From positions 1,312,471 through 1,376,470 of the forward strand of contig OX638379.1 in assembly GCA_951813605.1 (NCBI GenBank): a stretch of DNA of 64,000 nucleotides, read 5' to 3'. The notes under the pieces were generated by a model. The model saw only the letters and a program-made list of their open reading frames with translations. It did not search any database and had not been told where the DNA came from. The number at the start of each line of letters is the position of its first letter. The stretch's first letter is position 1. The DNA is from an uncultured Bryobacterales bacterium. Its GTDB lineage: Bacteria > Acidobacteriota > Terriglobia > Bryobacterales > UBA6623. Of the stretch, positions 1-64,000 are shown in pieces. The position numbers and the translations under genes were made by a program.

Positions 1-2526
1 GTGGACCATGACCACGGCCTGCACGTGGTGCTTTTCGGGCACGACGGGCGTTACTACTTCAATTCCGGCGACCAGGGGTTCGAGACGACTGACCGTTCGG
101 GACACACTTTCCGAAGTAGCAGGGAAGGCCCCTACTATGCCGCGACCGTGCAGACGATGAATCCGGACGGCACGGACTTCCGCGTGTTAGCCCATAACGC
201 GCGCAACCCCTACGAAATCGCTTTCGACTCGTTCGGGTCGATTTGGCAGACCGACAACGACGACGATGGCAATCAATGGACACGGCTGCTCTACGTCATG
301 GAAGGGGCGGATTTCGGGTATTGGGGGCCTGGCGGTCGCAGGTGGCGCGAGGACAAGGGAACGCACTTCCACGAGGAACGCCCGAGCACGGTTCCGTATG
401 TGGCCCGGACGGGGCCGGGTTCCCCTACGGGGCTGGTCCTCTACGAGGGCGATCTCCTGCCGCCAAAGTACAGGAACCAGTTGTTGCACGCAGAGCCGGG
501 CAAGCGCCTGATCCAAACCTTCTTCGTTGAGCCGCACGGGGCCGGATATTCGATGGAATCAGAGAACACCGTTGCCAGCACGGATCCGATTTTCCGGCCG
601 AGCGACATTGCCGTCGCCCCGGACGGGTCGGTGTTCATCTCTGACTGGCAGGATCCGGTCGTAGGCGGCCACAACATGCTGGACATCGAACGCGGGCGGA
701 TTTTCCGTCTCGCCCCGATCAGCCACCGCGGATCGGTGCCAGAACTGGATTTAGAAAGCGACGAGGGCCTGTTAGCGGCGTTCGGTTCGCCCAACCAGGC
801 GACCCGATACCGAGGCTACCAGGAGTTGATGCTGCGCGGCGCGGAGGACCGTCGAAGAGTCCTTCTCCTGGCCTGGCAGGGCAAGAACGAATCGACGATG
901 GCTCGAGCACTCTGGATGCTCGCGGGACTTGGTAAAGAAGGCGCCTCCGCCCTCGAAGAGGCATTCCAGTCGGCAGACCCTAGATTTCGCGTACTCGCAC
1001 TACGTGCGTCTCGCCTGCACGGACTGGATCACATGAGGCGGGTGGCCGAAGTGTCCCAGGATCCGGATCCGCAGGTGAGGCGGGAGGCCGCCCTAATGCT
1101 GCGAAACGTCCCGGCCAACAAGAGAGCCGATATTTGGCTGCGGCTTGCCGACGGATACGACGGTGCGGATCGCTGGTATCTGTCTGCTCTGGGAATCGCT
1201 GCCGAGGGGGCCGAGGATGCTATTTTCGAGGCGCTCCGCGGGAGTCAGCGTGAATGGGACGCCAAGCTCGCTAACTTGTACAGAGTCCTGCAGGCACCCA
1301 GCTCGGTTCCGCTGCTGTCGCAAGTCACGCTGGACTCCCAGCGTCCTCTGGACCAGAGAGTGCAGGCTCTTGACGCTCTTGGCTGGCAGTCTGAGTCGAG
1401 CGCGGCCCGGACAGTCGCTGGCGTAGCCGGGAACCATGCGGAAGCGCCCGAACTCAGAAAGCGCGCTTTGTATTTCCTCCGCAAGCAGCTTTTCAGTGAA
1501 TGGAGCAGGGATCGATCGAATCCCCGAGTGCTGGCGGCAGTTGGTCGCGCTTTCGACAACCCCGCGACTCGACGGGACGCTCTGGAACTGGCGGCGATCT
1601 TGGGCAATCCCTCGCTAGCGCCGCAGCTACGGCGGCTAGTGGCCGACGAGACCGCTGACGAATCCAGCAGGGTGGTGGCACTGAGGGCGCTTGGGCCGAT
1701 CGGCGGAAGCAGTGGGGAGGACCTGCTCCGTCAGCAGCTGGTCGAAGGCTCGACTGCAATGAGAGTCGCGGCCATCGAGGGCTTGCGGGCGAGCTCGCCG
1801 GACGACTTGGACCAAACGTTGCGCGAGGTGGTGCTCTCAGACGCCGGGAACGAGGTTCGGACCGCGGCCCTGCGGGCGCTTGGCAGAAGACCCTCCGGAC
1901 TGCATTTGATTCTGGACATGGAAATGTCGCAAGACCTGCCAGCGGAGGTGCGAACAGTCGCTGCCAGCCTTGTGAACTCGGCGCGGAATCCCGACGTCAG
2001 GGCACGAGCCGCGGACATCCTTCCTCCCCCGAGGAGCCGCAATGAGCGGCCGGTGGTCGGAGTGCGCGAAATCGTCGAGGCAGTAGGGAATGCCGACCGT
2101 GGCAGAGCGGTTTACGAGCGCAAAGACGGTGCGAATTGCGCCAAGTGCCATTCGCTTACTGCGGGCGAGGAGATTGTCGGGCCCAGCTTGGCCGCGATCG
2201 CGTCGAAGTATGGCAAGGAGGGCATGCTAAACGCCATCCTGCACCCGAGCGAGGGAATCGCGCCAGAGTACGTCTCGTGGATACTGGACACCGCTGACTA
2301 CGGCCTCGTGACGGGCGTGCTGATCGAGGACACGGCTGAGCGGGTGGTGCTTCGTACGGTGGCCGCTGACGAAATACGCCTGGATCCGTCAAACATACTG
2401 GATCGCAGGCAAGGCAAGCTGTCGATCATGCCGGAAGATTTGGTCAGCTCCATGACGAAGCAGGAACTGATCGACTTGCTCGAATATCTCTCTGTTCTGC
2501 GGGGCAGCGAGGATACGGGCGATTAA
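1..2526 (+). CDS. PVC-type heme-binding propeller/HEAT/cytochrome c protein (5' end outside window)
   Basis: This is an exported multi-domain protein of the membrane-bound dehydrogenase / CxxCH heme-binding family. The visible part starts inside a six- or seven-bladed beta-propeller (roughly residues 1-240, with NPDGTDFRVLAHNARNPYE and DIAVAPDGSVFISDW). HEAT-like alpha repeats follow (about 250-690), then a C-terminal cytochrome c domain with heme motif C713-A-K-C716-H717. The last 130 residues match the usual C-terminal heme-binding module (EIVGPSLAAIASKYGKEG). No signal peptide is present and the open frame reaches base 1, so the true start lies upstream and the GTG at base 1 is only the first available codon. 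The family is often linked to periplasmic sugar oxidation in Acidobacteria and Planctomycetes; the substrate is unknown. Confidence 0.85.
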   Translation: MDHDHGLHVVLFGHDGRYYFNSGDQGFETTDRSGHTFRSSREGPYYAATVQTMNPDGTDFRVLAHNARNPYEIAFDSFGSIWQTDNDDDGNQWTRLLYVMEGADFGYWGPGGRRWREDKGTHFHEERPSTVPYVARTGPGSPTGLVLYEGDLLPPKYRNQLLHAEPGKRLIQTFFVEPHGAGYSMESENTVASTDPIFRPSDIAVAPDGSVFISDWQDPVVGGHNMLDIERGRIFRLAPISHRGSVPELDLESDEGLLAAFGSPNQATRYRGYQELMLRGAEDRRRVLLLAWQGKNESTMARALWMLAGLGKEGASALEEAFQSADPRFRVLALRASRLHGLDHMRRVAEVSQDPDPQVRREAALMLRNVPANKRADIWLRLADGYDGADRWYLSALGIAAEGAEDAIFEALRGSQREWDAKLANLYRVLQAPSSVPLLSQVTLDSQRPLDQRVQALDALGWQSESSAARTVAGVAGNHAEAPELRKRALYFLRKQLFSEWSRDRSNPRVLAAVGRAFDNPATRRDALELAAILGNPSLAPQLRRLVADETADESSRVVALRALGPIGGSSGEDLLRQQLVEGSTAMRVAAIEGLRASSPDDLDQTLREVVLSDAGNEVRTAALRALGRRPSGLHLILDMEMSQDLPAEVRTVAASLVNSARNPDVRARAADILPPPRSRNERPVVGVREIVEAVGNADRGRAVYERKDGANCAKCHSLTAGEEIVGPSLAAIASKYGKEGMLNAILHPSEGIAPEYVSWILDTADYGLVTGVLIEDTAERVVLRTVAADEIRLDPSNILDRRQGKLSIMPEDLVSSMTKQELIDLLEYLSVLRGSEDTGD

Positions 2527-2772
2527 GGCACGGATGGCGGCGGAAGATTTCGGTCATCAAGTGTCGGTGACCCATTAGCTACTCGTGTTGGCTGCGTAAC
2601 AGGCCAACTCCGCGCCGGCCAATCGCACGGACCCGGAGCCAAGCGTGGATTCCTTGACCGCTATCGCTGGACCTAGCCGCCGTGCTCCCGACTGCCTGGC
2701 CAACTGTTCAGGATGTCGCCGCCCGCCGCCGGCGCTCCGTCCGAGAGGATGTCCCGCATTCCCTGAGCGAGC

Positions 2773-3657
2773 CTAGCCGGATCCTCTCGATTGAGCGAAC
2801 TCCCACGCCTTCCGCGTGAAAATCTCGTACTCGACGGGCGTCCAGCACGCCTTGCAGACCGTCCTTTTCCGCCTGAAATTCTTTTTCTGCGTCCAACGGC
2901 ATTCCGGGCAGGACATGATGTACCGCGGCGGAGCGAAATCGACGTTGTGGCAGCGGTCGCCGGTGCAGCCGATCGACCGAGCGACGGCTTTCCAGATCGC
3001 GTCGTGGTTGTGGTCCGGGCCGGCTAGAGCGTGAGCGATCTCGTGGAGGATCGTGTCACGAACTTCGTGATCTGTCGCTTGAACGCAATAGAGGCGGGCA
3101 AGGCCTATCACTTTGGTGCCGTGCCAGCACACGCCAGCGCGCCTGGAAGCGTCGTCGTATTGAAAGCTCCATCCCTTGAGTCCGTGCCGAGCGAGGAGAC
3201 GCTCCGCCTCCCGCTCAACCTCGGCGAAACGCTGCTGATTTTCAAGGCTTCGCCCGGTGCCGCGAGGCCTGAGGTTCGCGTATGGCACGGCGAATTCGTT
3301 TCGGTCGTCCGTGACCACCACGGCTCGCGTTGGACCCAGACGGGCGACAACCCCGTGCAAGACCGCTGACCTGCGAGTGAACATGACATCGTCATCCGGA
3401 CGAAATTGCGCCTTGAACACATCGCTGCGCAGCACGACGCGTTTCCTGTGGCCCTTCGCGTCACGCTGTAGGAGTTTCCAAGGCACGCGATATTCGGTGG
3501 CGTCGGAAGACACGACGAATGCCTTGGCGGTGGACTTCTTGGCTAGGTGTCCCGCGATCCGGGATTTGCCACGCCGGAACCGAACCGGATCGTGAACAGT
3601 GAAGTCTGCGACCTTTGCCATATCACGCTCAGCCATCATTCTTCGCACATGCGCCAC
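2773..3657 (-). CDS. SprT-like zinc metalloprotease domain protein
   Basis: The protein is 294 aa. Residues 140-294 form a SprT-like domain: zinc-binding H205-E-I-A-H209, a downstream histidine pair in D215-H-N-H-D, and a C-terminal zinc ribbon (C250-x2-C253, C268-x2-C271). SprT/Spartan-like proteins are DNA-associated metalloproteases or zinc-fold proteins, and this one has no signal peptide. The N-terminal half is unusual: two 44-residue repeats (23-66 and 89-132) align without gaps and share V-x-F, A-x-V-V and Y/F-x-V-P-x-x-x-L positions, suggesting small beta-barrels for nucleic-acid or protein contact. GTG is used as start; an internal ATG at residue 13 (MAKVADF) is equally plausible. 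It is divergent from the VTT protein, with 20 bp between them. Confidence 0.8.
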   Translation of the reverse strand: MAHVRRMMAERDMAKVADFTVHDPVRFRRGKSRIAGHLAKKSTAKAFVVSSDATEYRVPWKLLQRDAKGHRKRVVLRSDVFKAQFRPDDDVMFTRRSAVLHGVVARLGPTRAVVVTDDRNEFAVPYANLRPRGTGRSLENQQRFAEVEREAERLLARHGLKGWSFQYDDASRRAGVCWHGTKVIGLARLYCVQATDHEVRDTILHEIAHALAGPDHNHDAIWKAVARSIGCTGDRCHNVDFAPPRYIMSCPECRWTQKKNFRRKRTVCKACWTPVEYEIFTRKAWEFAQSRGSG

Positions 3658-3677
3658 AATGAGGGTTCGCAGCGCTC

Positions 3678-4283
3678 TTGTCTTGGGTTCGCCATTTTGG
3701 GGAGTGGATTGCAGGAGCTGCCGCGTTCCTGGGGCCTTGGGGCGTGTTTTTCATTGCCCTCGCCGACAGCGCGTTCGTTCCCCTGCCGCAAGGCGTGGAC
3801 GCCCTCTTGATCGCGCAGGCGATCGCAAGTCCCGAAATTGCCTATCTAGCTGCAGGGCTGGGGGCGCTTGGTTCGCTGCTCGGGAGCGCAGCGCTGTACT
3901 TCCTAGGCAGTCGAGCCGGTCTCGCGATCTTGGGCAAGCGCGTGTCTCCCGATGGCATCCAGCGACTGAGGGACCTTGTCGGGCAATGGGGCGCGGCTCT
4001 GCTGATCCCGGTGACCATGACTCCCATACCGCTTCCGATGAAGCCAATCGTGCTGTCGGCGGGCATCTTCCAAATGCCCCTGCCTTCGTTCTGCGTCGCG
4101 ATCGGATTATCGAGGTTTATACGCTATTTCGGCGTCGTGTTCCTAGCGATGCGCTTCGGTGACCGTGCAATGGGATACGCGGTCGAGCACCTGCACTTGG
4201 TCGCGGTCGGGTGCGCACTACTGGTGGCGGCGTTTATAGCAGCCCACCGGATGTCGAACCGCTGGCTGAACCGCGCGCTTTAG
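3678..4283 (+). CDS. VTT-domain (YqaA/DedA-like) membrane protein
   Basis: A 201-aa integral membrane protein of the VTT/SNARE-associated family, the YqaA-like branch of DedA. It has hydrophobic segments near residues 12-30, 52-75, 105-135 and 165-190, and conserved features FLGSRAGLAILGKR and PLPMKPIVLSAGIFQMPLPSF, which fit the re-entrant loop region. Family members act in membrane homeostasis, probably as lipid or ion transporters; this member's substrate is unknown. The start is the only candidate: an in-frame TGA lies six codons upstream and the sole start codon between is the TTG used here. The next gene is convergent. Confidence 0.75.
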   Translation: MSWVRHFGEWIAGAAAFLGPWGVFFIALADSAFVPLPQGVDALLIAQAIASPEIAYLAAGLGALGSLLGSAALYFLGSRAGLAILGKRVSPDGIQRLRDLVGQWGAALLIPVTMTPIPLPMKPIVLSAGIFQMPLPSFCVAIGLSRFIRYFGVVFLAMRFGDRAMGYAVEHLHLVAVGCALLVAAFIAAHRMSNRWLNRAL

Positions 4284-4319
4284 TCGCAGTGCGGCAGCCA
4301 GGATCGCTGGGCTCTGGAA

Positions 4320-5120
4320 TTACGGATTGGGCGGCAGTAACGGCACGCCTTCGGGAATCTCGAAGACATTCTTGCTCAACGGTTGATTGATCTGGTAGGT
4401 CTGGGCGTACAACTCGAAGACCCGGTCGCCGTCTCGTTCGCGCCGGATAATCCATGGAAGCAGCGCCTCCCCTAGTGGTCTGTAGCGTCCGAAGACCGAT
4501 TTCTCCTCGTATGGGATCCGAGTCTCGGGGTCGCGTCGGAGGTACTGCTGCTGGACCGGCAGCCCGTCGGACTGCCGAAGATAAAGCGTGATGGCTTCCC
4601 CGCGGTTATCGACGATGTCCAGAGCGTCGCATGGAACGTTGTCGATGATCTCTGTGCCCTTGTAGTAGTAATAAAGGCCCGGTTCATCCATCCGATAGCG
4701 CATGAAATAGAATATGTCTCGCCGAGCAGCGAGCCGGTAGCGCTTCATGTAGTCTTCAGGCTGCGGGACAGCTCCGCGATAGGTGACCTCGTATCCCTCG
4801 CCGTTGACGAACAGTGCGTAATAGTCGCCCTTCTCGGTGTAGACCTCGCGGCGCCTGACGGGAAGCCAGTTCTCTCCGGCGTCGGGCCGCATGTCCTCGA
4901 ACCTGTCGTAAATCGTGATGCGCGCCTGCCCTCGGACCTGGCGGTTGTAAAAGGAGTAGGCCCGGCCTGCTCGGACTTGAGTCCTGACTTCTAGAAACTT
5001 CTGCCCGCCAATGGCCTCGAAGGCCTCGCGCACTAGGCGCTCTCCCTTCTCTTGCCTGGTCTCGGCTACTAGCCTTGCGCCGCCGATGCACGACATTGCG
5101 AGCGCCCGTCGGGTGATCAT
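4320..5120 (-). CDS. LolA-like outer-membrane lipoprotein-sorting family protein
   Basis: A 266-aa protein. The N-terminus MITRRALAMSCIGGARLVA is a short, possibly Tat-like signal. The rest has the beta-rich pattern of LolA/LppX-fold 'outer membrane lipoprotein-sorting' proteins common in Acidobacteria: an opening helix with E-A-I-G-G, then strands such as GYEVTYRG, FYFMRYRMDEPGLYYYYKGTEII, DALDIVDNRGEAITLYLRQSDGLPV and PLGEALLPWIIRRERDGDRVFELYAQTYQINQPL. This fold binds lipids or lipoprotein acyl chains in the periplasm. AGGGAG sits nine bases before the ATG. It is divergent from glnE across an 87-bp gap. The family call rests on pattern only. Confidence 0.6.
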   Translation of the reverse strand: MITRRALAMSCIGGARLVAETRQEKGERLVREAFEAIGGQKFLEVRTQVRAGRAYSFYNRQVRGQARITIYDRFEDMRPDAGENWLPVRRREVYTEKGDYYALFVNGEGYEVTYRGAVPQPEDYMKRYRLAARRDIFYFMRYRMDEPGLYYYYKGTEIIDNVPCDALDIVDNRGEAITLYLRQSDGLPVQQQYLRRDPETRIPYEEKSVFGRYRPLGEALLPWIIRRERDGDRVFELYAQTYQINQPLSKNVFEIPEGVPLLPPNP

Positions 5121-5207
5121 GGCTCAATACTCCCTTTTAACGTAACTGACTATTCTTCCATGCACAGCACGGCTTGACGGGGTTAGGTTATTCTGCAAAA
5201 ACTCCCA

Positions 5208-8162
5208 ATGCCCACGCATTTCGAAATCAATGGTGGCGCGCGGATCACCGATCTGCTTGGCGACTTGCGGCAGCACCTGCCCGAGCAAGCCGCGGCCAGC
5301 GTGCCTCCGCTGCTGAACGCTCTGCCCGACCCTTCGGGCGCGCTCCGCCGCCTCTTGGAGTACTACCGCCAACTGCCCTGGAAGCCGGGGCCGGAGGATT
5401 TCGACGGCAAGGTGATCTACGCGGCCCTCACGGTGTTCGGCAATAGCCGCTACTTGTCTAATCTAGTACTGAATTGGCCCGAACTCCTCCACTGGTCGCT
5501 CGCCTCGGAAAACCTTGAGCGGACCATCTCGGCCGGCGAGCTCCGCTCAGACCTCGGATCATTTGTGGCGCACGCCGACGACGAAACGGCCGCATTGCTG
5601 CTCGCTCGATTCAGACACAAGCACATACTGCGGATCGCCATGCGAGACCTGCTGTCCGTCGCTCCGCTCGCGGACATTGCCCTCGACCTGTCCACGCTGG
5701 CTGACGTCACCGTTCAAGGTGCGCACGACCACATACGGCAGCAACTCGTGCGGCGTTTCGGTCGGCCTCTTTGCGACATCGAATCCGGTCAGCTCCTGTG
5801 TCACTTCGCGGTCATCGCTCTGGGCAAGCTCGGCGGAAGCGAACTCAACTTCAGTTCCGATATCGACCTGATGTACATCCACACGGGCGACGGTCGCACG
5901 TGGGGCCCGGTGGTCACGACCAATCAGGACTTCACGAACCAGCTGGCGACCCGACTGACACGGATGCTGTCGATGATGACTCCCGAGGGCTTCTGCTATC
6001 GCGTTGACTTGCGGCTGCGCCCCGAGGGCAATGCTGGCGAACTTGTGATCCCGCTTTCGTCGGCTGCGCAGTATTACTTCAACCGAGCACGGGACTGGGA
6101 GTTGCAGATGCTTCTCAAGGCTAGGCCCGTGGCCGGCAGTTTGCCGCTTGGCCGGAAATTCCTGGACACGGTGACTCCCCAGATATACCGCACGACGACC
6201 GACTTCTCTCAGATCGAAAAGCTGGCCGAGACTCGGGACCGCATGCAGAAGCAGCGCAGGAGGCGCGGCGCTCACACGATTGACGTGAAGCTCGATCCAG
6301 GCGGTATCCGCGATGTCGAGTTTCTGGTGCAGTGCCTGCAGAGGCTTTACGGAGGGCAAGACAGGTTCCTGAGGAGCGGCGGCACGATGTACGCTCTGCA
6401 CCGTTTGCGTGAGAAGGGCTATCTGGCCACCATGGACTACGGGAAGCTTTTCAACGCGTACCGATTCCTGCGGAAGGTAGAGCACCGCTTGCAGCTGGCG
6501 GCCAACAAACAGACCCACGAGCTGCCTCGCAACGAAGAGGCCCTTCGCCGAGTAGCGTTTCAAATGGGCTTTCGCCAAGGCGGCCAGGCGGGGACGGCTC
6601 TGCAAGCCACGATTCAAGACCACTATGGCGCCGTCAGCGAGATCTACGACCGGGTAATCCGAAGCCAGCGGCCTTCACCTCGTCGTGCCCGCGCCAAACG
6701 CCGGTTGGGCGTTGACCCTAGCCATCACTCCGACGGGCAGCGTGCAGCCCCGGTCGCTTCGTCCGTTTGGCGCGCGTACCTGCCGGATCTGCGAAAAGTC
6801 TCGAACCGGCTCGCGGATAGCTTCGACGGCTTGAGCTTGCGTTGGGGAAATCGAGCCCTTGAGCACTTCCTGGATCGGGTAGTCGCGATGCCCGAGGTGC
6901 TCGAGGTTTTGAGCGGACGGCCGGAACTCGTTCCTTGCATACGGGAACTCATGGAGTACAGTCCCCATTTCGCAGCCTATTCCCTTCGTTTCCCGAAGGA
7001 TGTGGCCGAGATCTCGCTGACCGAAGAGACAGGCCGATACGTCGAGGCGGAGTGCGCGACGATCCATGGATGGCCAATGCATCCGGAACTCGGCCCGATT
7101 CTCGCGGATGACCGCGATCCAGATGAGGCGGCCGCGGAGTTGCGCCGATTCTTCCGTCGCGAAATGCTCGCGATCCAGAGCCGTAGTATCTACGTCGGTG
7201 AAGACGTTTTTTCGACACTGTCCGAGTCAAGCGAACTCGCTGTGTGGATTCTGCGTGCGGCCCACGCCTTGTCCCTCCGCGAGGCGGCGGCCACTGCCAA
7301 GGAATCCATCGAGCCGAAGAGTGCCCTTCGTGTAATTGCACTGGGCCGTCTAGGCATGCGCGAATTCGACCTCGGTTCGGATGGGGACATTGTCTTTGTG
7401 ATCCCCGACAGCGAGAGCCGTCGGTTGGGACTTTGGACAAACGTCGCCAACCGGATCATAGGCATTGTCAGCAGCTACACCGCCGACGGCCAGATGTTCA
7501 GCCTCGACGCACGCTTGCGCCCGTTGGGCCGTGACGGCGAATTGGTCCAAACGGAATCGCAATTCCTCAGCTACTTTGCTGACCGGGCTGAGTCGTGGGA
7601 GGCGCTCACGTACATGAAGGCTCGAACTGTGGCGGGCGATCGTGAAAAGGGCAAGCGATTCCTTGCCCACCTGCAGGATGTGCTCTGGCAGGGTTTCGCT
7701 CATCGGGAGGAACTCGCCTCACTGCTGGTCCGGATGCGCAGGCGCCTTGAGGCCGAGCAAGGCGAGTCCAAGCCCCTCAAGTCCGGACCCGGCGGCTACT
7801 ACGACATCGACTTCATACTGCTCTACTGGCGCCTTCTGCACGCGGAATCGTTCTACGAGTCCCTGAACACGCCCCAGAGGATCGAGATCATTCGCAAGAC
7901 CGATCCTGAATACGAGCACGATCTGGATGTCCTGCTCCAGGCGACTCGGATCTTCCGATCCGTGGATCATGGAGTTCGCGTGTCCAAAGGCACCTCTTCG
8001 CATGCCTTGCCTCCGACGGAATGGCAGCGAGAACTGCTCTCGGAATTGGTGGGGCGGTGGCTTCCCGAGGATGCTAGAGGGCAGTCGCTGCAATCTCTCA
8101 TCGAGTCGACGCGAGATTCTGTGCGCGGAATATTCTGGAACGCCTTCGGATCAGGCCGTTAG
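5208..8162 (+). CDS. glnE: Bifunctional glutamine synthetase adenylyltransferase/deadenylase
   Basis: GlnE transfers AMP to, and removes it from, glutamine synthetase, tuning ammonia assimilation to nitrogen status under PII control. The 984-aa length fits the family. Two nucleotidyltransferase halves are clear: N-terminal deadenylase GKLGGSELNFSSDIDLMYIH (metal ligands D218 and D220) and C-terminal adenylylase GRLGMREFDLGSDGDIVFVI (D725 and D727). Each is followed by a helical GlnD-type partner domain with characteristic motifs (PGGIRDVEFLVQCLQRLYGG and PGGYYDIDFILLYWRLLHA). All four catalytic aspartates are intact. The ATG start gives full N-terminal length. No glnA or glnB gene lies in the window. 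Confidence 0.95.
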   Translation: MPTHFEINGGARITDLLGDLRQHLPEQAAASVPPLLNALPDPSGALRRLLEYYRQLPWKPGPEDFDGKVIYAALTVFGNSRYLSNLVLNWPELLHWSLASENLERTISAGELRSDLGSFVAHADDETAALLLARFRHKHILRIAMRDLLSVAPLADIALDLSTLADVTVQGAHDHIRQQLVRRFGRPLCDIESGQLLCHFAVIALGKLGGSELNFSSDIDLMYIHTGDGRTWGPVVTTNQDFTNQLATRLTRMLSMMTPEGFCYRVDLRLRPEGNAGELVIPLSSAAQYYFNRARDWELQMLLKARPVAGSLPLGRKFLDTVTPQIYRTTTDFSQIEKLAETRDRMQKQRRRRGAHTIDVKLDPGGIRDVEFLVQCLQRLYGGQDRFLRSGGTMYALHRLREKGYLATMDYGKLFNAYRFLRKVEHRLQLAANKQTHELPRNEEALRRVAFQMGFRQGGQAGTALQATIQDHYGAVSEIYDRVIRSQRPSPRRARAKRRLGVDPSHHSDGQRAAPVASSVWRAYLPDLRKVSNRLADSFDGLSLRWGNRALEHFLDRVVAMPEVLEVLSGRPELVPCIRELMEYSPHFAAYSLRFPKDVAEISLTEETGRYVEAECATIHGWPMHPELGPILADDRDPDEAAAELRRFFRREMLAIQSRSIYVGEDVFSTLSESSELAVWILRAAHALSLREAAATAKESIEPKSALRVIALGRLGMREFDLGSDGDIVFVIPDSESRRLGLWTNVANRIIGIVSSYTADGQMFSLDARLRPLGRDGELVQTESQFLSYFADRAESWEALTYMKARTVAGDREKGKRFLAHLQDVLWQGFAHREELASLLVRMRRRLEAEQGESKPLKSGPGGYYDIDFILLYWRLLHAESFYESLNTPQRIEIIRKTDPEYEHDLDVLLQATRIFRSVDHGVRVSKGTSSHALPPTEWQRELLSELVGRWLPEDARGQSLQSLIESTRDSVRGIFWNAFGSGR

Positions 8163-8671
8163 CTCGACCCTCGACCGCACCGGGCCGAGCCATTCCCCAA
8201 ACTGGCGGTCGGCTTGCGAAGCGCAAGTTCGACGCAGGCGAGCCGATGGGCATCGAGGGGACGAGCGACTTCTCACTATGTTTGATGTAGGTTCGCAGAG
8301 CCATGCGAAGGGCTTTGAGAAGCCTTTTCAATTGTTGGCTGCGCGAACAGCCGGATCGAGGGCGGCTTGACGTGCCAACGTGCGTAGCCCCGATGCGAAC
8401 GGCCTCTGGATTCGTCCTTGATGCTGTCTCCTATTCCGCGAAGCTTGGCAGGTGGCTAGCGTATGGCAGATCGAGGCCTGGTGTCGCTTTGATGCCCTCC
8501 GCTAATGTTCCGGCCATACCGTCAGAGCCCCGGACGGCACCGGCAGAGAGTGGTCCATGTGTGCGAGCCGAATGGCGAGATCCCTTCGTCGAGCCCCGTT
8601 TCCGTAGATTTCCGTCAGCTCCTCTGATCGCTCGCTTTGGCAGCCCTTCCGTCCTGTACAATGGCAGCGTT
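8163..8671. other. Intergenic region between glnE and the DUF1080 gene
   Basis: About 500 bp without a supported gene. The open frame of the DUF1080 gene extends upstream here, but its residues do not resemble a protein and a clear signal peptide begins only at 8672. A stem of nine pairs with one bulge and a TGAG loop lies at 8307-8329 (GAAGGGCTT paired with AAGCCTTTTC); it could end glnE transcription but lacks a long U tract. TACAAT at 8657-8662 resembles a -10 box placed only nine bases before the next ATG, with TTGGCA at 8637-8642 at too short a spacing (14 bp). Confidence 0.5.
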
Positions 8672-9331
8672 ATGAAGACGATTCTCTCCTTGGCATGTAC
8701 AGTTGTTCTTTGCGGCCTACCGTTGAATGCGGAAGACGGCGAATGGATCGATCTCTGGGACGGCTCGACCTTCGACGGTTGGAAGCTGACTGCAGAGAAT
8801 CCGTCGACCTTTCAAATCGAGGACGGGGTGATTGTCGCCCAAGGGCCGCGGGCTCACCTTTTCTACGCTGGCAAGCTCAACGGCGGCAAGTTCCGCAACT
8901 TCGAGCTAAAGATCGACGTCCTCGCGAAGAATAACTCCAACGGAGGCATTTACTTCCATACCGACTACCAGGAGAAGGGCTGGCCGCTCAAGGGCTTCGA
9001 AGTCCAGGTGAACAACACCTTTGCCAGGGACCCCCGCAAGACCGGCGGTCTATACGGCGTGTCGGACAACCTCGTACCCCCGGCCAAGGACGACGAATGG
9101 TTTGAGGAGCATATCGTTGTTCGCGGCAACAGCGTCAAGGTATACGTCGATGGCCACCTGATCACCAACTGGGTGCAGCCGGACGACTGGGACGGCCTCC
9201 ATCCGTTGCCTAGCGGTAGAGGGCAGAACTTCCCGCTGCGCAAACTTGACACCGGAACGATCGCGTTGCAAGGACACGATCCAAACAGCGTGGTGCTGTA
9301 CAAGAACATTCGGGTCAAGATTCTCGACTAG
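8672..9331 (+). CDS. Secreted DUF1080 (3-keto-disaccharide hydrolase domain) protein
   Basis: A 219-aa secreted protein with signal peptide MKTILSLACTVVLCGLPLNA. The mature part is a single DUF1080 domain of concanavalin-like jelly-roll fold: WIDLWDGSTFDGWKLTAEN near the start, then ARDPRKTGGLYGV, HIVVRGNSVKVYVDGH and the terminal GTIALQGHDPNSVVLYKNIRVKIL. DUF1080 proteins are abundant in Acidobacteria, Bacteroidetes and Planctomycetes; some hydrolyse 3-keto-glycosides, matching the Gfo/Idh/MocA oxidoreductases found later in the window. The start was chosen because the signal peptide begins exactly here. The gene lies 39 bp before dnaG. Confidence 0.88.
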   Translation: MKTILSLACTVVLCGLPLNAEDGEWIDLWDGSTFDGWKLTAENPSTFQIEDGVIVAQGPRAHLFYAGKLNGGKFRNFELKIDVLAKNNSNGGIYFHTDYQEKGWPLKGFEVQVNNTFARDPRKTGGLYGVSDNLVPPAKDDEWFEEHIVVRGNSVKVYVDGHLITNWVQPDDWDGLHPLPSGRGQNFPLRKLDTGTIALQGHDPNSVVLYKNIRVKILD

Positions 9332-9370
9332 CCCGCGAGTCGCCTCACCTGGCGGCGGCACCGACATCCA

Positions 9371-11137
9371 ATGGACTTCGCGCAGGAAGTCAAGGCGGCG
9401 GCCGATATCGCAACCATTGTCGGCCAGCATGTGCGCCTCCGACGGCAAGGGGCGAATCGCTTCGTCGGCCTCTGCCCGTTCCATTCTGAGAAGACCCCTT
9501 CGTTCTCGGTTCACAGCGGCTTGCAGATCTACAAGTGCTTCGGATGCGGCAAGAGCGGCGATGTCTTCAATTTCCTGATGGAAATACAGGGACTGACCTT
9601 CTTCGAATCGTTGACGGCCTTGGCGGAGCTGCAGGGAAGGGAGGTGCCTAGGAGCGGTAAGGGCCCGGGAGCGGACGCTGCGGCGCGCAAGCGAGAGGCC
9701 CTGCTGCACATTCACGACCTCGCCCAGGACTTCTTCGTCCAGCAGTTGCACTCCCGCCGCGGGAGCGAGCCTTTGCGATACCTGCGGGAACGTGGGATCG
9801 GAAACTCGGAAATCAGGGAATTCGGACTCGGATATGCACCTCCGGGCAACGCATTGATCAGACACCTGAAGAACCGCGGCCTGAAGCGAGGCGAGGTTCG
9901 AGATTCTGGGCTGGTCGGCGAATCGGAGAAAGACCGGTCGGTCTATGACCGGTTCCGTGACCGGCTGATGTTTCCCATTCACTCGGACGGCGGCAAAATC
10001 ATCGCTTACGGCGGTCGAATTCGACAGGCTGACAAGCAACCCAAGTACTTGAACTCGCCCGAGACGGCCATTTATCGCAAGAACTCGGTCCTCTACAGCC
10101 TCCACCGGGCGCGGACCGCCATGAGGCGAAGCAATCTCGCCGTGCTCGTCGAGGGCTATATGGATGTCATTGGAGTTTGGGGCGCCGGTATCCGCAACGC
10201 CGTGGCAACCTGCGGCACTGCTCTCACTTCGCAACAGATTGGGGTGATCCGCAGGCACTGCGACACGGTAGTCGTCAACTTCGATTCCGATAAGGCTGGC
10301 CAGGCCGCCGCCGAGCGCTCGGTCGAACTCCTCTTGCGTGAGGGCTTGAACGTGCGCGTGCTGGAATTGCCCGACGGCATGGACCCGGACGAATACTGCA
10401 AGGCCCGCGGCGGAAAGGCGTACCGCGAGCAGTTGGAGGGGGCGCCCCGCTATTTCCACTGGCTGCTCGACCGCTCGAGGAGGCAGTTCGATCTTTCAAT
10501 GGCAGAGGGCCGCACCGCGGCGTTCGAGTGGCTCCTTCGCCCGGTTTCGCTGTTGCCGGACGAGATCCAGCGTGCCACCACCGTCACCGAACTCGCCGAG
10601 CACATCGGCCTGCAACAGGGAGTGGCTCTAAACCGCCTACGTCTTGCCACGAGCCAGCGAGACCGGGCCCGAGAAGCCCCCTCGCCCTTGCATGTCGAGG
10701 CGCTGTCGCACGGCGAGCGCCTTTTGATCGTGCTGCTCGCGAACAACAAAGAGGCGCGGGCCGAACTGCTCGAGAAATCGCACGACATCGCGAGCCACGG
10801 ATTGCCGAGCCACCGCATTTTCGCCGCGATGCTGGCTGTTGAGAAATCAGGCGATCCGTTCCAGTACGCGGCAGTTGAAGGCCGCTTGGAAAGCGCAGAC
10901 AGAGAGCGTCTTGACCGCCTGGTGTTCGACAAGGACCGTCCCGACCCCGTGATTCAAGAAGGGCGCCAAGCGCTGGCTGCGCTCCGCCTCCAGGTCATAA
11001 AGGACCGCTACCGCGAGGTCCGCCGTCGCATCGCTGCAGCGGAACGCTCGGGCAATGCCGACGAACTGGCCGCCCTCCTCGGAAAGAGAATGAAGTTGGA
11101 GCGCGAACTGGGGCTGGCTGGTGAACGGAGTTCCTGA
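9371..11137 (+). CDS. dnaG: DNA primase
   Basis: DnaG synthesises the RNA primers for replication. The protein is 588 aa, within the normal range. It has the N-terminal CHC2 zinc-binding domain (C35-P-F-H38 ... C56-F-G-C59-G), then the catalytic core with toprim motif VEGYMDVIG (E261) and metal-binding D305-S-D307, and a helical C-terminal helicase-interaction region. The motif PKYLNSPET, conserved in bacterial primases, is present. ATG start. It converges with mrfB, with 17 bp between the stops. The usual neighbour rpoD is absent from the window. Confidence 0.96.
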   Translation: MDFAQEVKAAADIATIVGQHVRLRRQGANRFVGLCPFHSEKTPSFSVHSGLQIYKCFGCGKSGDVFNFLMEIQGLTFFESLTALAELQGREVPRSGKGPGADAAARKREALLHIHDLAQDFFVQQLHSRRGSEPLRYLRERGIGNSEIREFGLGYAPPGNALIRHLKNRGLKRGEVRDSGLVGESEKDRSVYDRFRDRLMFPIHSDGGKIIAYGGRIRQADKQPKYLNSPETAIYRKNSVLYSLHRARTAMRRSNLAVLVEGYMDVIGVWGAGIRNAVATCGTALTSQQIGVIRRHCDTVVVNFDSDKAGQAAAERSVELLLREGLNVRVLELPDGMDPDEYCKARGGKAYREQLEGAPRYFHWLLDRSRRQFDLSMAEGRTAAFEWLLRPVSLLPDEIQRATTVTELAEHIGLQQGVALNRLRLATSQRDRAREAPSPLHVEALSHGERLLIVLLANNKEARAELLEKSHDIASHGLPSHRIFAAMLAVEKSGDPFQYAAVEGRLESADRERLDRLVFDKDRPDPVIQEGRQALAALRLQVIKDRYREVRRRIAAAERSGNADELAALLGKRMKLERELGLAGERSS

Positions 11138-11154
11138 ACCCCGCTGGCCGAAAT

Positions 11155-12426
11155 TCAGGAACTGGCAGCCGCCGCAGCGCGCGGGACGCCGAGTCTCCGC
11201 AGCAGCCGGTCTTCCCGGTGCTTGAGTCCTGCGGAAGGGGCATAGCGCTGGGCTCGGCGAGTCATATCCAACGCACGGACGAAGTCGTGCTCTCTGTGCT
11301 CGTAATGCTTGGCAAGCTCTTCGAAGGCCGCGGCGCGGTAGATGTTCGAGACCCGCGACAGGTCCCGCAGTAGTTGGACTTGCGCGGCAGCGTTGCCGGT
11401 CCGGCGTTCCAACCTAGCCGATTCCCAGAGAGAGGGGAAGAGCTGGCTGGAGGGCAGTCCCGCGTGGATCGCCCTACGGTAGAGGTGGAGCGCTCGATCG
11501 GAGTCGCCTAGCCTGGCCAGCCAGCGGGCGAGGCCGAGCAGGTCCTCCCCGTGGCGCAGAGGTGCCCTTTCGGGAGCGGCGTAGACCGGCATGAGCACTG
11601 AGCCTAGGCAGGCTAGCGAGACGATGTCCAGAACGTTGTGGTGGAACACGGGTTTCAGCGGCGCGGCGCGGCCGCTTCGCAGAAAGTCGAAATACCGCTG
11701 GGGGATCAGCGATCCCGGTATGTCGCCTTGGCGCTCTACTCCGAGGATTTCGGATTCGAGCGTGCCGAGACGGCAGTTGGGCAGGCGCTCGCCCCAGACT
11801 CGTCGTGCCGCGTGGAGGAGGTCCACGTGCTGCATGCAAGCGAGCGGGTTGCGCTGGCGCTGGAGCCTGTAGCGCGTTTCAAGCAGCGGCGCATCGAAGG
11901 ACTTGCCGTTGTAAGTGACCAGGACATCGAAGTTTCCAAGGCATCCTGCGAGGGCGTGAAGCATTGCCGGCTCCTCGTCGTAATCGCGCATGAAGAAAAG
12001 TCGCACAAGGAAGCCGTCATCTTCAATGGCACCCACGCCCACTAGGAAAGCGCAGGTTCCCGTGCCACCGGCCAAGCCGGTCGTCTCGGTGTCGAGGAAT
12101 GCCCAGCGCTTGGGATCGACCGCGGCAGCCTCTCCGGCGGAAATGCTCTCTACCCAGCTGGCACCGAGGGCCTGCAGACGCTGAATCGGAACCTTGCCGT
12201 GGATGCGTCCGTTTGCGTACCGGTGTTCCTGCACTAGGAATCGGCCAAGTGCGTTCCTGCGTTCCTCACCATCGATTCCGAGCCGTTTCCGATTGCGGCG
12301 GCGGGTTCGGCGCTGCGGCGCTGGTACCCCTATGGCGAGTCGGGCGGCGCTGCCAACAGATCGACCGACCGAAGAATTGACCTGCCGGCGCAGGGTTGCG
12401 ATGTCGAGTCGGGTGGTTCGAATCAT
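11155..12426 (-). CDS. mrfB: MrfB-like DEDD exonuclease with C-terminal TPR-like helices
   Basis: A 423-aa homologue of Bacillus YprB/MrfB, the 3'-5' exonuclease partner of helicase MrfA in a mitomycin-C repair pathway. The ribonuclease H-like domain covers about residues 105-280 with DEDD residues D112-x-E114 (FLDTETTGLAGGTG), D178 (YNGKSFDAPLLETRY) and H263/D267 (HHNVLDIVSLACLGSV). The C-terminal 130 residues are helical TPR-like repeats (ALHLYRRAIHAGLPSSQLFPSLWE). The frame stays open a further 324 bases upstream over the helicase C-terminus. The ATG here is preferred because GAGGA lies about seven bases upstream and the first residues match the family start. It follows mrfA by 20 bp in one operon. 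Confidence 0.88.
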   Translation of the reverse strand: MIRTTRLDIATLRRQVNSSVGRSVGSAARLAIGVPAPQRRTRRRNRKRLGIDGEERRNALGRFLVQEHRYANGRIHGKVPIQRLQALGASWVESISAGEAAAVDPKRWAFLDTETTGLAGGTGTCAFLVGVGAIEDDGFLVRLFFMRDYDEEPAMLHALAGCLGNFDVLVTYNGKSFDAPLLETRYRLQRQRNPLACMQHVDLLHAARRVWGERLPNCRLGTLESEILGVERQGDIPGSLIPQRYFDFLRSGRAAPLKPVFHHNVLDIVSLACLGSVLMPVYAAPERAPLRHGEDLLGLARWLARLGDSDRALHLYRRAIHAGLPSSQLFPSLWESARLERRTGNAAAQVQLLRDLSRVSNIYRAAAFEELAKHYEHREHDFVRALDMTRRAQRYAPSAGLKHREDRLLRRLGVPRAAAAASS

Positions 12427-12446
12427 CGAGCGATCCTCGTGCTGTA

Positions 12447-14837
12447 TCAGGCGGCAGGCCCTGCCTTGCGGCTGTCGGACAAGGACCCGGCGAGCCGAAG
12501 CGCCACTTCCTTCGCTTGCTCGCCCACTTCGCCGGGAGGGCCGACGCAGCTTGGGCAGCCCGCCTTGCAGGGGCAAGCTTGGATCAGTTCCCGAGCCATC
12601 GACCCGAGGGATTCGCGCTGCCGGAAGAGCGGCTCGCTTTGGCCGATTCCTCCCGGGTAGTTGTCGTAGAGGAAGAGCTCGGGATCCAAGAGGGCTTCCG
12701 GGCCGTTCTGGGAACTCAGCGTCGAGATGCCCAGGTCTCGCGCGTCGCACATGAGCATCACCGCGCCCACGGTGCGCAACACGTTGCCAAGGCCGATCAG
12801 GCCATCCCGTTTCGCGGTCGTCGAATAGGGGAGCGACCCTAGGAATTCCATCGGGAAGTGGAGCCAGAACGCCGTGGTGTGCATTTCCTGCTCCGGCATC
12901 GACAGCTTGCCGTCGCCGACGTTCTCATTCGTGTGGAAGCGAATCTTCTTGAAGCCCACCACGCGGCGCGTGATGCGGACTTCGCCGTGGTTCGCAACGG
13001 CCGAACCGATCCGGTCGTCGTCGAAGCCCTCCAGCGTCTCCACCTGCACGTGCTCGATGGCGTCCGTGTAGTAGCCGCACTCGACCCGCTTGACATACGC
13101 CTTGCGCTCGTCGTACTCGAAGCGTTCGACGTGGTAGAGGCGTCCCTCGTGGAGGTAGATCGCCTTCTCATGAAGGCTCGTAAGGGCAGCGGGGAACGAA
13201 ACCTCCCCGACCACCTTGGAGCCGCGGCTGACATCCACCACGACGAAGTTGTCGCTCGTTACCTTGCGAAGGCTGATGGCGTCCGCAGGATACGATTCGG
13301 AAGTCCAGTGCCAGGCGTCGCCGGCATGGTGGACGACACCGGTCTCCTCGAGGAACCGGCACAGTTCCCCAGTGTCGTGCGGGCCGAACGTCTCGCCGTC
13401 CTGAACCGGCAATTCGAATGCTGCACATTTGAGGTGACTGACGAGGATCTCGAGGTTGTCCGGGTTGACGTGGGCATGTTCGGGGGAACCTTCGAAGAAG
13501 TACTCAGGATGCTCGACTACGTACTGGTCGAGCGGGGCCGACGAGGCGACCAGGACGGTAACCGAGGTCCCCTGCCTGCGGCCGGCGCGTCCCGCGCGCT
13601 GCCACGTGGAGGCGATCGAGCCCGGGTATCCGGCTAGCACCACAGCATCGAGCGAGCCGATGTCGATTCCAAGTTCCAGCGCGTTCGTCGCGACGACGCC
13701 GAGGATCTCTCGATTGCGCAACTGGCGCTCGATCTCGCGCCTCTCACGCGGCAGGTAGCCGCCGCGGTAGCCGCGAACGGGCGACTGGCCGCCCGGCGTC
13801 CGGCCGGCCCCTTGCTTGAGGTAGCGCGTCAGCACTTCCGTTGCCAGGCGGTTGTTGGCGAACACGAGCGTCTGCCGTCCGCGTTCAAGAAAGGTCCCGG
13901 CCATGCGCCGGGCCTCGTTGATATAGCTTCGGCGAATGCCGAGTTGCTCGTTGACCACGGGCGGGTTGTAGAAAACGAGGTGTCTCTTGCCGCTGGGGGC
14001 TCCGTTGTCGTCCACGAGGGCGAACGGTTCTTCGACGAGGTCCTGCGCTAGCTCCTTCGGATTGGCGATCGTTGCCGAGCAGCATACGAACAAGGGCTTG
14101 GAACCGTAGAAGGCGGCAATGCGCGTGAGGCGGCGGAGCACATTGGCGAGGTGGCTTCCGAACACTCCCCGGTAGGTGTGCAACTCGTCAATGACGATGT
14201 AGCGGAGGTGCTCGAAGAAGCGTGCCCAGCGCGTGTGGTGTGGCAGGAGGCCGGCATGCAGCATGTCCGGATTGCTGAGCACGACGTTCGCTCGGCGCCG
14301 GATGGCGCGACGAGCGTCGGACGGGGTGTCACCGTCGTAAGTGAACGCCCTGACGTTGGAGCCGAGCGCGTCGGAGATCCCGTTGAACTCTTCCAGCTGG
14401 TCCACGGCGAGGGCTTTGGTGGGAAAGAGGTAGAGCGCGCAGGCCGTCGGGTCGGCGGCAAGCGCGTTCAGCACTGGCAGGTTGTAGCAGAGGGTCTTGC
14501 CGCTTGCCGTTGGAGTGACGACGACGACATTCTCAGAGGCCGCGACGTGCTCCCAAGCCTGCGCCTGATGCACGTACAGCCGTTCGATGCCCTTGGAGGC
14601 TAGCGCAGCGCTGAGCCGCGAGTCGATGGCTTCAGGGATATCGACAAAGCGGGCTTCTCGTGCCGGGTGAGTCCGTATCGCGCCAATGGGAGAGTTCGGA
14701 CGTTGCCGCAAGGCCTCGAAGCGGTGCATCACGCCCCCGAGAGACGTGTCGCGGGACGCGATGGGGCTCGGAACTTGCTGGAGGATCGTCTCTCTGCGTT
14801 GCGTTCCTTCGGTCGAGACAGTCAGTTCTCTGGTCAT
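12447..14837 (-). CDS. mrfA: MrfA/YprA-type DEAD/DEAH-box helicase with DUF1998 cysteine cluster
   Basis: A 796-aa superfamily-2 DNA helicase. It has Walker A T110-A-S-G-K-T115, Walker B D217-E-L-H220, motif III S254-A-T and motif VI QRAGRAGRR. The C-terminal DUF1998 domain carries the four-cysteine cluster C755-P-C757 ... C761-P-S-C764 that defines MrfA. In Bacillus subtilis MrfA and MrfB act together in a UvrA-independent excision pathway for mitomycin lesions; the same gene pair here predicts the same role. GGAGGT sits about eight bases before the ATG. A likely promoter lies in the AT-rich leader (see the site at 14891-14921). Confidence 0.92.
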   Translation of the reverse strand: MTRELTVSTEGTQRRETILQQVPSPIASRDTSLGGVMHRFEALRQRPNSPIGAIRTHPAREARFVDIPEAIDSRLSAALASKGIERLYVHQAQAWEHVAASENVVVVTPTASGKTLCYNLPVLNALAADPTACALYLFPTKALAVDQLEEFNGISDALGSNVRAFTYDGDTPSDARRAIRRRANVVLSNPDMLHAGLLPHHTRWARFFEHLRYIVIDELHTYRGVFGSHLANVLRRLTRIAAFYGSKPLFVCCSATIANPKELAQDLVEEPFALVDDNGAPSGKRHLVFYNPPVVNEQLGIRRSYINEARRMAGTFLERGRQTLVFANNRLATEVLTRYLKQGAGRTPGGQSPVRGYRGGYLPRERREIERQLRNREILGVVATNALELGIDIGSLDAVVLAGYPGSIASTWQRAGRAGRRQGTSVTVLVASSAPLDQYVVEHPEYFFEGSPEHAHVNPDNLEILVSHLKCAAFELPVQDGETFGPHDTGELCRFLEETGVVHHAGDAWHWTSESYPADAISLRKVTSDNFVVVDVSRGSKVVGEVSFPAALTSLHEKAIYLHEGRLYHVERFEYDERKAYVKRVECGYYTDAIEHVQVETLEGFDDDRIGSAVANHGEVRITRRVVGFKKIRFHTNENVGDGKLSMPEQEMHTTAFWLHFPMEFLGSLPYSTTAKRDGLIGLGNVLRTVGAVMLMCDARDLGISTLSSQNGPEALLDPELFLYDNYPGGIGQSEPLFRQRESLGSMARELIQACPCKAGCPSCVGPPGEVGEQAKEVALRLAGSLSDSRKAGPAA

Positions 14838-15372
14838 TGATGCACCTCCGTTCAGAATTCCTTTACGTGAAGCAAGAAATTTGTTCTATTATTATTCGCA
14901 CGATTTCCTGCCAGAAGTCAAGGAACGATTTGATAAATGTTTCCTAGTCTCTCGAGCGCCTTGCGCCAGATCGTGCACGGCCACATCTGGAGAATGCGCT
15001 ACGCTCGCCCTGCGCATACCCGTCGGCTGCTTCGCCACGGCCTGCGCAGCGGCGGAGGGCAGGGCTGTCAGCGGCCAATGCACTAGGGGCCTTGGCCTTG
15101 TTGAAGAGTGCTCAAGGGGCTGCACGTCACCACATTTCTATGGGAGTCCGGTTTGCATGGACTCAGGTGGGACAGCCGTAGTGTGCAAGGCATGGACCTC
15201 CCGTCGCGAGCCGACTCGCCCAATCCGGTCGGCCCTGTCAGCTCTCGGATCGATGCGACGGGCTTAGCAGAGCCTGCGCGCGATAAACCTCGCAGCTACT
15301 TCAAGTTGCTGAAGTGCTGGATCACGTTCTGCGCGGGCATCCACCGCCGGTTGCTGGGTGTCTTGATCGAGT
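14838..15372. other. Intergenic region upstream of mrfA and downstream of the SBBP-repeat gene
   Basis: The first hundred bases are AT-rich and hold the mrfA leader. The rest (about 14,950-15,370) is GC-rich with several short open frames whose residue composition looks random. It does not match a tRNA, the conserved cores of tmRNA or RNase P RNA, or a decayed gene that I can recognise. Confidence 0.4.
14891..14921 (-). promoter_or_regulatory. Possible sigma-70-type promoter for mrfA-mrfB
   Basis: On the minus strand a near-consensus -35 box TTGACT (14916-14921) is followed after 19 bp by AATAAT (14891-14896). Both lie in a short AT-rich stretch 54-84 bases upstream of the mrfA ATG. The spacer is two bases longer than ideal. 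No clear LexA-type dyad was recognised. Confidence 0.4.
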
Positions 15373-16806
15373 TCAAGGCTGGTCTAGGCGAAGGCCCGTT
15401 ACCATCGCGTTCGCAATGCGCCCGCCCAGCCTGACATTCGATTGGGTCCTTTGTATCGCTCGGGCCGGCATCGGCACGTCGTTCGAGAACGTAAGCCCGG
15501 TGACGACGACTGTCCCATCTGGAGCCACGTCGAGCCCTTCCAGGATGTCTCTTCCTGACCCGCCACGATACGTCCCGTAGAGGAGATCTGTCAGCCCGGA
15601 CGAAAAAACGGCGATGAATCCATCCGTAGCACCGCCGCCAAAGCCTGCCTGCATCGCATCTTGAACAGGGAGGTCGCGAGACGACGTGAGGCCTGCCAGC
15701 CAAATGTTCCCAGCCGGGTCCACCCCAATGTCCTCCCCGTCGTATCCGCTGGAGTCATCATTCGACCCGCCGAAATAGGTCAACGTGACGGTCCTGTAGT
15801 CGGCTTTGTCAAATCTCGCGACGAACGCGTCCAAACCTCCGCGCGGGATTCGCTGAAAGGCGTCGCTGCTGGCTGGAAGATCGGCGGAGTCGGTGATGCC
15901 CGCCACGACCGGTGCCCCGGTGTCGTCCACCGCCACGCCCCAGCCTGAGTCGTCACCCGACCCGCCCAGGTACGTGGAGAACGTGAAGGCCAGCCCGGGA
16001 ATGCTCAGCCGGCTGAGGAACAGGTCGCTCCCGCCACGGAGCTTTGGCTGGACTGGGCCGAGCACCGGAAAATCATCGGATTTCGTGTACCCGACGATAA
16101 AGACTCCGCCCTTTCCATCTGCGCTGATGCCGGTCACCTTCTCTTCCGCGGTGCCGCCGAACACGACCGATCGAATTGGCGCCGCGTCCGAAAGCCGCAC
16201 CGCAGAGATGAATGCGTCGGCATCCCGGCCAGGGGCACGGCGCTGACTTGGGAAGTCGTCCGATGTCGTCGTACCACCCAAGAGCACCCCTCCGCGGCCA
16301 TCTAGTTCAAGTGCGTTGCCAAGATCGTCGCCGCTTCCCCCGAGAAGCGTGCCGTAGACAATCTGGCCGCTGGGGGACAGCCTTACGAGAAATGCGTCAC
16401 TGTCGCCCCCCGCGAACCGGGGCTGCACAGCATCCGCCGAAACCGGAAAGCCGTCCCCCTTCGTCAGGCCAGTCACGTAAGCAAAACCATTGGCGTCAAC
16501 CTTGATCCGAAGCGCCGCGGCAAATGCCTGCGCCTGAATTCGCGTGGCGTACACGATCCTGCCGCGATTCAAGTCCAGGCGAAGCACATACGCGCCCATG
16601 AGGTTGGGGCGTGCCTTAGACCCCCGCACGCGGACAGGGAGGCGGCTCTCGGGCGAATGGCACGCGAGGAACGCGTCTCCTCGCCACAAGGCCACACTGT
16701 CGCAGTCTGCCAATCCGAGATACGTGGTGAAGGTCACGCCTGGATTCGGCGCATCCGCCGCGAGGGCCAGCGTGGCGCAGAAGAAAGGGATGGTCCATCG
16801 CAGCAT
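15373..16806 (-). CDS. Secreted SBBP beta-propeller repeat protein
   Basis: A 477-aa secreted protein with signal peptide MLRWTIPFFCATLALA. The mature part consists of about six SBBP repeats of 50-65 residues, each with a core like TYLGGSGDD-x-G-x-x-V-x-x-D-x-x-G-x-x-x-V-x-G-x-T-x-S-x-x-F-P followed by GG-x-D-x-F-V-x-R. Clear copies contain YGTLLGGSGDDLGNA, STYLGGSGDDSGWGVAVDD, TYFGGSNDDSSGYDGEDIGVD and YGTYRGGSGRDILEGLDVA. This repeat family is especially common in Solibacter-like Acidobacteria, where the function is unknown; a cell-surface binding propeller is likely. Confidence 0.85.
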   Translation of the reverse strand: MLRWTIPFFCATLALAADAPNPGVTFTTYLGLADCDSVALWRGDAFLACHSPESRLPVRVRGSKARPNLMGAYVLRLDLNRGRIVYATRIQAQAFAAALRIKVDANGFAYVTGLTKGDGFPVSADAVQPRFAGGDSDAFLVRLSPSGQIVYGTLLGGSGDDLGNALELDGRGGVLLGGTTTSDDFPSQRRAPGRDADAFISAVRLSDAAPIRSVVFGGTAEEKVTGISADGKGGVFIVGYTKSDDFPVLGPVQPKLRGGSDLFLSRLSIPGLAFTFSTYLGGSGDDSGWGVAVDDTGAPVVAGITDSADLPASSDAFQRIPRGGLDAFVARFDKADYRTVTLTYFGGSNDDSSGYDGEDIGVDPAGNIWLAGLTSSRDLPVQDAMQAGFGGGATDGFIAVFSSGLTDLLYGTYRGGSGRDILEGLDVAPDGTVVVTGLTFSNDVPMPARAIQRTQSNVRLGGRIANAMVTGLRLDQP

Positions 16807-17522
16807 TGGCTACTCGTGACGCTCTCTTCCCAACCTTCCCGGCATCCCGCATCGTTGAGGTTACCCTACAGAAACTCCGGTGGCATTCATTTAGCGCTCG
16901 GACAGCATTCGCTTAAGAGGGAAAGGGGAACTCCATCGGATCGGGGCGGTTTTCCGCACGCAAGGCTGCGGCGGCGGTTGCCTTGGGATTCTTCGATTTG
17001 CCGGGGCAGGAAGTCGGCGGCAAGCAGGACGGCGACCGTCGCGTCGGTGCAGTCGCTGAGGACGAAGTCGCGGAACAGGGCGCTGGCGTTCTTCTAAAGG
17101 CGGAACATGGCCTGCAGGCGGCGCGCAGCGTCGCAGGGCAGCATCGGGAGGACAATGCGTCACACGGATTGCCTCAAAAAGCACGACCAGATTGACCGCT
17201 CGGACAGGATGAAAAAAACAAATCAATGCGCTAAAGCGTGAGGCGCGAGAGCCACGCAAGTCGCGGTCTTCCAGTCTCATTCTGGTAGAGGAACCAACTC
17301 TGCTTTGAAGCACTTCACTCGTATAATCACGGCGAAGCTGATGTTGCGCGCCGGACTGTTGCTTGCGGAGTCACCGCCTATTGATCGGCTCGTAATCGAT
17401 TCGACATGCATTAAGCGAGCGGGCATTGCTCTCGGGGTGCGTTAGCATTCGCGGGAACTGCGGCAGCTGTGTTGTGAGACAATTGGCTCGTCTCTGTTGG
17501 TATGCCTAGGGAGTCAGGGGAA
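16807..17522. other. Intergenic region before the DUF3604 gene
   Basis: Roughly 700 bp with no gene I can support. On the minus strand, about 16,913-17,110, two frames carry short protein-like stretches (LFRDFVLSDCTDATVAVLLA in one; a C-terminus-like EFPFPS ending in another), so a decayed gene is possible, but no family is recognisable. An A-rich tract occurs near 17,210-17,220. AGGGAG at 17508-17513 is the ribosome-binding site that favours the second ATG of the downstream gene. Confidence 0.35.
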
Positions 17523-20500
17523 ATGGAAAGATGTTGCTTTAGCCTCAATGGAGCGACCGTACCGACGGGTAGGCTGCTGCGCCGCTTTTCCGGCCTTGTG
17601 ATTTGTGCGGCAGTCGTATCGTCGGCCTCGGCGCAATCCGCGTTCAAGATTACCTTCTCCGCTCAGAATCGCACGCACGGCCGGGTTTGGAACGGCGGCG
17701 TCGAAGACTCCGGGCGGCTGCGTGGAATGCTTGGGTGGCACCTCCACGACGATGATCGCCTGAGGCCTCCGGACCGGTGGGACATCGTGACGCAGTCGGT
17801 GGGGGGCGACGTAGCGTCCCCGGGGGTGATCCTATCCCTTAACGGACCGGAGAACGTTCCTTTCCGATTCTTCACCCGACGAGGCGATACCGAGTTCACG
17901 CCTGCCGATTTGCCCTACGGCGAGACCTACTTCCCGCCTAGCTTGCGGCGCGGTCTGGCGATTGAACGGGTACCGGCCGCCATGGTCCTATCCTCAGGGA
18001 ATTCTGAGGACGACGATCCGGCAATCCTTCGGACGCGGTCCGGAGAATACTTCCTCGCCTGGATCTCGTATCGCACGATCCGCCGAGACGGCGACTACCT
18101 AGAGGGCGCGGATCGGGTGATGGTAGTTCGCAGTGCCGATGGGAAGACTTGGTCGCAGCCAGCCCCTGTGACGGCACCCGGAGACCATTTCCGAGTTGCT
18201 CTCGGGGAGGATTCCCAAGGCCGCATTTGGTGCGTTTACGGACTCCAGCAGCAGCTCGGCAGCGGGAATTTCGACATCTTTGGCAAGAGTCTGGACGACA
18301 CTGGCTGGTCTGACCCGATCCCCCTGAGCAGCGACCCGCGACCCGACGCGTTCCACAGCCTGGCGACCGCACCCGATGGCAGCCTGTACTTAGTTTGGGC
18401 GGGATTTCGCGATTCTCCGGGCGCTGGTCGCGCCCAGAGCGACATTCTGCTGCGGCGATTCGACGGCTCGGATTGGGGCCCTGCCGTGAACCTCACCGGA
18501 TCCCCAGAGGACGACTGGGAGCCCAGTGTCGCCACGGACGCTAGCGGACGGGCATGGGTGGCCTGGGATGCCTACCGGGCAAACGGATACGACCTCTTGC
18601 TTCGCAGCGTCACAGTCGAGGGCGAGGGGCCGGTAGTCGAAGTGTCCGCGACCCCGTATGCCGAGATGCGGGCCGACGTTGCTGTGGACGGGGCGAACCG
18701 TGTGTGGGTTGCGTGGGAAGAGGGCTCGGTCAATTGGGGCAAGGACTACGGCTACGAGAACCCCCGCCACAGAATCAACCTCAAGGAGGGCAACCGCCTC
18801 TACGACCCGAGAGGGCCTCGGCTCCCGCGGGTCGCTGTACTCGAGAATGGAAAATGGAGTCAGCCGACGAAGCAAGTCACTGAATCGGCTCCCGACTTTC
18901 TAAGGCCGCAGCTTTTCCAAAACCCGAGGCTGGCAATTGATGGTGACGGCAATGCCTGGGTGCTTCTACGGCACCAATGGCGCGCGGCGGGCCGCTGGGG
19001 CGGGCATTTCTTCGATTACTACGCCACGACGTGGGGTGACGGCAAATGGCTGGCCCCCATCCTGCTGACTGGCAGCACGGGACGGCAGGACACGGTCGTC
19101 GCCACAGCGCCCGCGGGCGGGGCTTCCTTGCTCGCGGCGGTGGTCGGTGACGGGCGCCGCATGCCGGTCGGCTTGCCCCGCCGTCACGAGGTCTCCTTGC
19201 TCCGAATCGACGGAACAGCGGTGCACCGTCAGCGCGGAGCACCCGAGCTAGGACCATTCGAGCCCAGCGAGGCGGCGGATTACCGCCCTACCCATGCCAG
19301 CGAGTCTGGCGACATCGCTCGCATCCGCGGACACCGAGCCGACGTGGGCGGGAAGAGTTGGAAGGTCGTGCGGGGAGACCTGCACCGCCACACCGAGATC
19401 TCGATGGACGGGGCTATCGACGGTTCGCTGTTCGACGCTTATCGCTACGCGCTCAACGCGGCCCAACTGGACTTCCTGGGCGTAAGCGACCACAACTACG
19501 GCCAGTGGCTTGACACGGACGAGCCAAGCGACCCGCAGTCCGATAACGAGTTCCAGTTCTGGCGCACCCAGAAATCCGCGGACCTCTTCCACGTGCCGGG
19601 GCGCTTCACTCCCCTTTACGGATACGAACGCACGCCGAATTTTCCGCTCGGCCATCGCAACATCTTCCATGCCACGCGAGGAGTGTTCAGCTTGCGCGTG
19701 CCTAGGCTGCATGTTCGCGAGGTCCCAGAGCTGATCGATGCCGATCCGCCAAACCTCTGGGCATATTTGAGGCGAACCGGCGGAATCGGCATCCCGCACA
19801 CCCCGGCGACCACCATGGGGACCAATTGGAAGCGCCGCGACGACGAGGTCATTCCAGTCACAGAGATCTACCAGGGAGACAGGAATTCCTACGAGACGCA
19901 AGGCGGACCTCGGGCGGCAACGCCCGATTCGCCGGGGCCGGGCTCGGCCGGGCTCGCTCCGCACCAAGATGGTCTAGTTCAGAATGCCTTGGGGGTGGGG
20001 TACAGGATGGGATTCATTGCCTCGAGCGACCACTACTCGACGCATATCTCCTACGCCAACTTGATCGTTCCCGACCGGGTGACGACGCGCGAGGACCTGC
20101 TGGATGCTTTCCGGAACCGCCGCACCTACGCGTCCACCGACAACATCGCGGTCGACTTCCACGCTGACGGAAGCCACCAAGGGTCCGTTGTGGACTCGTC
20201 GGAACCACCGGTCTTGTCGGTCAGGGTGCGAGGTACAGGGCCCGTTCTGAAGGTCGAGGTGGTCAAGAACAACCGGTCCGTCTACACTCAGCGCGGCGAA
20301 GGTGCCACGGAAGTGGAGTTTGATTACCGCGACGAGGACTTCGAGGACTCCTCAATGGGGCCCACGGCGACCATCCGAGACTGGTCACGTCCCGAAACCG
20401 GCATCCGGTCGCGCCCGAATCCGAGAGAAAGCTTCTACTATCTGAGAGTCATCCAGAGTCACAGCGCCGAGGAGCCGGACAAGGAGGGCGAGGTGGCGTG

Positions 20501-20531
20501 GTCGTCGCCACTCTTCGTTAACAGGAAATGA
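17523..20531 (+). CDS. Secreted DUF3604 protein with N-terminal propeller-like domain
   Basis: A 1,002-aa exported protein. Residues 1-38 form a signal peptide ending in SSASA. Residues 100-560 look like a sialidase/BNR-type propeller, with repeated Asp-box-like stretches such as SADGKTW, TAPDGSLYLVWAGF, TDASGRAWVAWDAY and DGANRVWVAWEEG. The C-terminal 400 residues are DUF3604, a PHP-like metal-dependent domain: RGDLHRHTEISMDG (H621, H623), LDFLGVSDHNYG, IPHTPATTMG and FIASSDHYSTHISYA supply metal-ligand histidines and aspartates. DUF3604 members are often predicted phosphodiesterases or hydrolases. An ATG seven codons upstream exists, but AGGGAG at nine-base spacing supports the start given. 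The substrate is unknown. Confidence 0.82.
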   Translation: MERCCFSLNGATVPTGRLLRRFSGLVICAAVVSSASAQSAFKITFSAQNRTHGRVWNGGVEDSGRLRGMLGWHLHDDDRLRPPDRWDIVTQSVGGDVASPGVILSLNGPENVPFRFFTRRGDTEFTPADLPYGETYFPPSLRRGLAIERVPAAMVLSSGNSEDDDPAILRTRSGEYFLAWISYRTIRRDGDYLEGADRVMVVRSADGKTWSQPAPVTAPGDHFRVALGEDSQGRIWCVYGLQQQLGSGNFDIFGKSLDDTGWSDPIPLSSDPRPDAFHSLATAPDGSLYLVWAGFRDSPGAGRAQSDILLRRFDGSDWGPAVNLTGSPEDDWEPSVATDASGRAWVAWDAYRANGYDLLLRSVTVEGEGPVVEVSATPYAEMRADVAVDGANRVWVAWEEGSVNWGKDYGYENPRHRINLKEGNRLYDPRGPRLPRVAVLENGKWSQPTKQVTESAPDFLRPQLFQNPRLAIDGDGNAWVLLRHQWRAAGRWGGHFFDYYATTWGDGKWLAPILLTGSTGRQDTVVATAPAGGASLLAAVVGDGRRMPVGLPRRHEVSLLRIDGTAVHRQRGAPELGPFEPSEAADYRPTHASESGDIARIRGHRADVGGKSWKVVRGDLHRHTEISMDGAIDGSLFDAYRYALNAAQLDFLGVSDHNYGQWLDTDEPSDPQSDNEFQFWRTQKSADLFHVPGRFTPLYGYERTPNFPLGHRNIFHATRGVFSLRVPRLHVREVPELIDADPPNLWAYLRRTGGIGIPHTPATTMGTNWKRRDDEVIPVTEIYQGDRNSYETQGGPRAATPDSPGPGSAGLAPHQDGLVQNALGVGYRMGFIASSDHYSTHISYANLIVPDRVTTREDLLDAFRNRRTYASTDNIAVDFHADGSHQGSVVDSSEPPVLSVRVRGTGPVLKVEVVKNNRSVYTQRGEGATEVEFDYRDEDFEDSSMGPTATIRDWSRPETGIRSRPNPRESFYYLRVIQSHSAEEPDKEGEVAWSSPLFVNRK

Positions 20532-20658
20532 CGGGACTCGGGTCTCGCGAGTTTCGGCGACGGGATGCCTTCCTGGGCCTTGCGCCAATGGCATTTTCGG
20601 GACAGCCCATCCCTCCAGGCTTGGACCAGACGGGCGCGCGTAGCCGCCTAGCGAATGC

Positions 20659-21942
20659 TCAGTCGACTAGCGCTTGGTACGCAAGCGTCTGGAAGTCCTG
20701 CCGGATGTTCAGGTGCGTGTAGGGACGGATCTGTGTCATTAGTATCCCGAGCAATTCGTCCGCCGGGTCCACCCAGAACACGGTGCAATAGGCGCCGCCC
20801 CAACCGTAAGTGCCTTCGGCGTTAGGCATGCCGCTCGGCCCTTGGTCGGTTAGCACGGAATAGCCGATACCGAATCCGAAGCCCGCTCCGCGCAGCCATA
20901 TTGCCGTGTCGCCGGTATGGTTTGAAGTCATGAGGCGCACCGTTCGCGGACCCAGGATCCGAACGCCGTCCAGCTCGCCGCCTCCGAGCATCATCTGATG
21001 GAACCGGAAATAGTCAGTGCTCGTGGATACAAGTCCGCCTCCTCCGCTGAAGTAGACGTTTGGCTCCCTCACCCACCGGCTGTTCTCGTCCGGCGACTCC
21101 TGCAGTTCGATTTTGCCGTCGTCGTTTGGACGGTAGAGAGCTGCCAGGCGGGGAACTTTCGAACTCGGCAGGTAGAAATGCGTATCGTTCATCCCGAGCG
21201 GACGAAGTATCTTTTCTTTGAAGTACGCGTCCAAGGTCATACCCGAGAGCACCTCGACCAATCGGCCGATCACATCCGTTGCCGGTCCGTACTCCCATCG
21301 CTCGCCCGGCTCGAAGTTGAGCGGTAGCTTCGACAGCGCCGTCACGTAGTCGCCGATGGTGCCGTGCGGCTTGCGATTCTGCCTGACTTCGTTGTAAAGG
21401 GCTCGGGTAACACCCCTGTACGGGTTGGGAAGCCCGGCAGTGTGGGTGAGTAGGTCCTGAATCGTAATGGGTTTCGTTGCTTTGACTGTCTTGTATGGGC
21501 CCCTCGTGGATTCGCCTGGCTCGACTGGGAGCGCTATATCCATATCCGAGAACTCGGGCAGGAATTTCGAGATGGGGTCGCGGAGTTGGAATCGCCCCTC
21601 TTCCCACAAAATCATTGCAGCCACTGAGGTGATGGGCTTCGTCATCGAGGCGATGCGGAAGATGACATCGTTCGACATCGGCTCGCCAGCTTCGGCATCT
21701 CGATGGCCGAAACTCTTGTGGTACACAACCTTGCCGCGTCGGGCTATCAGCCCAACGACACCCGGGACTTCCTTTCGGTCCACGTAGCCTTGCAGGGTCT
21801 TGTCTATGCGGGCCAGTCGCTCTGCCGAGAATCCAGCGGATTCAGGCTCGGAGATTATCGCCGGCGCCGCGATGACTGGCGATGAAAGGAATGCGGCGGC
21901 TAGTGCCATTGCTATTTGGGGCAGAGTCGTGCGGCGGGTCAT
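20659..21942 (-). CDS. Exported beta-lactamase-family serine hydrolase
   Basis: A 427-aa serine hydrolase of the class C beta-lactamase / D-alanyl-D-alanine carboxypeptidase-like family (Pfam Beta-lactamase). The catalytic S99-M-T-K102 motif is intact and the general-base tyrosine is probably Y218 in WEYGPATDVIG. The third motif region is YGWGGAYCTVFWVDP. Signal peptide MTRRTTLPQIAMALAAAFLSSPVIA. The frame remains open for 162 bases upstream, but that extension has no export signal. Such enzymes are usually periplasmic esterases or peptidases. The nearest genes are a sulfatase upstream (same strand, 471 bp away) and the convergent DUF3604 gene. Confidence 0.85.
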   Translation of the reverse strand: MTRRTTLPQIAMALAAAFLSSPVIAAPAIISEPESAGFSAERLARIDKTLQGYVDRKEVPGVVGLIARRGKVVYHKSFGHRDAEAGEPMSNDVIFRIASMTKPITSVAAMILWEEGRFQLRDPISKFLPEFSDMDIALPVEPGESTRGPYKTVKATKPITIQDLLTHTAGLPNPYRGVTRALYNEVRQNRKPHGTIGDYVTALSKLPLNFEPGERWEYGPATDVIGRLVEVLSGMTLDAYFKEKILRPLGMNDTHFYLPSSKVPRLAALYRPNDDGKIELQESPDENSRWVREPNVYFSGGGGLVSTSTDYFRFHQMMLGGGELDGVRILGPRTVRLMTSNHTGDTAIWLRGAGFGFGIGYSVLTDQGPSGMPNAEGTYGWGGAYCTVFWVDPADELLGILMTQIRPYTHLNIRQDFQTLAYQALVD

Positions 21943-22413
21943 GATGTTCTTCGGGGCTTGGTCGCGGCGAGCGAGTCGCCTGTTGCTGAGCTGCCGGCCC
22001 CGAACAGGTCGGCGGGGCCTATCCGTTGTAGCAGAATCGATTCGTACGAACACGTGTCTCCCCACGAGACACGAGTCTTGCGGGAGGCGTGAATTCCAGA
22101 TCAACCCGAAAGGGCCTTTGTGGCGCTGCGGGAATCATCGGACGCAGGGCTTGCATCTGGAAGTGAATGCCCGCCCGACCCTAGAGCATCAGCGCGACGT
22201 CCTAGAAGGCAGCCGTGGGTAGAGCGTGCTTGTGCCGGAGAGTAAGGCGGCATGCCGCTGCATCAGGAAGGTGCAGCCGCGAGTTTCGCCGCGGCATATG
22301 GGAAGGCGGGACAGAGGCTTGCCGCGACGGTTATAGCAACGCACAACGGGCCTTTCGAGGGCACGGTTGACTCGCTTTCCGTTCCGTGGATTCGGCAAAC
22401 GCGGCGAATCGAT
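21943..22413. other. Intergenic region between two minus-strand genes
   Basis: 471 bp separate the sulfatase stop from the serine hydrolase start, both on the minus strand. The only structure noted is the palindrome/hairpin pair at 22041-22073. Short open frames here have no protein-like character. Confidence 0.4.
22041..22073. repeat. Palindrome and adjacent hairpin upstream of the serine hydrolase gene
   Basis: A perfect 10-bp palindrome TTCGTACGAA (22041-22050) is followed two bases later by a perfect hairpin: CGTGTCTC, loop CCCAC, GAGACACG (22053-22073). The pair lies about 100 bases upstream of the serine hydrolase start in a gene-free 471-bp stretch. It could be an operator plus attenuator, or a weak terminator for the upstream sulfatase; there is no U tract. 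Confidence 0.35.
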
Positions 22414-23880
22414 TCAGAGAGGTTGCTCGACCCGCATGGCCGCCGCAGGAAAGAGTTCCTTGTAGGCGGCGGTGGCCCGCGGTTTATCGAGGATACTCAG
22501 GCCGGGCCTTTGGAGGCCGCAAGCCCAAGTCTCCAGCTTTGCTCGGAGTGACTTGGCCAGTTCCGGGTGTTTCGCGAGCAGGTTAATGTGCTCATGCTCG
22601 TCGGATTCGACGTTGAACAGGAATTCGCGGCCTTCAAAGTGCAAGTATTTCCAGTCACCTGCGCGAATTGCCGTTTGGTTGAAGAAACGCCAGTAGAGCG
22701 ATTCGTGTGGGTCACCGCTCTGCTCACCGCGCAGGTAGGGCAGCAAATTCACGCCGTCCAGATCAGGAGGGACGTCCTCGCCCGCCATGGCCAGCGCAGT
22801 GGCCGCGATATCCAGGGAAATCACCGGACGCTCGTAAACCACTCCCTGCGGCAAGCCGCCGGGCCAGCTCATGATAAATGGAATGCGGATGCCGCCTTCG
22901 GTCAGCAGCCCCTTCTTTCCGATGTAAGGCGTGTTAAGCGAGCCGGGCCATGATTCCGGATTGCCCCTTCTTCCGAGCGGGGCGCCGTTGTCGCTCAGGA
23001 ACGCGACCAGCGTCTTATCGGCGATATTGTATTCGCGAAGTGTCGCCATGATGCGACCGACACCGTCATCGATGGCGGCCATCATCCCCAGCGTGATCCG
23101 CCGGTTCTTGTTCATCGTCTCGGGGAATCGCCGAAGGTACTTTTGCGGAGCTTCAAGTGGCAGGTGCGGCCCGAAGTACGAAAGGTAGAAAAAGAACGGC
23201 GTGTTGTGATTCTTCTCGATGAAGCTCAAGGCCATGCCTGTTTGCACGTCGAGACGATAGCCGTCGTTTCTGACGTACTGCTTCTCAATCCGCTCGCCGT
23301 CGAGGGTGTAATTCGCCCAGTACCTGTCCTTCTTGCCTTCAAAGGCGTAGTCAAAGCCGCGCTCGGTCGTAAGGTAAGGCAGTTTGATCTCGTGCGGAGT
23401 CGGATTGCTCAGGAAGCTATCCTCGGATCGAAAGCTCTTCAGCGTCAACAGCCCCTCGGGATAGTGGCTTTCCAGCCAAGCCCTGTCAACTGCAATCGGC
23501 ACGCCTAGGTGCCACTTGCGCGCCATGCCCGTCACGTAGCCGGCTTCTCTTATGCGCTGGGCGAGCATTACCTCTGCAAGAGGGAATGCGGTCATGCCGT
23601 TTTGGTCAAAGCCGAATCGCTGCTGGTACCTGCCCGACATCAGCCCCACCCGTGACGGGGCGCATTGCGGAGCGGACACATAGCCCGCCCTCATCCGCAC
23701 GCCGGTGGCGGCCAACGCGTCGATATTCGGCGTCAGCACATCGTCTTCCTGGCCCTGCACGCCCAAGTCAGCGTAGCCCTGGTCGTCGGTGAAGATAACG
23801 ATGATGTTCGGCCTGTCGCCCTGCGCCTGGGCGCCGGTGAACAACAGCAGGGCGGTCAGGAAGATAGCGGACTGTGGCAT
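22414..23880 (-). CDS. Secreted formylglycine-dependent sulfatase
   Basis: A 488-aa exported sulfatase with signal peptide MPQSAIFLTALLLFTGAQA. It has metal ligands in IFTDDQGYADLG (D32, D33), modification motif C73-A-P-S-R where Cys becomes formylglycine, and a second metal site in FLSDNGAPLG. The general layout (HLGVP, KWHLG, FFFYLSYFGPHLPLEAP, GGIRIPFIMSWPG) fits the S1 sulfatase family. The frame extends 18 codons upstream, but the signal peptide begins at this ATG. It is divergent from the next sulfatase across 300 bp. The substrate is not predictable by eye; sulfated polysaccharide is likely. Confidence 0.9.
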   Translation of the reverse strand: MPQSAIFLTALLLFTGAQAQGDRPNIIVIFTDDQGYADLGVQGQEDDVLTPNIDALAATGVRMRAGYVSAPQCAPSRVGLMSGRYQQRFGFDQNGMTAFPLAEVMLAQRIREAGYVTGMARKWHLGVPIAVDRAWLESHYPEGLLTLKSFRSEDSFLSNPTPHEIKLPYLTTERGFDYAFEGKKDRYWANYTLDGERIEKQYVRNDGYRLDVQTGMALSFIEKNHNTPFFFYLSYFGPHLPLEAPQKYLRRFPETMNKNRRITLGMMAAIDDGVGRIMATLREYNIADKTLVAFLSDNGAPLGRRGNPESWPGSLNTPYIGKKGLLTEGGIRIPFIMSWPGGLPQGVVYERPVISLDIAATALAMAGEDVPPDLDGVNLLPYLRGEQSGDPHESLYWRFFNQTAIRAGDWKYLHFEGREFLFNVESDEHEHINLLAKHPELAKSLRAKLETWACGLQRPGLSILDKPRATAAYKELFPAAAMRVEQPL

Positions 23881-24181
23881 TTGACAAAGGTCTTCGGCCG
23901 CGTCCCAAGCGTAGGTTCGTTCCGCTTCAAGCATCGTTTCCGACCAATCTGCAGGCAGGTGCCGAAGCGAACTGCAAGCAGCATATCAATGTGACTCCGG
24001 GATCCAGATGCGTCAATTTCGCGCGCATTGCTACGATGTTTCAGCAAGAAACGAGCGGAATGCTGCGCGGAGCCTGCTCGCCGAGATCGATGCTCCGGCA
24101 CCTCGCGTTGGGGACCGGCTTCGCTGAGCATTGCCGCCAGGACCGAAGGGCGGACGGGAGTCCGAGGAGTTTTCAAGATCA
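23881..24181. other. Divergent promoter region between two sulfatase genes
   Basis: About 300 bp between divergently transcribed sulfatase genes, so it should hold both promoters. No convincing -10/-35 pair or operator was recognised. A GAGGAG at 24164-24169 lies 12 bases before the GTG chosen for the plus-strand gene. Confidence 0.4.
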
Positions 24182-25525
24182 GTGAAGACGTCGGCATTTG
24201 CCTCTGCCTCCCGAACCGAGCCGGTCTCGGCGCGCACGGTTCGGACTCGAGTCTCACGTCGAAGCGTGCTCGCTGGGATGCCGGCTGCGCTCCTCCGGGC
24301 GCAGGAGCGGCCGCCGAACTTCTTGGTGATCGTCGCGGACGACCACGGCTGGAACGATGCTGGATGCTACGGGCACCCGGTTCTGCGAACCCCAAATCTC
24401 GACCGGATGGCTTCAGAAGGCATTCGATTCACTCACTGCTTCACAACCGCCCCGCTTTGCAGTCCTGGCCGGGGCGCGGTGATGACTGGGCTGTATCCGC
24501 ACGTGTCCGGCGTAACTCGGTTAGTACAGGGAGCGGACGCCGCGCGGCTCTCAATGAGACCCAACCTGTGGACATTTGCCAAGGGTCTCAAGGAGCTGGG
24601 CTACGAGACTGCCGCTGCCCGTAAGTGGCACCTTTCGACTGCGGGCCCGACGGCCCACGGGTTCGACCACGGGTTTCCGGATCGGGCTGCTTACCTTGCT
24701 CAGTCGGTGGCATTCCTCGAGCGGCCGCACCCCCGGCCGTTTTGCCTCTACTTCTGTCCGACGCATACTCATCGTCCGTTCAGAAGCCACGAAGGCTTCG
24801 AGTACAGACCCGAGGATGTTGCCGAGTGCCTGCCCCCGTACCTTAGGGACACCCCGCAAGTCCGGGAGCACTACGCGTGGTACCTGTCTGAGACCAGCAA
24901 GATGGACGACGAGATCGGCAGCCTACTCGGCGCTCTGGAGCGGAGCAGGGAATTGGATAGGACCGTGGTGGCCTTTGTGACGGACCATGGCCCTTCGATG
25001 CACAGGGCGAAATTCTCGCTGTACGAATGGGGCACCCACTCGAGTCTGATCTTCCGCGGGCCGGGAGTGTCGGGCAGCGGTCGCGTCGGCACGGGATTGG
25101 CCTCGACAGTCGACATAGGGCCAACGCTAATGAGTCTCGCAGGAGGCCGAGCGCCGGAGTCGTGCCAAGGGATCGACCTTACGGCGCGCTTGGCCGGGCG
25201 GTCGGGCGACGGCCGGCCCTACGTGTTTTCCGAGCACCACGAGCGGAATCATCTCACCGCCATTCGAAGCGAGCGATTCAAGCTGATTCGCAACCACACC
25301 CGGGAGGCCCCGCTAATGTGGCCTCAGGTGATCCGCAACTGGCAGGAGATGGCGGAGGACACCTTGCGTCAGCCGTATCCTTTGCCCCGGCCCCCGGTGG
25401 AGTTCTACGACTTGGCTGCCGACCCGCTTGAGAGCCGGAACCTGGCGGACGACCCGGCCTATCGGAGTCAATTGGCGCAATTGAGAGGAGAGCTGGATCG
25501 CTGGTCCGAAATGCCCCCGCAATAG
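24182..25525 (+). CDS. Tat-exported formylglycine-dependent sulfatase
   Basis: A 447-aa sulfatase. Metal-binding IVADDHGWNDAGCYG, formylglycine site C93-S-P-G-R (CxPxR core) and FVTDHGPSMHRAKFSLYEWG are intact. The N-terminus has a Tat-like SRRSVLAGMPAALLRAQE following about 23 extra residues. The start is uncertain: GTG at 24182 has GAGGAG 12 bases upstream; a TTG at 24131 lacks any ribosome-binding site; a later start nearer the RR motif is possible but lacks ATG/GTG/TTG. The family hydrolyses sulfate esters of sugars. The next gene downstream is the GH51 lipoprotein, 647 bp away. Confidence 0.87.
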   Translation: MKTSAFASASRTEPVSARTVRTRVSRRSVLAGMPAALLRAQERPPNFLVIVADDHGWNDAGCYGHPVLRTPNLDRMASEGIRFTHCFTTAPLCSPGRGAVMTGLYPHVSGVTRLVQGADAARLSMRPNLWTFAKGLKELGYETAAARKWHLSTAGPTAHGFDHGFPDRAAYLAQSVAFLERPHPRPFCLYFCPTHTHRPFRSHEGFEYRPEDVAECLPPYLRDTPQVREHYAWYLSETSKMDDEIGSLLGALERSRELDRTVVAFVTDHGPSMHRAKFSLYEWGTHSSLIFRGPGVSGSGRVGTGLASTVDIGPTLMSLAGGRAPESCQGIDLTARLAGRSGDGRPYVFSEHHERNHLTAIRSERFKLIRNHTREAPLMWPQVIRNWQEMAEDTLRQPYPLPRPPVEFYDLAADPLESRNLADDPAYRSQLAQLRGELDRWSEMPPQ

Positions 25526-26172
25526 GCGGCGATGTTGCGGGTCGAGGCTGTTGGCAGTTGCGACTGCTGCGGCCTAGACGGCAAGAAGCGGGTCTGCCCG
25601 GCGAAGCTTTCGCCACGGTCAACAGCGCGAATGATGCCTCGACGAATGCCCCCGCAGGGATCGGGCCTATCAGCGGACGTTGGCGGACCGTGCAGAGGCT
25701 CTCGGATCGATACCGCAAACTGCTAGCAGAGTCGCGTCGACGGCGCTTGGCGTAGGGTCAGGCAAATTAGGAGCATGACCCCATGACGGGATCGCTCCCT
25801 CGCTCGACGCAGAGATTGGCCTGTCGAATTTTCTGAAGCGTAGCCGGGCCGATACCGCTCGCTCTCAGAACACTTCTCAGCGTGGGGCATGGCCCATGCC
25901 GGTTCCGATACTGGATGGTCACGCCAGCATCCAACGTTGTTGGACGGGAACGGCGGTGGTCGGGCTGCACTGTGTCGGGACGTCAGCGCAGAGCCTTTCA
26001 TGGGCGTGCTTCGTTGCGAGAACCGCTCGATTCGCCATCAAGCCAATACCTGAACTCGATTCGAATCGCGCGCCCACGTTGTCGGCCGGAAGGCTTGCTG
26101 AAGGCTCGACCGGCCGTCAGCGGATTGCCAGCGGGCCGACCGCTGTGCTATCCATTGCCCGGGAACGGACTG
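25526..26172. other. Intergenic region before the GH51 gene
   Basis: Nearly 650 bp without a supported gene. The GH51 frame runs back into it to about 25,882, but that extension lacks protein-like composition. On the minus strand around 25,770-25,930 one frame reads like a helix-hairpin-helix fragment (LRASGIGPATLQKIRQ), too short to assign. No repeat or promoter stands out. Confidence 0.4.
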
Positions 26173-28377
26173 ATGACAATAACCCCTCGAAGACTTCGCC
26201 CAATGTGCATTCCTACGCCCCGCCGACAGGCCGGCCGCAATAGCCGACTTCTTGTTGCCACGTGGCTCGCTCCTTGTTTCATGCTGCTAGCATGCGGCGG
26301 ACCGGAAACCGACGACGAAGCCATCGGTCGGGCTACGATCCGAATTGACGCTTCGGAACGCCTGAATTCCATCAGCGACCTGCTCTACGGCCATTTCGCC
26401 GAGTTCATGTTCGAAAACATAAAGCAGGGTCTCTGGGCCGAATTGCTTGTCAACCGGGGGTTTGAGGACGGCGCTCCGCCTCCTGCGGCGGCCCACTACT
26501 GGGAACGCTATCCGGATACGCGCAACCATCCCAACGGCTTCTTGCTTGGGGGCGAGGTGCACGGCATCACTGAGCAGGGTTATCCTCCGGCCTACGAGAA
26601 TCGTGCCCAAGTGCTTACCAACTTACTGCCTGAGCAGCGGGGGCACGGTATTTTTCAGCCTAGGATTCCTGTTCGCAGCGGTGTGACATACGGGGGCTCT
26701 CTGTGGTTGCGTGCCGAGGGTGCTCGGCGTCGCGGCTCCGGCGTCGAAACAGGTGGGACCTTCGCCGGCGAGCTAGTTCTGTCATTGGAAGAGGATCGGT
26801 CGGGGGGCGAGGTCTATGCGACCAGCAAGTTGGAAAGTATATCCTCCGAATGGACCAAACACGCATTCGAGTTGCCAATCGCAAAGACCGATCCGCGAGC
26901 TCGATTCGTTCTGCGAGTGTTCGGCGTGGGGACGATCTGGGTCGACCAAGTCTCACTGATGCCCGGCGACTCGGTGAACAACATTCGTGCGGACGTGCTG
27001 GAAAAAGTCCGTGCGCTCCGGCCCGCTTTTGTTCGGTGGCCCGGAGGCAACGTAGCGCAAGATTACCACTGGGAGTGGGGTATCGGTCCCCGGGACGAGC
27101 GCCCGGTGTGGGTCAACATGTCGTGGGACAACGACCCCGAGCCTGCCGATTTCGGAACGACCGAGTACTTGGAGTTCTGCCGGATCGTCGGGACGGAGCC
27201 CAATATCGTCGTCAATGTCGAGGGCAGGGGAGTGACCGTTGTCGAGGCGGCTCAGCTTCGCGAGTCGGGCCGTGACATTCGCGTTCACTCGCGGCCGGCG
27301 ACGGCCCAAGACGCCGCGAACTGGGTCGAATACGTCAATGGAGACCCCAGTTCCGCATTCGGAGCGTTGCGTGCCCGCGATGGCTATCCCGAACCGTTCG
27401 GCGTTGTCTTCTGGGAAATTGGAAACGAGATCTGGGGCGACTGGGTTCGCGGGCACTCCGACGCTGCCACCTACGCGGCCAATGCCCGGCGTTACATTCA
27501 GGCGATGAAGGCAGTTGACCCTTCGATCAAGATCATCGCGGTCGGTGACGAGGACCCGAATTGGAACCGAATCGTGCTGGAAGATATCGGCGGGGAGATC
27601 GATATGCTGGCGATCCACCACTACCGGCCCAAGGAGGAAGATCCGGCGGGCTACACCGCCCTTATGGCAAGGCCGCTCTGGTACGAGAGGCTCTATGACC
27701 GCGTTCGGATCATGATTGAGCAGACCGTGCCTGGCAGGGATATCGGAGTTGCGCTCAACGAGTGGAACACAACCTTCGGAATCCCGCGCCAGCACACCAT
27801 GGAGTCGGCATTGTACGGGGCTCGCCTCATGAATGTTTTTGAAAGGCAGGGAGACCTGATCCGCATGAGCGCCGTGTCCGACCTAGTCAACGGATGGCCG
27901 GGCGGGGTGATCCAAGCCAGCCGCCATGACATTTTCACCTCGGCGACGTACTCGGTAATTGAGGCGTACAATCGCTACCGGGGCGATTGGCGTCTGGCCG
28001 CGGAGGTCGAATGCGATGTTACCTATGACACGGGTGACGCCGAGCTCGGCTCCAATGTTCCTGCCCTCGACGTGACGGCGAGCACGAATGAAGCCGGCAC
28101 GGAGCTGTATGTCAAGGCGGTCAACACCTCCGCGGAGCAATCGATTCGAACCACTGTCGAAGTCGGGAACGCGGGCGGCGAGGTCGACAGGACGGCCATC
28201 GTCACAACGGTTGCGGCGCCGACTCTCGAGACCGCCAATACCTTCTCGGAGCCGAACCGGATCGCGGCTCGCGAGTCACACGTGTCGATCGGCGGTCCGA
28301 CATTCACCTACGATTTTCCCGAGCATTCTGTGACTGTGATCCGGCTGGGCATCGCCAAAGATCACAGTGCCGACTAG
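26173..28377 (+). CDS. GH51 alpha-L-arabinofuranosidase lipoprotein
   Basis: A 734-aa glycoside hydrolase of family 51, which removes terminal alpha-L-arabinofuranosyl groups with retention. An N-terminal lipoprotein signal ends in lipobox LLAC (C41), so the enzyme is probably membrane-anchored. An N-terminal carbohydrate-binding-like beta-domain (about 60-280) leads into the (beta/alpha)8 barrel: RWPGGNVAQDYHWEWGIGP, acid/base E419 in WEIGNEIWGDW, nucleophile E530 in ALNEWN. The C-terminal beta-domain (about 600-734) completes the fold. All key residues are present. Two in-frame ATGs (this one and one 30 bases later) both give a usable signal. Confidence 0.9.
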   Translation: MTITPRRLRPMCIPTPRRQAGRNSRLLVATWLAPCFMLLACGGPETDDEAIGRATIRIDASERLNSISDLLYGHFAEFMFENIKQGLWAELLVNRGFEDGAPPPAAAHYWERYPDTRNHPNGFLLGGEVHGITEQGYPPAYENRAQVLTNLLPEQRGHGIFQPRIPVRSGVTYGGSLWLRAEGARRRGSGVETGGTFAGELVLSLEEDRSGGEVYATSKLESISSEWTKHAFELPIAKTDPRARFVLRVFGVGTIWVDQVSLMPGDSVNNIRADVLEKVRALRPAFVRWPGGNVAQDYHWEWGIGPRDERPVWVNMSWDNDPEPADFGTTEYLEFCRIVGTEPNIVVNVEGRGVTVVEAAQLRESGRDIRVHSRPATAQDAANWVEYVNGDPSSAFGALRARDGYPEPFGVVFWEIGNEIWGDWVRGHSDAATYAANARRYIQAMKAVDPSIKIIAVGDEDPNWNRIVLEDIGGEIDMLAIHHYRPKEEDPAGYTALMARPLWYERLYDRVRIMIEQTVPGRDIGVALNEWNTTFGIPRQHTMESALYGARLMNVFERQGDLIRMSAVSDLVNGWPGGVIQASRHDIFTSATYSVIEAYNRYRGDWRLAAEVECDVTYDTGDAELGSNVPALDVTASTNEAGTELYVKAVNTSAEQSIRTTVEVGNAGGEVDRTAIVTTVAAPTLETANTFSEPNRIAARESHVSIGGPTFTYDFPEHSVTVIRLGIAKDHSAD

Positions 28378-28463
28378 GACAGCCCATGCGGATTCGGTAG
28401 CTCGGCCGTCGCGTTTGAAGCTTCTCCCGCATTGGATCCACGAGCTATCGCTCGTTTACTCGG

Positions 28464-28469
28464 TAGAAT
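28464..28469 (+). promoter_or_regulatory. -10-like TAGAAT immediately before the sulfatase start
   Basis: TAGAAT ends seven bases before the ATG of the sulfatase gene that follows. If it is a real -10 element, transcription would begin at or very near the start codon, giving a leaderless mRNA. No good -35 partner is seen at 16-18 bp spacing. Confidence 0.35.
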
Positions 28470-28476
28470 CGGGCTG

Positions 28477-29997
28477 ATGCCTGTCTTGAGAGCCGTTGCT
28501 CTGGCGTGCGCTCCCGCCCTGGCCGTCGCGGCCCCCAACATACTTTTTGTAATGAGCGATGACCATGCCACGCCGGCCCTCAGTGCGTATGGCGGCGGCT
28601 TGAATTCAACGCCGCACTTGGACCGACTAGCGTCGGAAGGCGCTCGATTCGATGCCGCCTTCGTAACCAACTCCATATGCACGCCGAGCAGGGCAGTGGT
28701 GCTAACCGGCAAGCATAGCCATGTCAACGGCGTACTCACGCTCCTGGACAGCTTCGACGGGTCACAGCAGACGCTGCCCAAGCTCCTACAAGCGGCCGGG
28801 TATTACACCGGAATGGTCGGCAAGTGGCACCTGAAGACCGAGCCGACTGGCTTCGACGAATACGCAGTTCTGCCGGGACAGGGTTCTTATTACGACCCGC
28901 TCCTCCGCCACACGGGGCAGTGGCCGGAGTCTGAGCGCCACGAAGGCTACGTGACCGACGTCATCACGGACCAAGCGCTCCGCTTTCTTGAAGACCGCCC
29001 AAGTGACAAGCCTTTCTTCTTGATGTACCACCACAAAGCCCCTCACGACGTGTTCGTTCCGAAGCGCGAGCATGCCAGGATGTTTGCGGACCCAATCCCG
29101 GAGCCGCCAACTCTCAACGAAGACGTGTCCGAACGCATCGCCTTGCGGGAGACCGTGGAGACCATTGGGCACCGGCATACCTCGTACGGTGTGCCGGAGT
29201 GGCGCTGGTTTCTCGCTCGGGTGCGATACAAGCCGGACGAGATCGCGGCGTGGGAACGTGACCTAGCCGGGGTCAGCGGTCCGCAGCTGCGCAGAGAACA
29301 GTACCAGATCTACATGCGTCGCTACCTCCAATGCGTCTATTCGATCGACGAAAACATGGGGCGTGTCTTGGACTATCTCGACGAGAATGGCCTCGACCGC
29401 GATACGTTGGTCGTTTACACATCGGACCAGGGATTCTTTCTCGGGGAGCACGGCCTCTACGACAAGAGGTTCATGTACGAGCCCGCGTTCCGCATCCCGC
29501 TGCTCGTGCGCTGGCCAGCGGAAATCTCCCCCGGCACTGTTACTGGAGAACTCGTGCAAAATCTCGACTTCGCCCCAACTTTATTGGAGGCCGCGGGTGC
29601 CGGCATCCCCGGAGATATGCAGGGAAGGAGCTTCTTGGACATTGCTAGGGGCGAGGCTCCTGCGGACTGGCGGGACGCAGTCTACTACCGCTACTGGATG
29701 AGCCGAGGCCACTTCAACATCCCGGGCCATCTTGGCGTGAGGACGAAGCGCGACAAGCTGATTTATTTCTACGACAGCGACATCGGCCCCGACGGAAGGA
29801 CGCTTGTCAACGGTGCCCGGCCCAACGTGAGAGATCCCTTCTGGGAGTTCTACGACCTCGAGGAAGATCCGCTAGAATTGAACAATGCCTACGACGAACC
29901 GGCCTACCGAGACCGCATCAGCTCCCTCAAGAAGAGGATCATGGAGCTAAGGGATCATTACGGCGACAATCGGGACGGTCTCGAATTCGCGGACTAG
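28477..29997 (+). CDS. Secreted formylglycine-dependent sulfatase
   Basis: A 506-aa sulfatase with short signal peptide MPVLRAVALACAPALAVA. Metal site FVMSDDHATPALSAYGG, formylglycine motif C68-T-P-S-R, KWHLKTEPTGFDEY, YHHKAPHDVFVP and YTSDQGFFLGEHGLYDKRFMYE are all present; the last (SDQG-x-FLGEHG) is typical of iduronate- and N-sulfoglucosamine-type sulfatases, so a glycosaminoglycan-like substrate is possible. Upstream in-frame codons exist, but the signal peptide starts at this ATG. It lies 99 bp after the GH51 gene on the same strand, so the two may be co-expressed. Confidence 0.9.
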   Translation: MPVLRAVALACAPALAVAAPNILFVMSDDHATPALSAYGGGLNSTPHLDRLASEGARFDAAFVTNSICTPSRAVVLTGKHSHVNGVLTLLDSFDGSQQTLPKLLQAAGYYTGMVGKWHLKTEPTGFDEYAVLPGQGSYYDPLLRHTGQWPESERHEGYVTDVITDQALRFLEDRPSDKPFFLMYHHKAPHDVFVPKREHARMFADPIPEPPTLNEDVSERIALRETVETIGHRHTSYGVPEWRWFLARVRYKPDEIAAWERDLAGVSGPQLRREQYQIYMRRYLQCVYSIDENMGRVLDYLDENGLDRDTLVVYTSDQGFFLGEHGLYDKRFMYEPAFRIPLLVRWPAEISPGTVTGELVQNLDFAPTLLEAAGAGIPGDMQGRSFLDIARGEAPADWRDAVYYRYWMSRGHFNIPGHLGVRTKRDKLIYFYDSDIGPDGRTLVNGARPNVRDPFWEFYDLEEDPLELNNAYDEPAYRDRISSLKKRIMELRDHYGDNRDGLEFAD

Positions 29998-30504
29998 ACT
30001 GAAAGGCCAGATTTCGCCAAGGTCCGCCTCCGTTGGCGTACTTCAAGCCCTTTGCAAGTCGCCATGCCGCTTTGGAAATGTTTAGCATTGGGGTGCAATA
30101 ACTGAGGAAACCTTCAAGTTATTGGCGAATCGATTTTCTAATGATTTGCGGTAGAAAAAACAGATAAGAGTATTCTATCGCTAGACACATGCTTTGAAAT
30201 ACCTAGGAATAACAAGTGCTGAACTATAATATATGGCCAATATATTATGAGAAATATCCTTCTAATTCTTGTAGTTAATGTTCGTCATCTTCTCTGTAAA
30301 TATGAGGATAATTTGCGTGGTGTACCATGTAAATATTTCCTAGGATATCACGATATATACCTTCATTCATAAAACTCTCTGCAGTTGAAGCGCTGCAACT
30401 TCTTGTCATTGTTCGGCGATCTCTCGAACCAATCTTAACGTTCGACGTGGCAGTACATAGGCGATTCACTACAGTCGAAACCGCGATTAGGCTATGATCG
30501 TGGC
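29998..30504. other. AT-rich intergenic island
   Basis: Composition changes sharply from GC-rich to strongly AT-rich between about 30,060 and 30,460. No full gene is present. A 31-residue minus-strand reading (30275-30370, MNEGIYRDILGNIYMVHHAN...) looks protein-like but matches nothing I know. The inverted repeat at 30226-30248 sits inside. The island may be foreign DNA, a relic of a mobile element or a regulatory leader. TATGAT at 30493-30498 lies six bases before the next ATG. Confidence 0.55.
30226..30248. repeat. Perfect 9-bp inverted repeat with 5-nt loop
   Basis: ATAATATAT and ATATATTAT flank GGCCA, making a 23-bp near-palindrome in the AT-rich island. It is the most symmetrical sequence of the island and could be a protein-binding site or a terminal fragment of a lost mobile element. 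Confidence 0.6.
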
Positions 30505-30870
30505 ATGACCAAGCAGCTCTTCTTGTTACTGCTGGCAGTTCTCGTCACCCAAACAGCCACGCCGATCCTAGCTGCCACTGACATAAGTGGGACGTGGGAC
30601 ATGGTGTGGGACACCGAGGGGGGCATTCGGCGATCGAACTGGAAGATATCGCAAGACGGGGAGTCCTTGACAGTCGAATTCGATGACAATGTCCTGAAGG
30701 GCACGTTCAAGGCCAAACGTATGGAGGTAAAGGGAAAACTGTACGCGGCCGAAGCCGGATATAGCGCTGACTTCACGGTCGAAGGGACTGTTCAAGAGGA
30801 CGGCACGCTCAAGGGCAGCGGCGCCTGGGATTTGTACCCGATGACATTCACGGCCAAGCGGGCCGAATGA
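30505..30870 (+). CDS. Small secreted beta-barrel-like protein of unknown function
   Basis: A 121-aa protein with signal peptide MTKQLFLLLLAVLVTQTATPILA. The mature part alternates short strands (GTWDMVWDTEGG, NWKISQDGESLTVEF, VLKGTFKAKRMEVKGKLY, DFTVEGTVQEDGTLKGSGAWDLYPMTFTAKR), which resembles a small lipocalin-like barrel of the kind often annotated as hypothetical in Acidobacteria. No ligand can be named. It is preceded by the AT-rich island and converges with the HupE/UreJ-like gene 19 bp away. Confidence 0.7.
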   Translation: MTKQLFLLLLAVLVTQTATPILAATDISGTWDMVWDTEGGIRRSNWKISQDGESLTVEFDDNVLKGTFKAKRMEVKGKLYAAEAGYSADFTVEGTVQEDGTLKGSGAWDLYPMTFTAKRAE

Positions 30871-30889
30871 ACACCCTGTCTGACACGAC

Positions 30890-31897
30890 TCACTCGATCA
30901 GCCGCAGCCCGAACCACGCGAGGCCGCCGACAAGCAGCAGGATCCCCGCAAGCTGCTCAAAGCGCCCGCGGACGAACCTGAGCCTCAGTCCAATCAGGGC
31001 TGCCGCCAGCAGCGCCTCGCTTGCGAGCGCCCCGGGCAGGAAATACTCTGCGTTCATGCGGGCGGACTGTAGGAATGCGGCTAGAAATAGGCCGTGAAAG
31101 CATCCCATTCCGCCGCATATGAGCCAGCGATTGTTCGCTTCCGGCAGAAATAGTATCTCCGATGCCAGGTACGCGACTGTGAGGGCTGCTGCAGCTTCCA
31201 AGAACCTAGCTGGCGGGATCCACCCGAGAAGATCCCCTCCAAACGCGACCGCAGCTTGGGCGAGCAAGAAGGCCCCTAAGCATCCCAGGAGATCGCGCTT
31301 GGCTCGTTCGGCCAGCGACAGAGCGACTAGGAAAAGGAACAGTTCAGGACTGGTGATAGCTCGCCGCGCACCCGCTCCAAGCTCCGTCGTAAAAACCTCC
31401 CACAATGTCGGGGGCGTGAAGCGAATATCGGCTTCCATCGACGTGATGTCGAATACTGTTTGGCGCGCCACGTCTCCTTCACCGGACCGCAGGATGTGGA
31501 TGTGGTGGGGGACGGTCACGGACGGGAATTCGCAACGCACTGCGATCCGGTCAGGAGGCTTAGAAAACCCATACGTTGCGTTGCAGACAAAAAGCCCTTG
31601 CCCAGGTTCCTCCCGGCAGCTCTCGTTAATCCGAGTCCCTTCCTCGTCGTCCTGAAGCACTTGGAAAGCGTCAAGAAGGGTTTCCTTGGGATCGGGAGTG
31701 TCTGGAACCTCCGTAAGCGGCATCCGAAGTTCGTATCGAATGCTTTCGCCGTCAATTCGCAAGCTGCCCTGGCTCATGCTCAAGACGTGCGCCTGGGACG
31801 GACCAGCGCACACCAGCGCCAGGGCGGCTAGCGAAAAAAGGACCAATGCTTCACGGAACCGGTCTCGTGCGCTCCTGCAGGCAGGCGCTGCTCTCAT
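30890..31897 (-). CDS. HupE/UreJ-2-like membrane protein
   Basis: A 335-aa protein. A signal-anchor (ALVLFSLAALALVCAGPSQA) is followed by a roughly 150-residue extracytoplasmic domain beginning HVLSMSQGSLRIDG. About six membrane helices then follow (ITSPELFLFLVALSLAERAK, GCLGAFLLAQAAVAFGG, FLEAAAALTVAYLASEI, ICGGMGCFHGLFLAAFL, SEALLAAALIGLRL, GILLLVGGLAWFGLRL). This layout fits the HupE_UreJ_2 group, distantly related to nickel/cobalt permeases; the ligand is unproven. Its ATG overlaps the upstream propeller gene's TGA in an ATGA, so the two are probably translationally coupled. Confidence 0.65.
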   Translation of the reverse strand: MRAAPACRSARDRFREALVLFSLAALALVCAGPSQAHVLSMSQGSLRIDGESIRYELRMPLTEVPDTPDPKETLLDAFQVLQDDEEGTRINESCREEPGQGLFVCNATYGFSKPPDRIAVRCEFPSVTVPHHIHILRSGEGDVARQTVFDITSMEADIRFTPPTLWEVFTTELGAGARRAITSPELFLFLVALSLAERAKRDLLGCLGAFLLAQAAVAFGGDLLGWIPPARFLEAAAALTVAYLASEILFLPEANNRWLICGGMGCFHGLFLAAFLQSARMNAEYFLPGALASEALLAAALIGLRLRFVRGRFEQLAGILLLVGGLAWFGLRLIE

Positions 31898-33312
31898 TGC
31901 AGGCCGAAGCTGTACATCGCTTGGAGTGAACGGAGGTAAATCCGGCCGTCGACAATCGCGGGTGTCGCGAAGCATGTGCCCTCGAGGCTGCTTGTCTCGA
32001 TCACGCTCCAATGTGCCCCAGGCGATACTGTGCTGATCATGCAGCCCTCGCTCACGGTGAATATCTTGCCGTCACCGGCGACCGGCGACGCCCAGTACTT
32101 GTCAATCGCGTCCCGCAACCGATCGACGCGGCGAGCCTCGCCCTTGGAGGGGTCGACGCTGCTGAAGATTCCTCCATCCTTCACTAGATAGATCGTCCCC
32201 CGATAGAGCAGGGGCGAGGGCGTATTCGGAAGCGACTTGTCATAGCGCCAAAGCACGCCTTTCTTCGTAATGTCCCCCCGCATGTCGCCGGGGCGGATTG
32301 CGACGAGGTTGTTGACTGGAGCCCGCCGCGCGGCAAAGAAGTACCAGTCACGCTCGTCCAGCGTCCCGTCACCTCCAAGGTCTGCCTCGGACCATGGGTG
32401 GGCGCTCCTCAAGCGCTCGTCCGGCGCCTCGTCTTGAGAGAGCAGCCCGTCCTTGTTCGTGTCGTGGTTCGCGAGCACTTCCTCGAATGACGGTGTTTCC
32501 TGGCGCTGTCCCGGATCGCCGCCGATCTCCCATCCGTTGATGTAGATCGTCTCGCCGTCGAACAGCGGCACGCACTTGAGCTGCCAAGCGAATCCGTTAA
32601 CCCACCAAAGCCGCTCGCCCGTCTCCAGGTCGTAGGCGAGTACGCGGTACGCACCCGGCACCACCACTTGCGGCCTGCCGTGCGGCGGACGGAACACCCC
32701 GGCCGTGCCATAACCCCTCGTGGTTTCCGGTCGCTCGGCCTTCCAGACCTGCTTCCCCGTCTCCGGATCCAGTGCAATCAAATACGAACCAACCTGCTGG
32801 TCGCAAACGATCAACAGCTTGCCGTCCGCAAGAATCGGGGACGATCCGTGACCGTTCTGATTCACGAACGGACCAAGCGGATGCCTCCACCGTTCGTTGC
32901 CTGCCGCGTCGAAGGAGATTGCGCCGAAGTCACCGAAAAACGCGTAGACGTTTTCTCCGTCTGTGACCGGGGAGGGCGATGCCGGTCCGTGGGTGCGCTG
33001 AAACTGTTCGCGTCGCGGTCGCGGAACCTCGCGGATCCAAAGCACTTCGCCGGTGTCGCGTTCCATAGCCAGAACCAAGAGCTTCTCGCTCTCGTGGGCG
33101 GTCAAGAAGATTCGATCCCCGGCGATCACCGGCGAGGAGTGGCCTGGAGGCACCTGTCGCTTCCAAAAAAGGTTGACGTCCTCTCCGAACCGGCTTGGCA
33201 ACTCGCTGCCCTCCGCGATGCCAGTGCCCTGGGGCCCCCTGAATTGCGGCCAGTCCGCACCCATTGCCGAAACGGCCAAGAGCAGAACAGAGACTGTGAT
33301 CCGCCACATCAT
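31894..33312 (-). CDS. Secreted PQQ-like beta-propeller protein with an EF-hand insert
   Basis: A 472-aa exported protein with signal peptide MMWRITVSVLLLAVSAMG. It is an eight-bladed PQQ-like propeller beginning DWPQFRGPQGTG, with blade motifs such as LALDPETGKQVWKAE-like LIALDPETGKQVWKAE, VLAYDLETGERLWWV and FSSVDPSKGEARRV. A calcium-binding EF-hand loop, DTNKDGLLSQDE (about residues 284-295), is inserted between blades. Such PQQ-repeat proteins in Acidobacteria and Planctomycetes are usually non-enzymatic or quinoprotein-like; catalytic PQQ residues were not identified. TATATT sits five bases before the ATG. It overlaps the HupE/UreJ-like gene by four bases. Confidence 0.82.
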   Translation of the reverse strand: MMWRITVSVLLLAVSAMGADWPQFRGPQGTGIAEGSELPSRFGEDVNLFWKRQVPPGHSSPVIAGDRIFLTAHESEKLLVLAMERDTGEVLWIREVPRPRREQFQRTHGPASPSPVTDGENVYAFFGDFGAISFDAAGNERWRHPLGPFVNQNGHGSSPILADGKLLIVCDQQVGSYLIALDPETGKQVWKAERPETTRGYGTAGVFRPPHGRPQVVVPGAYRVLAYDLETGERLWWVNGFAWQLKCVPLFDGETIYINGWEIGGDPGQRQETPSFEEVLANHDTNKDGLLSQDEAPDERLRSAHPWSEADLGGDGTLDERDWYFFAARRAPVNNLVAIRPGDMRGDITKKGVLWRYDKSLPNTPSPLLYRGTIYLVKDGGIFSSVDPSKGEARRVDRLRDAIDKYWASPVAGDGKIFTVSEGCMISTVSPGAHWSVIETSSLEGTCFATPAIVDGRIYLRSLQAMYSFGLQ

Positions 33313-33410
33313 GCCCCACAATATAACGCGGCCTGCCCTCGCCAGAGAACTGATGCACCTGCTGTCGCAGAAGCAGCGGCGTGATAGAGTGCAAGGGACG
33401 AAGCCCCTTG

Positions 33411-35294
33411 ATGGAACGGATCGGGCGGTACCAGATTATCTCCCAGCTGGGCCGCGGGGCGATGGGCGTGGTCTATAGGGCCCGTGATCCCAAGATCGGT
33501 CGCGAATTGGCCGTCAAGACCATCAAGCTACGGGATCACGCCGACCCGCAGGAGATCGGCGGCCTCCGCCGACGCTTGTTCAGAGAAGCTCGGTCCGCGG
33601 GCCAGCTTTCCCACCCCGGGATCGTCACGATCTTTGATGCTGACGAGCAGGACGGCCTAGCCTACATCACGATGGAGCTGGTCGAAGGCCAGAATCTTGC
33701 CGAGACTCGGGTTAGCGGCTTCGGCCTGGAAGAGAAATTCGAATTCATCGTCGATTTTCTTTCGATGGCTGGTTCGGCGCTCGATTATGCCCATGATCGC
33801 GGCATTGTCCATCGCGACATCAAGCCGGCCAACATCATGGTGACGCCAACAGGCATCAAGATCATGGATTTTGGCGTCGCTCGCATTGCCTCCTCGGAAC
33901 TGACGCAGACAGGCACGGTGGTTGGCACTCCCAACTACATGTCCCCGGAGCAGGTGCGCGGAGCACGGACGGACGGGCGGTCCGACCAGTTTTCGCTCGG
34001 CGTAATCGTTTACGAACTCCTGACGGGCACGAAGCCGTTCAATGCTCGAAACCTGAACACCACGCTTTACAAGCTCGTCAACGAAGCCCCCCCTCCCCCG
34101 CAGCGGTACGATCCGAGCATTCCCCCGGCCCTTGCGCAGGTCGTGCTGCGGTCGCTCGCGAAGCGGCCGGACGATCGGTTCGGTTCGTGTAGCGAATTCG
34201 CCACAGCGTTTGCCGAGGCTGCTGATGTCGTGGCAGCGCAGGCACCTCGTCCACTGCCTGTCCAGCTTCCCGCCAGGCGGCCAGACGATGATCCGACAAG
34301 CCGGGACCTGACGGTCTCGGATATCGACGACACGGCGGATGGCACCGCCAAGCCCGGGTCAGTCCTCCTGCCCAGTCTCCCGCACGGCCATGTCGTCCCG
34401 AATGCTTCCGCGGCAACCGGATCGCCCGCCCCGGAAGCGGCGCCGGCGTCCCGCTGGCCGCAAGTGATCTTCGCTCTCTTGCTGCTGGCGATTGGTGCGA
34501 TGTCGTTTCTGCTGGTGCGCTATCCAGGGCTGCTTGACGACCCGACCGCTCTGCTCGAGACGATCCTGGGGGTCGAATGGCAGTCTGAACGCACCGTATC
34601 CGAAGCACAGCCAGCCCCGGTGGAACGTGCAATTGCAGAGGCGGAATCAGTGGTAACTGCACCCGGGGCGGCCCAACCCGATGCCATCGAGGATCCGCCC
34701 AGCGATTCAATCGCCTCGCCTGGGATCGAGTTCGATCAGCCGCCCTCTGAATCGCCGTTGCCTGACGCGATGCAGCCGGTAGCTGACCGTCAGGTGGTCG
34801 AGGTCGCCCAGTCCGCAGCGCAGTCTAGCAACGATCCCGATCCGCCCGGCGACTCGGCTCCGCGGAATCGGACCGGGTCGGTCTTCTTTAGCAGTCCGGT
34901 GGGGGGCGTACTCGTGACTGTCGATCAAAACAGCGCTTGGAGGTGCTGGACGCCCTGCGAACTCAAGGAACTCCCGATCGGAGACCACAACGTGGTAGCC
35001 ATGCTCAGCGGCTACGGGCGGCAACGCCAAACCATACGTGTCGGAGAGGAGGGACTGACCGTCGACCTTAATTTGGAACGCCTCCAATCCGCGCTGTTTG
35101 TCGTCAGCGATCCTTCAGGCGCGAGGATTTTCCTGGACGACCACGACACGGGCAAGCTGACAAATGCCCAACTCGATGTCAGCGCGGGCCGTCACTCCCT
35201 TCGTCTCGTCATGGGCGAGGAGTCGGTCGAGCGCACGATCGACGTGGCTCAGGGATCGCTCCAGCGTGTCGAGTTCCGCCTCGGCGCCCGGTAG
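33411..35294 (+). CDS. Transmembrane Ser/Thr protein kinase with PEGA domains
   Basis: A 627-aa Hanks-type kinase. The cytoplasmic kinase domain (7-270) has the glycine loop [11 protein letters not shown]36 (AVK), catalytic H134-R-D136-I-K-P-A-N, D153-F-G and the APE-equivalent SPE, so it should be active. A proline-rich linker is followed by one membrane helix (about 349-369). Outside the cell are an Asp/Pro/Ser-rich spacer and two PEGA domains (about 490-556 and 558-622), likely binding the cell wall or surface. The open frame starts 30 bases earlier at GTG, but this ATG directly precedes the domain. The uvrA start is only 15 bases downstream. Confidence 0.88.
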
Positions 35295-35309
35295 CCAGAC
35301 AGTTGAAGA

Positions 35310-38108
35310 ATGCTGGACCGGATTAGAGTCCGCGGAGCGCGGCAGCACAACCTCCAGAGCGTCGATGTCGAGATTCCGCGCAATAGCCTGACGGTTATGA
35401 CCGGCTTGAGCGGCTCGGGAAAGTCCTCGCTGGCTTTCGACACCATCTACGCCGAGGGTCAGCGGCGTTACGTGGAAACGCTCTCGCCCTACGCCCGGCA
35501 ATTCCTCGACCAGCTGGAACGACCGGACATCGATTCCATCGACGGCCTCAGCCCCTCGCTTTCGATCGATCAGAAGACGGCGAGCCGTAGCCGCAGATCG
35601 ACCGTGGGCACAGTCACGGAAGTCTACGACTACTTGCGCCTGCTGTATTCCGCGGCGGGAACGCCGCACTGCGTGCGGTGCGATCTGCCGATCAAGAGGC
35701 AGCCATCCGACCAAGTCGCGGCACGCATTATCGAACAAAAGGCGGGCCAGCAGGTTACTGTCATGGCTCCGTGCGTCCGCGAGCGCAAGGGGCGCTACCG
35801 GAAGGAGCTCCAAGAGTTCGCCCGCATGGGTTTCGTTTCCGCCCGCATCGACGGCGAGATGGAGCGCCTCGATGACTATCCGCTCACGATCCGGCTCAAT
35901 CGCAACAAGACCCACACCATCGAGGTGGTGGTCGACCGCGTCGGAGTGCGGAAAGGCGCACTGAAGCGCCTCAGGAACTCGATTGGCACTGCGTCGAAGC
36001 TGGCGAACGGGCTTGTGCTGATCCTCGAGCCCGACGGCAGAGAGACCCTCTACTCCGAAAAGCTGGCTTGCGTCGCATGCGGTGCCAGCATGCCGGAATT
36101 CGAGCCGAGGTCTTTCTCGTTCAACAGCAAGTTCGGCGCCTGCGAGGGGTGTGCCGGCCTGGGAGTCATCTGGGACCTTGACCCCACTAAGCTGATTCTG
36201 CACCCAAGCAGACCGCTTGCCCAGAGCGGCTGGCCCTCCGCGCGGTCATTCCACGATGTCTTGGACATGGCCGAAACGTGGTCTAGGACCGCGCGTGTAG
36301 ATATTCGCCGCCCGTGGAACAAGCTGGAGCGGGAGGAGCAGGAATGGCTCCTTTATGGATACAGAGCGAACCTGCCTAGGTCGCACTGGCTCCGGCGGTA
36401 CCACTACTTCGGATTGATTCCCACTCTGAGACGCCATATGGGAATAAGAGCTGGATATCAGCCCGGAAAGGTCTACCTACCGTACATGGCACACGTGGCC
36501 TGCCGTTCATGCTTGGGGAACCGCCTCAAGCCGGAGTCGCTGGCCGTGAGAGTCGCCGGACATTCGATTTCTGACATGGCCCGGATGCCGTTGGAGCGCC
36601 TGAACGAGTTCGTGCGGGAGCTGTCTTTGGACGGACGGAAGCAGGCGGTAGGCGAGCGCGTGCTCGAGGAGATCCGTCAGCGCGTGGCGTTCCTAGGGAA
36701 CGTCGGGCTGGGCTACTTGTGGCTGGATCGATCCGCGGCAACCCTCTCTGGCGGCGAAGCACAGCGCGTCCGGCTTGCGACCCAGATCGGCACGCGACTC
36801 CGCGGAGTCCTGTACGTCCTGGACGAGCCGTCGATCGGCCTCCATGCGCGGGATCATCGGCGCCTGCTGGACACGCTTGTCGACTTGCGAGACCTGGGAA
36901 ACACGATCATCGTCGTGGAACACGACCAAGCCACGATGGAGCGTGCCGACCATGTCATAGACCTAGGTCCGGGCGCGGGGCGTCTCGGGGGCAAGGTCGT
37001 CGCGGAGGGCACGGCTGAGCAGATCACCAGCTCCGAGGGCTCGCTCACCGGCGACTACTTGGCCCGTCGCAAGACGGCTCACGTGCTTCCGATGAAGCGC
37101 CCGCAGAAAACGAAGAAGCTTGTCGTGCGCGGAGCGCGGCAGCACAATCTAAAGAACATCGATGTCCCGTTCCCCCTCGGTAATTTCTGTGTCGTGACAG
37201 GTGTCTCGGGCAGCGGCAAATCGACGCTGGTGAACAGCATTCTCTACCCGTCGCTGGCGAACACTGCCAATCGGAACGAAGTGCCTCCCGGCGATCACGA
37301 CAGAATCGACGGCCTCGTGCACATTGACAAGGTGGTCCGGATCGACCAGACCCCGGTCGGACGAACGCCACGGTCGAATCCCGCAACGTATACCGGGGTC
37401 TTCACGCCGATTCGAGAATTCTATTCGCTGCTTCCGGAGGCACGCGCTCGGGGCTATGCGCCAGGGCGCTTCAGTTTCAACGTGCACGGAGGGCGCTGTG
37501 ACGCCTGCCGCGGCAACGGGGTCAAGCGGATCGAGATGAACTTCCTGCCGGACGTCTTCGTGAAATGCGAAATCTGCCGAGGACGGCGCTACAACCAAGA
37601 GACGTTGCAGGTGATGTACAAGGGGTACTCGATCGCCGACCTGCTAGAAGCCACGGTCGAAGAGGTAGTCGAGGTCATGGAGAAACTCCCGGCTGTTCGG
37701 AGAAAGCTGCAGACCCTCGTGGATGTCGGTCTCGACTACATTCAGCTAGGCCAGTCGTCGACCACGATATCGGGCGGGGAGGCTCAGCGGATGAAGTTGG
37801 CCCGGGAGCTCAGCAAGCGCCAGACGGGCAAGACCGTTTACATATTGGACGAGCCGACGACGGGATTGCATTTCGATGACGTGCGCAAGCTGCTTTCGGT
37901 CTTGCGCCGGCTCGTGGATCACGGCAACACCGTGATCGTGATCGAGCACCAGCTGGATGTGATCCGGTCCGCGGACTGGATTGTGGATCTCGGCCCGGAG
38001 GGCGGCGATACGGGCGGCCATGTGGTTTGCGCGGGCACTCCGGAGCACGTTGCGGCGACCGAGCAGAGCCACACTGGGCGATCCTTGCGCGAGATGGGTC
38101 TAGGGTGA
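35310..38108 (+). CDS. uvrA: Excinuclease ABC subunit A
   Basis: UvrA is the damage-sensing ABC ATPase of nucleotide excision repair. At 932 aa it is full length. Two ATPase halves each carry Walker A (G32-LSGSGKSS and G631-VSGSGKST), signature ([16 protein letters not shown] and [17 protein letters not shown]) and Walker B ([10 protein letters not shown] and [13 protein letters not shown]). Both zinc modules are intact (CVACGASMP...CEGC and CDACRGNG...[10 protein letters not shown]). ATG start. It is packed between the Ser/Thr kinase (15 bp upstream) and the CPBP gene, whose GTG overlaps its TGA, an unusual setting for uvrA. Together with mrfAB this gives the window two excision-repair routes. 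Confidence 0.97.
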
Positions 38109-38893
38109 GCGAAAAGACACACTTCCAGGTCGATTCGGCCGGCAAAGAGTCCAAGGCATCCCTGGATCGGCGTCCGGCACGCGGAGCGCTTTGGGGGTAC
38201 CGAGAGATCTTTCTTCTGGTCGCCGTCGCAATCATGTCCCAGATCCTAGTGACGGCTGGCGTGCTTGCTGTCTCTGAGAGATTCGCCGGGCTCGAGGCGA
38301 AGGATGCGGCCGAGCTACTGCTCAGGGAACCTCGCGTTGCCGTGCCAGCGCAGGTAGCGATATGGATTGCCCCGCTGGCATTTATCGCCTTTGTTGTCAC
38401 GGTCCAATACCGCATGCCGCTTCGAGCCGGGTTCGCTTGGAATCGGCCTCCCCGGCCGACCGCGAGCTACCTGCGCATGGGGGCGCTGCTGGCCTTTGGT
38501 TCCATGCTGGCAAGCGTCGCCATTGGCGAGCTCGACCAGCCGAGCCCGATGCTGGAACTGTTCGCGAACCGCGATGGCCTCTGGCTTCTGGGCATTTACG
38601 GGATTCTCGTAGCACCGTGTGTCGAGGAAATGGTTTTTAGGGGGTTCCTGTTCGATCCATTGGAGCGATACCACGGGCCTTTGGTGGCGTTGCTCGTCAC
38701 GAGTGCTGTGTTCTCTCTGCTCCACGGCGCTCAGTACAGCTGGCAATGGGAGCGACTCGCTGTGCTGATGGCAGTCGGCTGTGCGTTCGGAGTTGTTCGC
38801 ATCCGGAGTGGGTCCGCGAAGGCGAGCGCGATTGCCCACGCCGCCTACAACGGGCTGCTGTTCCTGGCCTTAGTGTCGGTCATGCCGGGCTAG
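38105..38893 (+). CDS. CPBP-family intramembrane metalloprotease
   Basis: A 262-aa multi-pass membrane protein of the CPBP (Rce1/Abi) family. The conserved motifs are present: E174-E175-x3-R179 ([11 protein letters not shown]), [11 protein letters not shown] and [10 protein letters not shown], providing the glutamate and histidine zinc ligands. The family includes CAAX-type prenyl endopeptidases, bacteriocin-immunity proteins and proteases that cut membrane proteins. The GTG start overlaps the uvrA stop (GTGA), and the extra residues possible upstream are read within uvrA, so this is the natural start. Co-expression with kinase and uvrA is likely; the substrate is unknown. Confidence 0.85.
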
Positions 38894-38947
38894 GCTAGAC
38901 TTGGATTTTGAGCGCGGGCCACCGGCGCCCGCTGCGTACACACTCTC

Positions 38948-39982
38948 ATGGTGAACACAATCGAATGGACTGACGACGGCGTGGTCATGATCGACCAGAG
39001 AAAGCTGCCGTCCGAAGAGATATTGCTGACTTGCCGGGATTACCACGACGTCGCGGACGCAATCCGCACGATGGTGATCCGCGGAGCGCCTGCGATTGGC
39101 TGCGCCGCCGCGATGGGCGTCGCTATTGGCGTTCTCAAGGCGGATGACGAGAATCTGGATGGGCAGTTTGACGAGATTTGCGACTATCTTGCTGCCACGC
39201 GCCCGACGGCGGTAAACCTGTTCTGGGCTATCGACCGGATGCGCGCTTTGTACCGGAGTCAGCGCGAGCAGGGCGCCGACCCTGACGCGATCCGCCAATG
39301 CCTGGTAGATGAGGCGCGTCGAGTGCTGCGCGAGGACATCGCCATCAATCGCGAGCTGGGTGGCCATGGCGCCGCGCTGCTGCCACATGGCGGAACCGTA
39401 ATGACTCATTGCAATGCCGGGGCGCTCGCGACGGGTGGGTACGGCACGGCGCTAGGAGTGATTCGTGCGGCGGTGGAGCATGGCAATCCCCTTGCCGTGC
39501 TAGCGAACGAGACGCGGCCGTTCATGCAGGGGTCCCGGCTGACCGTCTGGGAACTGCAGCAGGACGACATCCCCGTGAGGCTCCTGACCGACAGCATGGC
39601 CGGTCACATGATGCAACGGGGCCAAGTGCAGGCGGTGGTGGTCGGGGCCGATCGAATCGCCGCCAACGGTGACGTTGCCAACAAGATCGGCACGTACTCG
39701 GTCGCCGTGCTAGCGAAGGAGAACGGGATTCCGTTCTATGTAGCGGCACCTACATCGACTGTCGACTTGAACCTCGCTTCCGGGAAGGAGATTCCAATCG
39801 AGGAGCGATCCCCGGACGAAGTGACGCAGGTTCGCGGGCACCAGATCGCGCCGCAGGAGACAGAGGTCTGCAACCCGGCTTTCGACGTGACTCCCAGCCG
39901 TTACGTGGGGGCGATTATCACGGAGAACGGCGTCGCAAGAGCTCCGTACGTTCCATCGCTGAAGGCTCTTTGCTTGGGCTAG
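38948..39982 (+). CDS. mtnA: S-methyl-5-thioribose-1-phosphate isomerase
   Basis: MtnA converts 5-methylthioribose-1-phosphate to the ribulose form in methionine salvage. The 344-aa length is standard. Family motifs are intact: [40 protein letters not shown] (catalytic C155), [18 protein letters not shown] and [20 protein letters not shown] (catalytic D235). Closely related eIF2B-like proteins lack this cysteine/aspartate pair, so mtnA is favoured. It follows the CPBP gene by 54 bp; no other methionine-salvage gene is nearby. Confidence 0.95.
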
Positions 39983-40015
39983 GCCGCGACTGAGGACTCG
40001 AACTGAGGAGCGATT

Positions 40016-40261
40016 TTGAAGTTCTCGGATCTCCTCCGCGAGACGATCCGGAAAGCGGAGATACCGTTGCGCTTTGAGCCCGGCGCGGAGGAGGCAATCA
40101 CGGAACCGGTGACGGAGCTGCTCAAGGCTTGGGTCGCCGTGCACAACCCTGATCGGGCGCGCGACGAGTTCGACTATGGCCAGAAGGCACTTGTAGTCAG
40201 GCTGATCGAGGAATTAGAGGACCTGCACGAGATTCCAGTGGCCGACGAGGATCCGGATTGA
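40016..40261 (+). CDS. Small acidic protein downstream of mtnA
   Basis: An 81-aa, mostly helical, acidic protein of no family I recognise. It ends HEIPVADEDPD and contains a central amphipathic stretch (EEAITEPVTELLKAWVAVHNPDRARDEF). Support for it being real is the TTG start with a strong GAGGAG five bases upstream, protein-like composition, and position 33 bp after mtnA on the same strand. No signal peptide or membrane segment is present. It could be an uncharacterised partner of mtnA or a stand-alone cytoplasmic protein. Confidence 0.6.
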   Translation: MKFSDLLRETIRKAEIPLRFEPGAEEAITEPVTELLKAWVAVHNPDRARDEFDYGQKALVVRLIEELEDLHEIPVADEDPD

Positions 40262-41040
40262 GGAACCGGTGGCTTGCCAGGCTCAGAGTCTCGGGTTCCA
40301 TTGGGTCGCCCCCGTCCGGGGCCTCTTGGTTTATCGCCTTGGCAGACTTGCACCTAGAATCGAGGGTCTCAAGAGGAGCTGCGAAAGATGCTTGCCAGCC
40401 TAGGCGCTTTGCCTCTCAGGCGAATTCGGCCTTCAGCGTCGCCACGTTCCTCGTCCCGGCTCTGCACTCGACCGTCACCGAGCGGACCGTCTCGCCCGTT
40501 TGGCGGTACTTGTCCTAACAGCCCAGCGCCTTGCGCTGTGCCATTGCTGTCCCAGGCCCCATGTGCCCCCATTTTAGCTTGGAGCCCGGTGTACCCAGGT
40601 TCAACCGACCGCCCGAGGCCTGCCAATGCAACTGGAAGCTAGGTGAGCGTTCGAGTGTGTTGAATCGCAAACGGCCAGAAGCCATGGAACCTGACTGACA
40701 CAGCGTATGATTCAGTCTTGGAGGCCAAGAATGAAAAGGCGCCACGCTCATTCAGCAATGTTGAATCGCTCCGCTTCACGGTTCAATCGATAGGGCAGGC
40801 CGAAGCGGGAGGTGGCAGGCAGTGAGAATGGTCGCGGCACGGTGAAAGCAAGAAGCCACCAACGCAGGTGTGGCAGAATTTGTAGGGGCGGCCGGCGACT
40901 TTGGGTCAGCTGCTTTCCGTAATTGGCTGAATAGGGGAGCCATCCTGAGTTGGCGTGGACGGCCGCGTGCGGCCGTTCGGCGCGTGGAGGGCCTTTCCTG
41001 CTTCGTCCAGTCGACAACCCAGGAGCAACGAGGACACGTG
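40262..41040. other. Intergenic region before the Tat-exported oxidoreductase
   Basis: Nearly 780 bp with no supported gene. The oxidoreductase frame runs open to 40,870, but that part lacks a coherent N-terminus. TAGAATCGAG at 40,355-40,364 resembles a -10 box and recurs near 56,475. A perfect hairpin ACGGCCGC-GT-GCGGCCGT lies at 40959-40976, about 65 bases before the next start. GAGGA is seen shortly before the ATG at 41,041. Confidence 0.4.
40959..40976. repeat. GC-rich perfect hairpin
   Basis: Arms ACGGCCGC and GCGGCCGT are separated by only GT. It has no U tract, so it is not a typical terminator. It lies in the 5' leader of the oxidoreductase gene and may simply reflect high GC content. 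Confidence 0.3.
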
Positions 41041-42342
41041 ATGCAACGCAGAACCTTCATGGCGGCCACCGCCTCCGCGACTACGGCCGCCACCGCCCGC
41101 GCGCAGTCGCAAGGAGACAAGATCCGCCTCGGTGTGATCGGTTGCGGCCGTCGCGGTCGAAGCAACCTGCGGTCGGTGCTCAAGCTCACGGATGACATCG
41201 AGGTCGTCGCCATCAGCGAGGTGTTCAAGCCGAATCTTGAGCTCACGCTCGAGATGGTGCCCGACGCGAGAGTATACCCTGATTTTCGCGAGTTGATCGC
41301 AGCTGACGACATCGACGCCGTCCTGATCGCGACTCCCGACCACTGGCACGCCTACATGAGCGTCGAAGCTTGCAAGGCCGGCAAGGACGTTTACGTGGAG
41401 AAGCCCATTTCCGTGACGGTCCACGAAGGCCAGATGATGGTCAAGGCCGCGCGGAAATACAACCGCGTCGTGCAGGTTGGCACCCAGCAGCGTTCGGGCA
41501 AGCACTTCCAAGAGGCGAAGGATATCGTTCAGAGCGGTCGATTGGGATCGATCAGCTATGTTCGGACGTGGAACTACTCCAACGCCTATCCCGAGGGCAT
41601 CGGAGTGCCGCCCGACACGGACCCGCCCCCTGATCTGGATTGGGACATGTGGCTCGGACCCGCTCCCGAGCGGTCGTTCAACAAGAACCGCTTTGGCGTC
41701 AACCCGTATTCCTTCGCCCACTTCAGGTGGTTCTGGGACTATGCCGGCGGGATGATGACCGACTGGGGCATCCACCTGCTCGACATCGTTCTGTGGGCTA
41801 TGGCGGAGCCCGGGCCGCGTTCGATTTGCACGTACGGCGGCAAGTACGCGCTGACCGACAATCGCGAGACACCGGATACCATCCAAGCCACCTATGAGTT
41901 CCCGGCCTTCGTATGCACCTACGAGAACCGAGTAGCCAATGCCTATGCAGGCGGGCTGCCCGGCTACGGAATCCAGTTCCACGGCACCGAGGGGACTCTG
42001 TATGTCAACAGGCGTTACTGGGAAATCACCCCCGAGCAGCGCCGGTACCGAGAGCCCGAGCCGCGCGTAGAGAACCGCATGAAAGCTGCTAGAGGCGAAG
42101 CTAGCAACGCGACGACGGACGATCATTGGCGCGATTTCATCTACGCCGTTCGAAACCGCTCCAAACCCATCTGCGACATCGAGATCGGCCACAAGTCCAC
42201 CGCCATGGCCCTGCTGGGAAACGTCTCGATGCGCAGCAGACAGCGCATGGACTGGGATCCCGTTGCGGAGACCACTAGCAATAAGGAAGCGCAGACTTAC
42301 TTGCAGAGTGAGTACAGGCCTCCTTGGAAGCTGGAGCTTTAG
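41041..42342 (+). CDS. Tat-exported Gfo/Idh/MocA family oxidoreductase
   Basis: A 433-aa NAD(P)-dependent oxidoreductase. A short Tat-like leader (MQRRTFMAATASATTAATARA) precedes the Rossmann domain with GVIGCGRRG (about 31-39), TPDHWHAYMSVEACKAGKDVYVEKPIS containing the EKP lysine, and the second alpha/beta domain (GGMMTDWGIHLLDIVLWAMAEPGPRSICTYGGKYALTD). These enzymes oxidise or epimerise sugars, cyclitols or amino-sugars; exported versions are common in Acidobacteria and Planctomycetes. The ATG is preferred over the open upstream frame because the Tat signal begins here. Confidence 0.9.
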   Translation: MQRRTFMAATASATTAATARAQSQGDKIRLGVIGCGRRGRSNLRSVLKLTDDIEVVAISEVFKPNLELTLEMVPDARVYPDFRELIAADDIDAVLIATPDHWHAYMSVEACKAGKDVYVEKPISVTVHEGQMMVKAARKYNRVVQVGTQQRSGKHFQEAKDIVQSGRLGSISYVRTWNYSNAYPEGIGVPPDTDPPPDLDWDMWLGPAPERSFNKNRFGVNPYSFAHFRWFWDYAGGMMTDWGIHLLDIVLWAMAEPGPRSICTYGGKYALTDNRETPDTIQATYEFPAFVCTYENRVANAYAGGLPGYGIQFHGTEGTLYVNRRYWEITPEQRRYREPEPRVENRMKAARGEASNATTDDHWRDFIYAVRNRSKPICDIEIGHKSTAMALLGNVSMRSRQRMDWDPVAETTSNKEAQTYLQSEYRPPWKLEL

Positions 42343-42493
42343 CTGGGCGACCCAATTCTTGGCAGCGGCGGCTGCTTCGCTTGCCGCGATGCTGCCGGGG
42401 AGGCGCCGGCGTGTCCGGCTCGGATGCTATGTCGGTGCTACGGCTACTTGCCGCAGGCGCTGGCCCCCAATGCGCCCGTTCGCCGCGCTGGTT

Positions 42494-43969
42494 TCATAGT
42501 TCCTCGCCAGCGAAGTACCTTGCCAATAGGGCGCGCGGCTCTCGTTGCCCCATGCGCGATCCCGCGACGCAGGCTAGCATGCTGATGCCGAGCGACCACA
42601 CGAAGGGATCGAGGTCTAGGAAGCTTCTCGTCCCGTAAGCCGCGTACTGGAGGAGAAACGAGACGAAGCCGGCCACTATGCCCGAAATGCAGCCGATACG
42701 ATTCATGCCGGTCCAGTACACGGCGAGCAGCGTGGGAAACAGGAAAGTCGCCGCTAAGCCCGTCCCTGAGAACACCACTAGGTATTGCAGGTAGTCGGGC
42801 GGACGCAACGCGAAGATCCCCGCTATGAGTCCAACGGCTAGAATCGACAGGTGGGTGGCCGTGCGCGCCCTGCCGTCGTCGACCGATTCGGGGGCGTTGC
42901 GCTGGTACAGGTCGCGCGCGATCGCGCCGGCGGCCACGAGCAGGAACGAGCTGATCGTTGACATGATTGCCGCCATCGGTGCCGCGAGCACAAGGCCGGC
43001 CAGCGCTGAGGGCACTGCGGCCAGGATGGTTGCAGGCATCGCGTGGTCGCCAGCGGCGAGTTCGGGGACCAGAACCCGGCCCAGAATGCCGACGAAAATC
43101 ACTGCCGGATAGAGCAGCAGGATGTAGCATCCGATCAGTAGCGACGCGCGTCGCAGTGACTTAGCGTCTCGGCTGGCTAGGAACCGAGTGATCAGGGATG
43201 GCTGCCCCGCAACTGCTAGCGGCCAAACGAAGAAAAACGATATCGCGGCCGGCAGCGGCAGGAAGGATTCCGGGCCGGTCGGAGTGAGCAGGTCTGGGCT
43301 CTGCGCCGCGAGACCGTCATAGACCGCTTGCATCCCGCCCACCCGGTACAGACCGAATCCCGCTGTCAGAAGGACGCCCACCAGCATCACAACGGCTTGG
43401 AAGCTATCCGTCCAAGCGACGGCGCGGAAGCCGCCGTACGCCGTGTACACGCCAACCACGACCGCGAAGCCCAACACTCCCCAGGCATAGGGCACGCCCA
43501 TCACCGCTTCGAGCACCCGTGCGCCGGCGATGTACTGCGCCACGATGTAGCTTGTGTGGAGGATTAGCATGGCGACGCCCGCGATCGCTCCGATGGCTTG
43601 ACTGTCGAAGCGGTCGCGCAGCAGGTCGGGAAACGTGAGCGCGCCGGTCCTGCCGCCCAGTTCGGCAATGCGCCTACCGAGCAGCCCGAATCCCGTGGTC
43701 GCGACCACGATGTAGCCAGAAATCCACAGCATCACCGACCAGCCGTTGGCATGGGCGAGAGCCGGTGCGCCGATGAACGACCCGCCGCTTGCGGATGTCG
43801 CGATCCAAGTCAGCCCGAGCACCCAAGGTCCGATCGTGCGCCCGCCAACGAAGAATTCACGCAGGAACCCGCCTTGGACCGCCTGCCGTCGCGCGAGGTA
43901 AGCGAGCAAGAAAGTCAGCCCAATGTACAGCGCGAACGCAATGCGGACGGAGGATGCTGATTGGTACAT
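42494..43969 (-). CDS. Sodium:solute symporter (SSS family)
   Basis: A 491-aa membrane protein with about 13 hydrophobic helices. SSS features include FFVGGRTIGPWVLGLTWIATSASGGSFIG near the N-terminus, YTAYGGFRAVAWTDSFQAVVML and QPSLITRFLASRD, and the Na+ site region MAAIMSTISSFLLVAAGAIARDLYQR. The family imports sugars, amino acids, pantothenate or urea with Na+. The start (MYQSASSVRIAFALYIGL) was chosen because it directly precedes helix 1; the frame stays open a further 147 bases. Five bases separate it from the DUF997-like gene. The substrate is unknown but is probably shared with the isomerase of the same operon. Confidence 0.92.
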   Translation of the reverse strand: MYQSASSVRIAFALYIGLTFLLAYLARRQAVQGGFLREFFVGGRTIGPWVLGLTWIATSASGGSFIGAPALAHANGWSVMLWISGYIVVATTGFGLLGRRIAELGGRTGALTFPDLLRDRFDSQAIGAIAGVAMLILHTSYIVAQYIAGARVLEAVMGVPYAWGVLGFAVVVGVYTAYGGFRAVAWTDSFQAVVMLVGVLLTAGFGLYRVGGMQAVYDGLAAQSPDLLTPTGPESFLPLPAAISFFFVWPLAVAGQPSLITRFLASRDAKSLRRASLLIGCYILLLYPAVIFVGILGRVLVPELAAGDHAMPATILAAVPSALAGLVLAAPMAAIMSTISSFLLVAAGAIARDLYQRNAPESVDDGRARTATHLSILAVGLIAGIFALRPPDYLQYLVVFSGTGLAATFLFPTLLAVYWTGMNRIGCISGIVAGFVSFLLQYAAYGTRSFLDLDPFVWSLGISMLACVAGSRMGQREPRALLARYFAGEEL

Positions 43970-43974
43970 GGGGA

Positions 43975-44229
43975 CTAGGGCTTGGAACGAGCCGGCGGAC
44001 GGCGTCGGCAGAATCTCAGGTGAAGTAGAAAGAACAGGGTCCAAGGGCCGAAGACGCCGTAAAGCGCCCACCGCGGGATGCCCCACACCGGATCGGCGGA
44101 GGCCGCGCCGAGCCACGTGGACAGGCCGACTGTGGCAATCAAGGCCGAGGCCCAGAGTACGGCGGCCTCGATCGCTTCCGTGCGTGCGGGCCTCGAATCC
44201 GGCCCTTCGCTGCGCCTTTCCTCAGCCAT
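43975..44229 (-). CDS. DUF997/YhdT-like small membrane protein
   Basis: An 84-aa protein with two membrane helices (AAVLWASALIATVGLSTWLGAA and WALYGVFGPWTLFFLLHLRFC) and the intervening DPVWGIPRWALYG. This is the pattern of DUF997/YhdT-like small proteins that accompany Na+/pantothenate-type symporters. Its ATG overlaps the upstream glutamate-synthase-like stop by eight bases, and the symporter start follows its own stop by five. It is therefore probably an accessory subunit or stability factor for the symporter. Confidence 0.7.
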   Translation of the reverse strand: MAEERRSEGPDSRPARTEAIEAAVLWASALIATVGLSTWLGAASADPVWGIPRWALYGVFGPWTLFFLLHLRFCRRRPPARSKP

Positions 44230-45721
44230 GAACGTGTACGCTCCTGTGCGGCGCGCCGTGCGTACCCCACTCCGGCTCGTAACCAAGCACCTCCCGGAGC
44301 GGCCGGGACACCGAGCCGCGGTTCATGATCTCAATGTGATCGGGCGATACCATGCTCGGGCGATTCGCGCCGCAAGCTCGGCTGAGCAGCGTCAGTTCCC
44401 TTCGCATGGCAATGATGTAATTCTTTGCGCGCTCCGCTTTCAAGATGGGGTCGAGGCCGCGCCTCAGCCACCACTTCTGGGTGGTGACCCCAGTGGGACA
44501 CCAGTCCGTGTGGCACCTCTGCGCCTGGATACATCCGATCGCCAGCATCGCCTCCCGGCCAACATTGATCATGTCGCATCCCATCGCGATCGCCAGCAGG
44601 GCGTTTGCCGGCAGACCCAGACGCGCCGAGCCGGTAAAGACCACGTCGTGCTGTAGACCCGCCTTGGCGAATTCCCGATACACACGCGGGAAACCGAGCT
44701 GAAAAGGCAATGCCACATGGTCCGTGAACGTCAAGGGGGCGGCACCTGTCCCTCCCTCGCCGCCGTCGATGGTGACAAAGTCGACGCCCCGATGCGTGTC
44801 GCGCATGAGACGCACCAGCCTTGTCCAGAATCCTGCCTCCCCAACGGCCGACTTGATCCCGATCGGCAAGCCCGTTTCGCTCGCCAGAAGCTCGACAAAG
44901 TCGAGCAGGCTATCTTCGTCCCGGAACGCGGTGTGTCCATTCGGGCTGATGCAGTCCTGACCAAGCGGAATGCCCCGAATCCGAGCGATCTCAGGCGTGA
45001 TCTTGGCTGCAGGCAGCACGCCCCCTAGACCGGGCTTCGCCCCTTGGCTGAGCTTGATCTCGACCGCACGAATTGGAGCTGCTGCCACTGCGTCCTCGAA
45101 AGCGCTCAAGTCGAATCGGCCTGCTCTGTCGCGACACCCAAAATAACCGGTGCCGATTTGCCAGACCAAATCGCCTCCGTTGAGGTGGTAGTCGGAAATG
45201 CCTCCCTCTCCCGTGTTGTGCAAGCAATTCGCGCCGTTGGCCCCGCGATTCAGTGCTTCCACAGCATTGCCGCTCAACGCCCCGAAACTCATCCCGCTGA
45301 TATTGATGATCGACGCAGGGGCGAACTGATTGCGACGCCGTCTGGCCCCCCCCAATACCTTCGAGCAGGGCAGGGGGTACTCCGGCGGGTCGCCCTCGCT
45401 TGGCGGCTCGGCGGGAAAGCTCGCGTGCTTGATGACAACGTGATTCGAGATCGAGTCGAAATCGTTGTCAGTCCCGAATCCGAAATACGAGTTCTGGTGC
45501 TTCGACGTGCTGTAAATCCAGCGACGCTCGTCCCTGCTGAACGGCCGCTCCTCGTCGTTGTTTGTGACGATGTACTGCCGCAGTTCGGGGCCTACCGCCT
45601 CGAGCCAGTAACGGAAATGCCCGATAATTGGGAAGTTCCGGATGACCGCGTGCTTCTTTTGCAGGATGTCGTACAAGACGACAGCCAGCAAAACCGATCC
45701 CATTGCAAGGAGCGCGGTCAT
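44222..45721 (-). CDS. Membrane-anchored FMN-dependent glutamate synthase-like protein
   Basis: A 499-aa protein of the FMN-binding glutamate synthase family (the GltB central domain alone). An N-terminal membrane helix (LLAMGSVLLAVVLYDIL) precedes the flavin barrel: SGMSFGALSGNAVEALNRGA, LHNTGEGGISDYHLNGGDLVWQIGTGYFGCRDRAG, IKLSQGAKPGLGGVLP, VDFVTIDGGEGGTGAAP and the Fe-S cysteines C-I-Q-A-Q-R-C-H-T-D-W-C-P-T-G-V. Such stand-alone proteins do not have the glutaminase domain; their substrate is unknown. It lies between the isomerase (12 bp upstream) and the DUF997-like protein. Confidence 0.88.
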   Translation of the reverse strand: MTALLAMGSVLLAVVLYDILQKKHAVIRNFPIIGHFRYWLEAVGPELRQYIVTNNDEERPFSRDERRWIYSTSKHQNSYFGFGTDNDFDSISNHVVIKHASFPAEPPSEGDPPEYPLPCSKVLGGARRRRNQFAPASIINISGMSFGALSGNAVEALNRGANGANCLHNTGEGGISDYHLNGGDLVWQIGTGYFGCRDRAGRFDLSAFEDAVAAAPIRAVEIKLSQGAKPGLGGVLPAAKITPEIARIRGIPLGQDCISPNGHTAFRDEDSLLDFVELLASETGLPIGIKSAVGEAGFWTRLVRLMRDTHRGVDFVTIDGGEGGTGAAPLTFTDHVALPFQLGFPRVYREFAKAGLQHDVVFTGSARLGLPANALLAIAMGCDMINVGREAMLAIGCIQAQRCHTDWCPTGVTTQKWWLRRGLDPILKAERAKNYIIAMRRELTLLSRACGANRPSMVSPDHIEIMNRGSVSRPLREVLGYEPEWGTHGAPHRSVHVHG

Positions 45722-45733
45722 GCCCTTGTCCGG

Positions 45734-46726
45734 CTATTCTTCGAAGGCGGCGTCGAAGGCGCGTCCGGACGGTTGGAAGTCGACGTTCTTTGTGAATGCG
45801 CACGCTTCCGCTGCCCCGGCTTCCCGGTCCATGCCGCTGTCCTCCCACTCGATGGACAGCGGCCCGTTGTAGCCGATGTGATTGAGCGCACGGATGATTT
45901 CCTCGAAGTTGACGCCACCGTGTCCGAGAGAGCGGAAGTCCCAGCCGCGGTCTTGGTGCCCGAAGTTGAGGTGCGACGCCAGAATCCCCGACTTGCCGTC
46001 GAGTTGCAGCGCGGCGTCCTTCATGTGCACGTGATAAATGCGGTCCTTGAATTCGCGGATGAACATCACCGGGTCCACTTGCTGCCAGTGAAGGTGGCTC
46101 GGATCGAAGTTGAACCCGAAGGCCTTGCGATGGCCGATGGCTTCGAGCGCGCGATGCGCTGTGTAGATGTCGAATGCGATCTCGGTGGGGTGCACCTCGA
46201 GGCCGAATCTGACGCCTACCTCGTCATAGACGTCGAGGATGGGATTGAACATTTCCGCGAAGTAGGCGAATCCCGCGTCGATCATCTCGTCTGACACAGG
46301 CGGGAAGCTGTAGAGCATGTGCCAGATCGGCGAGCCGGTGAACCCGTTCACCACTTCCAGGCCTAGGTTGCTTGCCGCACGCGCCGAGTTCTTCATCGCC
46401 TCGACGGCCCAAGCTCGCTTCTTGTCGGCATCGCCAGCCGCATCGGGAGGGGCGAAGATGTCGGAGCGCGAATCGTCGTTCGGGTCGCAAACCAGCTGGC
46501 CGGCGAGGTGATTCGAAATCGCGAACAACTGTAAGTTGTGCTTCCGGAGAATGCTCCTCTGCTGCTCGCAATAATCGAGATCGCTTGCGGCGCGGAACAC
46601 ATCCATGTGGTCGCCCCAGCAGGCGAGCTCAAGGCCGTCGTAGCCCCAGGAGGCTGCTCTTTCCGCGAGAACCTCAAGAGGCAGGTCTGCCCACTGGCCG
46701 GTGAAGAGCGTGACGGGTCTAGCCAT
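45734..46726 (-). CDS. Sugar phosphate isomerase/epimerase (TIM barrel)
   Basis: A 330-aa cytoplasmic AP-endonuclease-2/xylose-isomerase-like TIM barrel. Metal-ligand positions are recognisable in [49 protein letters not shown] and [12 protein letters not shown]. Family members interconvert ketose and aldose sugars or 2-keto-inositols. It is the first gene of a four-gene minus-strand operon with the glutamate-synthase-like protein, a small membrane protein and a Na+ symporter, so it probably acts on the imported compound. ATG start. Confidence 0.88.
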
Positions 46727-46905
46727 AAGGTGAATTGGTCTCCTTCGTTGGAATCAAGCGAAAGTGAAGTTTAGCAGACCGCCGGCACGGCGACACCCGT
46801 CGGTGCGGACAGCAGTCGGCTCGCAAGAGGAATAGCCGCTGGCCCTCGAATGGAAGCCCCGCCGTGGTAATATCACGAATTCCGGCTCCCATTCCTCGAA
46901 CCTGC

Positions 46906-48114
46906 ATGCGGCTCCCGTTGCTCTTCGCCTGCCCGGCGTTTGTCGGATTACTTACGGCCTTGGCAGCGCCGGCGGTCGCGATAGAAATATCGACGGGCTC
47001 CATGCTGGGGCCCCGCTACAAGCAGGATCGCTTCTATGTCCGAGGCGGTTCCACCGCCGCTTGGGAACTCACCTACGGCGGCGGGCGCTTCCGTCGCAAG
47101 GTCCGGGGCAGCTTGGCGATGGTGCGCGTCACGCAGGGTGTATTCGACGACGAGTGGCTCAATGAGCGAAGCTACGATGCCGAGGCAAACACCGATCGCT
47201 TGATCGAGCAGCTCGACTTGTACAAGCAGCACGGCATCGGCGGCATTGTCGTGGGCCTGCAGGGAGGGGACCCTGGCTATGCGCGAGAGGTAAACGGGGT
47301 CGCTCGGAATGCTAGCGCGGATCTCGGCGAGAAGTCCGGCGCGCTCGTCAGCGCATACAATCCCGACGGTTCGCTGAAGCCTAATTGGATGGCGCGCCTG
47401 GACAAGCTATTGCTAGCCGCGAACCAGCGCGGGCTGGTGGTGTGCCTGGTGCTTTTTCAGCAGGATCAAGACGAATCGCTCGCCTCCAGGGAGGCAATCG
47501 TGAACGCTGCCAGCAACGTGGCCCGCCACTTGATCGAAATCAATGCTCGCAATGTGATGCTCGATGTTGCGGACGCATGGGACGAGCCGGAGGGCCACTG
47601 GGACCACCGTTGGTTCATTCCGCGGTATGTCGAGTATCTGATTCGGGCCGTCCGTGACCAATTCCAGCACGCCGACTTCACGCTGCCCATCGGAGCGTCT
47701 AGCGGGTCCGGGATGCTTTATCCGATTTCTCTAGCGCGCCTCTGTGACATGGTGCTGCTGCAGGGCGACGGACGTACGGCCGCCGACAAGCTGGCCCGCT
47801 CGCGACAATTCAAGCAGTACGGTCGGCCGGTCCTCATGGTGAGCGACAGCAACGGAGAGATGTCGACCAAGGCCGAGCTGGAGCGCGAGAGGGCAATAGC
47901 CGAGGCCTATATGCAGGGGGCGTCGGGTTGGAGCTACGTGCCGGCGCGGACGGCGAACCGGTTCCCGTTCGACTACCGGCTTCCCGAGAGTTCGGCCATC
48001 GAGGATTCCTGGCCCCAGGCCAAGCGGCACCCGGCTTACTTCAGGGCCATGCTGGAGCACATCGCGAAGATCGTGCTCCGCAAGCCGCCTTCCTCCGCAG
48101 GCAAAGGCAACTAG
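46906..48114 (+). CDS. Exported TIM-barrel-like protein of unknown function
   Basis: A 402-aa protein with signal peptide MRLPLLFACPAFVGLLTALAAPAVA. The mature sequence looks like a glycosidase-type (beta/alpha)8 barrel: LDLYKQHGIGGIVVGLQGG, LLAANQRGLVVCLVLFQQDQDE, NARNVMLDVADAWDEPEG, VRDQFQHADFTLPIGASS, LCDMVLLQGDGR and YMQGASGWSYVPAR. Acidic residues suitable for catalysis are present (DEPEGHWD), but I cannot assign a known GH family. It lies four bases before the Gfo/Idh/MocA gene, implying one operon. A GTG-initiated start 42 bases upstream is less likely. Confidence 0.65.
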   Translation: MRLPLLFACPAFVGLLTALAAPAVAIEISTGSMLGPRYKQDRFYVRGGSTAAWELTYGGGRFRRKVRGSLAMVRVTQGVFDDEWLNERSYDAEANTDRLIEQLDLYKQHGIGGIVVGLQGGDPGYAREVNGVARNASADLGEKSGALVSAYNPDGSLKPNWMARLDKLLLAANQRGLVVCLVLFQQDQDESLASREAIVNAASNVARHLIEINARNVMLDVADAWDEPEGHWDHRWFIPRYVEYLIRAVRDQFQHADFTLPIGASSGSGMLYPISLARLCDMVLLQGDGRTAADKLARSRQFKQYGRPVLMVSDSNGEMSTKAELERERAIAEAYMQGASGWSYVPARTANRFPFDYRLPESSAIEDSWPQAKRHPAYFRAMLEHIAKIVLRKPPSSAGKGN

Positions 48115-48118
48115 CTAG

Positions 48119-49354
48119 GTGCCGACCCAGCGATCCGATACGCCTGTCCTCCTTATCGGCGCGGGGATGATCGCGCATGACCAGATTGTTCCTACGCTGC
48201 TGCAGATGCGCCGGGAGGGCGTGATCGGGCGGGTTTCAGTATGCTCGCAGCGCAATCGATCAGTTCGAGCCCTAGCGCAAGCCCCGGCCTTGCGCCGTGC
48301 GTTTCCCGATGTCGGGTTCGATCAGGTTCTGGACTCAAGCGCCGGCGCGAACGAACGCCGACCGGATCATTACAGGCACGCGCTCGCGGGCCTTCCCGAA
48401 CGCTCCGTGGTTGTAGTGGCGGTACCCGACCAGCTGCATCGCAAGATCGTGCTGGAATGCCTGAGAGCGAACCAGCACGTTTGCTGCGTCAAGCCATTGG
48501 TCCTACGGGTCGAGCACTCTCTCGAGATCGAGAGCGAGGCCCGTGATCGCGGATTGCTGGTAGGGGTCGAGTACCACAAGCGCTTCGATCCCAGAAGCCT
48601 GATGGCGCGGGATCGCTATCGTGCCGGCCAGTTCGGGGAGTTTCGCCTCGGATGCGCGCGCTTGATGGAGAAGTGGCATTACCGAGACTCCAACTTCCAG
48701 AACTGGTTCACTGCCGACGCCACCGATTCGTTCGTGTATATCGGCTGCCACTATGTAGACCTCGTGCATTTCGTGACGGGCCTGCTCCCTAGCGCGGTCT
48801 CAGTGTACGGCGTGCTCGACGACCTGCCGAACGGGCGCCGAGGCTATTTGTGGACCGATGCCCGAGTGCTTTGGGAAAACGGAGCCTGCCTCAACGTGCA
48901 GAATTCGTTGAGCTACCCGGACGCCGCGCCCGGCCCGAACACGCAGGGCATGACCTTGTATTGCACCGGCGGGGGACGCGGCGCCCTGCTCGACCATTCC
49001 GACCAGTACCGGGGGATCGCCTACAGCTTCGGCGCGCCGAGCTCGGGGCCCGGTGGCACGCAGTACGCACAGCCGAGTCCCGATTACTTCCTCTACCAAC
49101 ACCTCGGCGGCCCCGGGCTCGTGCCGACTGGTTACGGAGTCCGGTCGGTCCGCCACATCGTCCAGGAGGCGCTGCGAGTCGAGAGGGAGTCGTCTTCTTT
49201 GGAGGAACGGCGGCGGCTGATCGCAAAGATCGACCGCGAGGGCATCCTTGCCACGCCGTCCAACAGCCGCTACAACGAGGCAGTCTGCGAGGCAGCCAGG
49301 GAATCGATTCTCAACAAGGGTGCGCTCGTCGAACTCGCTTTTCCGGCGGATTGA
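48119..49354 (+). CDS. Gfo/Idh/MocA family oxidoreductase
   Basis: A 411-aa oxidoreductase with no export signal. The Rossmann N-terminus is VLLIGAGMIAHDQIVPTLLQM. The usual E-K-P motif is replaced by C-V-K-P-L (QHVCCVKPLVLRVEHS), keeping the lysine. The second domain includes VEYHKRFDPRSLMARDRYRAGQFGE and VYIGCHYVDLVHFVTGLLPSAVSVYGVL. The GTG start is separated from the previous stop by four bases. The cytoplasmic location and tight linkage to an exported barrel protein suggest a degradation pathway for one compound. Confidence 0.85.
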   Translation: MPTQRSDTPVLLIGAGMIAHDQIVPTLLQMRREGVIGRVSVCSQRNRSVRALAQAPALRRAFPDVGFDQVLDSSAGANERRPDHYRHALAGLPERSVVVVAVPDQLHRKIVLECLRANQHVCCVKPLVLRVEHSLEIESEARDRGLLVGVEYHKRFDPRSLMARDRYRAGQFGEFRLGCARLMEKWHYRDSNFQNWFTADATDSFVYIGCHYVDLVHFVTGLLPSAVSVYGVLDDLPNGRRGYLWTDARVLWENGACLNVQNSLSYPDAAPGPNTQGMTLYCTGGGRGALLDHSDQYRGIAYSFGAPSSGPGGTQYAQPSPDYFLYQHLGGPGLVPTGYGVRSVRHIVQEALRVERESSSLEERRRLIAKIDREGILATPSNSRYNEAVCEAARESILNKGALVELAFPAD

Positions 49355-49379
49355 CGTCTTCCCGCCTTTGGGCGGCCGC

Positions 49380-49416
49380 CTACACGCTGGATGTTTTCTG
49401 CTATACGCTGGATGTT
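49380..49416. repeat. Tandem 21-bp direct repeat at the fumC start
   Basis: Two 16-bp copies (CTACACGCTGGATGTT, 49380-49395, and CTATACGCTGGATGTT, 49401-49416) start 21 bases apart and differ at one base. The spacing is seven codons, so the duplication multiplies in-frame ATG codons ahead of fumC. Confidence 0.7.
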
Positions 49417-49417
49417 G

Positions 49418-50809
49418 ATGGCGGTCGAGCAAGAATATCGGATCGAGGTCGATTCGATGGGCGATGTCCGGGTTCCGGCGACGGCGCTCTACAAGGCGCA
49501 GACGCAGCGGGCGGTGGACAATTTCCCGATCAGTGGCATCCGGTTTCCCCGGACTTTCATTCGTGCGCTGGCCCTGGTCAAAGCCGTTGCGGCCGCGGTG
49601 AACCGCGACCTCGGCGAAATGCCCGGACGGATGTCGGAGGCGATCCAAGCAGCCGCCTCGGAGGTCGCCGACGGGCTGCACGACGATCAATTTCCGGTCG
49701 ATATTTTCCAGACGGGCTCTGGCACCTCGACGAACATGAATGCCAACGAGGTGATCGCCACGCTGGCCAGCGGCAAGCTGGGCTCGCCTGTGCATCCGAA
49801 CGATCACGTCAACATGGGTCAATCGAGCAATGACGTGATACCGACGGCAATTCATGTCAGCGCTTACTTGGAGACGGCCTCGACGACCCTGCCGGGCTTG
49901 GAGCAGCTGCGCTCGACATTGATTGCCAAGGCCGAAAGCGTGGATCACGTGGTCAAGATGGGCCGGACCCACTTGATGGACGCCCTGCCGATCCGCCTGA
50001 GCCAGGAGCTTGGCGGGTGGGCGGTCCAGATCGCCCAAGGCCAGCAGCGCGTGCGAGCCTCCCTGTCGCGAATATCGCCCTTGGCCCTGGGAGGCACCGC
50101 GATAGGAACGGGCGTCAATGCGCACCCGGAATTCGGGCCGCGCGTGGCCAAGGGCCTGTCGGCCGCCACCGGCCTGCCATTCATTTCCAGCAGGAACTAC
50201 TTCGCGAGTCTTTCTAGCCAAGACGCTGCCGTGGAACTCAGCGGGCAATTCAAGACCGTTGCCGTGTCGATGATGAAGATTGCCAACGACTTGCGCTGGA
50301 TGAATAGCGGCCCGATCGCCGGCCTGGGCGACATCGCCCTGCCTTCTCTGCAGCCGGGTTCCAGCATCATGCCGGGGAAGGTGAATCCGGTGATTCCGGA
50401 AGCAGTGGCGATGGTCTGCGCCCAGGTGATCGGCAACGACGCGACCGTAACAGTCGCCGGCCAGTCCGGGAACTTCCAACTCAACGTCATGCTGCCGGTC
50501 GTGGCTCACAATCTCCTTGAGAGCGCAAGGCTGCTGGGTGCGGCCGCGAGCGTCCTTGCGGACCAAGCCGTCGCCGGGTTCGAGGCGAATGAGGATCGGG
50601 CCCGTGACTTGGCGGAGCGCAATCCGATTCTTGTCACCGCTCTCAATCCGGTCATCGGGTACGAGAAGGGCGCAGCGGTGGCCAAGCGGGCCTATGCGGA
50701 GGGACGTAGAGTGAAGGAGGTCGCTGCCGAGGACACCGACTTGAGCGCCGAGGATCTCGAGCGCCTCCTTGATCCCCTCGCCATGACCGAAGGCGGAATC
50801 GCGAAGTAG
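49418..50809 (+). CDS. fumC: Fumarate hydratase class II
   Basis: FumC interconverts fumarate and malate in the TCA cycle without an iron-sulfur cluster. The 463-aa protein has conserved regions GSGTSTNMNANEVIA, HPNDHVNMGQSSNDV, GRTHLMDALP, LGGTAIGTGVN and the signature GSSIMPGKVNP (314-324, catalytic S316). Aspartase shares these motifs; fumarase is favoured by the layout GQSGNFQLNVMLPVVAHNLLESA. The start is uncertain because three ATGs occur within 27 bases around a tandem repeat; this one immediately precedes the conserved EYRIEVDSMGDVRVP. Confidence 0.93.
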   Translation: MAVEQEYRIEVDSMGDVRVPATALYKAQTQRAVDNFPISGIRFPRTFIRALALVKAVAAAVNRDLGEMPGRMSEAIQAAASEVADGLHDDQFPVDIFQTGSGTSTNMNANEVIATLASGKLGSPVHPNDHVNMGQSSNDVIPTAIHVSAYLETASTTLPGLEQLRSTLIAKAESVDHVVKMGRTHLMDALPIRLSQELGGWAVQIAQGQQRVRASLSRISPLALGGTAIGTGVNAHPEFGPRVAKGLSAATGLPFISSRNYFASLSSQDAAVELSGQFKTVAVSMMKIANDLRWMNSGPIAGLGDIALPSLQPGSSIMPGKVNPVIPEAVAMVCAQVIGNDATVTVAGQSGNFQLNVMLPVVAHNLLESARLLGAAASVLADQAVAGFEANEDRARDLAERNPILVTALNPVIGYEKGAAVAKRAYAEGRRVKEVAAEDTDLSAEDLERLLDPLAMTEGGIAK

Positions 50810-51754
50810 GCTGTCTTCATTCGATCGCCCGCCCGGGCGGTCTACGTTATCGGGATCGAGAAGTTGTTCGCTCCGTTCGAGCCGTGTCCTTGGAATCAAT
50901 GACTTGCTGATGTGCGTCTTGCACTCGGCGGCAAAATCGTATTCATGGGCACGTAAGTATTCGGGAATATCGTATTTTCTGTCCAGTAATGGCCCCCTGT
51001 CCGCTACCGAGCCGTGCCTATTCCGTGGCTGCGAGACAATCTGCCTGCTCCGCCTAGTTCGGTTGCGATCCGCGGAGACCAATCTGCTTGGGCTCGAGCA
51101 CAATTCGCGCAGTGTAGGCATCGTGGGCCCTTTCGGACAATGAAGGAAGAGCTGCTGATGCCGCGCCCGTCCGCGAGCAGTCGACGTTGCCTCGTGCAGC
51201 CGTTGGCCGGTGGTGCCTGTTCGGCCCCATCGAGAGGTTCCCTCGTGCCACAGGTTTGCGTCTTTGGGCGGCCGAGACTTTACGGGTTTGTCGTATTCCT
51301 TATCACGCCCGCAAAGAGATTCATGCGCAAATTATTCTCAATATCACGGCTGTCCGGTTGAAAATCCTTTAGAATCAGGAGCTTACGAGGGAGTGTAGGC
51401 CGATTTCTTGACCGGTGGGGCCCTGGCTCGGTAAGCTATTGATTCCAAGGACTTTGCGTGTGCTGGCGTAGCTGGTCAAACCCCTCCAAGAGTGTCGGAT
51501 TCCAGGTCTGTTCCGGGTGATTCCGGGGGATGCCTGGGCGGGTACCGGAAACCCGGGACAAGCATTGCTTCACGGGGTCTGCTCAGGTTGCGAACAGCCA
51601 CATCTGGCCCGTGTCCGGTGGGTCGGTCACGACCTGTCTGAGTTCCGTAAGAAATGGATGCAATGGAGCTTGCGCGAATGGCGTGAAGATCACGATAGCC
51701 GGCTCCAGGCACTCAAGCCGTCCACATTAGAAAGAGAAGCCTATATCATTGATT
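50810..51754. other. Long intergenic region, possible decayed sequence
   Basis: About 940 bp without a recognisable gene. Several frames show short coherent peptides (minus strand around 50,900-51,000, KYDIPEYLRAHEYDF; minus strand around 51,480-51,700, QMWLFAT and GIPRNHPEQTWNPTLLEGFDQ), each broken by stops, so gene remnants are likely but not assignable. The stretch 51,730-51,780 is locally AT-rich. No RNA gene is apparent. Confidence 0.4.
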
Positions 51755-52110
51755 TAGAATACGTTATAAACCCGACACTCAACGTAAACCGTACAGCCGT
51801 GGAGTGCGAAAGCGAGTCGAACGGATCCGTTTCCGCGAAGACGACGTCGATTCAGTCGTCGGTCAGGATTTCGGCGACGGAAGTCCGGTGAATGCCCTGC
51901 GAGCGCGGGTTGGCCTTCGGTCGCTCGAGCAGCTCCAAATGAGGCTCCGTGGCTGCAATGAAGTGATAATCCCCCGACTCGCGAATTCCCTTCAGATAGC
52001 CAAGCGAGGGCGAATAGAATGTTCCGATCATTGCGGCGCCTAGGAGCGCCTTGCCCCGGACGGCCCTGTTCGAGGTGAGGTGCCGTTGAATCCGTCGCGT
52101 GCCAGTTCTT
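51755..52110 (-). pseudogene. Remnant of a Gfo/Idh/MocA oxidoreductase N-terminus
   Basis: On the minus strand a single frame reads VRGKALLGAAMIGTFYSP, then LGYLKGIRESGDYHFIAATEP and TSVAEILTDD, followed by an in-frame TGA and then IDVVFAETDPFD. This matches the N-terminal Rossmann fold of Gfo/Idh/MocA proteins (Gly-rich loop, 'IAATEP', 'ILTDDxIDVV'). The remainder of the enzyme is missing: after about 30 more residues the frame becomes random. No start codon with a ribosome-binding site is seen. The internal stop and truncation mark it as a pseudogene. Confidence 0.55.
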
Positions 52111-52382
52111 CTGCCTGGGGCGAAGGCTGGACTGACGAAGAGCGACATTTTTTCCCCGGTCCAGCCGCGAGTTACGTCTGAATCCCAGGTTCCTTGGCGT
52201 CAAGGCTGAAAGGAAGCTTCGACGGAGCGCGTCGCCGATTGCAGGAACGTGGCACCTGGCGGCAACCATCCTCGCTGTGCCTCTCCGGCGGCCAGCAATC
52301 GGTCAGCCGATGGTCGCTGCACGATCGCTCTCCTTCCGTGCCACTGAGGCGAAATTTGAATCTGCCCTCACTTTTGGTCGTT
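52111..52382. other. Gene-free gap between the remnant and the SelA-like gene
   Basis: Roughly 270 bp downstream of the three-gene Tat cassette. Nothing recognisable was seen: no terminator hairpin with a U tract and no coherent frame. Confidence 0.35.
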
Positions 52383-53588
52383 TCAAGAGCGGCTCTCGGT
52401 AAATAGCGCCCTCACCCGTTCGCCGACGATCGCATCCTCCCCAGGCCGCAACATCCACGTCGAGATTCGCAACTGGCCCTCGCCCAAGCGCGCCAGGCCG
52501 ATGGGCGGATCGCCTTCGATGAGCCTTTGCTTCGCGTCGTTTGCGGTTAGACTCTGTTCGTCCTCGTTCCAGCTCACGGTCACATGCGGCACGCGGTTGT
52601 GGATCTCGGGCACCTCTTTCACGCAAACGACGGCGGGCAGGCCTTTGAGCATGTCGAGCAGCGTCGCGGCTCGCTGATCCAACTCGCGCCTTTCCGCTTC
52701 GTGGTCGAGGGCTAGGTAGCGATCGACGGCGGCTACCAATCCGATGATCTCTTCTTTGCCGACCTTCATCCCGCGGCCGATACCCGAGTGCGGACTGATT
52801 GCCTTGCGCGCCGCCTCCACAAGATCGGGGCGGCCTAGGAGCAGGCCCGAGGCCTGCGGGCCGAGCAAGCCCTTCCCTCCAGAAAAGATCACCATGTCGA
52901 ACCCCTCATCGACATAGAGGCGCAGCCTTTCCACCGGCGGGACGTCCGCCGCTGCGTCGTTCATCGTCGGAATGCCGTGAGCCTGGGCGACCTCAATCCA
53001 TTCGTCGCGGCTGATCCGCCCATGCGGGTCAGCCTTGTTGAGGAAGAACATCATCGCCGTCCGCTCGTTGATCGCGTCCTCCAACTCTTCCCGAGTTTCA
53101 ACCCAAATGATGGTCGTGCCGACGAGCAACATCTGCGCCTCGTAGCCGCTACGGTGCGAGCGTTGCTGGATGATCTCATTCCTCATGCCGGTTGTGTCGG
53201 GCAAGGCTCTGAGGTTCCGGTCCTCTCCCCCGGTGACGCAGGCGGCCGTTCCGCAAGTAATGGCCGAAGCGGCTCCGCAGGAGATCATCGCCGCCGGAAC
53301 GCCGATCGCCTTCGCGATGTGCTGACCGGCCTTGAGCTGCAGCTCGGGAAGCGGCACGAAGCTCCGCGACGCCGTGGTCATGGCATCGACGACCTCGGCG
53401 GGCATAATGCAACCGCCCATGATAGTGACGGTGCCCCAAGCGTTGATCGCCGGCCTCACGCCAAGGTTGAGGTATACGTTTTCCGGCGCGCTTCCGTAAG
53501 CAGCGGTACCGTCGCACGAAGCCGCGCACATCGCCGCGGTGGCAGGCACGGACTGTAATACTCTTCTGCGAGTGATGTTGCTCGGCAT
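52383..53588 (-). CDS. Tat-exported SelA-like PLP-dependent enzyme
   Basis: A 401-aa fold-type I PLP enzyme of the SelA/DgaE-like group (selenocysteine synthase-related; includes D-glucosaminate-6-phosphate ammonia-lyase). Features are LNLGVRPAINAWGTVTIMGG, AAMISCGAASAITCGTAAC, IPTMNDAAADVPPVE (PLP-binding aspartate) and IFSGGKGLLGPQASGLLLG with Schiff-base K239. The N-terminus ITRRRVLQSVPATAAMCAASC is Tat-like, unexpected for this usually cytoplasmic family. It is the last gene of a minus-strand operon, 14 bp after a sulfatase and further downstream of GH109. A lyase or aminotransferase acting on an amino sugar or amino acid is inferred. Confidence 0.82.
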   Translation of the reverse strand: MPSNITRRRVLQSVPATAAMCAASCDGTAAYGSAPENVYLNLGVRPAINAWGTVTIMGGCIMPAEVVDAMTTASRSFVPLPELQLKAGQHIAKAIGVPAAMISCGAASAITCGTAACVTGGEDRNLRALPDTTGMRNEIIQQRSHRSGYEAQMLLVGTTIIWVETREELEDAINERTAMMFFLNKADPHGRISRDEWIEVAQAHGIPTMNDAAADVPPVERLRLYVDEGFDMVIFSGGKGLLGPQASGLLLGRPDLVEAARKAISPHSGIGRGMKVGKEEIIGLVAAVDRYLALDHEAERRELDQRAATLLDMLKGLPAVVCVKEVPEIHNRVPHVTVSWNEDEQSLTANDAKQRLIEGDPPIGLARLGEGQLRISTWMLRPGEDAIVGERVRALFTESRS

Positions 53589-53602
53589 GGTCTCGTCCGT
53601 CG

Positions 53603-54997
53603 CTAGTTCATCGATCTCCGCCCTAGCTTCACAGCCAGTTCATCTCGATGCTGGTCGCCCCAGCTGGCGAGCTTCGCCGCCAGTTCCTTCACGACCGCCT
53701 GCCGGTCTGAGTACAAGTTCTGAGTCTCGCCGGGATCATTCTTCATGTCGTACAACTCGTCAACACGCTTCTGAGGTCTCGCCGGAAAGTCGCGCAGGAT
53801 CAGCTTCCAGCGCTCGGTACGCAGGGCTCGCTCCTCGAATAGGATCCCGTCGATGCCCCTCTGCGAGATGTTTTGGATGACGATCTCCCGGTTCCATTCG
53901 TCTCGTCCGCTAAGCAGGTCGGGTATCAGGCTGCGGTCCGAGTATTCCTCGTCAAGCCGGCCATAGAGACCAGCGGCATGCATGATCGTCGGCATCAGGT
54001 CCACGGAGCTTACGCCAGACTGCCAGACGACTCCAGCGGGGAGGACCCTGGGGTAGTGCATGATCAGCGGCAGGCGGGCGGCTTCATCGTATGAAATGCT
54101 CATGCCGGCTACTGTTCCAAGGCGATCGATCCACGTCCTTCCGTGCTCAGTGGTGAGGATGATGAATGTGTTGTCGAGGACATTGCTGCGTCGCAGTGCA
54201 TCAACCATTCGCCCGATCTCTTCGTCGAGCGCCGTGACCGAAGCGTAGTATTCCTCGTGCTCCACGTTCTTGCCCTTGTAGGGTTCAAGGAACCTCTTCG
54301 GGGGGTTATTCGGCTCGTGTGGCGAGTAGTAGGACTGGTACAGAAAAAAGGGCCGGTCAGCGTTCTCCTCGATAAACTCGACGGCAATGTCAGTCTGGAC
54401 GGTGGGCCTGTAGGGTGACTTGAAAGGCTCGCCCAGCCAATGATGGAGTAGCGAGTTGAAGCTCTTCCAGACGTCGAAGAACCCGGGGTTCCTTTCTCCC
54501 AGATGCCACTTGCCAACGTGCCCCGTGCGGTAGCCGGCGTTATTGAGGAAGTGCGGGAAGTTCGCCCATAAGTCGAATCGCGGATCGGCGAATGGATCGG
54601 GAATCGGTTCCTGGTACACGTTGTTCGACCCGTTCGGCACGAAGGGATACACATTCTTCTGCATCCCATGCTCGTGTGGATACTTGCCCGTGAGAATCGA
54701 GGCTCGACAGGGGCCGCACAATGGCTGCGGCGCGTAGCAATTGTCGAAACGGAGGCCGCCTGCGGCCAGTCGATCAATGTTCGGCGTGTGGACATCCGAG
54801 CGTCCGTATGCGCCGATCGCGTCTCGGCGACACTTGTCAAGTAGGATAAACAGGAAATTCGGAGGGTTCAGGCCGCCACCCGGGTCGGTATCCGAACCGG
54901 TTTGGGCCGAGGCCCCTGGGGCCGCCGACGCGCCCGCGAATATTCCCAGTCCCCCCAATGCGTTGAGAATCGAGCGTCGCTTAACTGTTTCAGGCAT
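53603..54997 (-). CDS. Tat-exported sulfatase with CGPCR motif
   Basis: A 464-aa sulfatase. The Tat-like leader is VKRRSILNALGGLGIFAGASAAPGASA. The formylglycine motif is C94-G-P-C97-R98, satisfying CxPxR but with an extra cysteine at the variable position. Metal ligands are atypical: LLDKCRRDAIGAYG has Lys where Asp or Gln is common, and the second site reads LTTEHGRTW with Glu in place of Asp. The rest is normal (KWHLGERNPGF, FFLYQSYYSPHEPNNPP). It sits between GH109 (12 bp) and the PLP enzyme (14 bp), suggesting desulfation of the glycan that GH109 trims. Confidence 0.88.
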   Translation of the reverse strand: MPETVKRRSILNALGGLGIFAGASAAPGASAQTGSDTDPGGGLNPPNFLFILLDKCRRDAIGAYGRSDVHTPNIDRLAAGGLRFDNCYAPQPLCGPCRASILTGKYPHEHGMQKNVYPFVPNGSNNVYQEPIPDPFADPRFDLWANFPHFLNNAGYRTGHVGKWHLGERNPGFFDVWKSFNSLLHHWLGEPFKSPYRPTVQTDIAVEFIEENADRPFFLYQSYYSPHEPNNPPKRFLEPYKGKNVEHEEYYASVTALDEEIGRMVDALRRSNVLDNTFIILTTEHGRTWIDRLGTVAGMSISYDEAARLPLIMHYPRVLPAGVVWQSGVSSVDLMPTIMHAAGLYGRLDEEYSDRSLIPDLLSGRDEWNREIVIQNISQRGIDGILFEERALRTERWKLILRDFPARPQKRVDELYDMKNDPGETQNLYSDRQAVVKELAAKLASWGDQHRDELAVKLGRRSMN

Positions 54998-55009
54998 GAC
55001 TTCCTTCCG

Positions 55010-56338
55010 TTATCCCCACTGCCAGCGCAACTCGAACCTCGGAGTCACCTTCCACTTGCCCCTGGAAAAGTCCGGCATCTCCACCGACTTGGACTTGCCG
55101 GCGATCGATTGCTCGCTCAGGGGTGCGATAGCGCTCCAGGTCACAGCGTCCACGATCGACACGGGCGGCGTTGTTCCTTGCCGCAAGCTTTCGGTCCAGC
55201 CGCGCAGCTCCATCCAATCCGCGCCGCTGTGTCCGAACCGTAGCGCCCGCTCGCTGTACATCTTCCAGATGGGATGGTCGAACTCGTCAAGGAACGGGTT
55301 CAGCGAATGCCACTGACGGGCATCGATCGCCTGCCCGTCCCAATGCCGCTCCTGCAACCAGATCGAGCCTTCTCCGGGGAACGGCCAGCGGACCATGCCC
55401 TTCGTGCCGTGATACTTGTGTGCATCGTCGCGGGGATGCCAGCTTTGAGTGTCGTGGAAGTTCATTGCCGTGCGACCGTCTTCCAGCTGCAATAGGACTG
55501 TCGTGCGGTCGGCGTTGGCGTAAGCCCGTTTTGCGTTCGGGTGATCGGGGCCCCACATGTCCGCGGCGTATTGGTTCATACCTCGGGAGACGCCGCCCAT
55601 CGCGGTCAACGACTCAATACGCGTCCCATGGTTGATGTCCATCAACATCGCGACTGGGGCGAATTGATGAGTGGGATACAGGTTCCCATTGCGGGTCACT
55701 GTGTGCTCTCCACGCCACCTCAGCTCACCCTTGTTCGCGAATCGCGAGTCGAACTTCGTACCCCGCACGTCGTGGCCATAGCCGGATTCGCAATGTACGA
55801 TCTCTCCCAGCAGGGCAGCGCGCACGATGTTCAGCACCGCCAGCGGTTCGCGGCGGTACACCCAGTTCTCGAGCATCGTTGCCGACACACCGGTCCGCTC
55901 AGCCGTTTCGACTAGCTGCCAGCACTCGTCGATCGTGATAGCCGCCGGGACCTCGATGGCGGCGGCTATTCCTGCTTCGAGGGCGGCGACAGCCATTGTC
56001 GCGTGCCAATGCCAGGGCGTCGCGACAATCACGCCGTCCAAGTCTTCGCGGTCGAGCAGGCGGCGGTAATCCTCGGGCCCGCGCGCATAGACCGCTGGCT
56101 GTGGTCTCCCGGCGTCCTGGCAGATCTTGCGCGCTCTCGCCGCCGCATTGTCGTCGGCGTCGCAAACAGCCGCGACTGCGACGCCCGGGAGATCGAGCAA
56201 TGGCCGCAACAAGGACGATCCGCGGAGGCCGGCGCCAATCATCCCCACGCGAACAGGGGTCTCAGCGGCCCGCGCCTCAGCGGAGGCAAGAGCGGCGGTG
56301 ACGCCCACGAACGTCCTTCGGTCGATGCCATTCCTCAT
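55010..56338 (-). CDS. Tat-exported GH109-type NAD-dependent glycosidase (Gfo/Idh/MocA fold)
   Basis: A 442-aa protein of the Gfo/Idh/MocA fold that matches glycoside hydrolase family 109. The usual EKP is E129-V-P131, followed by DECWQLVETAERTGVSATMLE, NIVRAALLGEIVHCESGYGHD, RNGNLYPTH (216-224) and MLMDINHGTR, all typical of GH109 rather than ordinary oxidoreductases. GH109 uses tightly bound NAD+ in a redox-elimination mechanism and includes alpha-N-acetylgalactosaminidases. Leader DRRTFVGVTAALASAEARA is Tat-like, consistent with export of a folded, NAD-loaded enzyme. It is the first gene of a three-gene operon. Confidence 0.86.
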   Translation of the reverse strand: MRNGIDRRTFVGVTAALASAEARAAETPVRVGMIGAGLRGSSLLRPLLDLPGVAVAAVCDADDNAAARARKICQDAGRPQPAVYARGPEDYRRLLDREDLDGVIVATPWHWHATMAVAALEAGIAAAIEVPAAITIDECWQLVETAERTGVSATMLENWVYRREPLAVLNIVRAALLGEIVHCESGYGHDVRGTKFDSRFANKGELRWRGEHTVTRNGNLYPTHQFAPVAMLMDINHGTRIESLTAMGGVSRGMNQYAADMWGPDHPNAKRAYANADRTTVLLQLEDGRTAMNFHDTQSWHPRDDAHKYHGTKGMVRWPFPGEGSIWLQERHWDGQAIDARQWHSLNPFLDEFDHPIWKMYSERALRFGHSGADWMELRGWTESLRQGTTPPVSIVDAVTWSAIAPLSEQSIAGKSKSVEMPDFSRGKWKVTPRFELRWQWG

Positions 56339-56492
56339 TGGTTTTGCTGGCGGCTTGATCGGCGCCGGGCCCAGTCCGGACGTATCCTACCAGAGGTTTG
56401 GGGCGCGGTTGCGGAGTCGGGTCGCACAAGGAAGTGAGTGGCCGTAGCGGTGACACGAGCAATTTCCTACGTCTAGAATCGAGTCGCTTGTA

Positions 56493-57200
56493 TTGGCCCA
56501 GGATGACCTCCACGTGCGCGCCGTTGTGATGGACGCTCACGTCCAATTGATGAGCCGTTCGCTGCTGAACGGGCTCGACATCGGTTCAAAGAGTGCCTGG
56601 TCGGCACGTGGACGTGCCGCGCTTGGCCGCCGGCAGGGTGAATGCCGTTTTCCCCTCGGTGTACCCTCCCTGAGCCCTCTATCGGGCGCGCCCCGAGCTG
56701 AAGAACGCAATTCGCGTCATCGAACTGGCTCTCGATCAGATCGGACGGAACAGTGGCGCGGTAGAACTGGCGCTGCACGCCTTCGACCTCGGGCGTATCG
56801 CGGGGTCAGGGGAGATCGCCGCATTCGTCGATCGACAAGGGCCGCTCGACCTCGGTGAGGATCTGAATGTGTTGCGGGCGCTTCATCGGCTTGGGCCGCG
56901 CTCGTCTTAGCTTACCGTCCACAACTAAGCGAATGAGGTTGCCGATTCCTGCTGCGATGTCTCGAAATGCGGGGGCTGAATGCGCACACGAATAAAGTGA
57001 TCCGTGAAATGAATCGGCTCGGTATGGTGATCAATGTCGCTCACGGTCTTGAGGAAGCGATTTTCCAAACGGCGGAAGCGAGCGACGACCCCGAGATCTA
57101 GACCGACGGCGGCTTTCGGCATTTGTCGACACTGGGCGCTTGATCAGCGAGGCGGCCACCAAGGCCGTTACGGCGAATGGAGGCGCGACGGCTCCCCCAA
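56493..57200 (+). pseudogene. Decayed M19 (renal-type) dipeptidase
   Basis: Fragments of one protein appear in order but in different plus-strand frames: VVMDAHVQLMSRSLLNGLDIG (about 56,525-56,590), then RHVDVPRLAAGRVNAVF (about 56,600), ALYRARPELKNAIRVIELAL and LNVLRALHRLGPRSS, then LTVHN-stop-ANEVADS near 56,910-56,950, then MNRLGMVINVAHGLEEAIF (about 57,009), and finally LISEAATKAVTANGG (about 57,140). These correspond in order to family-M19 dipeptidase blocks (DgHnD, HvDlPRl, LGvRyltLTHnraN, MNrLGMviDvSH, NGG). At least three in-frame stops and several frame changes make it non-functional. Confidence 0.75.
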
Positions 57201-57294
57201 CGCAAAAGGCAACTTTGAGGTCCAGGGCTCTGCCTTGACGAATTCGAAGACGGCTTGCCATTTGAAGAACCGCTCTTGCCTCTCAACAGTGATC

Positions 57295-57960
57295 CTAAGT
57301 GATTGGTGCTACCCGCACAGTCAACGACATGTGTCTCCGGATGCCCCCAGAGTTCCCCCTAACCGGTCGCTGCACCCTGACACCCTCGAGACCAGGCCTC
57401 CGTGAGACGTGGTTTGCGATGAATCGCTCGAGTGATCCCTTGGCTCGCCGAAGTCTTCCTTGGACAAGCTGGTAGCGGAGCCGGAGGACCACCTGGGCAA
57501 TGGTCTCTCCGGCATGCTCCGCGGTCCAGAGGTCATGAAGGTCCTGTTGAGCGAGAAGCGCAACATCGTCACGCTCGGCCTTCTCCGCCTCGACCTTGGC
57601 TAGCTCCGCACGTGCTCTAGCTGTGGCGAGGACCGCGATCACTTGGCTATAGGGAGGTTTGCTCTGCATGTCCTCCGACCGAGCGATCAGCTTGCTCAGT
57701 TTTCCCGCCCGTCTGGTGGCCCGACCGTACACTCGATAGCCGGGATGATGGAAGAACCCGGGTCGTGAGCGAGATAATCGGCAGCGTTCCCCGGCCTCCC
57801 CGCGCGCACAGGGGGTCCACCTGGAAGCCTAAGAAGAAAAGCAGCAGACCCACGGCGGCTTCGAACTCCTTCGCATTGCGCCATTCGTCGTCCCGCAGCT
57901 TCTCGACGAACTCGTGACCGCTTGAGTCCAAAACGGTGTGAGCTCTCATCCGGTGATTGG
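57295..57960 (-). pseudogene. Decayed PD-(D/E)XK nuclease-like gene
   Basis: On the minus strand three successive frames give one coherent protein: EWRNAKEFEAAVGLLLFFLG then FQVDPL (ending about 57,810), PGNAADYLAHDPG and IIPAIECTVGPPDG (about 57,790-57,710), and KLSKLIARSEDMQSK followed by a long helical tail rich in Ala/Glu (to about 57,400). The order FE-x-A-V / D-Y-L-A / E-C-T / K-L-x-K-L is that of restriction-endonuclease-like domains in which the core is D...E-C-T with following lysines. Two frameshifts break it. The gene it came from and its role are unknown. Confidence 0.55.
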
Positions 57961-58029
57961 AGCCTGCTCGGGGCACAGACACGCAGTCCACACACCGGTC
58001 TCCGATGAGGATGGGGTTACTAGGCTTTG

Positions 58030-59331
58030 GTGGACAGTTAAGGCTGCGGCAGGTGCTGAGGCTCGAACAGTGCCGCACCATGGTGTCGACGAGCAGCAAG
58101 GTGCCGCTCGAGGTGACCTGAGGCATGTGCTGGTGATAGAACCAAGACAACTCGCCCTCCTGGGTGAGCAGGTTCGGCTACAGGTGGGGGGCGGGCCGCT
58201 GTGGTCGCCCCGGGTCCAGACGATTTCCCCGGTCTTTCGGTCCACCTTGACGACCACGTCCTGCATCCGAAAGGAGATCAGGAGAGAGTCGGCCCTCTCG
58301 TCGTGGAAGAATCCGTTGCCATGCGACCAGTCCCAAGCTCTTGGGAAACCCCGGTTGATCCAGTTAGCGGTAAGAGTCTCGTACCCGATCCGGTAGGGAT
58401 CGATATGATCGAGCGCCTTCCAGCCCCAGACAACCTCGCCGGCACGCGTGAACTCGACGATCACGTCGCCCATCACTCGCTGGCGCTTCCGCAGCGCTGC
58501 TGGATCGGTTTCGCTGGTGTACCAGTTGTTGTACTCGCGGATCTCGGTACCCATCTCGATGAGGTGGCTGTTCGAGAGCTCTTCGATTTCGTGATGCATC
58601 GTCAGCGTCGGAATCGGAATGCCGTCTGCTTCTCCCCGCAGGCGATCTGAGGCCTACCAGTTTCCGATACGATTGCCGAGAACGTCGATCTCAGTGGCTC
58701 GGTTGTCGGTGGTCACGAATACGAGGTTGCCGTTCCGGAGGGTTTCGACGTCACTCATCCTGGCGTTCGACTGGTAGGCGCACACAATCTCGCCGTCGTG
58801 GTCGATCGCCGCCAGCAGCCCGAAATTCGCTCCCATGCGACGGCTGCGCTGCCCCAGCATCCGGGTTAGCACGCGCCTGAGGCTCAGCAGCGAGTAGCCC
58901 GGTTCCATCTTCTCCAGCTTGCTCACCGTGACCCTCACCGGAGGAATCCGCGTCGGGTCGTCTGGTATTTCTGGCGTCAAGAACTCCAGTTGCGTTGGTG
59001 CGTCTGCTGTTTCGCCCCACGAGTTGGCGATTCTGACGCCGATCCGGTGCGACCTGCCGTACTTCATGCCCACAACCGGCAGGCCCTCGGCGGGATTTCG
59101 CTCCGTTGGGTACGAAAGCGTCCACTGGCGCTCGCCATCGGAAACGGTGAGCGCTGTTTGGACGGGTGCGGACGTCTCGAACGAGACGGTCGCCGCAAGC
59201 GGGACTGCAGGGTTTGGATTCGGCCGAAGAGCAGGCTGGGTCTGAAACGTTGGTTCGCCGGCCAATACGGGGCAGGGGACGATTGCGGCGGCAAGGACCG
59301 CTCAAGACAATGCGCTGAATCGCGGGCTCAA
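58030..59331 (-). pseudogene. Decayed arylsulfotransferase (ASST-type) gene
   Basis: A minus-strand reading starts at TTG with signal-like SPRFSALS-stop-AVLAAAIVPCPVLA, continues through about 200 residues (FLTPEIPDDPTRIPPVRVTV, GLLAAIDHDGEIVCAYQSN, LRNGNLVFVTTDNRATEIDV), meets an in-frame TAG at 58654, and goes on in the same frame: IEELSNSHLIEMGTEIREYN, RKRQRVMGDVIVEFTRAGEVVW, TGEIVWTRGDHSG. A frameshift near 58,180 leads to LLTQEGELSWFYHQHMPQV and GTLLLVDTM. The order (DHdGeivW, LrNGNlv, DviveFtr.G.vvW, GdHSG, QHmpqv..GtLLLvD) is that of arylsulfotransferases. Two or more stops and a frameshift show it is dead. Confidence 0.75.
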
Positions 59332-59470
59332 AATTGGTTTTCCTGTTTCGGTTTGTGTTAGTAAGTTGTTGTGAAACAGTGACTTGTTCCAGAACGACCA
59401 GTCGTCCTCGGGAGCAGTTAGGACTCGACCGGGGCGCCTCACGCCACATGGGCAAAGCCCACTCGCCAGC

Positions 59471-61834
59471 CTAATTGGTGGAGGCCATCTCTCTTCCTCG
59501 GTTCCCGTACGTTCGAGTCCGTTCGTCATGGATCACACCGTCCCAGTTGAGCCCAAAGCCGAAATCGTAGGCATTGCCCGCGGCATCGACGTGAGGCCGC
59601 ATGTCATGAGGCGCATCCTCAGCTTGCTCTTCGACGGTTTTCATGTCTGCGGGCATCTGCACTGGCAACAGACCAGATGGCTCAGCCTTGCCGCTCAGGA
59701 CTTCGAGAATCGCCTGGTCTTGAACGCCGAAACTCACCAGGATCGCATCGGCGCTCGGCTCGAATTCCGACACGACGGTCGGGTTCGACAGCTTCAGGAC
59801 CACGATTACGGGCTTGCCGTGCATCCTTTTCCGGACATCGAGCACCGCCTGCAAATCCGTCACATTCGATGTCGTAGCGCTCTTTCCCCGGTACGAACGG
59901 TTGCTGAAGCTTTCGAGCGGATCACCCCCGGCCAGGCTTGCGGCGCGCGCATGCGCAGCCGTGTACGCACCGTATTGCAGGGAAATCGGCAGGTAACCGT
60001 TGCCACCCGCCGCCACGTCCGATCGGTCGTATCCTCGGCCGGACTCCGGGCTCGTGATAACCACGAGACCCGCCTCCGCCTCATCCGCGTCGTCTGTCGG
60101 CGTGAAGAACTTGCCCGCGATCGCCAGGTTGATTGCGTCTCGGTGCCGTGCTGGGGTGACTCTCCCGAAGAAACTGCGGCTCTCGGGCACATATCGCTGG
60201 GGGACGTAGACCCTGGCACCTTGCTTGAGCGGCAACACGCCGGCCTGATTCTTCACGAGGACCAGGGACTTGATCTGCGCCTCGTAACCCGCGGCCATAT
60301 ATTCGGGCTTCCCCACAGTGGCGACAGTCTCCTCGACATCGAGATACGGGTTGTCGAAGAGGCCGGTACGGACGATGTTTCTGAGCAAGCGAACAGCCGA
60401 AGCCTCGAAGCGCGCCCGCATGAACTCCTCGCCGTGCTCCTGCACTCCCATCTCGTAAGCTTCGACTACGGGGCCGGAGTCGTTATTGCCGCCGAACTGG
60501 TCCACGCCTGCCAGCAAGGCCTTGTAATGCCTCTCCGCCTCGGTCAGGCCTTCCACGCCCCACGGGGATGCGCCGAAGCTGTCGACACCGGCATAGTCCC
60601 GGGTGACCCCCCAATCGGTGCAAACGACGCCGTCATAGCCGTATTTCCCTCGCAGCAAGTCGGCAATCATGTACTTGCTGTAAGCGTTGCCCACACTCTC
60701 TCCGTATGCCCCGTCCTGGCCATGGGAGATCGTGTAGTACGGCATGACCGCCGACGCAGCGCCCGTTCCGCCAGTCAGCTTGAAGGCCCCGTTCGTGAAG
60801 GGAAGCAAGTGGAGATCGAAGTTGCCGCCGGGGTACACTGCGTACTTTCCGAAGCCAAAATGGGCGTCGCGGCCGGCCTCCCCTGAACCTCCGCCAGGCC
60901 AGTGCTTGGCCATGGCGTTTACGCTCTGGTATCCCCAGCTGCCGTCGATCGCAGCACCCTCTCCGGACGACTGGAACCCGTCGACGTAAGCGCGAGCCAT
61001 GTCTGTCGCCAGGTCCGGATCCTCGCCGAACGTGCCGCTGAAGCGGAACCACCGGGGTTCTGTGGCCAGATCGATCTGCGGGGAGAGAGCCGTCGCGATA
61101 CCGAGCGCACGGTACTCTTTCGACGCGATGCCGCCAAACTGGTGCACAAGATCTGGATCGAAAGTTGCTGCGAGCCCGATCGAATCCGGCCACATCGAGA
61201 TTTGTCCGCCCGAGCCGGCATTGAATTCGGTCTCAGCCCGGGTCCGATGCCGTGGGTCCGAACTGTTGTTGGTCGGGATCCCCAGCCCGATCCCCTCCAC
61301 CAATGCCTGGACGTTGTTGTTCCAGCGTGCCGCCACCTGGGGGCTTTCCACCGTAGTGATCAGCACGTGCCTCACACCGTCGTTGGCGAGGAAGTCCTGC
61401 TGGTCGTCCGAGAGATTCCAGGCATTCGCGCCACTCTCGGCAAACGGCTTGCCATCGTAGGTGGACCTCCCGAACGGACCGCCTGCCGCCGGGATGGCCT
61501 GGTGGGAGCTGTAGAGCATCAAGCCCGCGATCTGCTCGACGGTCATCTTCGAAGCCAGGTCCGTCGCCCGGTCCTCGGATGAGCGACGCCAGTCCTCGTA
61601 GGGATCCAATGTCCCGTTCCGATTCAGGTCCTTGAAGGCCAGCCTGTCGACCGTGAGCAGCTCCACGCCGGATGTAGTGGCGTACGCCAGCGTCTGGCCG
61701 CCTCGGTTGGTCACCGTCCGGATGATGCCGGACTCCGTTGCACTCCATTTCTGGCCGCAGCCGGCCAGGGCGCCCATCGCCAACAGAAGTGAAAATAGGC
61801 TCGCGAGCGGGCCTACAGAATGTGCGTGTTTCAT
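59471..61834 (-). CDS. GH3-family glycosidase lipoprotein
   Basis: A 787-aa glycoside hydrolase family 3 enzyme. The N-terminal signal ends in lipobox LAGC (C26), so it is probably lipid-anchored. Domain 1 is the (beta/alpha)8 barrel with TVEQIAGLMLYSS, ALSPQIDLATEPRWFRFSGT, FGEDPDLATDMARAYVDG, MAKHWPGGGSGEAGRDAHFG, and the nucleophile region YDGVVCTDWGVT (D407). Domain 2 carries KSLVLVKNQAGVLPL, IVVLKLSNPTVV and PSGLLPVQMPADM. Family members release beta-linked glucose, xylose or N-acetylglucosamine; the terminal YDFGFGLNW is typical of beta-glucosidase-like members. It is next to the inverted repeat and IS element. Confidence 0.9.
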   Translation of the reverse strand: MKHAHSVGPLASLFSLLLAMGALAGCGQKWSATESGIIRTVTNRGGQTLAYATTSGVELLTVDRLAFKDLNRNGTLDPYEDWRRSSEDRATDLASKMTVEQIAGLMLYSSHQAIPAAGGPFGRSTYDGKPFAESGANAWNLSDDQQDFLANDGVRHVLITTVESPQVAARWNNNVQALVEGIGLGIPTNNSSDPRHRTRAETEFNAGSGGQISMWPDSIGLAATFDPDLVHQFGGIASKEYRALGIATALSPQIDLATEPRWFRFSGTFGEDPDLATDMARAYVDGFQSSGEGAAIDGSWGYQSVNAMAKHWPGGGSGEAGRDAHFGFGKYAVYPGGNFDLHLLPFTNGAFKLTGGTGAASAVMPYYTISHGQDGAYGESVGNAYSKYMIADLLRGKYGYDGVVCTDWGVTRDYAGVDSFGASPWGVEGLTEAERHYKALLAGVDQFGGNNDSGPVVEAYEMGVQEHGEEFMRARFEASAVRLLRNIVRTGLFDNPYLDVEETVATVGKPEYMAAGYEAQIKSLVLVKNQAGVLPLKQGARVYVPQRYVPESRSFFGRVTPARHRDAINLAIAGKFFTPTDDADEAEAGLVVITSPESGRGYDRSDVAAGGNGYLPISLQYGAYTAAHARAASLAGGDPLESFSNRSYRGKSATTSNVTDLQAVLDVRKRMHGKPVIVVLKLSNPTVVSEFEPSADAILVSFGVQDQAILEVLSGKAEPSGLLPVQMPADMKTVEEQAEDAPHDMRPHVDAAGNAYDFGFGLNWDGVIHDERTRTYGNRGREMASTN

Positions 61835-61849
61835 GTTCGAATTGGGGAT

Positions 61850-61956
61850 TATAAGGGATGGTGCCCAAAAGCATCCCGTCTAGCAGGCGTGATTGTTTCG
61901 TAACTACAAGATAAATAAGACACTTACGATTGACACGGTCGGAACCATCCCTTATA
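61850..61956. repeat. 107-bp MITE-like element with 13-bp terminal inverted repeats
   Basis: TATAAGGGATGGT (61850-61862) and its exact reverse complement ACCATCCCTTATA (61944-61956) bound an 81-bp non-coding core. The ends begin and end with TA, as for elements that duplicate a TA target. It lies between the GH3 gene start and the IS1595 insertion. It could also be an operator pair or a relic of a larger element. Confidence 0.5.
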
Positions 61957-61967
61957 GTCTCCTAGAA

Positions 61968-61975
61968 ATTCAGAA
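61968..61975. repeat. Left target-site duplication of the IS1595-family element
   Basis: ATTCAGAA immediately precedes the left terminal repeat; the same 8 bases follow the right terminal repeat at 63014-63021. An 8-bp duplication is typical of the IS1595 family. Confidence 0.9.
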
Positions 61976-62001
61976 GGCTCAATTAGCGAAACGTATGCAT
62001 T
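61976..62001. repeat. Left terminal inverted repeat of the IS (26 bp)
   Basis: It begins GGCTCAATTAGCG and is the exact reverse complement of the right repeat at 62988-63013. Confidence 0.95.
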
Positions 62002-62013
62002 TTGTTCGATATT

Positions 62014-62022
62014 TGGTATAAT
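62014..62022 (+). promoter_or_regulatory. Extended -10 promoter of the transposase gene
   Basis: TATAAT (62017-62022) is a perfect -10 hexamer and is preceded by TG plus one base, the extended -10 signature. No strong -35 is found at 17 bp. AGGAGG (62035-62040) follows, ten bases before the transposase ATG. Confidence 0.6.
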
Positions 62023-62050
62023 TCCTTTAGGTGCAGGAGGATCGTGTCCC

Positions 62051-63010
62051 ATGACGAACGAGAGATTCCAGAGTTGGCTGGCGGGGTTGGACCGCTTATC
62101 AGAAGCGCAGTGGTGGCAACTCGAGCAGGCCGTGCAAGAGCGCAGCGAAGGGGCTGCGGCGGTGGCCGCGATTGAACTGCAAATTGACGCCCAGCGGCGC
62201 TGTCGGCACAGCCAGGCCGGCGGGGCAGTGCGCCGCGGCAAGACGCGCGGGTTGCGCCGCTACAGTTGCAAGCAGTGCGGCAAGACGTTCAATGCCTTGA
62301 GCGGCACGGCGCTGTCTGGATTGCATCACAAGGAGCGCTGGCTGGCGTTGGGGCGCTCATTGGTGGAGCGGGAATCGGTCCGGCAGTCGGCGCAGCGCTG
62401 CGGGGTGGCGGTCACGACCGCGTTTCGCTGGCGGCATCGCTTCATGGCGCAGGCGGGACAGTTGGCGGGGCGGCTGGAAGGGCTGGTGGAAGCGGACGAA
62501 ACGTATGTGCTGGAGAGCCGCAAGGGGGAGCGGAAGCTAGAACGGAAGGCCCGGCGGCGGGGCGGGCGGGCCCGGCAGCGGGGCCTGTCCAAGCAGCAGG
62601 TGCCGGTGCTGCTGGCCGCCGCGCGCGGGGGCGCGACCGCGGGCCAAGTGCTGAAGAGAGTGAGCCAGGCGAGTTTGCAGGCCGCGCTGGAGCCGCTGCT
62701 GGCCAGCGACGCGGTGCTGCTGAGCGACGGTGGTCGAGCGTATCCGGGCTGTGCCCGGCGGCTGGGGGTCCAGCACGAGGCGGTGAACGTGTCGGCGGGC
62801 ATGCGGGTGCGCGGGAGCTATCACATCCAAACGGTGAACAATCGGCACCAACAATTGAAAGCGTTTCTGCAACCGTTTCGGGGGGTAGCGACGAAGTACT
62901 TGGACAGCTACCTGCGCTGGTTTCAGCAGGTCGGATTAGTGCGAGAGGCGTCCCCTCGTAGCTGCTTGGTGGCCTCAATGACACCCCAATGCATACGTTT
63001 CGCTAATTGA
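62051..63010 (+). CDS. IS1595-family transposase
   Basis: A 319-aa DDE transposase of the ISXO2-like type. The N-terminal zinc-ribbon region has C51 and the pair C73-K-Q-C76 followed by GKTFNALSGTALSGLHHKERWLALG. A helix-turn-helix region follows (VRQSAQRCGVAVTTAFRWRHRF), then the catalytic core with D149 (VEADETYV), D226 (LLSDGGRAYP) and the conserved YHIQTVNNRHQQLKAFLQPFRGVATKYLDSYLRWF. AGGAGG lies ten bases before the ATG. The last residues (CIRFAN) are coded by the right terminal repeat. Length and motifs are complete, so it may be active. Confidence 0.95.
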   Translation: MTNERFQSWLAGLDRLSEAQWWQLEQAVQERSEGAAAVAAIELQIDAQRRCRHSQAGGAVRRGKTRGLRRYSCKQCGKTFNALSGTALSGLHHKERWLALGRSLVERESVRQSAQRCGVAVTTAFRWRHRFMAQAGQLAGRLEGLVEADETYVLESRKGERKLERKARRRGGRARQRGLSKQQVPVLLAAARGGATAGQVLKRVSQASLQAALEPLLASDAVLLSDGGRAYPGCARRLGVQHEAVNVSAGMRVRGSYHIQTVNNRHQQLKAFLQPFRGVATKYLDSYLRWFQQVGLVREASPRSCLVASMTPQCIRFAN

Positions 63011-63013
63011 GCC
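62988..63013. repeat. Right terminal inverted repeat of the IS (26 bp)
   Basis: Exact reverse complement of the left repeat; it overlaps the last codons and stop of the transposase gene. Confidence 0.95.
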
Positions 63014-63021
63014 ATTCAGAA
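63014..63021. repeat. Right target-site duplication of the IS1595-family element
   Basis: ATTCAGAA, identical to the 8 bases before the left terminal repeat. Confidence 0.9.
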
Positions 63022-63079
63022 ACTTCAGCTTTGACGCGGTGTAGTGCAGGTATCGGTGATCTTGCCAATCTAGGGTTCG

Positions 63080-64000
63080 ATGCTACGGCGCCCATTGCTC
63101 GACGACCAGCTCAAGGGGAAGAAGCAAGCCACCCGCAAGCCGCTGTTGGTTGATGGAGCCCTCCAAGTTGGCAAGACGTATCTGATCGAGCAGATCTTCG
63201 GGCAAGGACATTTCCGGAACGTGCACCCGCTCGATTTCCGAAAGGAGCCAGGACCGGAGCGCATATTCGCTGACACTCTCGAGCCCCGCTCCCTCCTCTT
63301 AAACATCGAGTTGCAATCGGGAAATCATACAGACCTCGCGCACGATCTGAACTTCTTCGACGAGGTGGGAGACTGCCAGGGCGCGCTTGACTCGCTCAAG
63401 GACTTTGCCGAGTCCTGCCCTCAAGCATTTGTCTGCGCCACAGGCTCCAACATCGCGCTGCTCGACTCGTTTCCAGTCGGGCTAGTGCGAACGCTTGAAC
63501 TGTTCCCATTGTGCATTGAGGGGCTTCTCGTGGCCCGGGCAGGCGAGCGCTCTTGGACGCATTCCGCAACGGAATCTGCGGACCGCCAGTCCACCAACAC
63601 CTCTGGTCCCAGCTGCTTGACTACTATTTCGTCGGGATCGGGTCACACACTACGAACGAGACTTCGGCAAGTACGCCGGGAAGCTTCACGCGCAACACAT
63701 CGGAGCGGTGTTTTTGAACGTGCCACGCCAACTAGCCTCCAGCCAGGACGGCTCCATGCGTCGGTTCCGTTTCAAGGGTGTCGTCGTGCGTTAGCGCGGC
63801 TACCAGGTCCTGTCAGGCCCGATAGAGTGGCTTCACGCTGCGAAGCTCGTGCGAACGTGCTTTCCGATCAACGGTGAGCCGCCTCTGCCGCTGGTGGCGT
63901 GGGCGCGACACAACATCTTCAAGCTGAATATGTTCGATGTCGGGCTGCTCGGGCACATGCTGTGCATGGCTTGCGAGCACCAACGCACCCAAGGCGTCGC
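63080..64000 (+). pseudogene. Broken AAA/DUF4143-type ATPase (continues past window end)
   Basis: The first frame encodes KPLLVDGALQVGKTYLIEQ (Walker A about residues 26-33), HPLDFRKEP, LNFFDEVGDCQGALDSLKDF and FVCATGSNIALLDSFPVGLV, typical of AAA_14 ATPases. Around 63,540 it shifts to another frame (ALLDAFRNGICGPP, LWSQLLDYYFVG), near 63,640 to a third (HYERDFGKYAGKLHAQHIGA, VFLNVPRQLASSQDG), then hits TAG at 63792 and continues IEWLHAAKL and NIFKLNMFDVGLLGHML, a DUF4143 C-terminus. Two frameshifts and a stop make it a pseudogene. The family is often found as mobile, repeatedly decayed genes. Confidence 0.8.

Follow-up and report, generated by a model that had tools for sequence, protein, structure and literature searches.

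A genus-conserved GH109-sulfatase gene pair and a putatively relocated gene for an exported-type PLP enzyme in a Bryobacterales bacterium

As a rule, PLP lyases and Rid proteins, like the amidohydrolases that supply them, are regarded as cytoplasmic machinery; PvdN is a PLP enzyme that is exported via Tat. PvdN, a periplasmic, O2-using enzyme of pyoverdine maturation (PMC7497351), is a precedent for a fold-type I PLP enzyme in the periplasm, although its role differs from the one considered here. The Ong pathway of Pseudoalteromonas, which serves the use of oxidised chitin, combines the deacetylase OngB, the PLP deaminase OngC (fold type III) and the essential RidA protein OngD, and processes the N-acetyl aminosugar acid N-acetylglucosaminate in the cytoplasm without prior phosphorylation (PMC9537276). 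The nearest relatives of solved structure to the enzyme considered here are DgaE (7lc0) and Cap15 (8t7j), a Streptomyces antibiotic-biosynthesis enzyme. Cap15 is a PLP-dependent monooxygenase-decarboxylase whose known substrate is a beta-hydroxy-alpha-amino acid (PMC7497351). The GH109 N-acetylgalactosaminidases are represented by structures 2ixa and 6t2b; the latter is AmGH109A, for which the roles of Tyr226, His259 and His404 have been described (PMC10755693).

The three genes and their predicted products

The window, a stretch of 64,000 nucleotides from an uncultured Bryobacterales bacterium whose genome is a single 6.19-Mb contig, contains three intact minus-strand ORFs. These encode a DgaE/Cap15/SelA-like PLP enzyme of fold type I (52383..53588, 401 aa), an S1-type formylglycine sulfatase (53603..54997, 464 aa) and a GH109-type NAD-dependent glycosidase (55010..56338, 442 aa). 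The PLP and sulfatase genes are separated by 14 bp, the sulfatase and GH109 genes by 12 bp, and a Shine-Dalgarno-like GGAAGGAAG lies ahead of the sulfatase start. An ORF check agreed with the initial annotation on the positions, strand, spacing and co-direction of the three genes, and its family calls (GH109, sulfatase, SelA/DgaE-like PLP enzyme) are backed by Pfam and NCBIfam.

Directly upstream of the GH109 gene, and divergent from it, is a relic of a membrane/renal dipeptidase gene (56487-57125, plus strand). It has in-frame stops and frame changes, and is 60% identical over 129 aa to an intact copy elsewhere in the genome (~915.8-917.0 kb). An arylsulfotransferase-like gene (57946-59265, minus strand) is split into two ORFs, one holding the N-domain (58654-59265) and the other the ASST domain (57946-58599), and is probably frameshifted.

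The GH109 protein matches Glyco_hydro_109_C (141.5 bits, E 2.5e-41) and GFO_IDH_MocA (60 bits), both above cut-off, and its PDB matches are 2ixa (E 1e-86) and 6t2b (E 1.6e-61), with which it shares both domains and the NAD-binding fold. Its GYGHD, YPTH and FGHSG motifs align with Tyr226, His259 and His404 of AmGH109A, so that the catalytic Tyr, the His and the loop His are kept. It differs from the GH109 N-acetylgalactosaminidases in two places. The loop reads FGH[SGNH]G instead of GGHGG, with the loop glycines only partly kept, and the position of 2ixa Tyr307 is occupied by Arg, within a conserved WHPRDDxHKY, throughout the genus clade and also in a relative with 76% identity from genome G006. 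A possible reason for the Arg is that it binds an anionic group of the substrate, and with Arg at this position the enzyme may act on another substrate; its N-acetylgalactosaminidase activity is a prediction. The genome encodes only two GH109_C proteins.

The sulfatase matches Pfam Sulfatase (E 4e-48) and SGSH_C. Carrageenan sulfatases and GlcNAc-6-sulfatases are found among its many PDB relatives, and several S1 subfamilies score alike in phmmer. The formylglycine motif CxPxR is present as C-G-P-C-R at residues 94-98, the fourth place being N, A or T in relatives, and the variants DKCRxD and TTEHG are clade-wide. Seven FGE-family proteins and at least 151 sulfatase genes are encoded in the source genome. 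The high arylsulfatase numbers reported in a guild of sponge symbionts have been connected with sulfated matrix polysaccharides (PMC5649159); an association of the present organism with marine sponges is no more than a guess based on isolate names.

The PLP enzyme has Pfam matches to SelA/Aminotran_5. In the NCBIfam profile search it matched the DgaE families TIGR01437 (187 bits, E 3e-55) and NF047797 (177 bits), missing both cut-offs (385 and 600 bits, respectively), and in the PDB it matched 7lc0 (DgaE; E 6.5e-43) and 8t7j (Cap15; E 1.9e-38). An AF2 model has a pLDDT of 87.7, with the first 34 residues of low confidence as expected for a leader; Foldseek matched this model to Cap15 (E 5e-31) and DgaE (E 7e-31), then to SelA. 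Lys239 and Asp211 (Met1 numbering) are invariant in 132 relatives, DgaE and Cap15, and Ser236-Gly237, Pro244, Gly248, Arg272, Lys275 and Glu279 are also invariant in the relatives. DgaE thus shares with the window enzyme its fold, a full-length alignment and the PLP Lys and Asp, but is only ~30% identical to it, and a supported branch separates the two. In the alignment the solved DgaE chain begins at its residue 3, which leaves no comparable leader. Cap15, of the same family and the best structural match, is likewise ~30% identical, and no gene context in common was seen. Elimination of the DgaE type and O2-dependent oxygenation-decarboxylation of the Cap15 type do not appear separable by sequence for this enzyme. 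SelA function was rejected because the SelA N-terminal domain PF12390 is absent (it matches only another gene of the genome) and TIGR00474 scores 35 bits against a cut-off of 268. Decay of the gene was not supported, the ORF being intact and all PLP-site columns kept. In-frame TGA or TAG codons in PLP relatives, considered as selenocysteine codons, are terminal stops.

Tat-like leaders had been proposed for all three proteins, and a twin-arginine motif occurs in each N-terminus. A strict rule (RR followed by an uncharged run of at least 13) is passed by the PLP enzyme and the sulfatase. The uncharged run of the GH109 protein is 12, one residue short, but its leader, I-[DN]-RR-[TA]-FVG...AE[AT]RA, is kept among its orthologues. 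The 30 other long ORFs of the window all fail the rule, and its background rate is 8/1860 internal protein segments (0.4%). The leader of the PLP enzyme is MPSNITRRRVLQSVPATAAMCAASC, with a possible lipobox-like AASC. TatC is encoded in the source genome. These features predict that all three proteins are exported by Tat.

Conservation of the gene pair and origin of the PLP gene

Orthologues of the GH109 (84-88% identity) and the sulfatase (84-87%) are separated by ~15 bp in nine further genus members. A tenth also has the pair, its GH109 gene cut by a contig end, so the two genes are adjacent in 10/10 genomes holding both; G017 has the GH109 gene without a close sulfatase. The conserved block corresponds to 53614..56326 on the minus strand of the window, with DNA similarity to relatives of 83-86%, and the two genes are probably co-transcribed. 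Adjacency as a rule for the whole order was rejected: a same-strand sulfatase is directly beside the GH109 gene in 0/39 more distant loci. The GH109-sulfatase link is real and, as far as tested, confined to the genus. The second GH109 gene of the source genome is also followed, after 126 bp, by a gene for a Tat-type sulfatase. In three genus members an FmdA_AmdA (acetamidase/formamidase-family) gene follows the pair on the same strand (L174 2029-3087; L168/L169).

The third gene does not share this history. The initial annotation described a three-gene cassette and named a lack of adjacency in other genomes as one finding that would refute it; among close homologues in 257 genomes of the order the pair withstood this test, while the trio never recurred, the PLP gene adjoining the pair in the source genome only. 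DNA similarity between the window and other genus members is essentially restricted to the GH109-sulfatase block. It ends at ~53614, where the sulfatase gene has its stop codon; a single alignment out of ten continues for another 50 bp. The DNA of the PLP gene instead matches loci in which an amidohydrolase gene and a PLP gene occur together, at 71-74% identity. Elsewhere in the genus a close PLP orthologue (68%) was found only in G013, on a different contig from the GH109-sulfatase pair of that genome.

Phylogenetic reconstruction places the window PLP enzyme as sister (SH-aLRT 99) to four genes: that of G013, a paralogue at 906 kb in its own genome, and those of loci L036 and L037. All four are directly downstream of a gene of the amidohydrolase/deacetylase family (NCBIfam PRK09237 family). 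The amidohydrolases of these sister loci are 77-100% identical to the L036 reference, and those of L036, L037 and the 906-kb locus carry Tat leaders. Neither an amidohydrolase nor a Rid gene is found beside the PLP gene in the window, so it would belong to such a module by descent and not by context. The simplest history suggested by these comparisons is that a paralogue parted from its amidohydrolase and was relocated behind the GH109-sulfatase pair in this lineage.

The region around the 906-kb paralogue (C1 904.9-917.0 kb; L164 6876-19029) contains three exported SelA-like PLP genes clustered with the Tat amidohydrolase gene. The same cluster encodes a PIG-L/LmbE-like deacetylase with a Tat leader (by eye), an aminotransferase, an MlrC-like protein and a dipeptidase, and is likely a locus dedicated to amino compounds.

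The predicted exported PLP clade and its neighbours

The window enzyme belongs to a well-supported clade of the DgaE/Cap15 family that is predicted to be exported and spans Acidobacteriota, Bacteroidota and Planctomycetota. A branch with SH-aLRT 99 sets all 132 exported-type sequences apart from DgaE, Cap15 and a single cytosolic relative, with the caveat that long branches meet there. RR is present in 98-100% of the exported-type leaders. Most named relatives of the PLP protein are from Acidobacteriota, and the nearest ones include Bryobacterales/Terriglobia bins. Six copies are encoded in the source genome and 14-24 in two genera of the same family (g4 and g5). The open-access literature yielded no report of DgaE-like enzymes or Rid proteins that are exported, and the clade, which is large, is apparently undescribed.

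Neighbours were compared at 80 named loci by counting matches within 3 kb and at 4-10 kb of the PLP gene (binomial p); the loci were picked by similarity to the window protein and are no random sample, and related loci are non-independent. Amidohydrolases were found at 20 loci within 3 kb and at 4 in the outer interval (p 1e-5), Rid proteins at 22 and 5 (p 7e-6), enrichments of ~7-8 times the flanking background. At the same 80 loci sulfatases (6 vs 8, p 0.48) and GH109 (3 vs 3, p 0.43) were not enriched, which also speaks against the proposed cassette. By eye, a Tat or Sec leader is present on 17/17 untruncated amidohydrolases and 21/22 Rid proteins. A sulfatase adjoins the PLP gene in three Bacteroidota loci (L096, L101 and L113), so a sulfatase link does exist in some lineages.

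Other features recur near these genes. The same three loci, which come from Lunatimonas and Cyclobacterium, share a conserved neighbourhood made up of a sulfatase, a Tat PLP enzyme and a Tat protein of 584-599 aa that has no Pfam match. Two flavobacterial amidohydrolase-Rid-PLP clusters each include an RraA-like (aldolase-type) protein with a Sec leader (L099 7162-8127; L103 8478-9455). Proteins of the class V aminotransferase family, several with Tat leaders, are encoded near exported PLP genes at L040, L080, L089 and L118, and are possibly a second exported PLP family in Acidobacteriota. A PLP subtype of ~541 aa has a C-terminal extension past the PLP domain (L007, L033 and C1:912419-913609 of the source genome).

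The partners of the exported clade are of the same three kinds as in the Ong pathway, which suggests that deacylation, water elimination and imine hydrolysis take place outside the cytoplasm. OngB and OngC are predicted to be cytoplasmic, whereas the partners of the exported clade have export leaders; OngC is of fold type III, whereas the window enzyme is of fold type I with a Tat leader. The exported set would therefore work like the Ong pathway without being a member of it. Tentatively, and at somewhat less than even odds, we propose a complete extracytoplasmic nitrogen-stripping module in Acidobacteriota, Planctomycetota and Bacteroidota. It would consist of three exported proteins, namely an amidohydrolase, a PLP beta-eliminating lyase and a Rid enamine/imine deaminase, joined in some flavobacteria by an exported RraA-like aldolase. 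Before uptake it would deacylate and deaminate N-acyl aminosugar acids or D-amino acids, and in relatives of the strain it would have multiplied to ~24 PLP paralogues per genome.

Proposed mechanism and competing explanations

The reading that we prefer, with a probability of roughly 0.5, is that the locus joins a genus-conserved GH109-sulfatase pair to a relocated member of an exported deacylation-deamination module. It is built on the gene content, leaders, conservation, phylogeny and neighbour enrichment observed above, and from these we infer export, substrates, reaction order and co-transcription. The GH109 enzyme would release a terminal sugar of the N-acetylhexosamine type through NAD-dependent oxidation, elimination and hydration. 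With the formylglycine sulfatase removing a sulfate ester, the two could act together outside the cytoplasm to trim a sulfated amino-sugar glycan. In the parent module the substrate would be an N-acyl amino acid, probably a beta-hydroxy one, e.g. an N-acetyl aminosugar acid, whose amino group the amidohydrolase would set free. Elimination of water by the PLP enzyme would then give an enamine/imine, and the Rid protein would speed its hydrolysis to a 2-keto acid and ammonia. The window paralogue, its amidohydrolase neighbour lost, is presumably under the promoter of the GH109-sulfatase pair.

An accidental juxtaposition in a decaying, rearranged region, with a PLP product that has no functional link to the pair, is unlikely but deserves to be taken seriously. 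It would account for the end of DNA similarity at the sulfatase stop, for the dipeptidase relic just upstream of GH109 and for the split arylsulfotransferase-like gene beyond; against it, the PLP ORF is intact with every PLP-site column kept, and the 14-bp gap suggests translation from one message. Considerably more doubtful is the single dedicated periplasmic route for sulfated amino sugars in this species that was initially envisaged. The common strand, the 12-14 bp gaps, the three Tat leaders and the intactness of all genes agree with it, and the clade-wide Arg in place of Tyr307 could bind an anionic group. The PLP gene, however, is beside the pair in the source genome only, and with at least 151 sulfatases in ~5200 genes, chance alone would place a sulfatase on the same strand next to one or more of the six PLP genes with a probability of ~0.16-0.24. 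Nor does the order of action originally proposed close chemically, because the substrate of DgaE-type enzymes is a free 2-amino acid, e.g. an aminosugar acid; a released N-acetylhexosamine therefore needs C1 oxidation and deacetylation first, and the trio encodes neither step. The amidohydrolase at 906 kb could supply the missing deacetylation.

The chemistry of the PLP enzyme could also be of another kind. As an O2-dependent, Cap15-like monooxygenase-decarboxylase it would convert a beta-hydroxy-alpha-amino acid to a carboxamide outside the cytoplasm, and amidases or amidohydrolases would then process the amide. The best Foldseek match is to Cap15, as good as that to DgaE, PvdN is itself a periplasmic O2-using PLP enzyme (PMC7497351), and L036 has an Amidase gene upstream of its amidohydrolase-PLP pair. 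By sequence, however, DgaE is slightly ahead of Cap15 and NCBIfam calls DgaE, and Rid partners would suit a lyase that releases an enamine/imine better than an oxygenase, so we consider the oxygenase improbable.

The conserved GH109-sulfatase pair is a defined target for learning how these bacteria handle sulfated glycans. The exported PLP clade is large and has multiplied in some genomes. If the exported set is as proposed, ammonia would be stripped from amino compounds outside the cytoplasm and the carbon skeleton imported afterwards; why such a process needs PLP and an enamine-quenching protein at that site would then be a question in itself.
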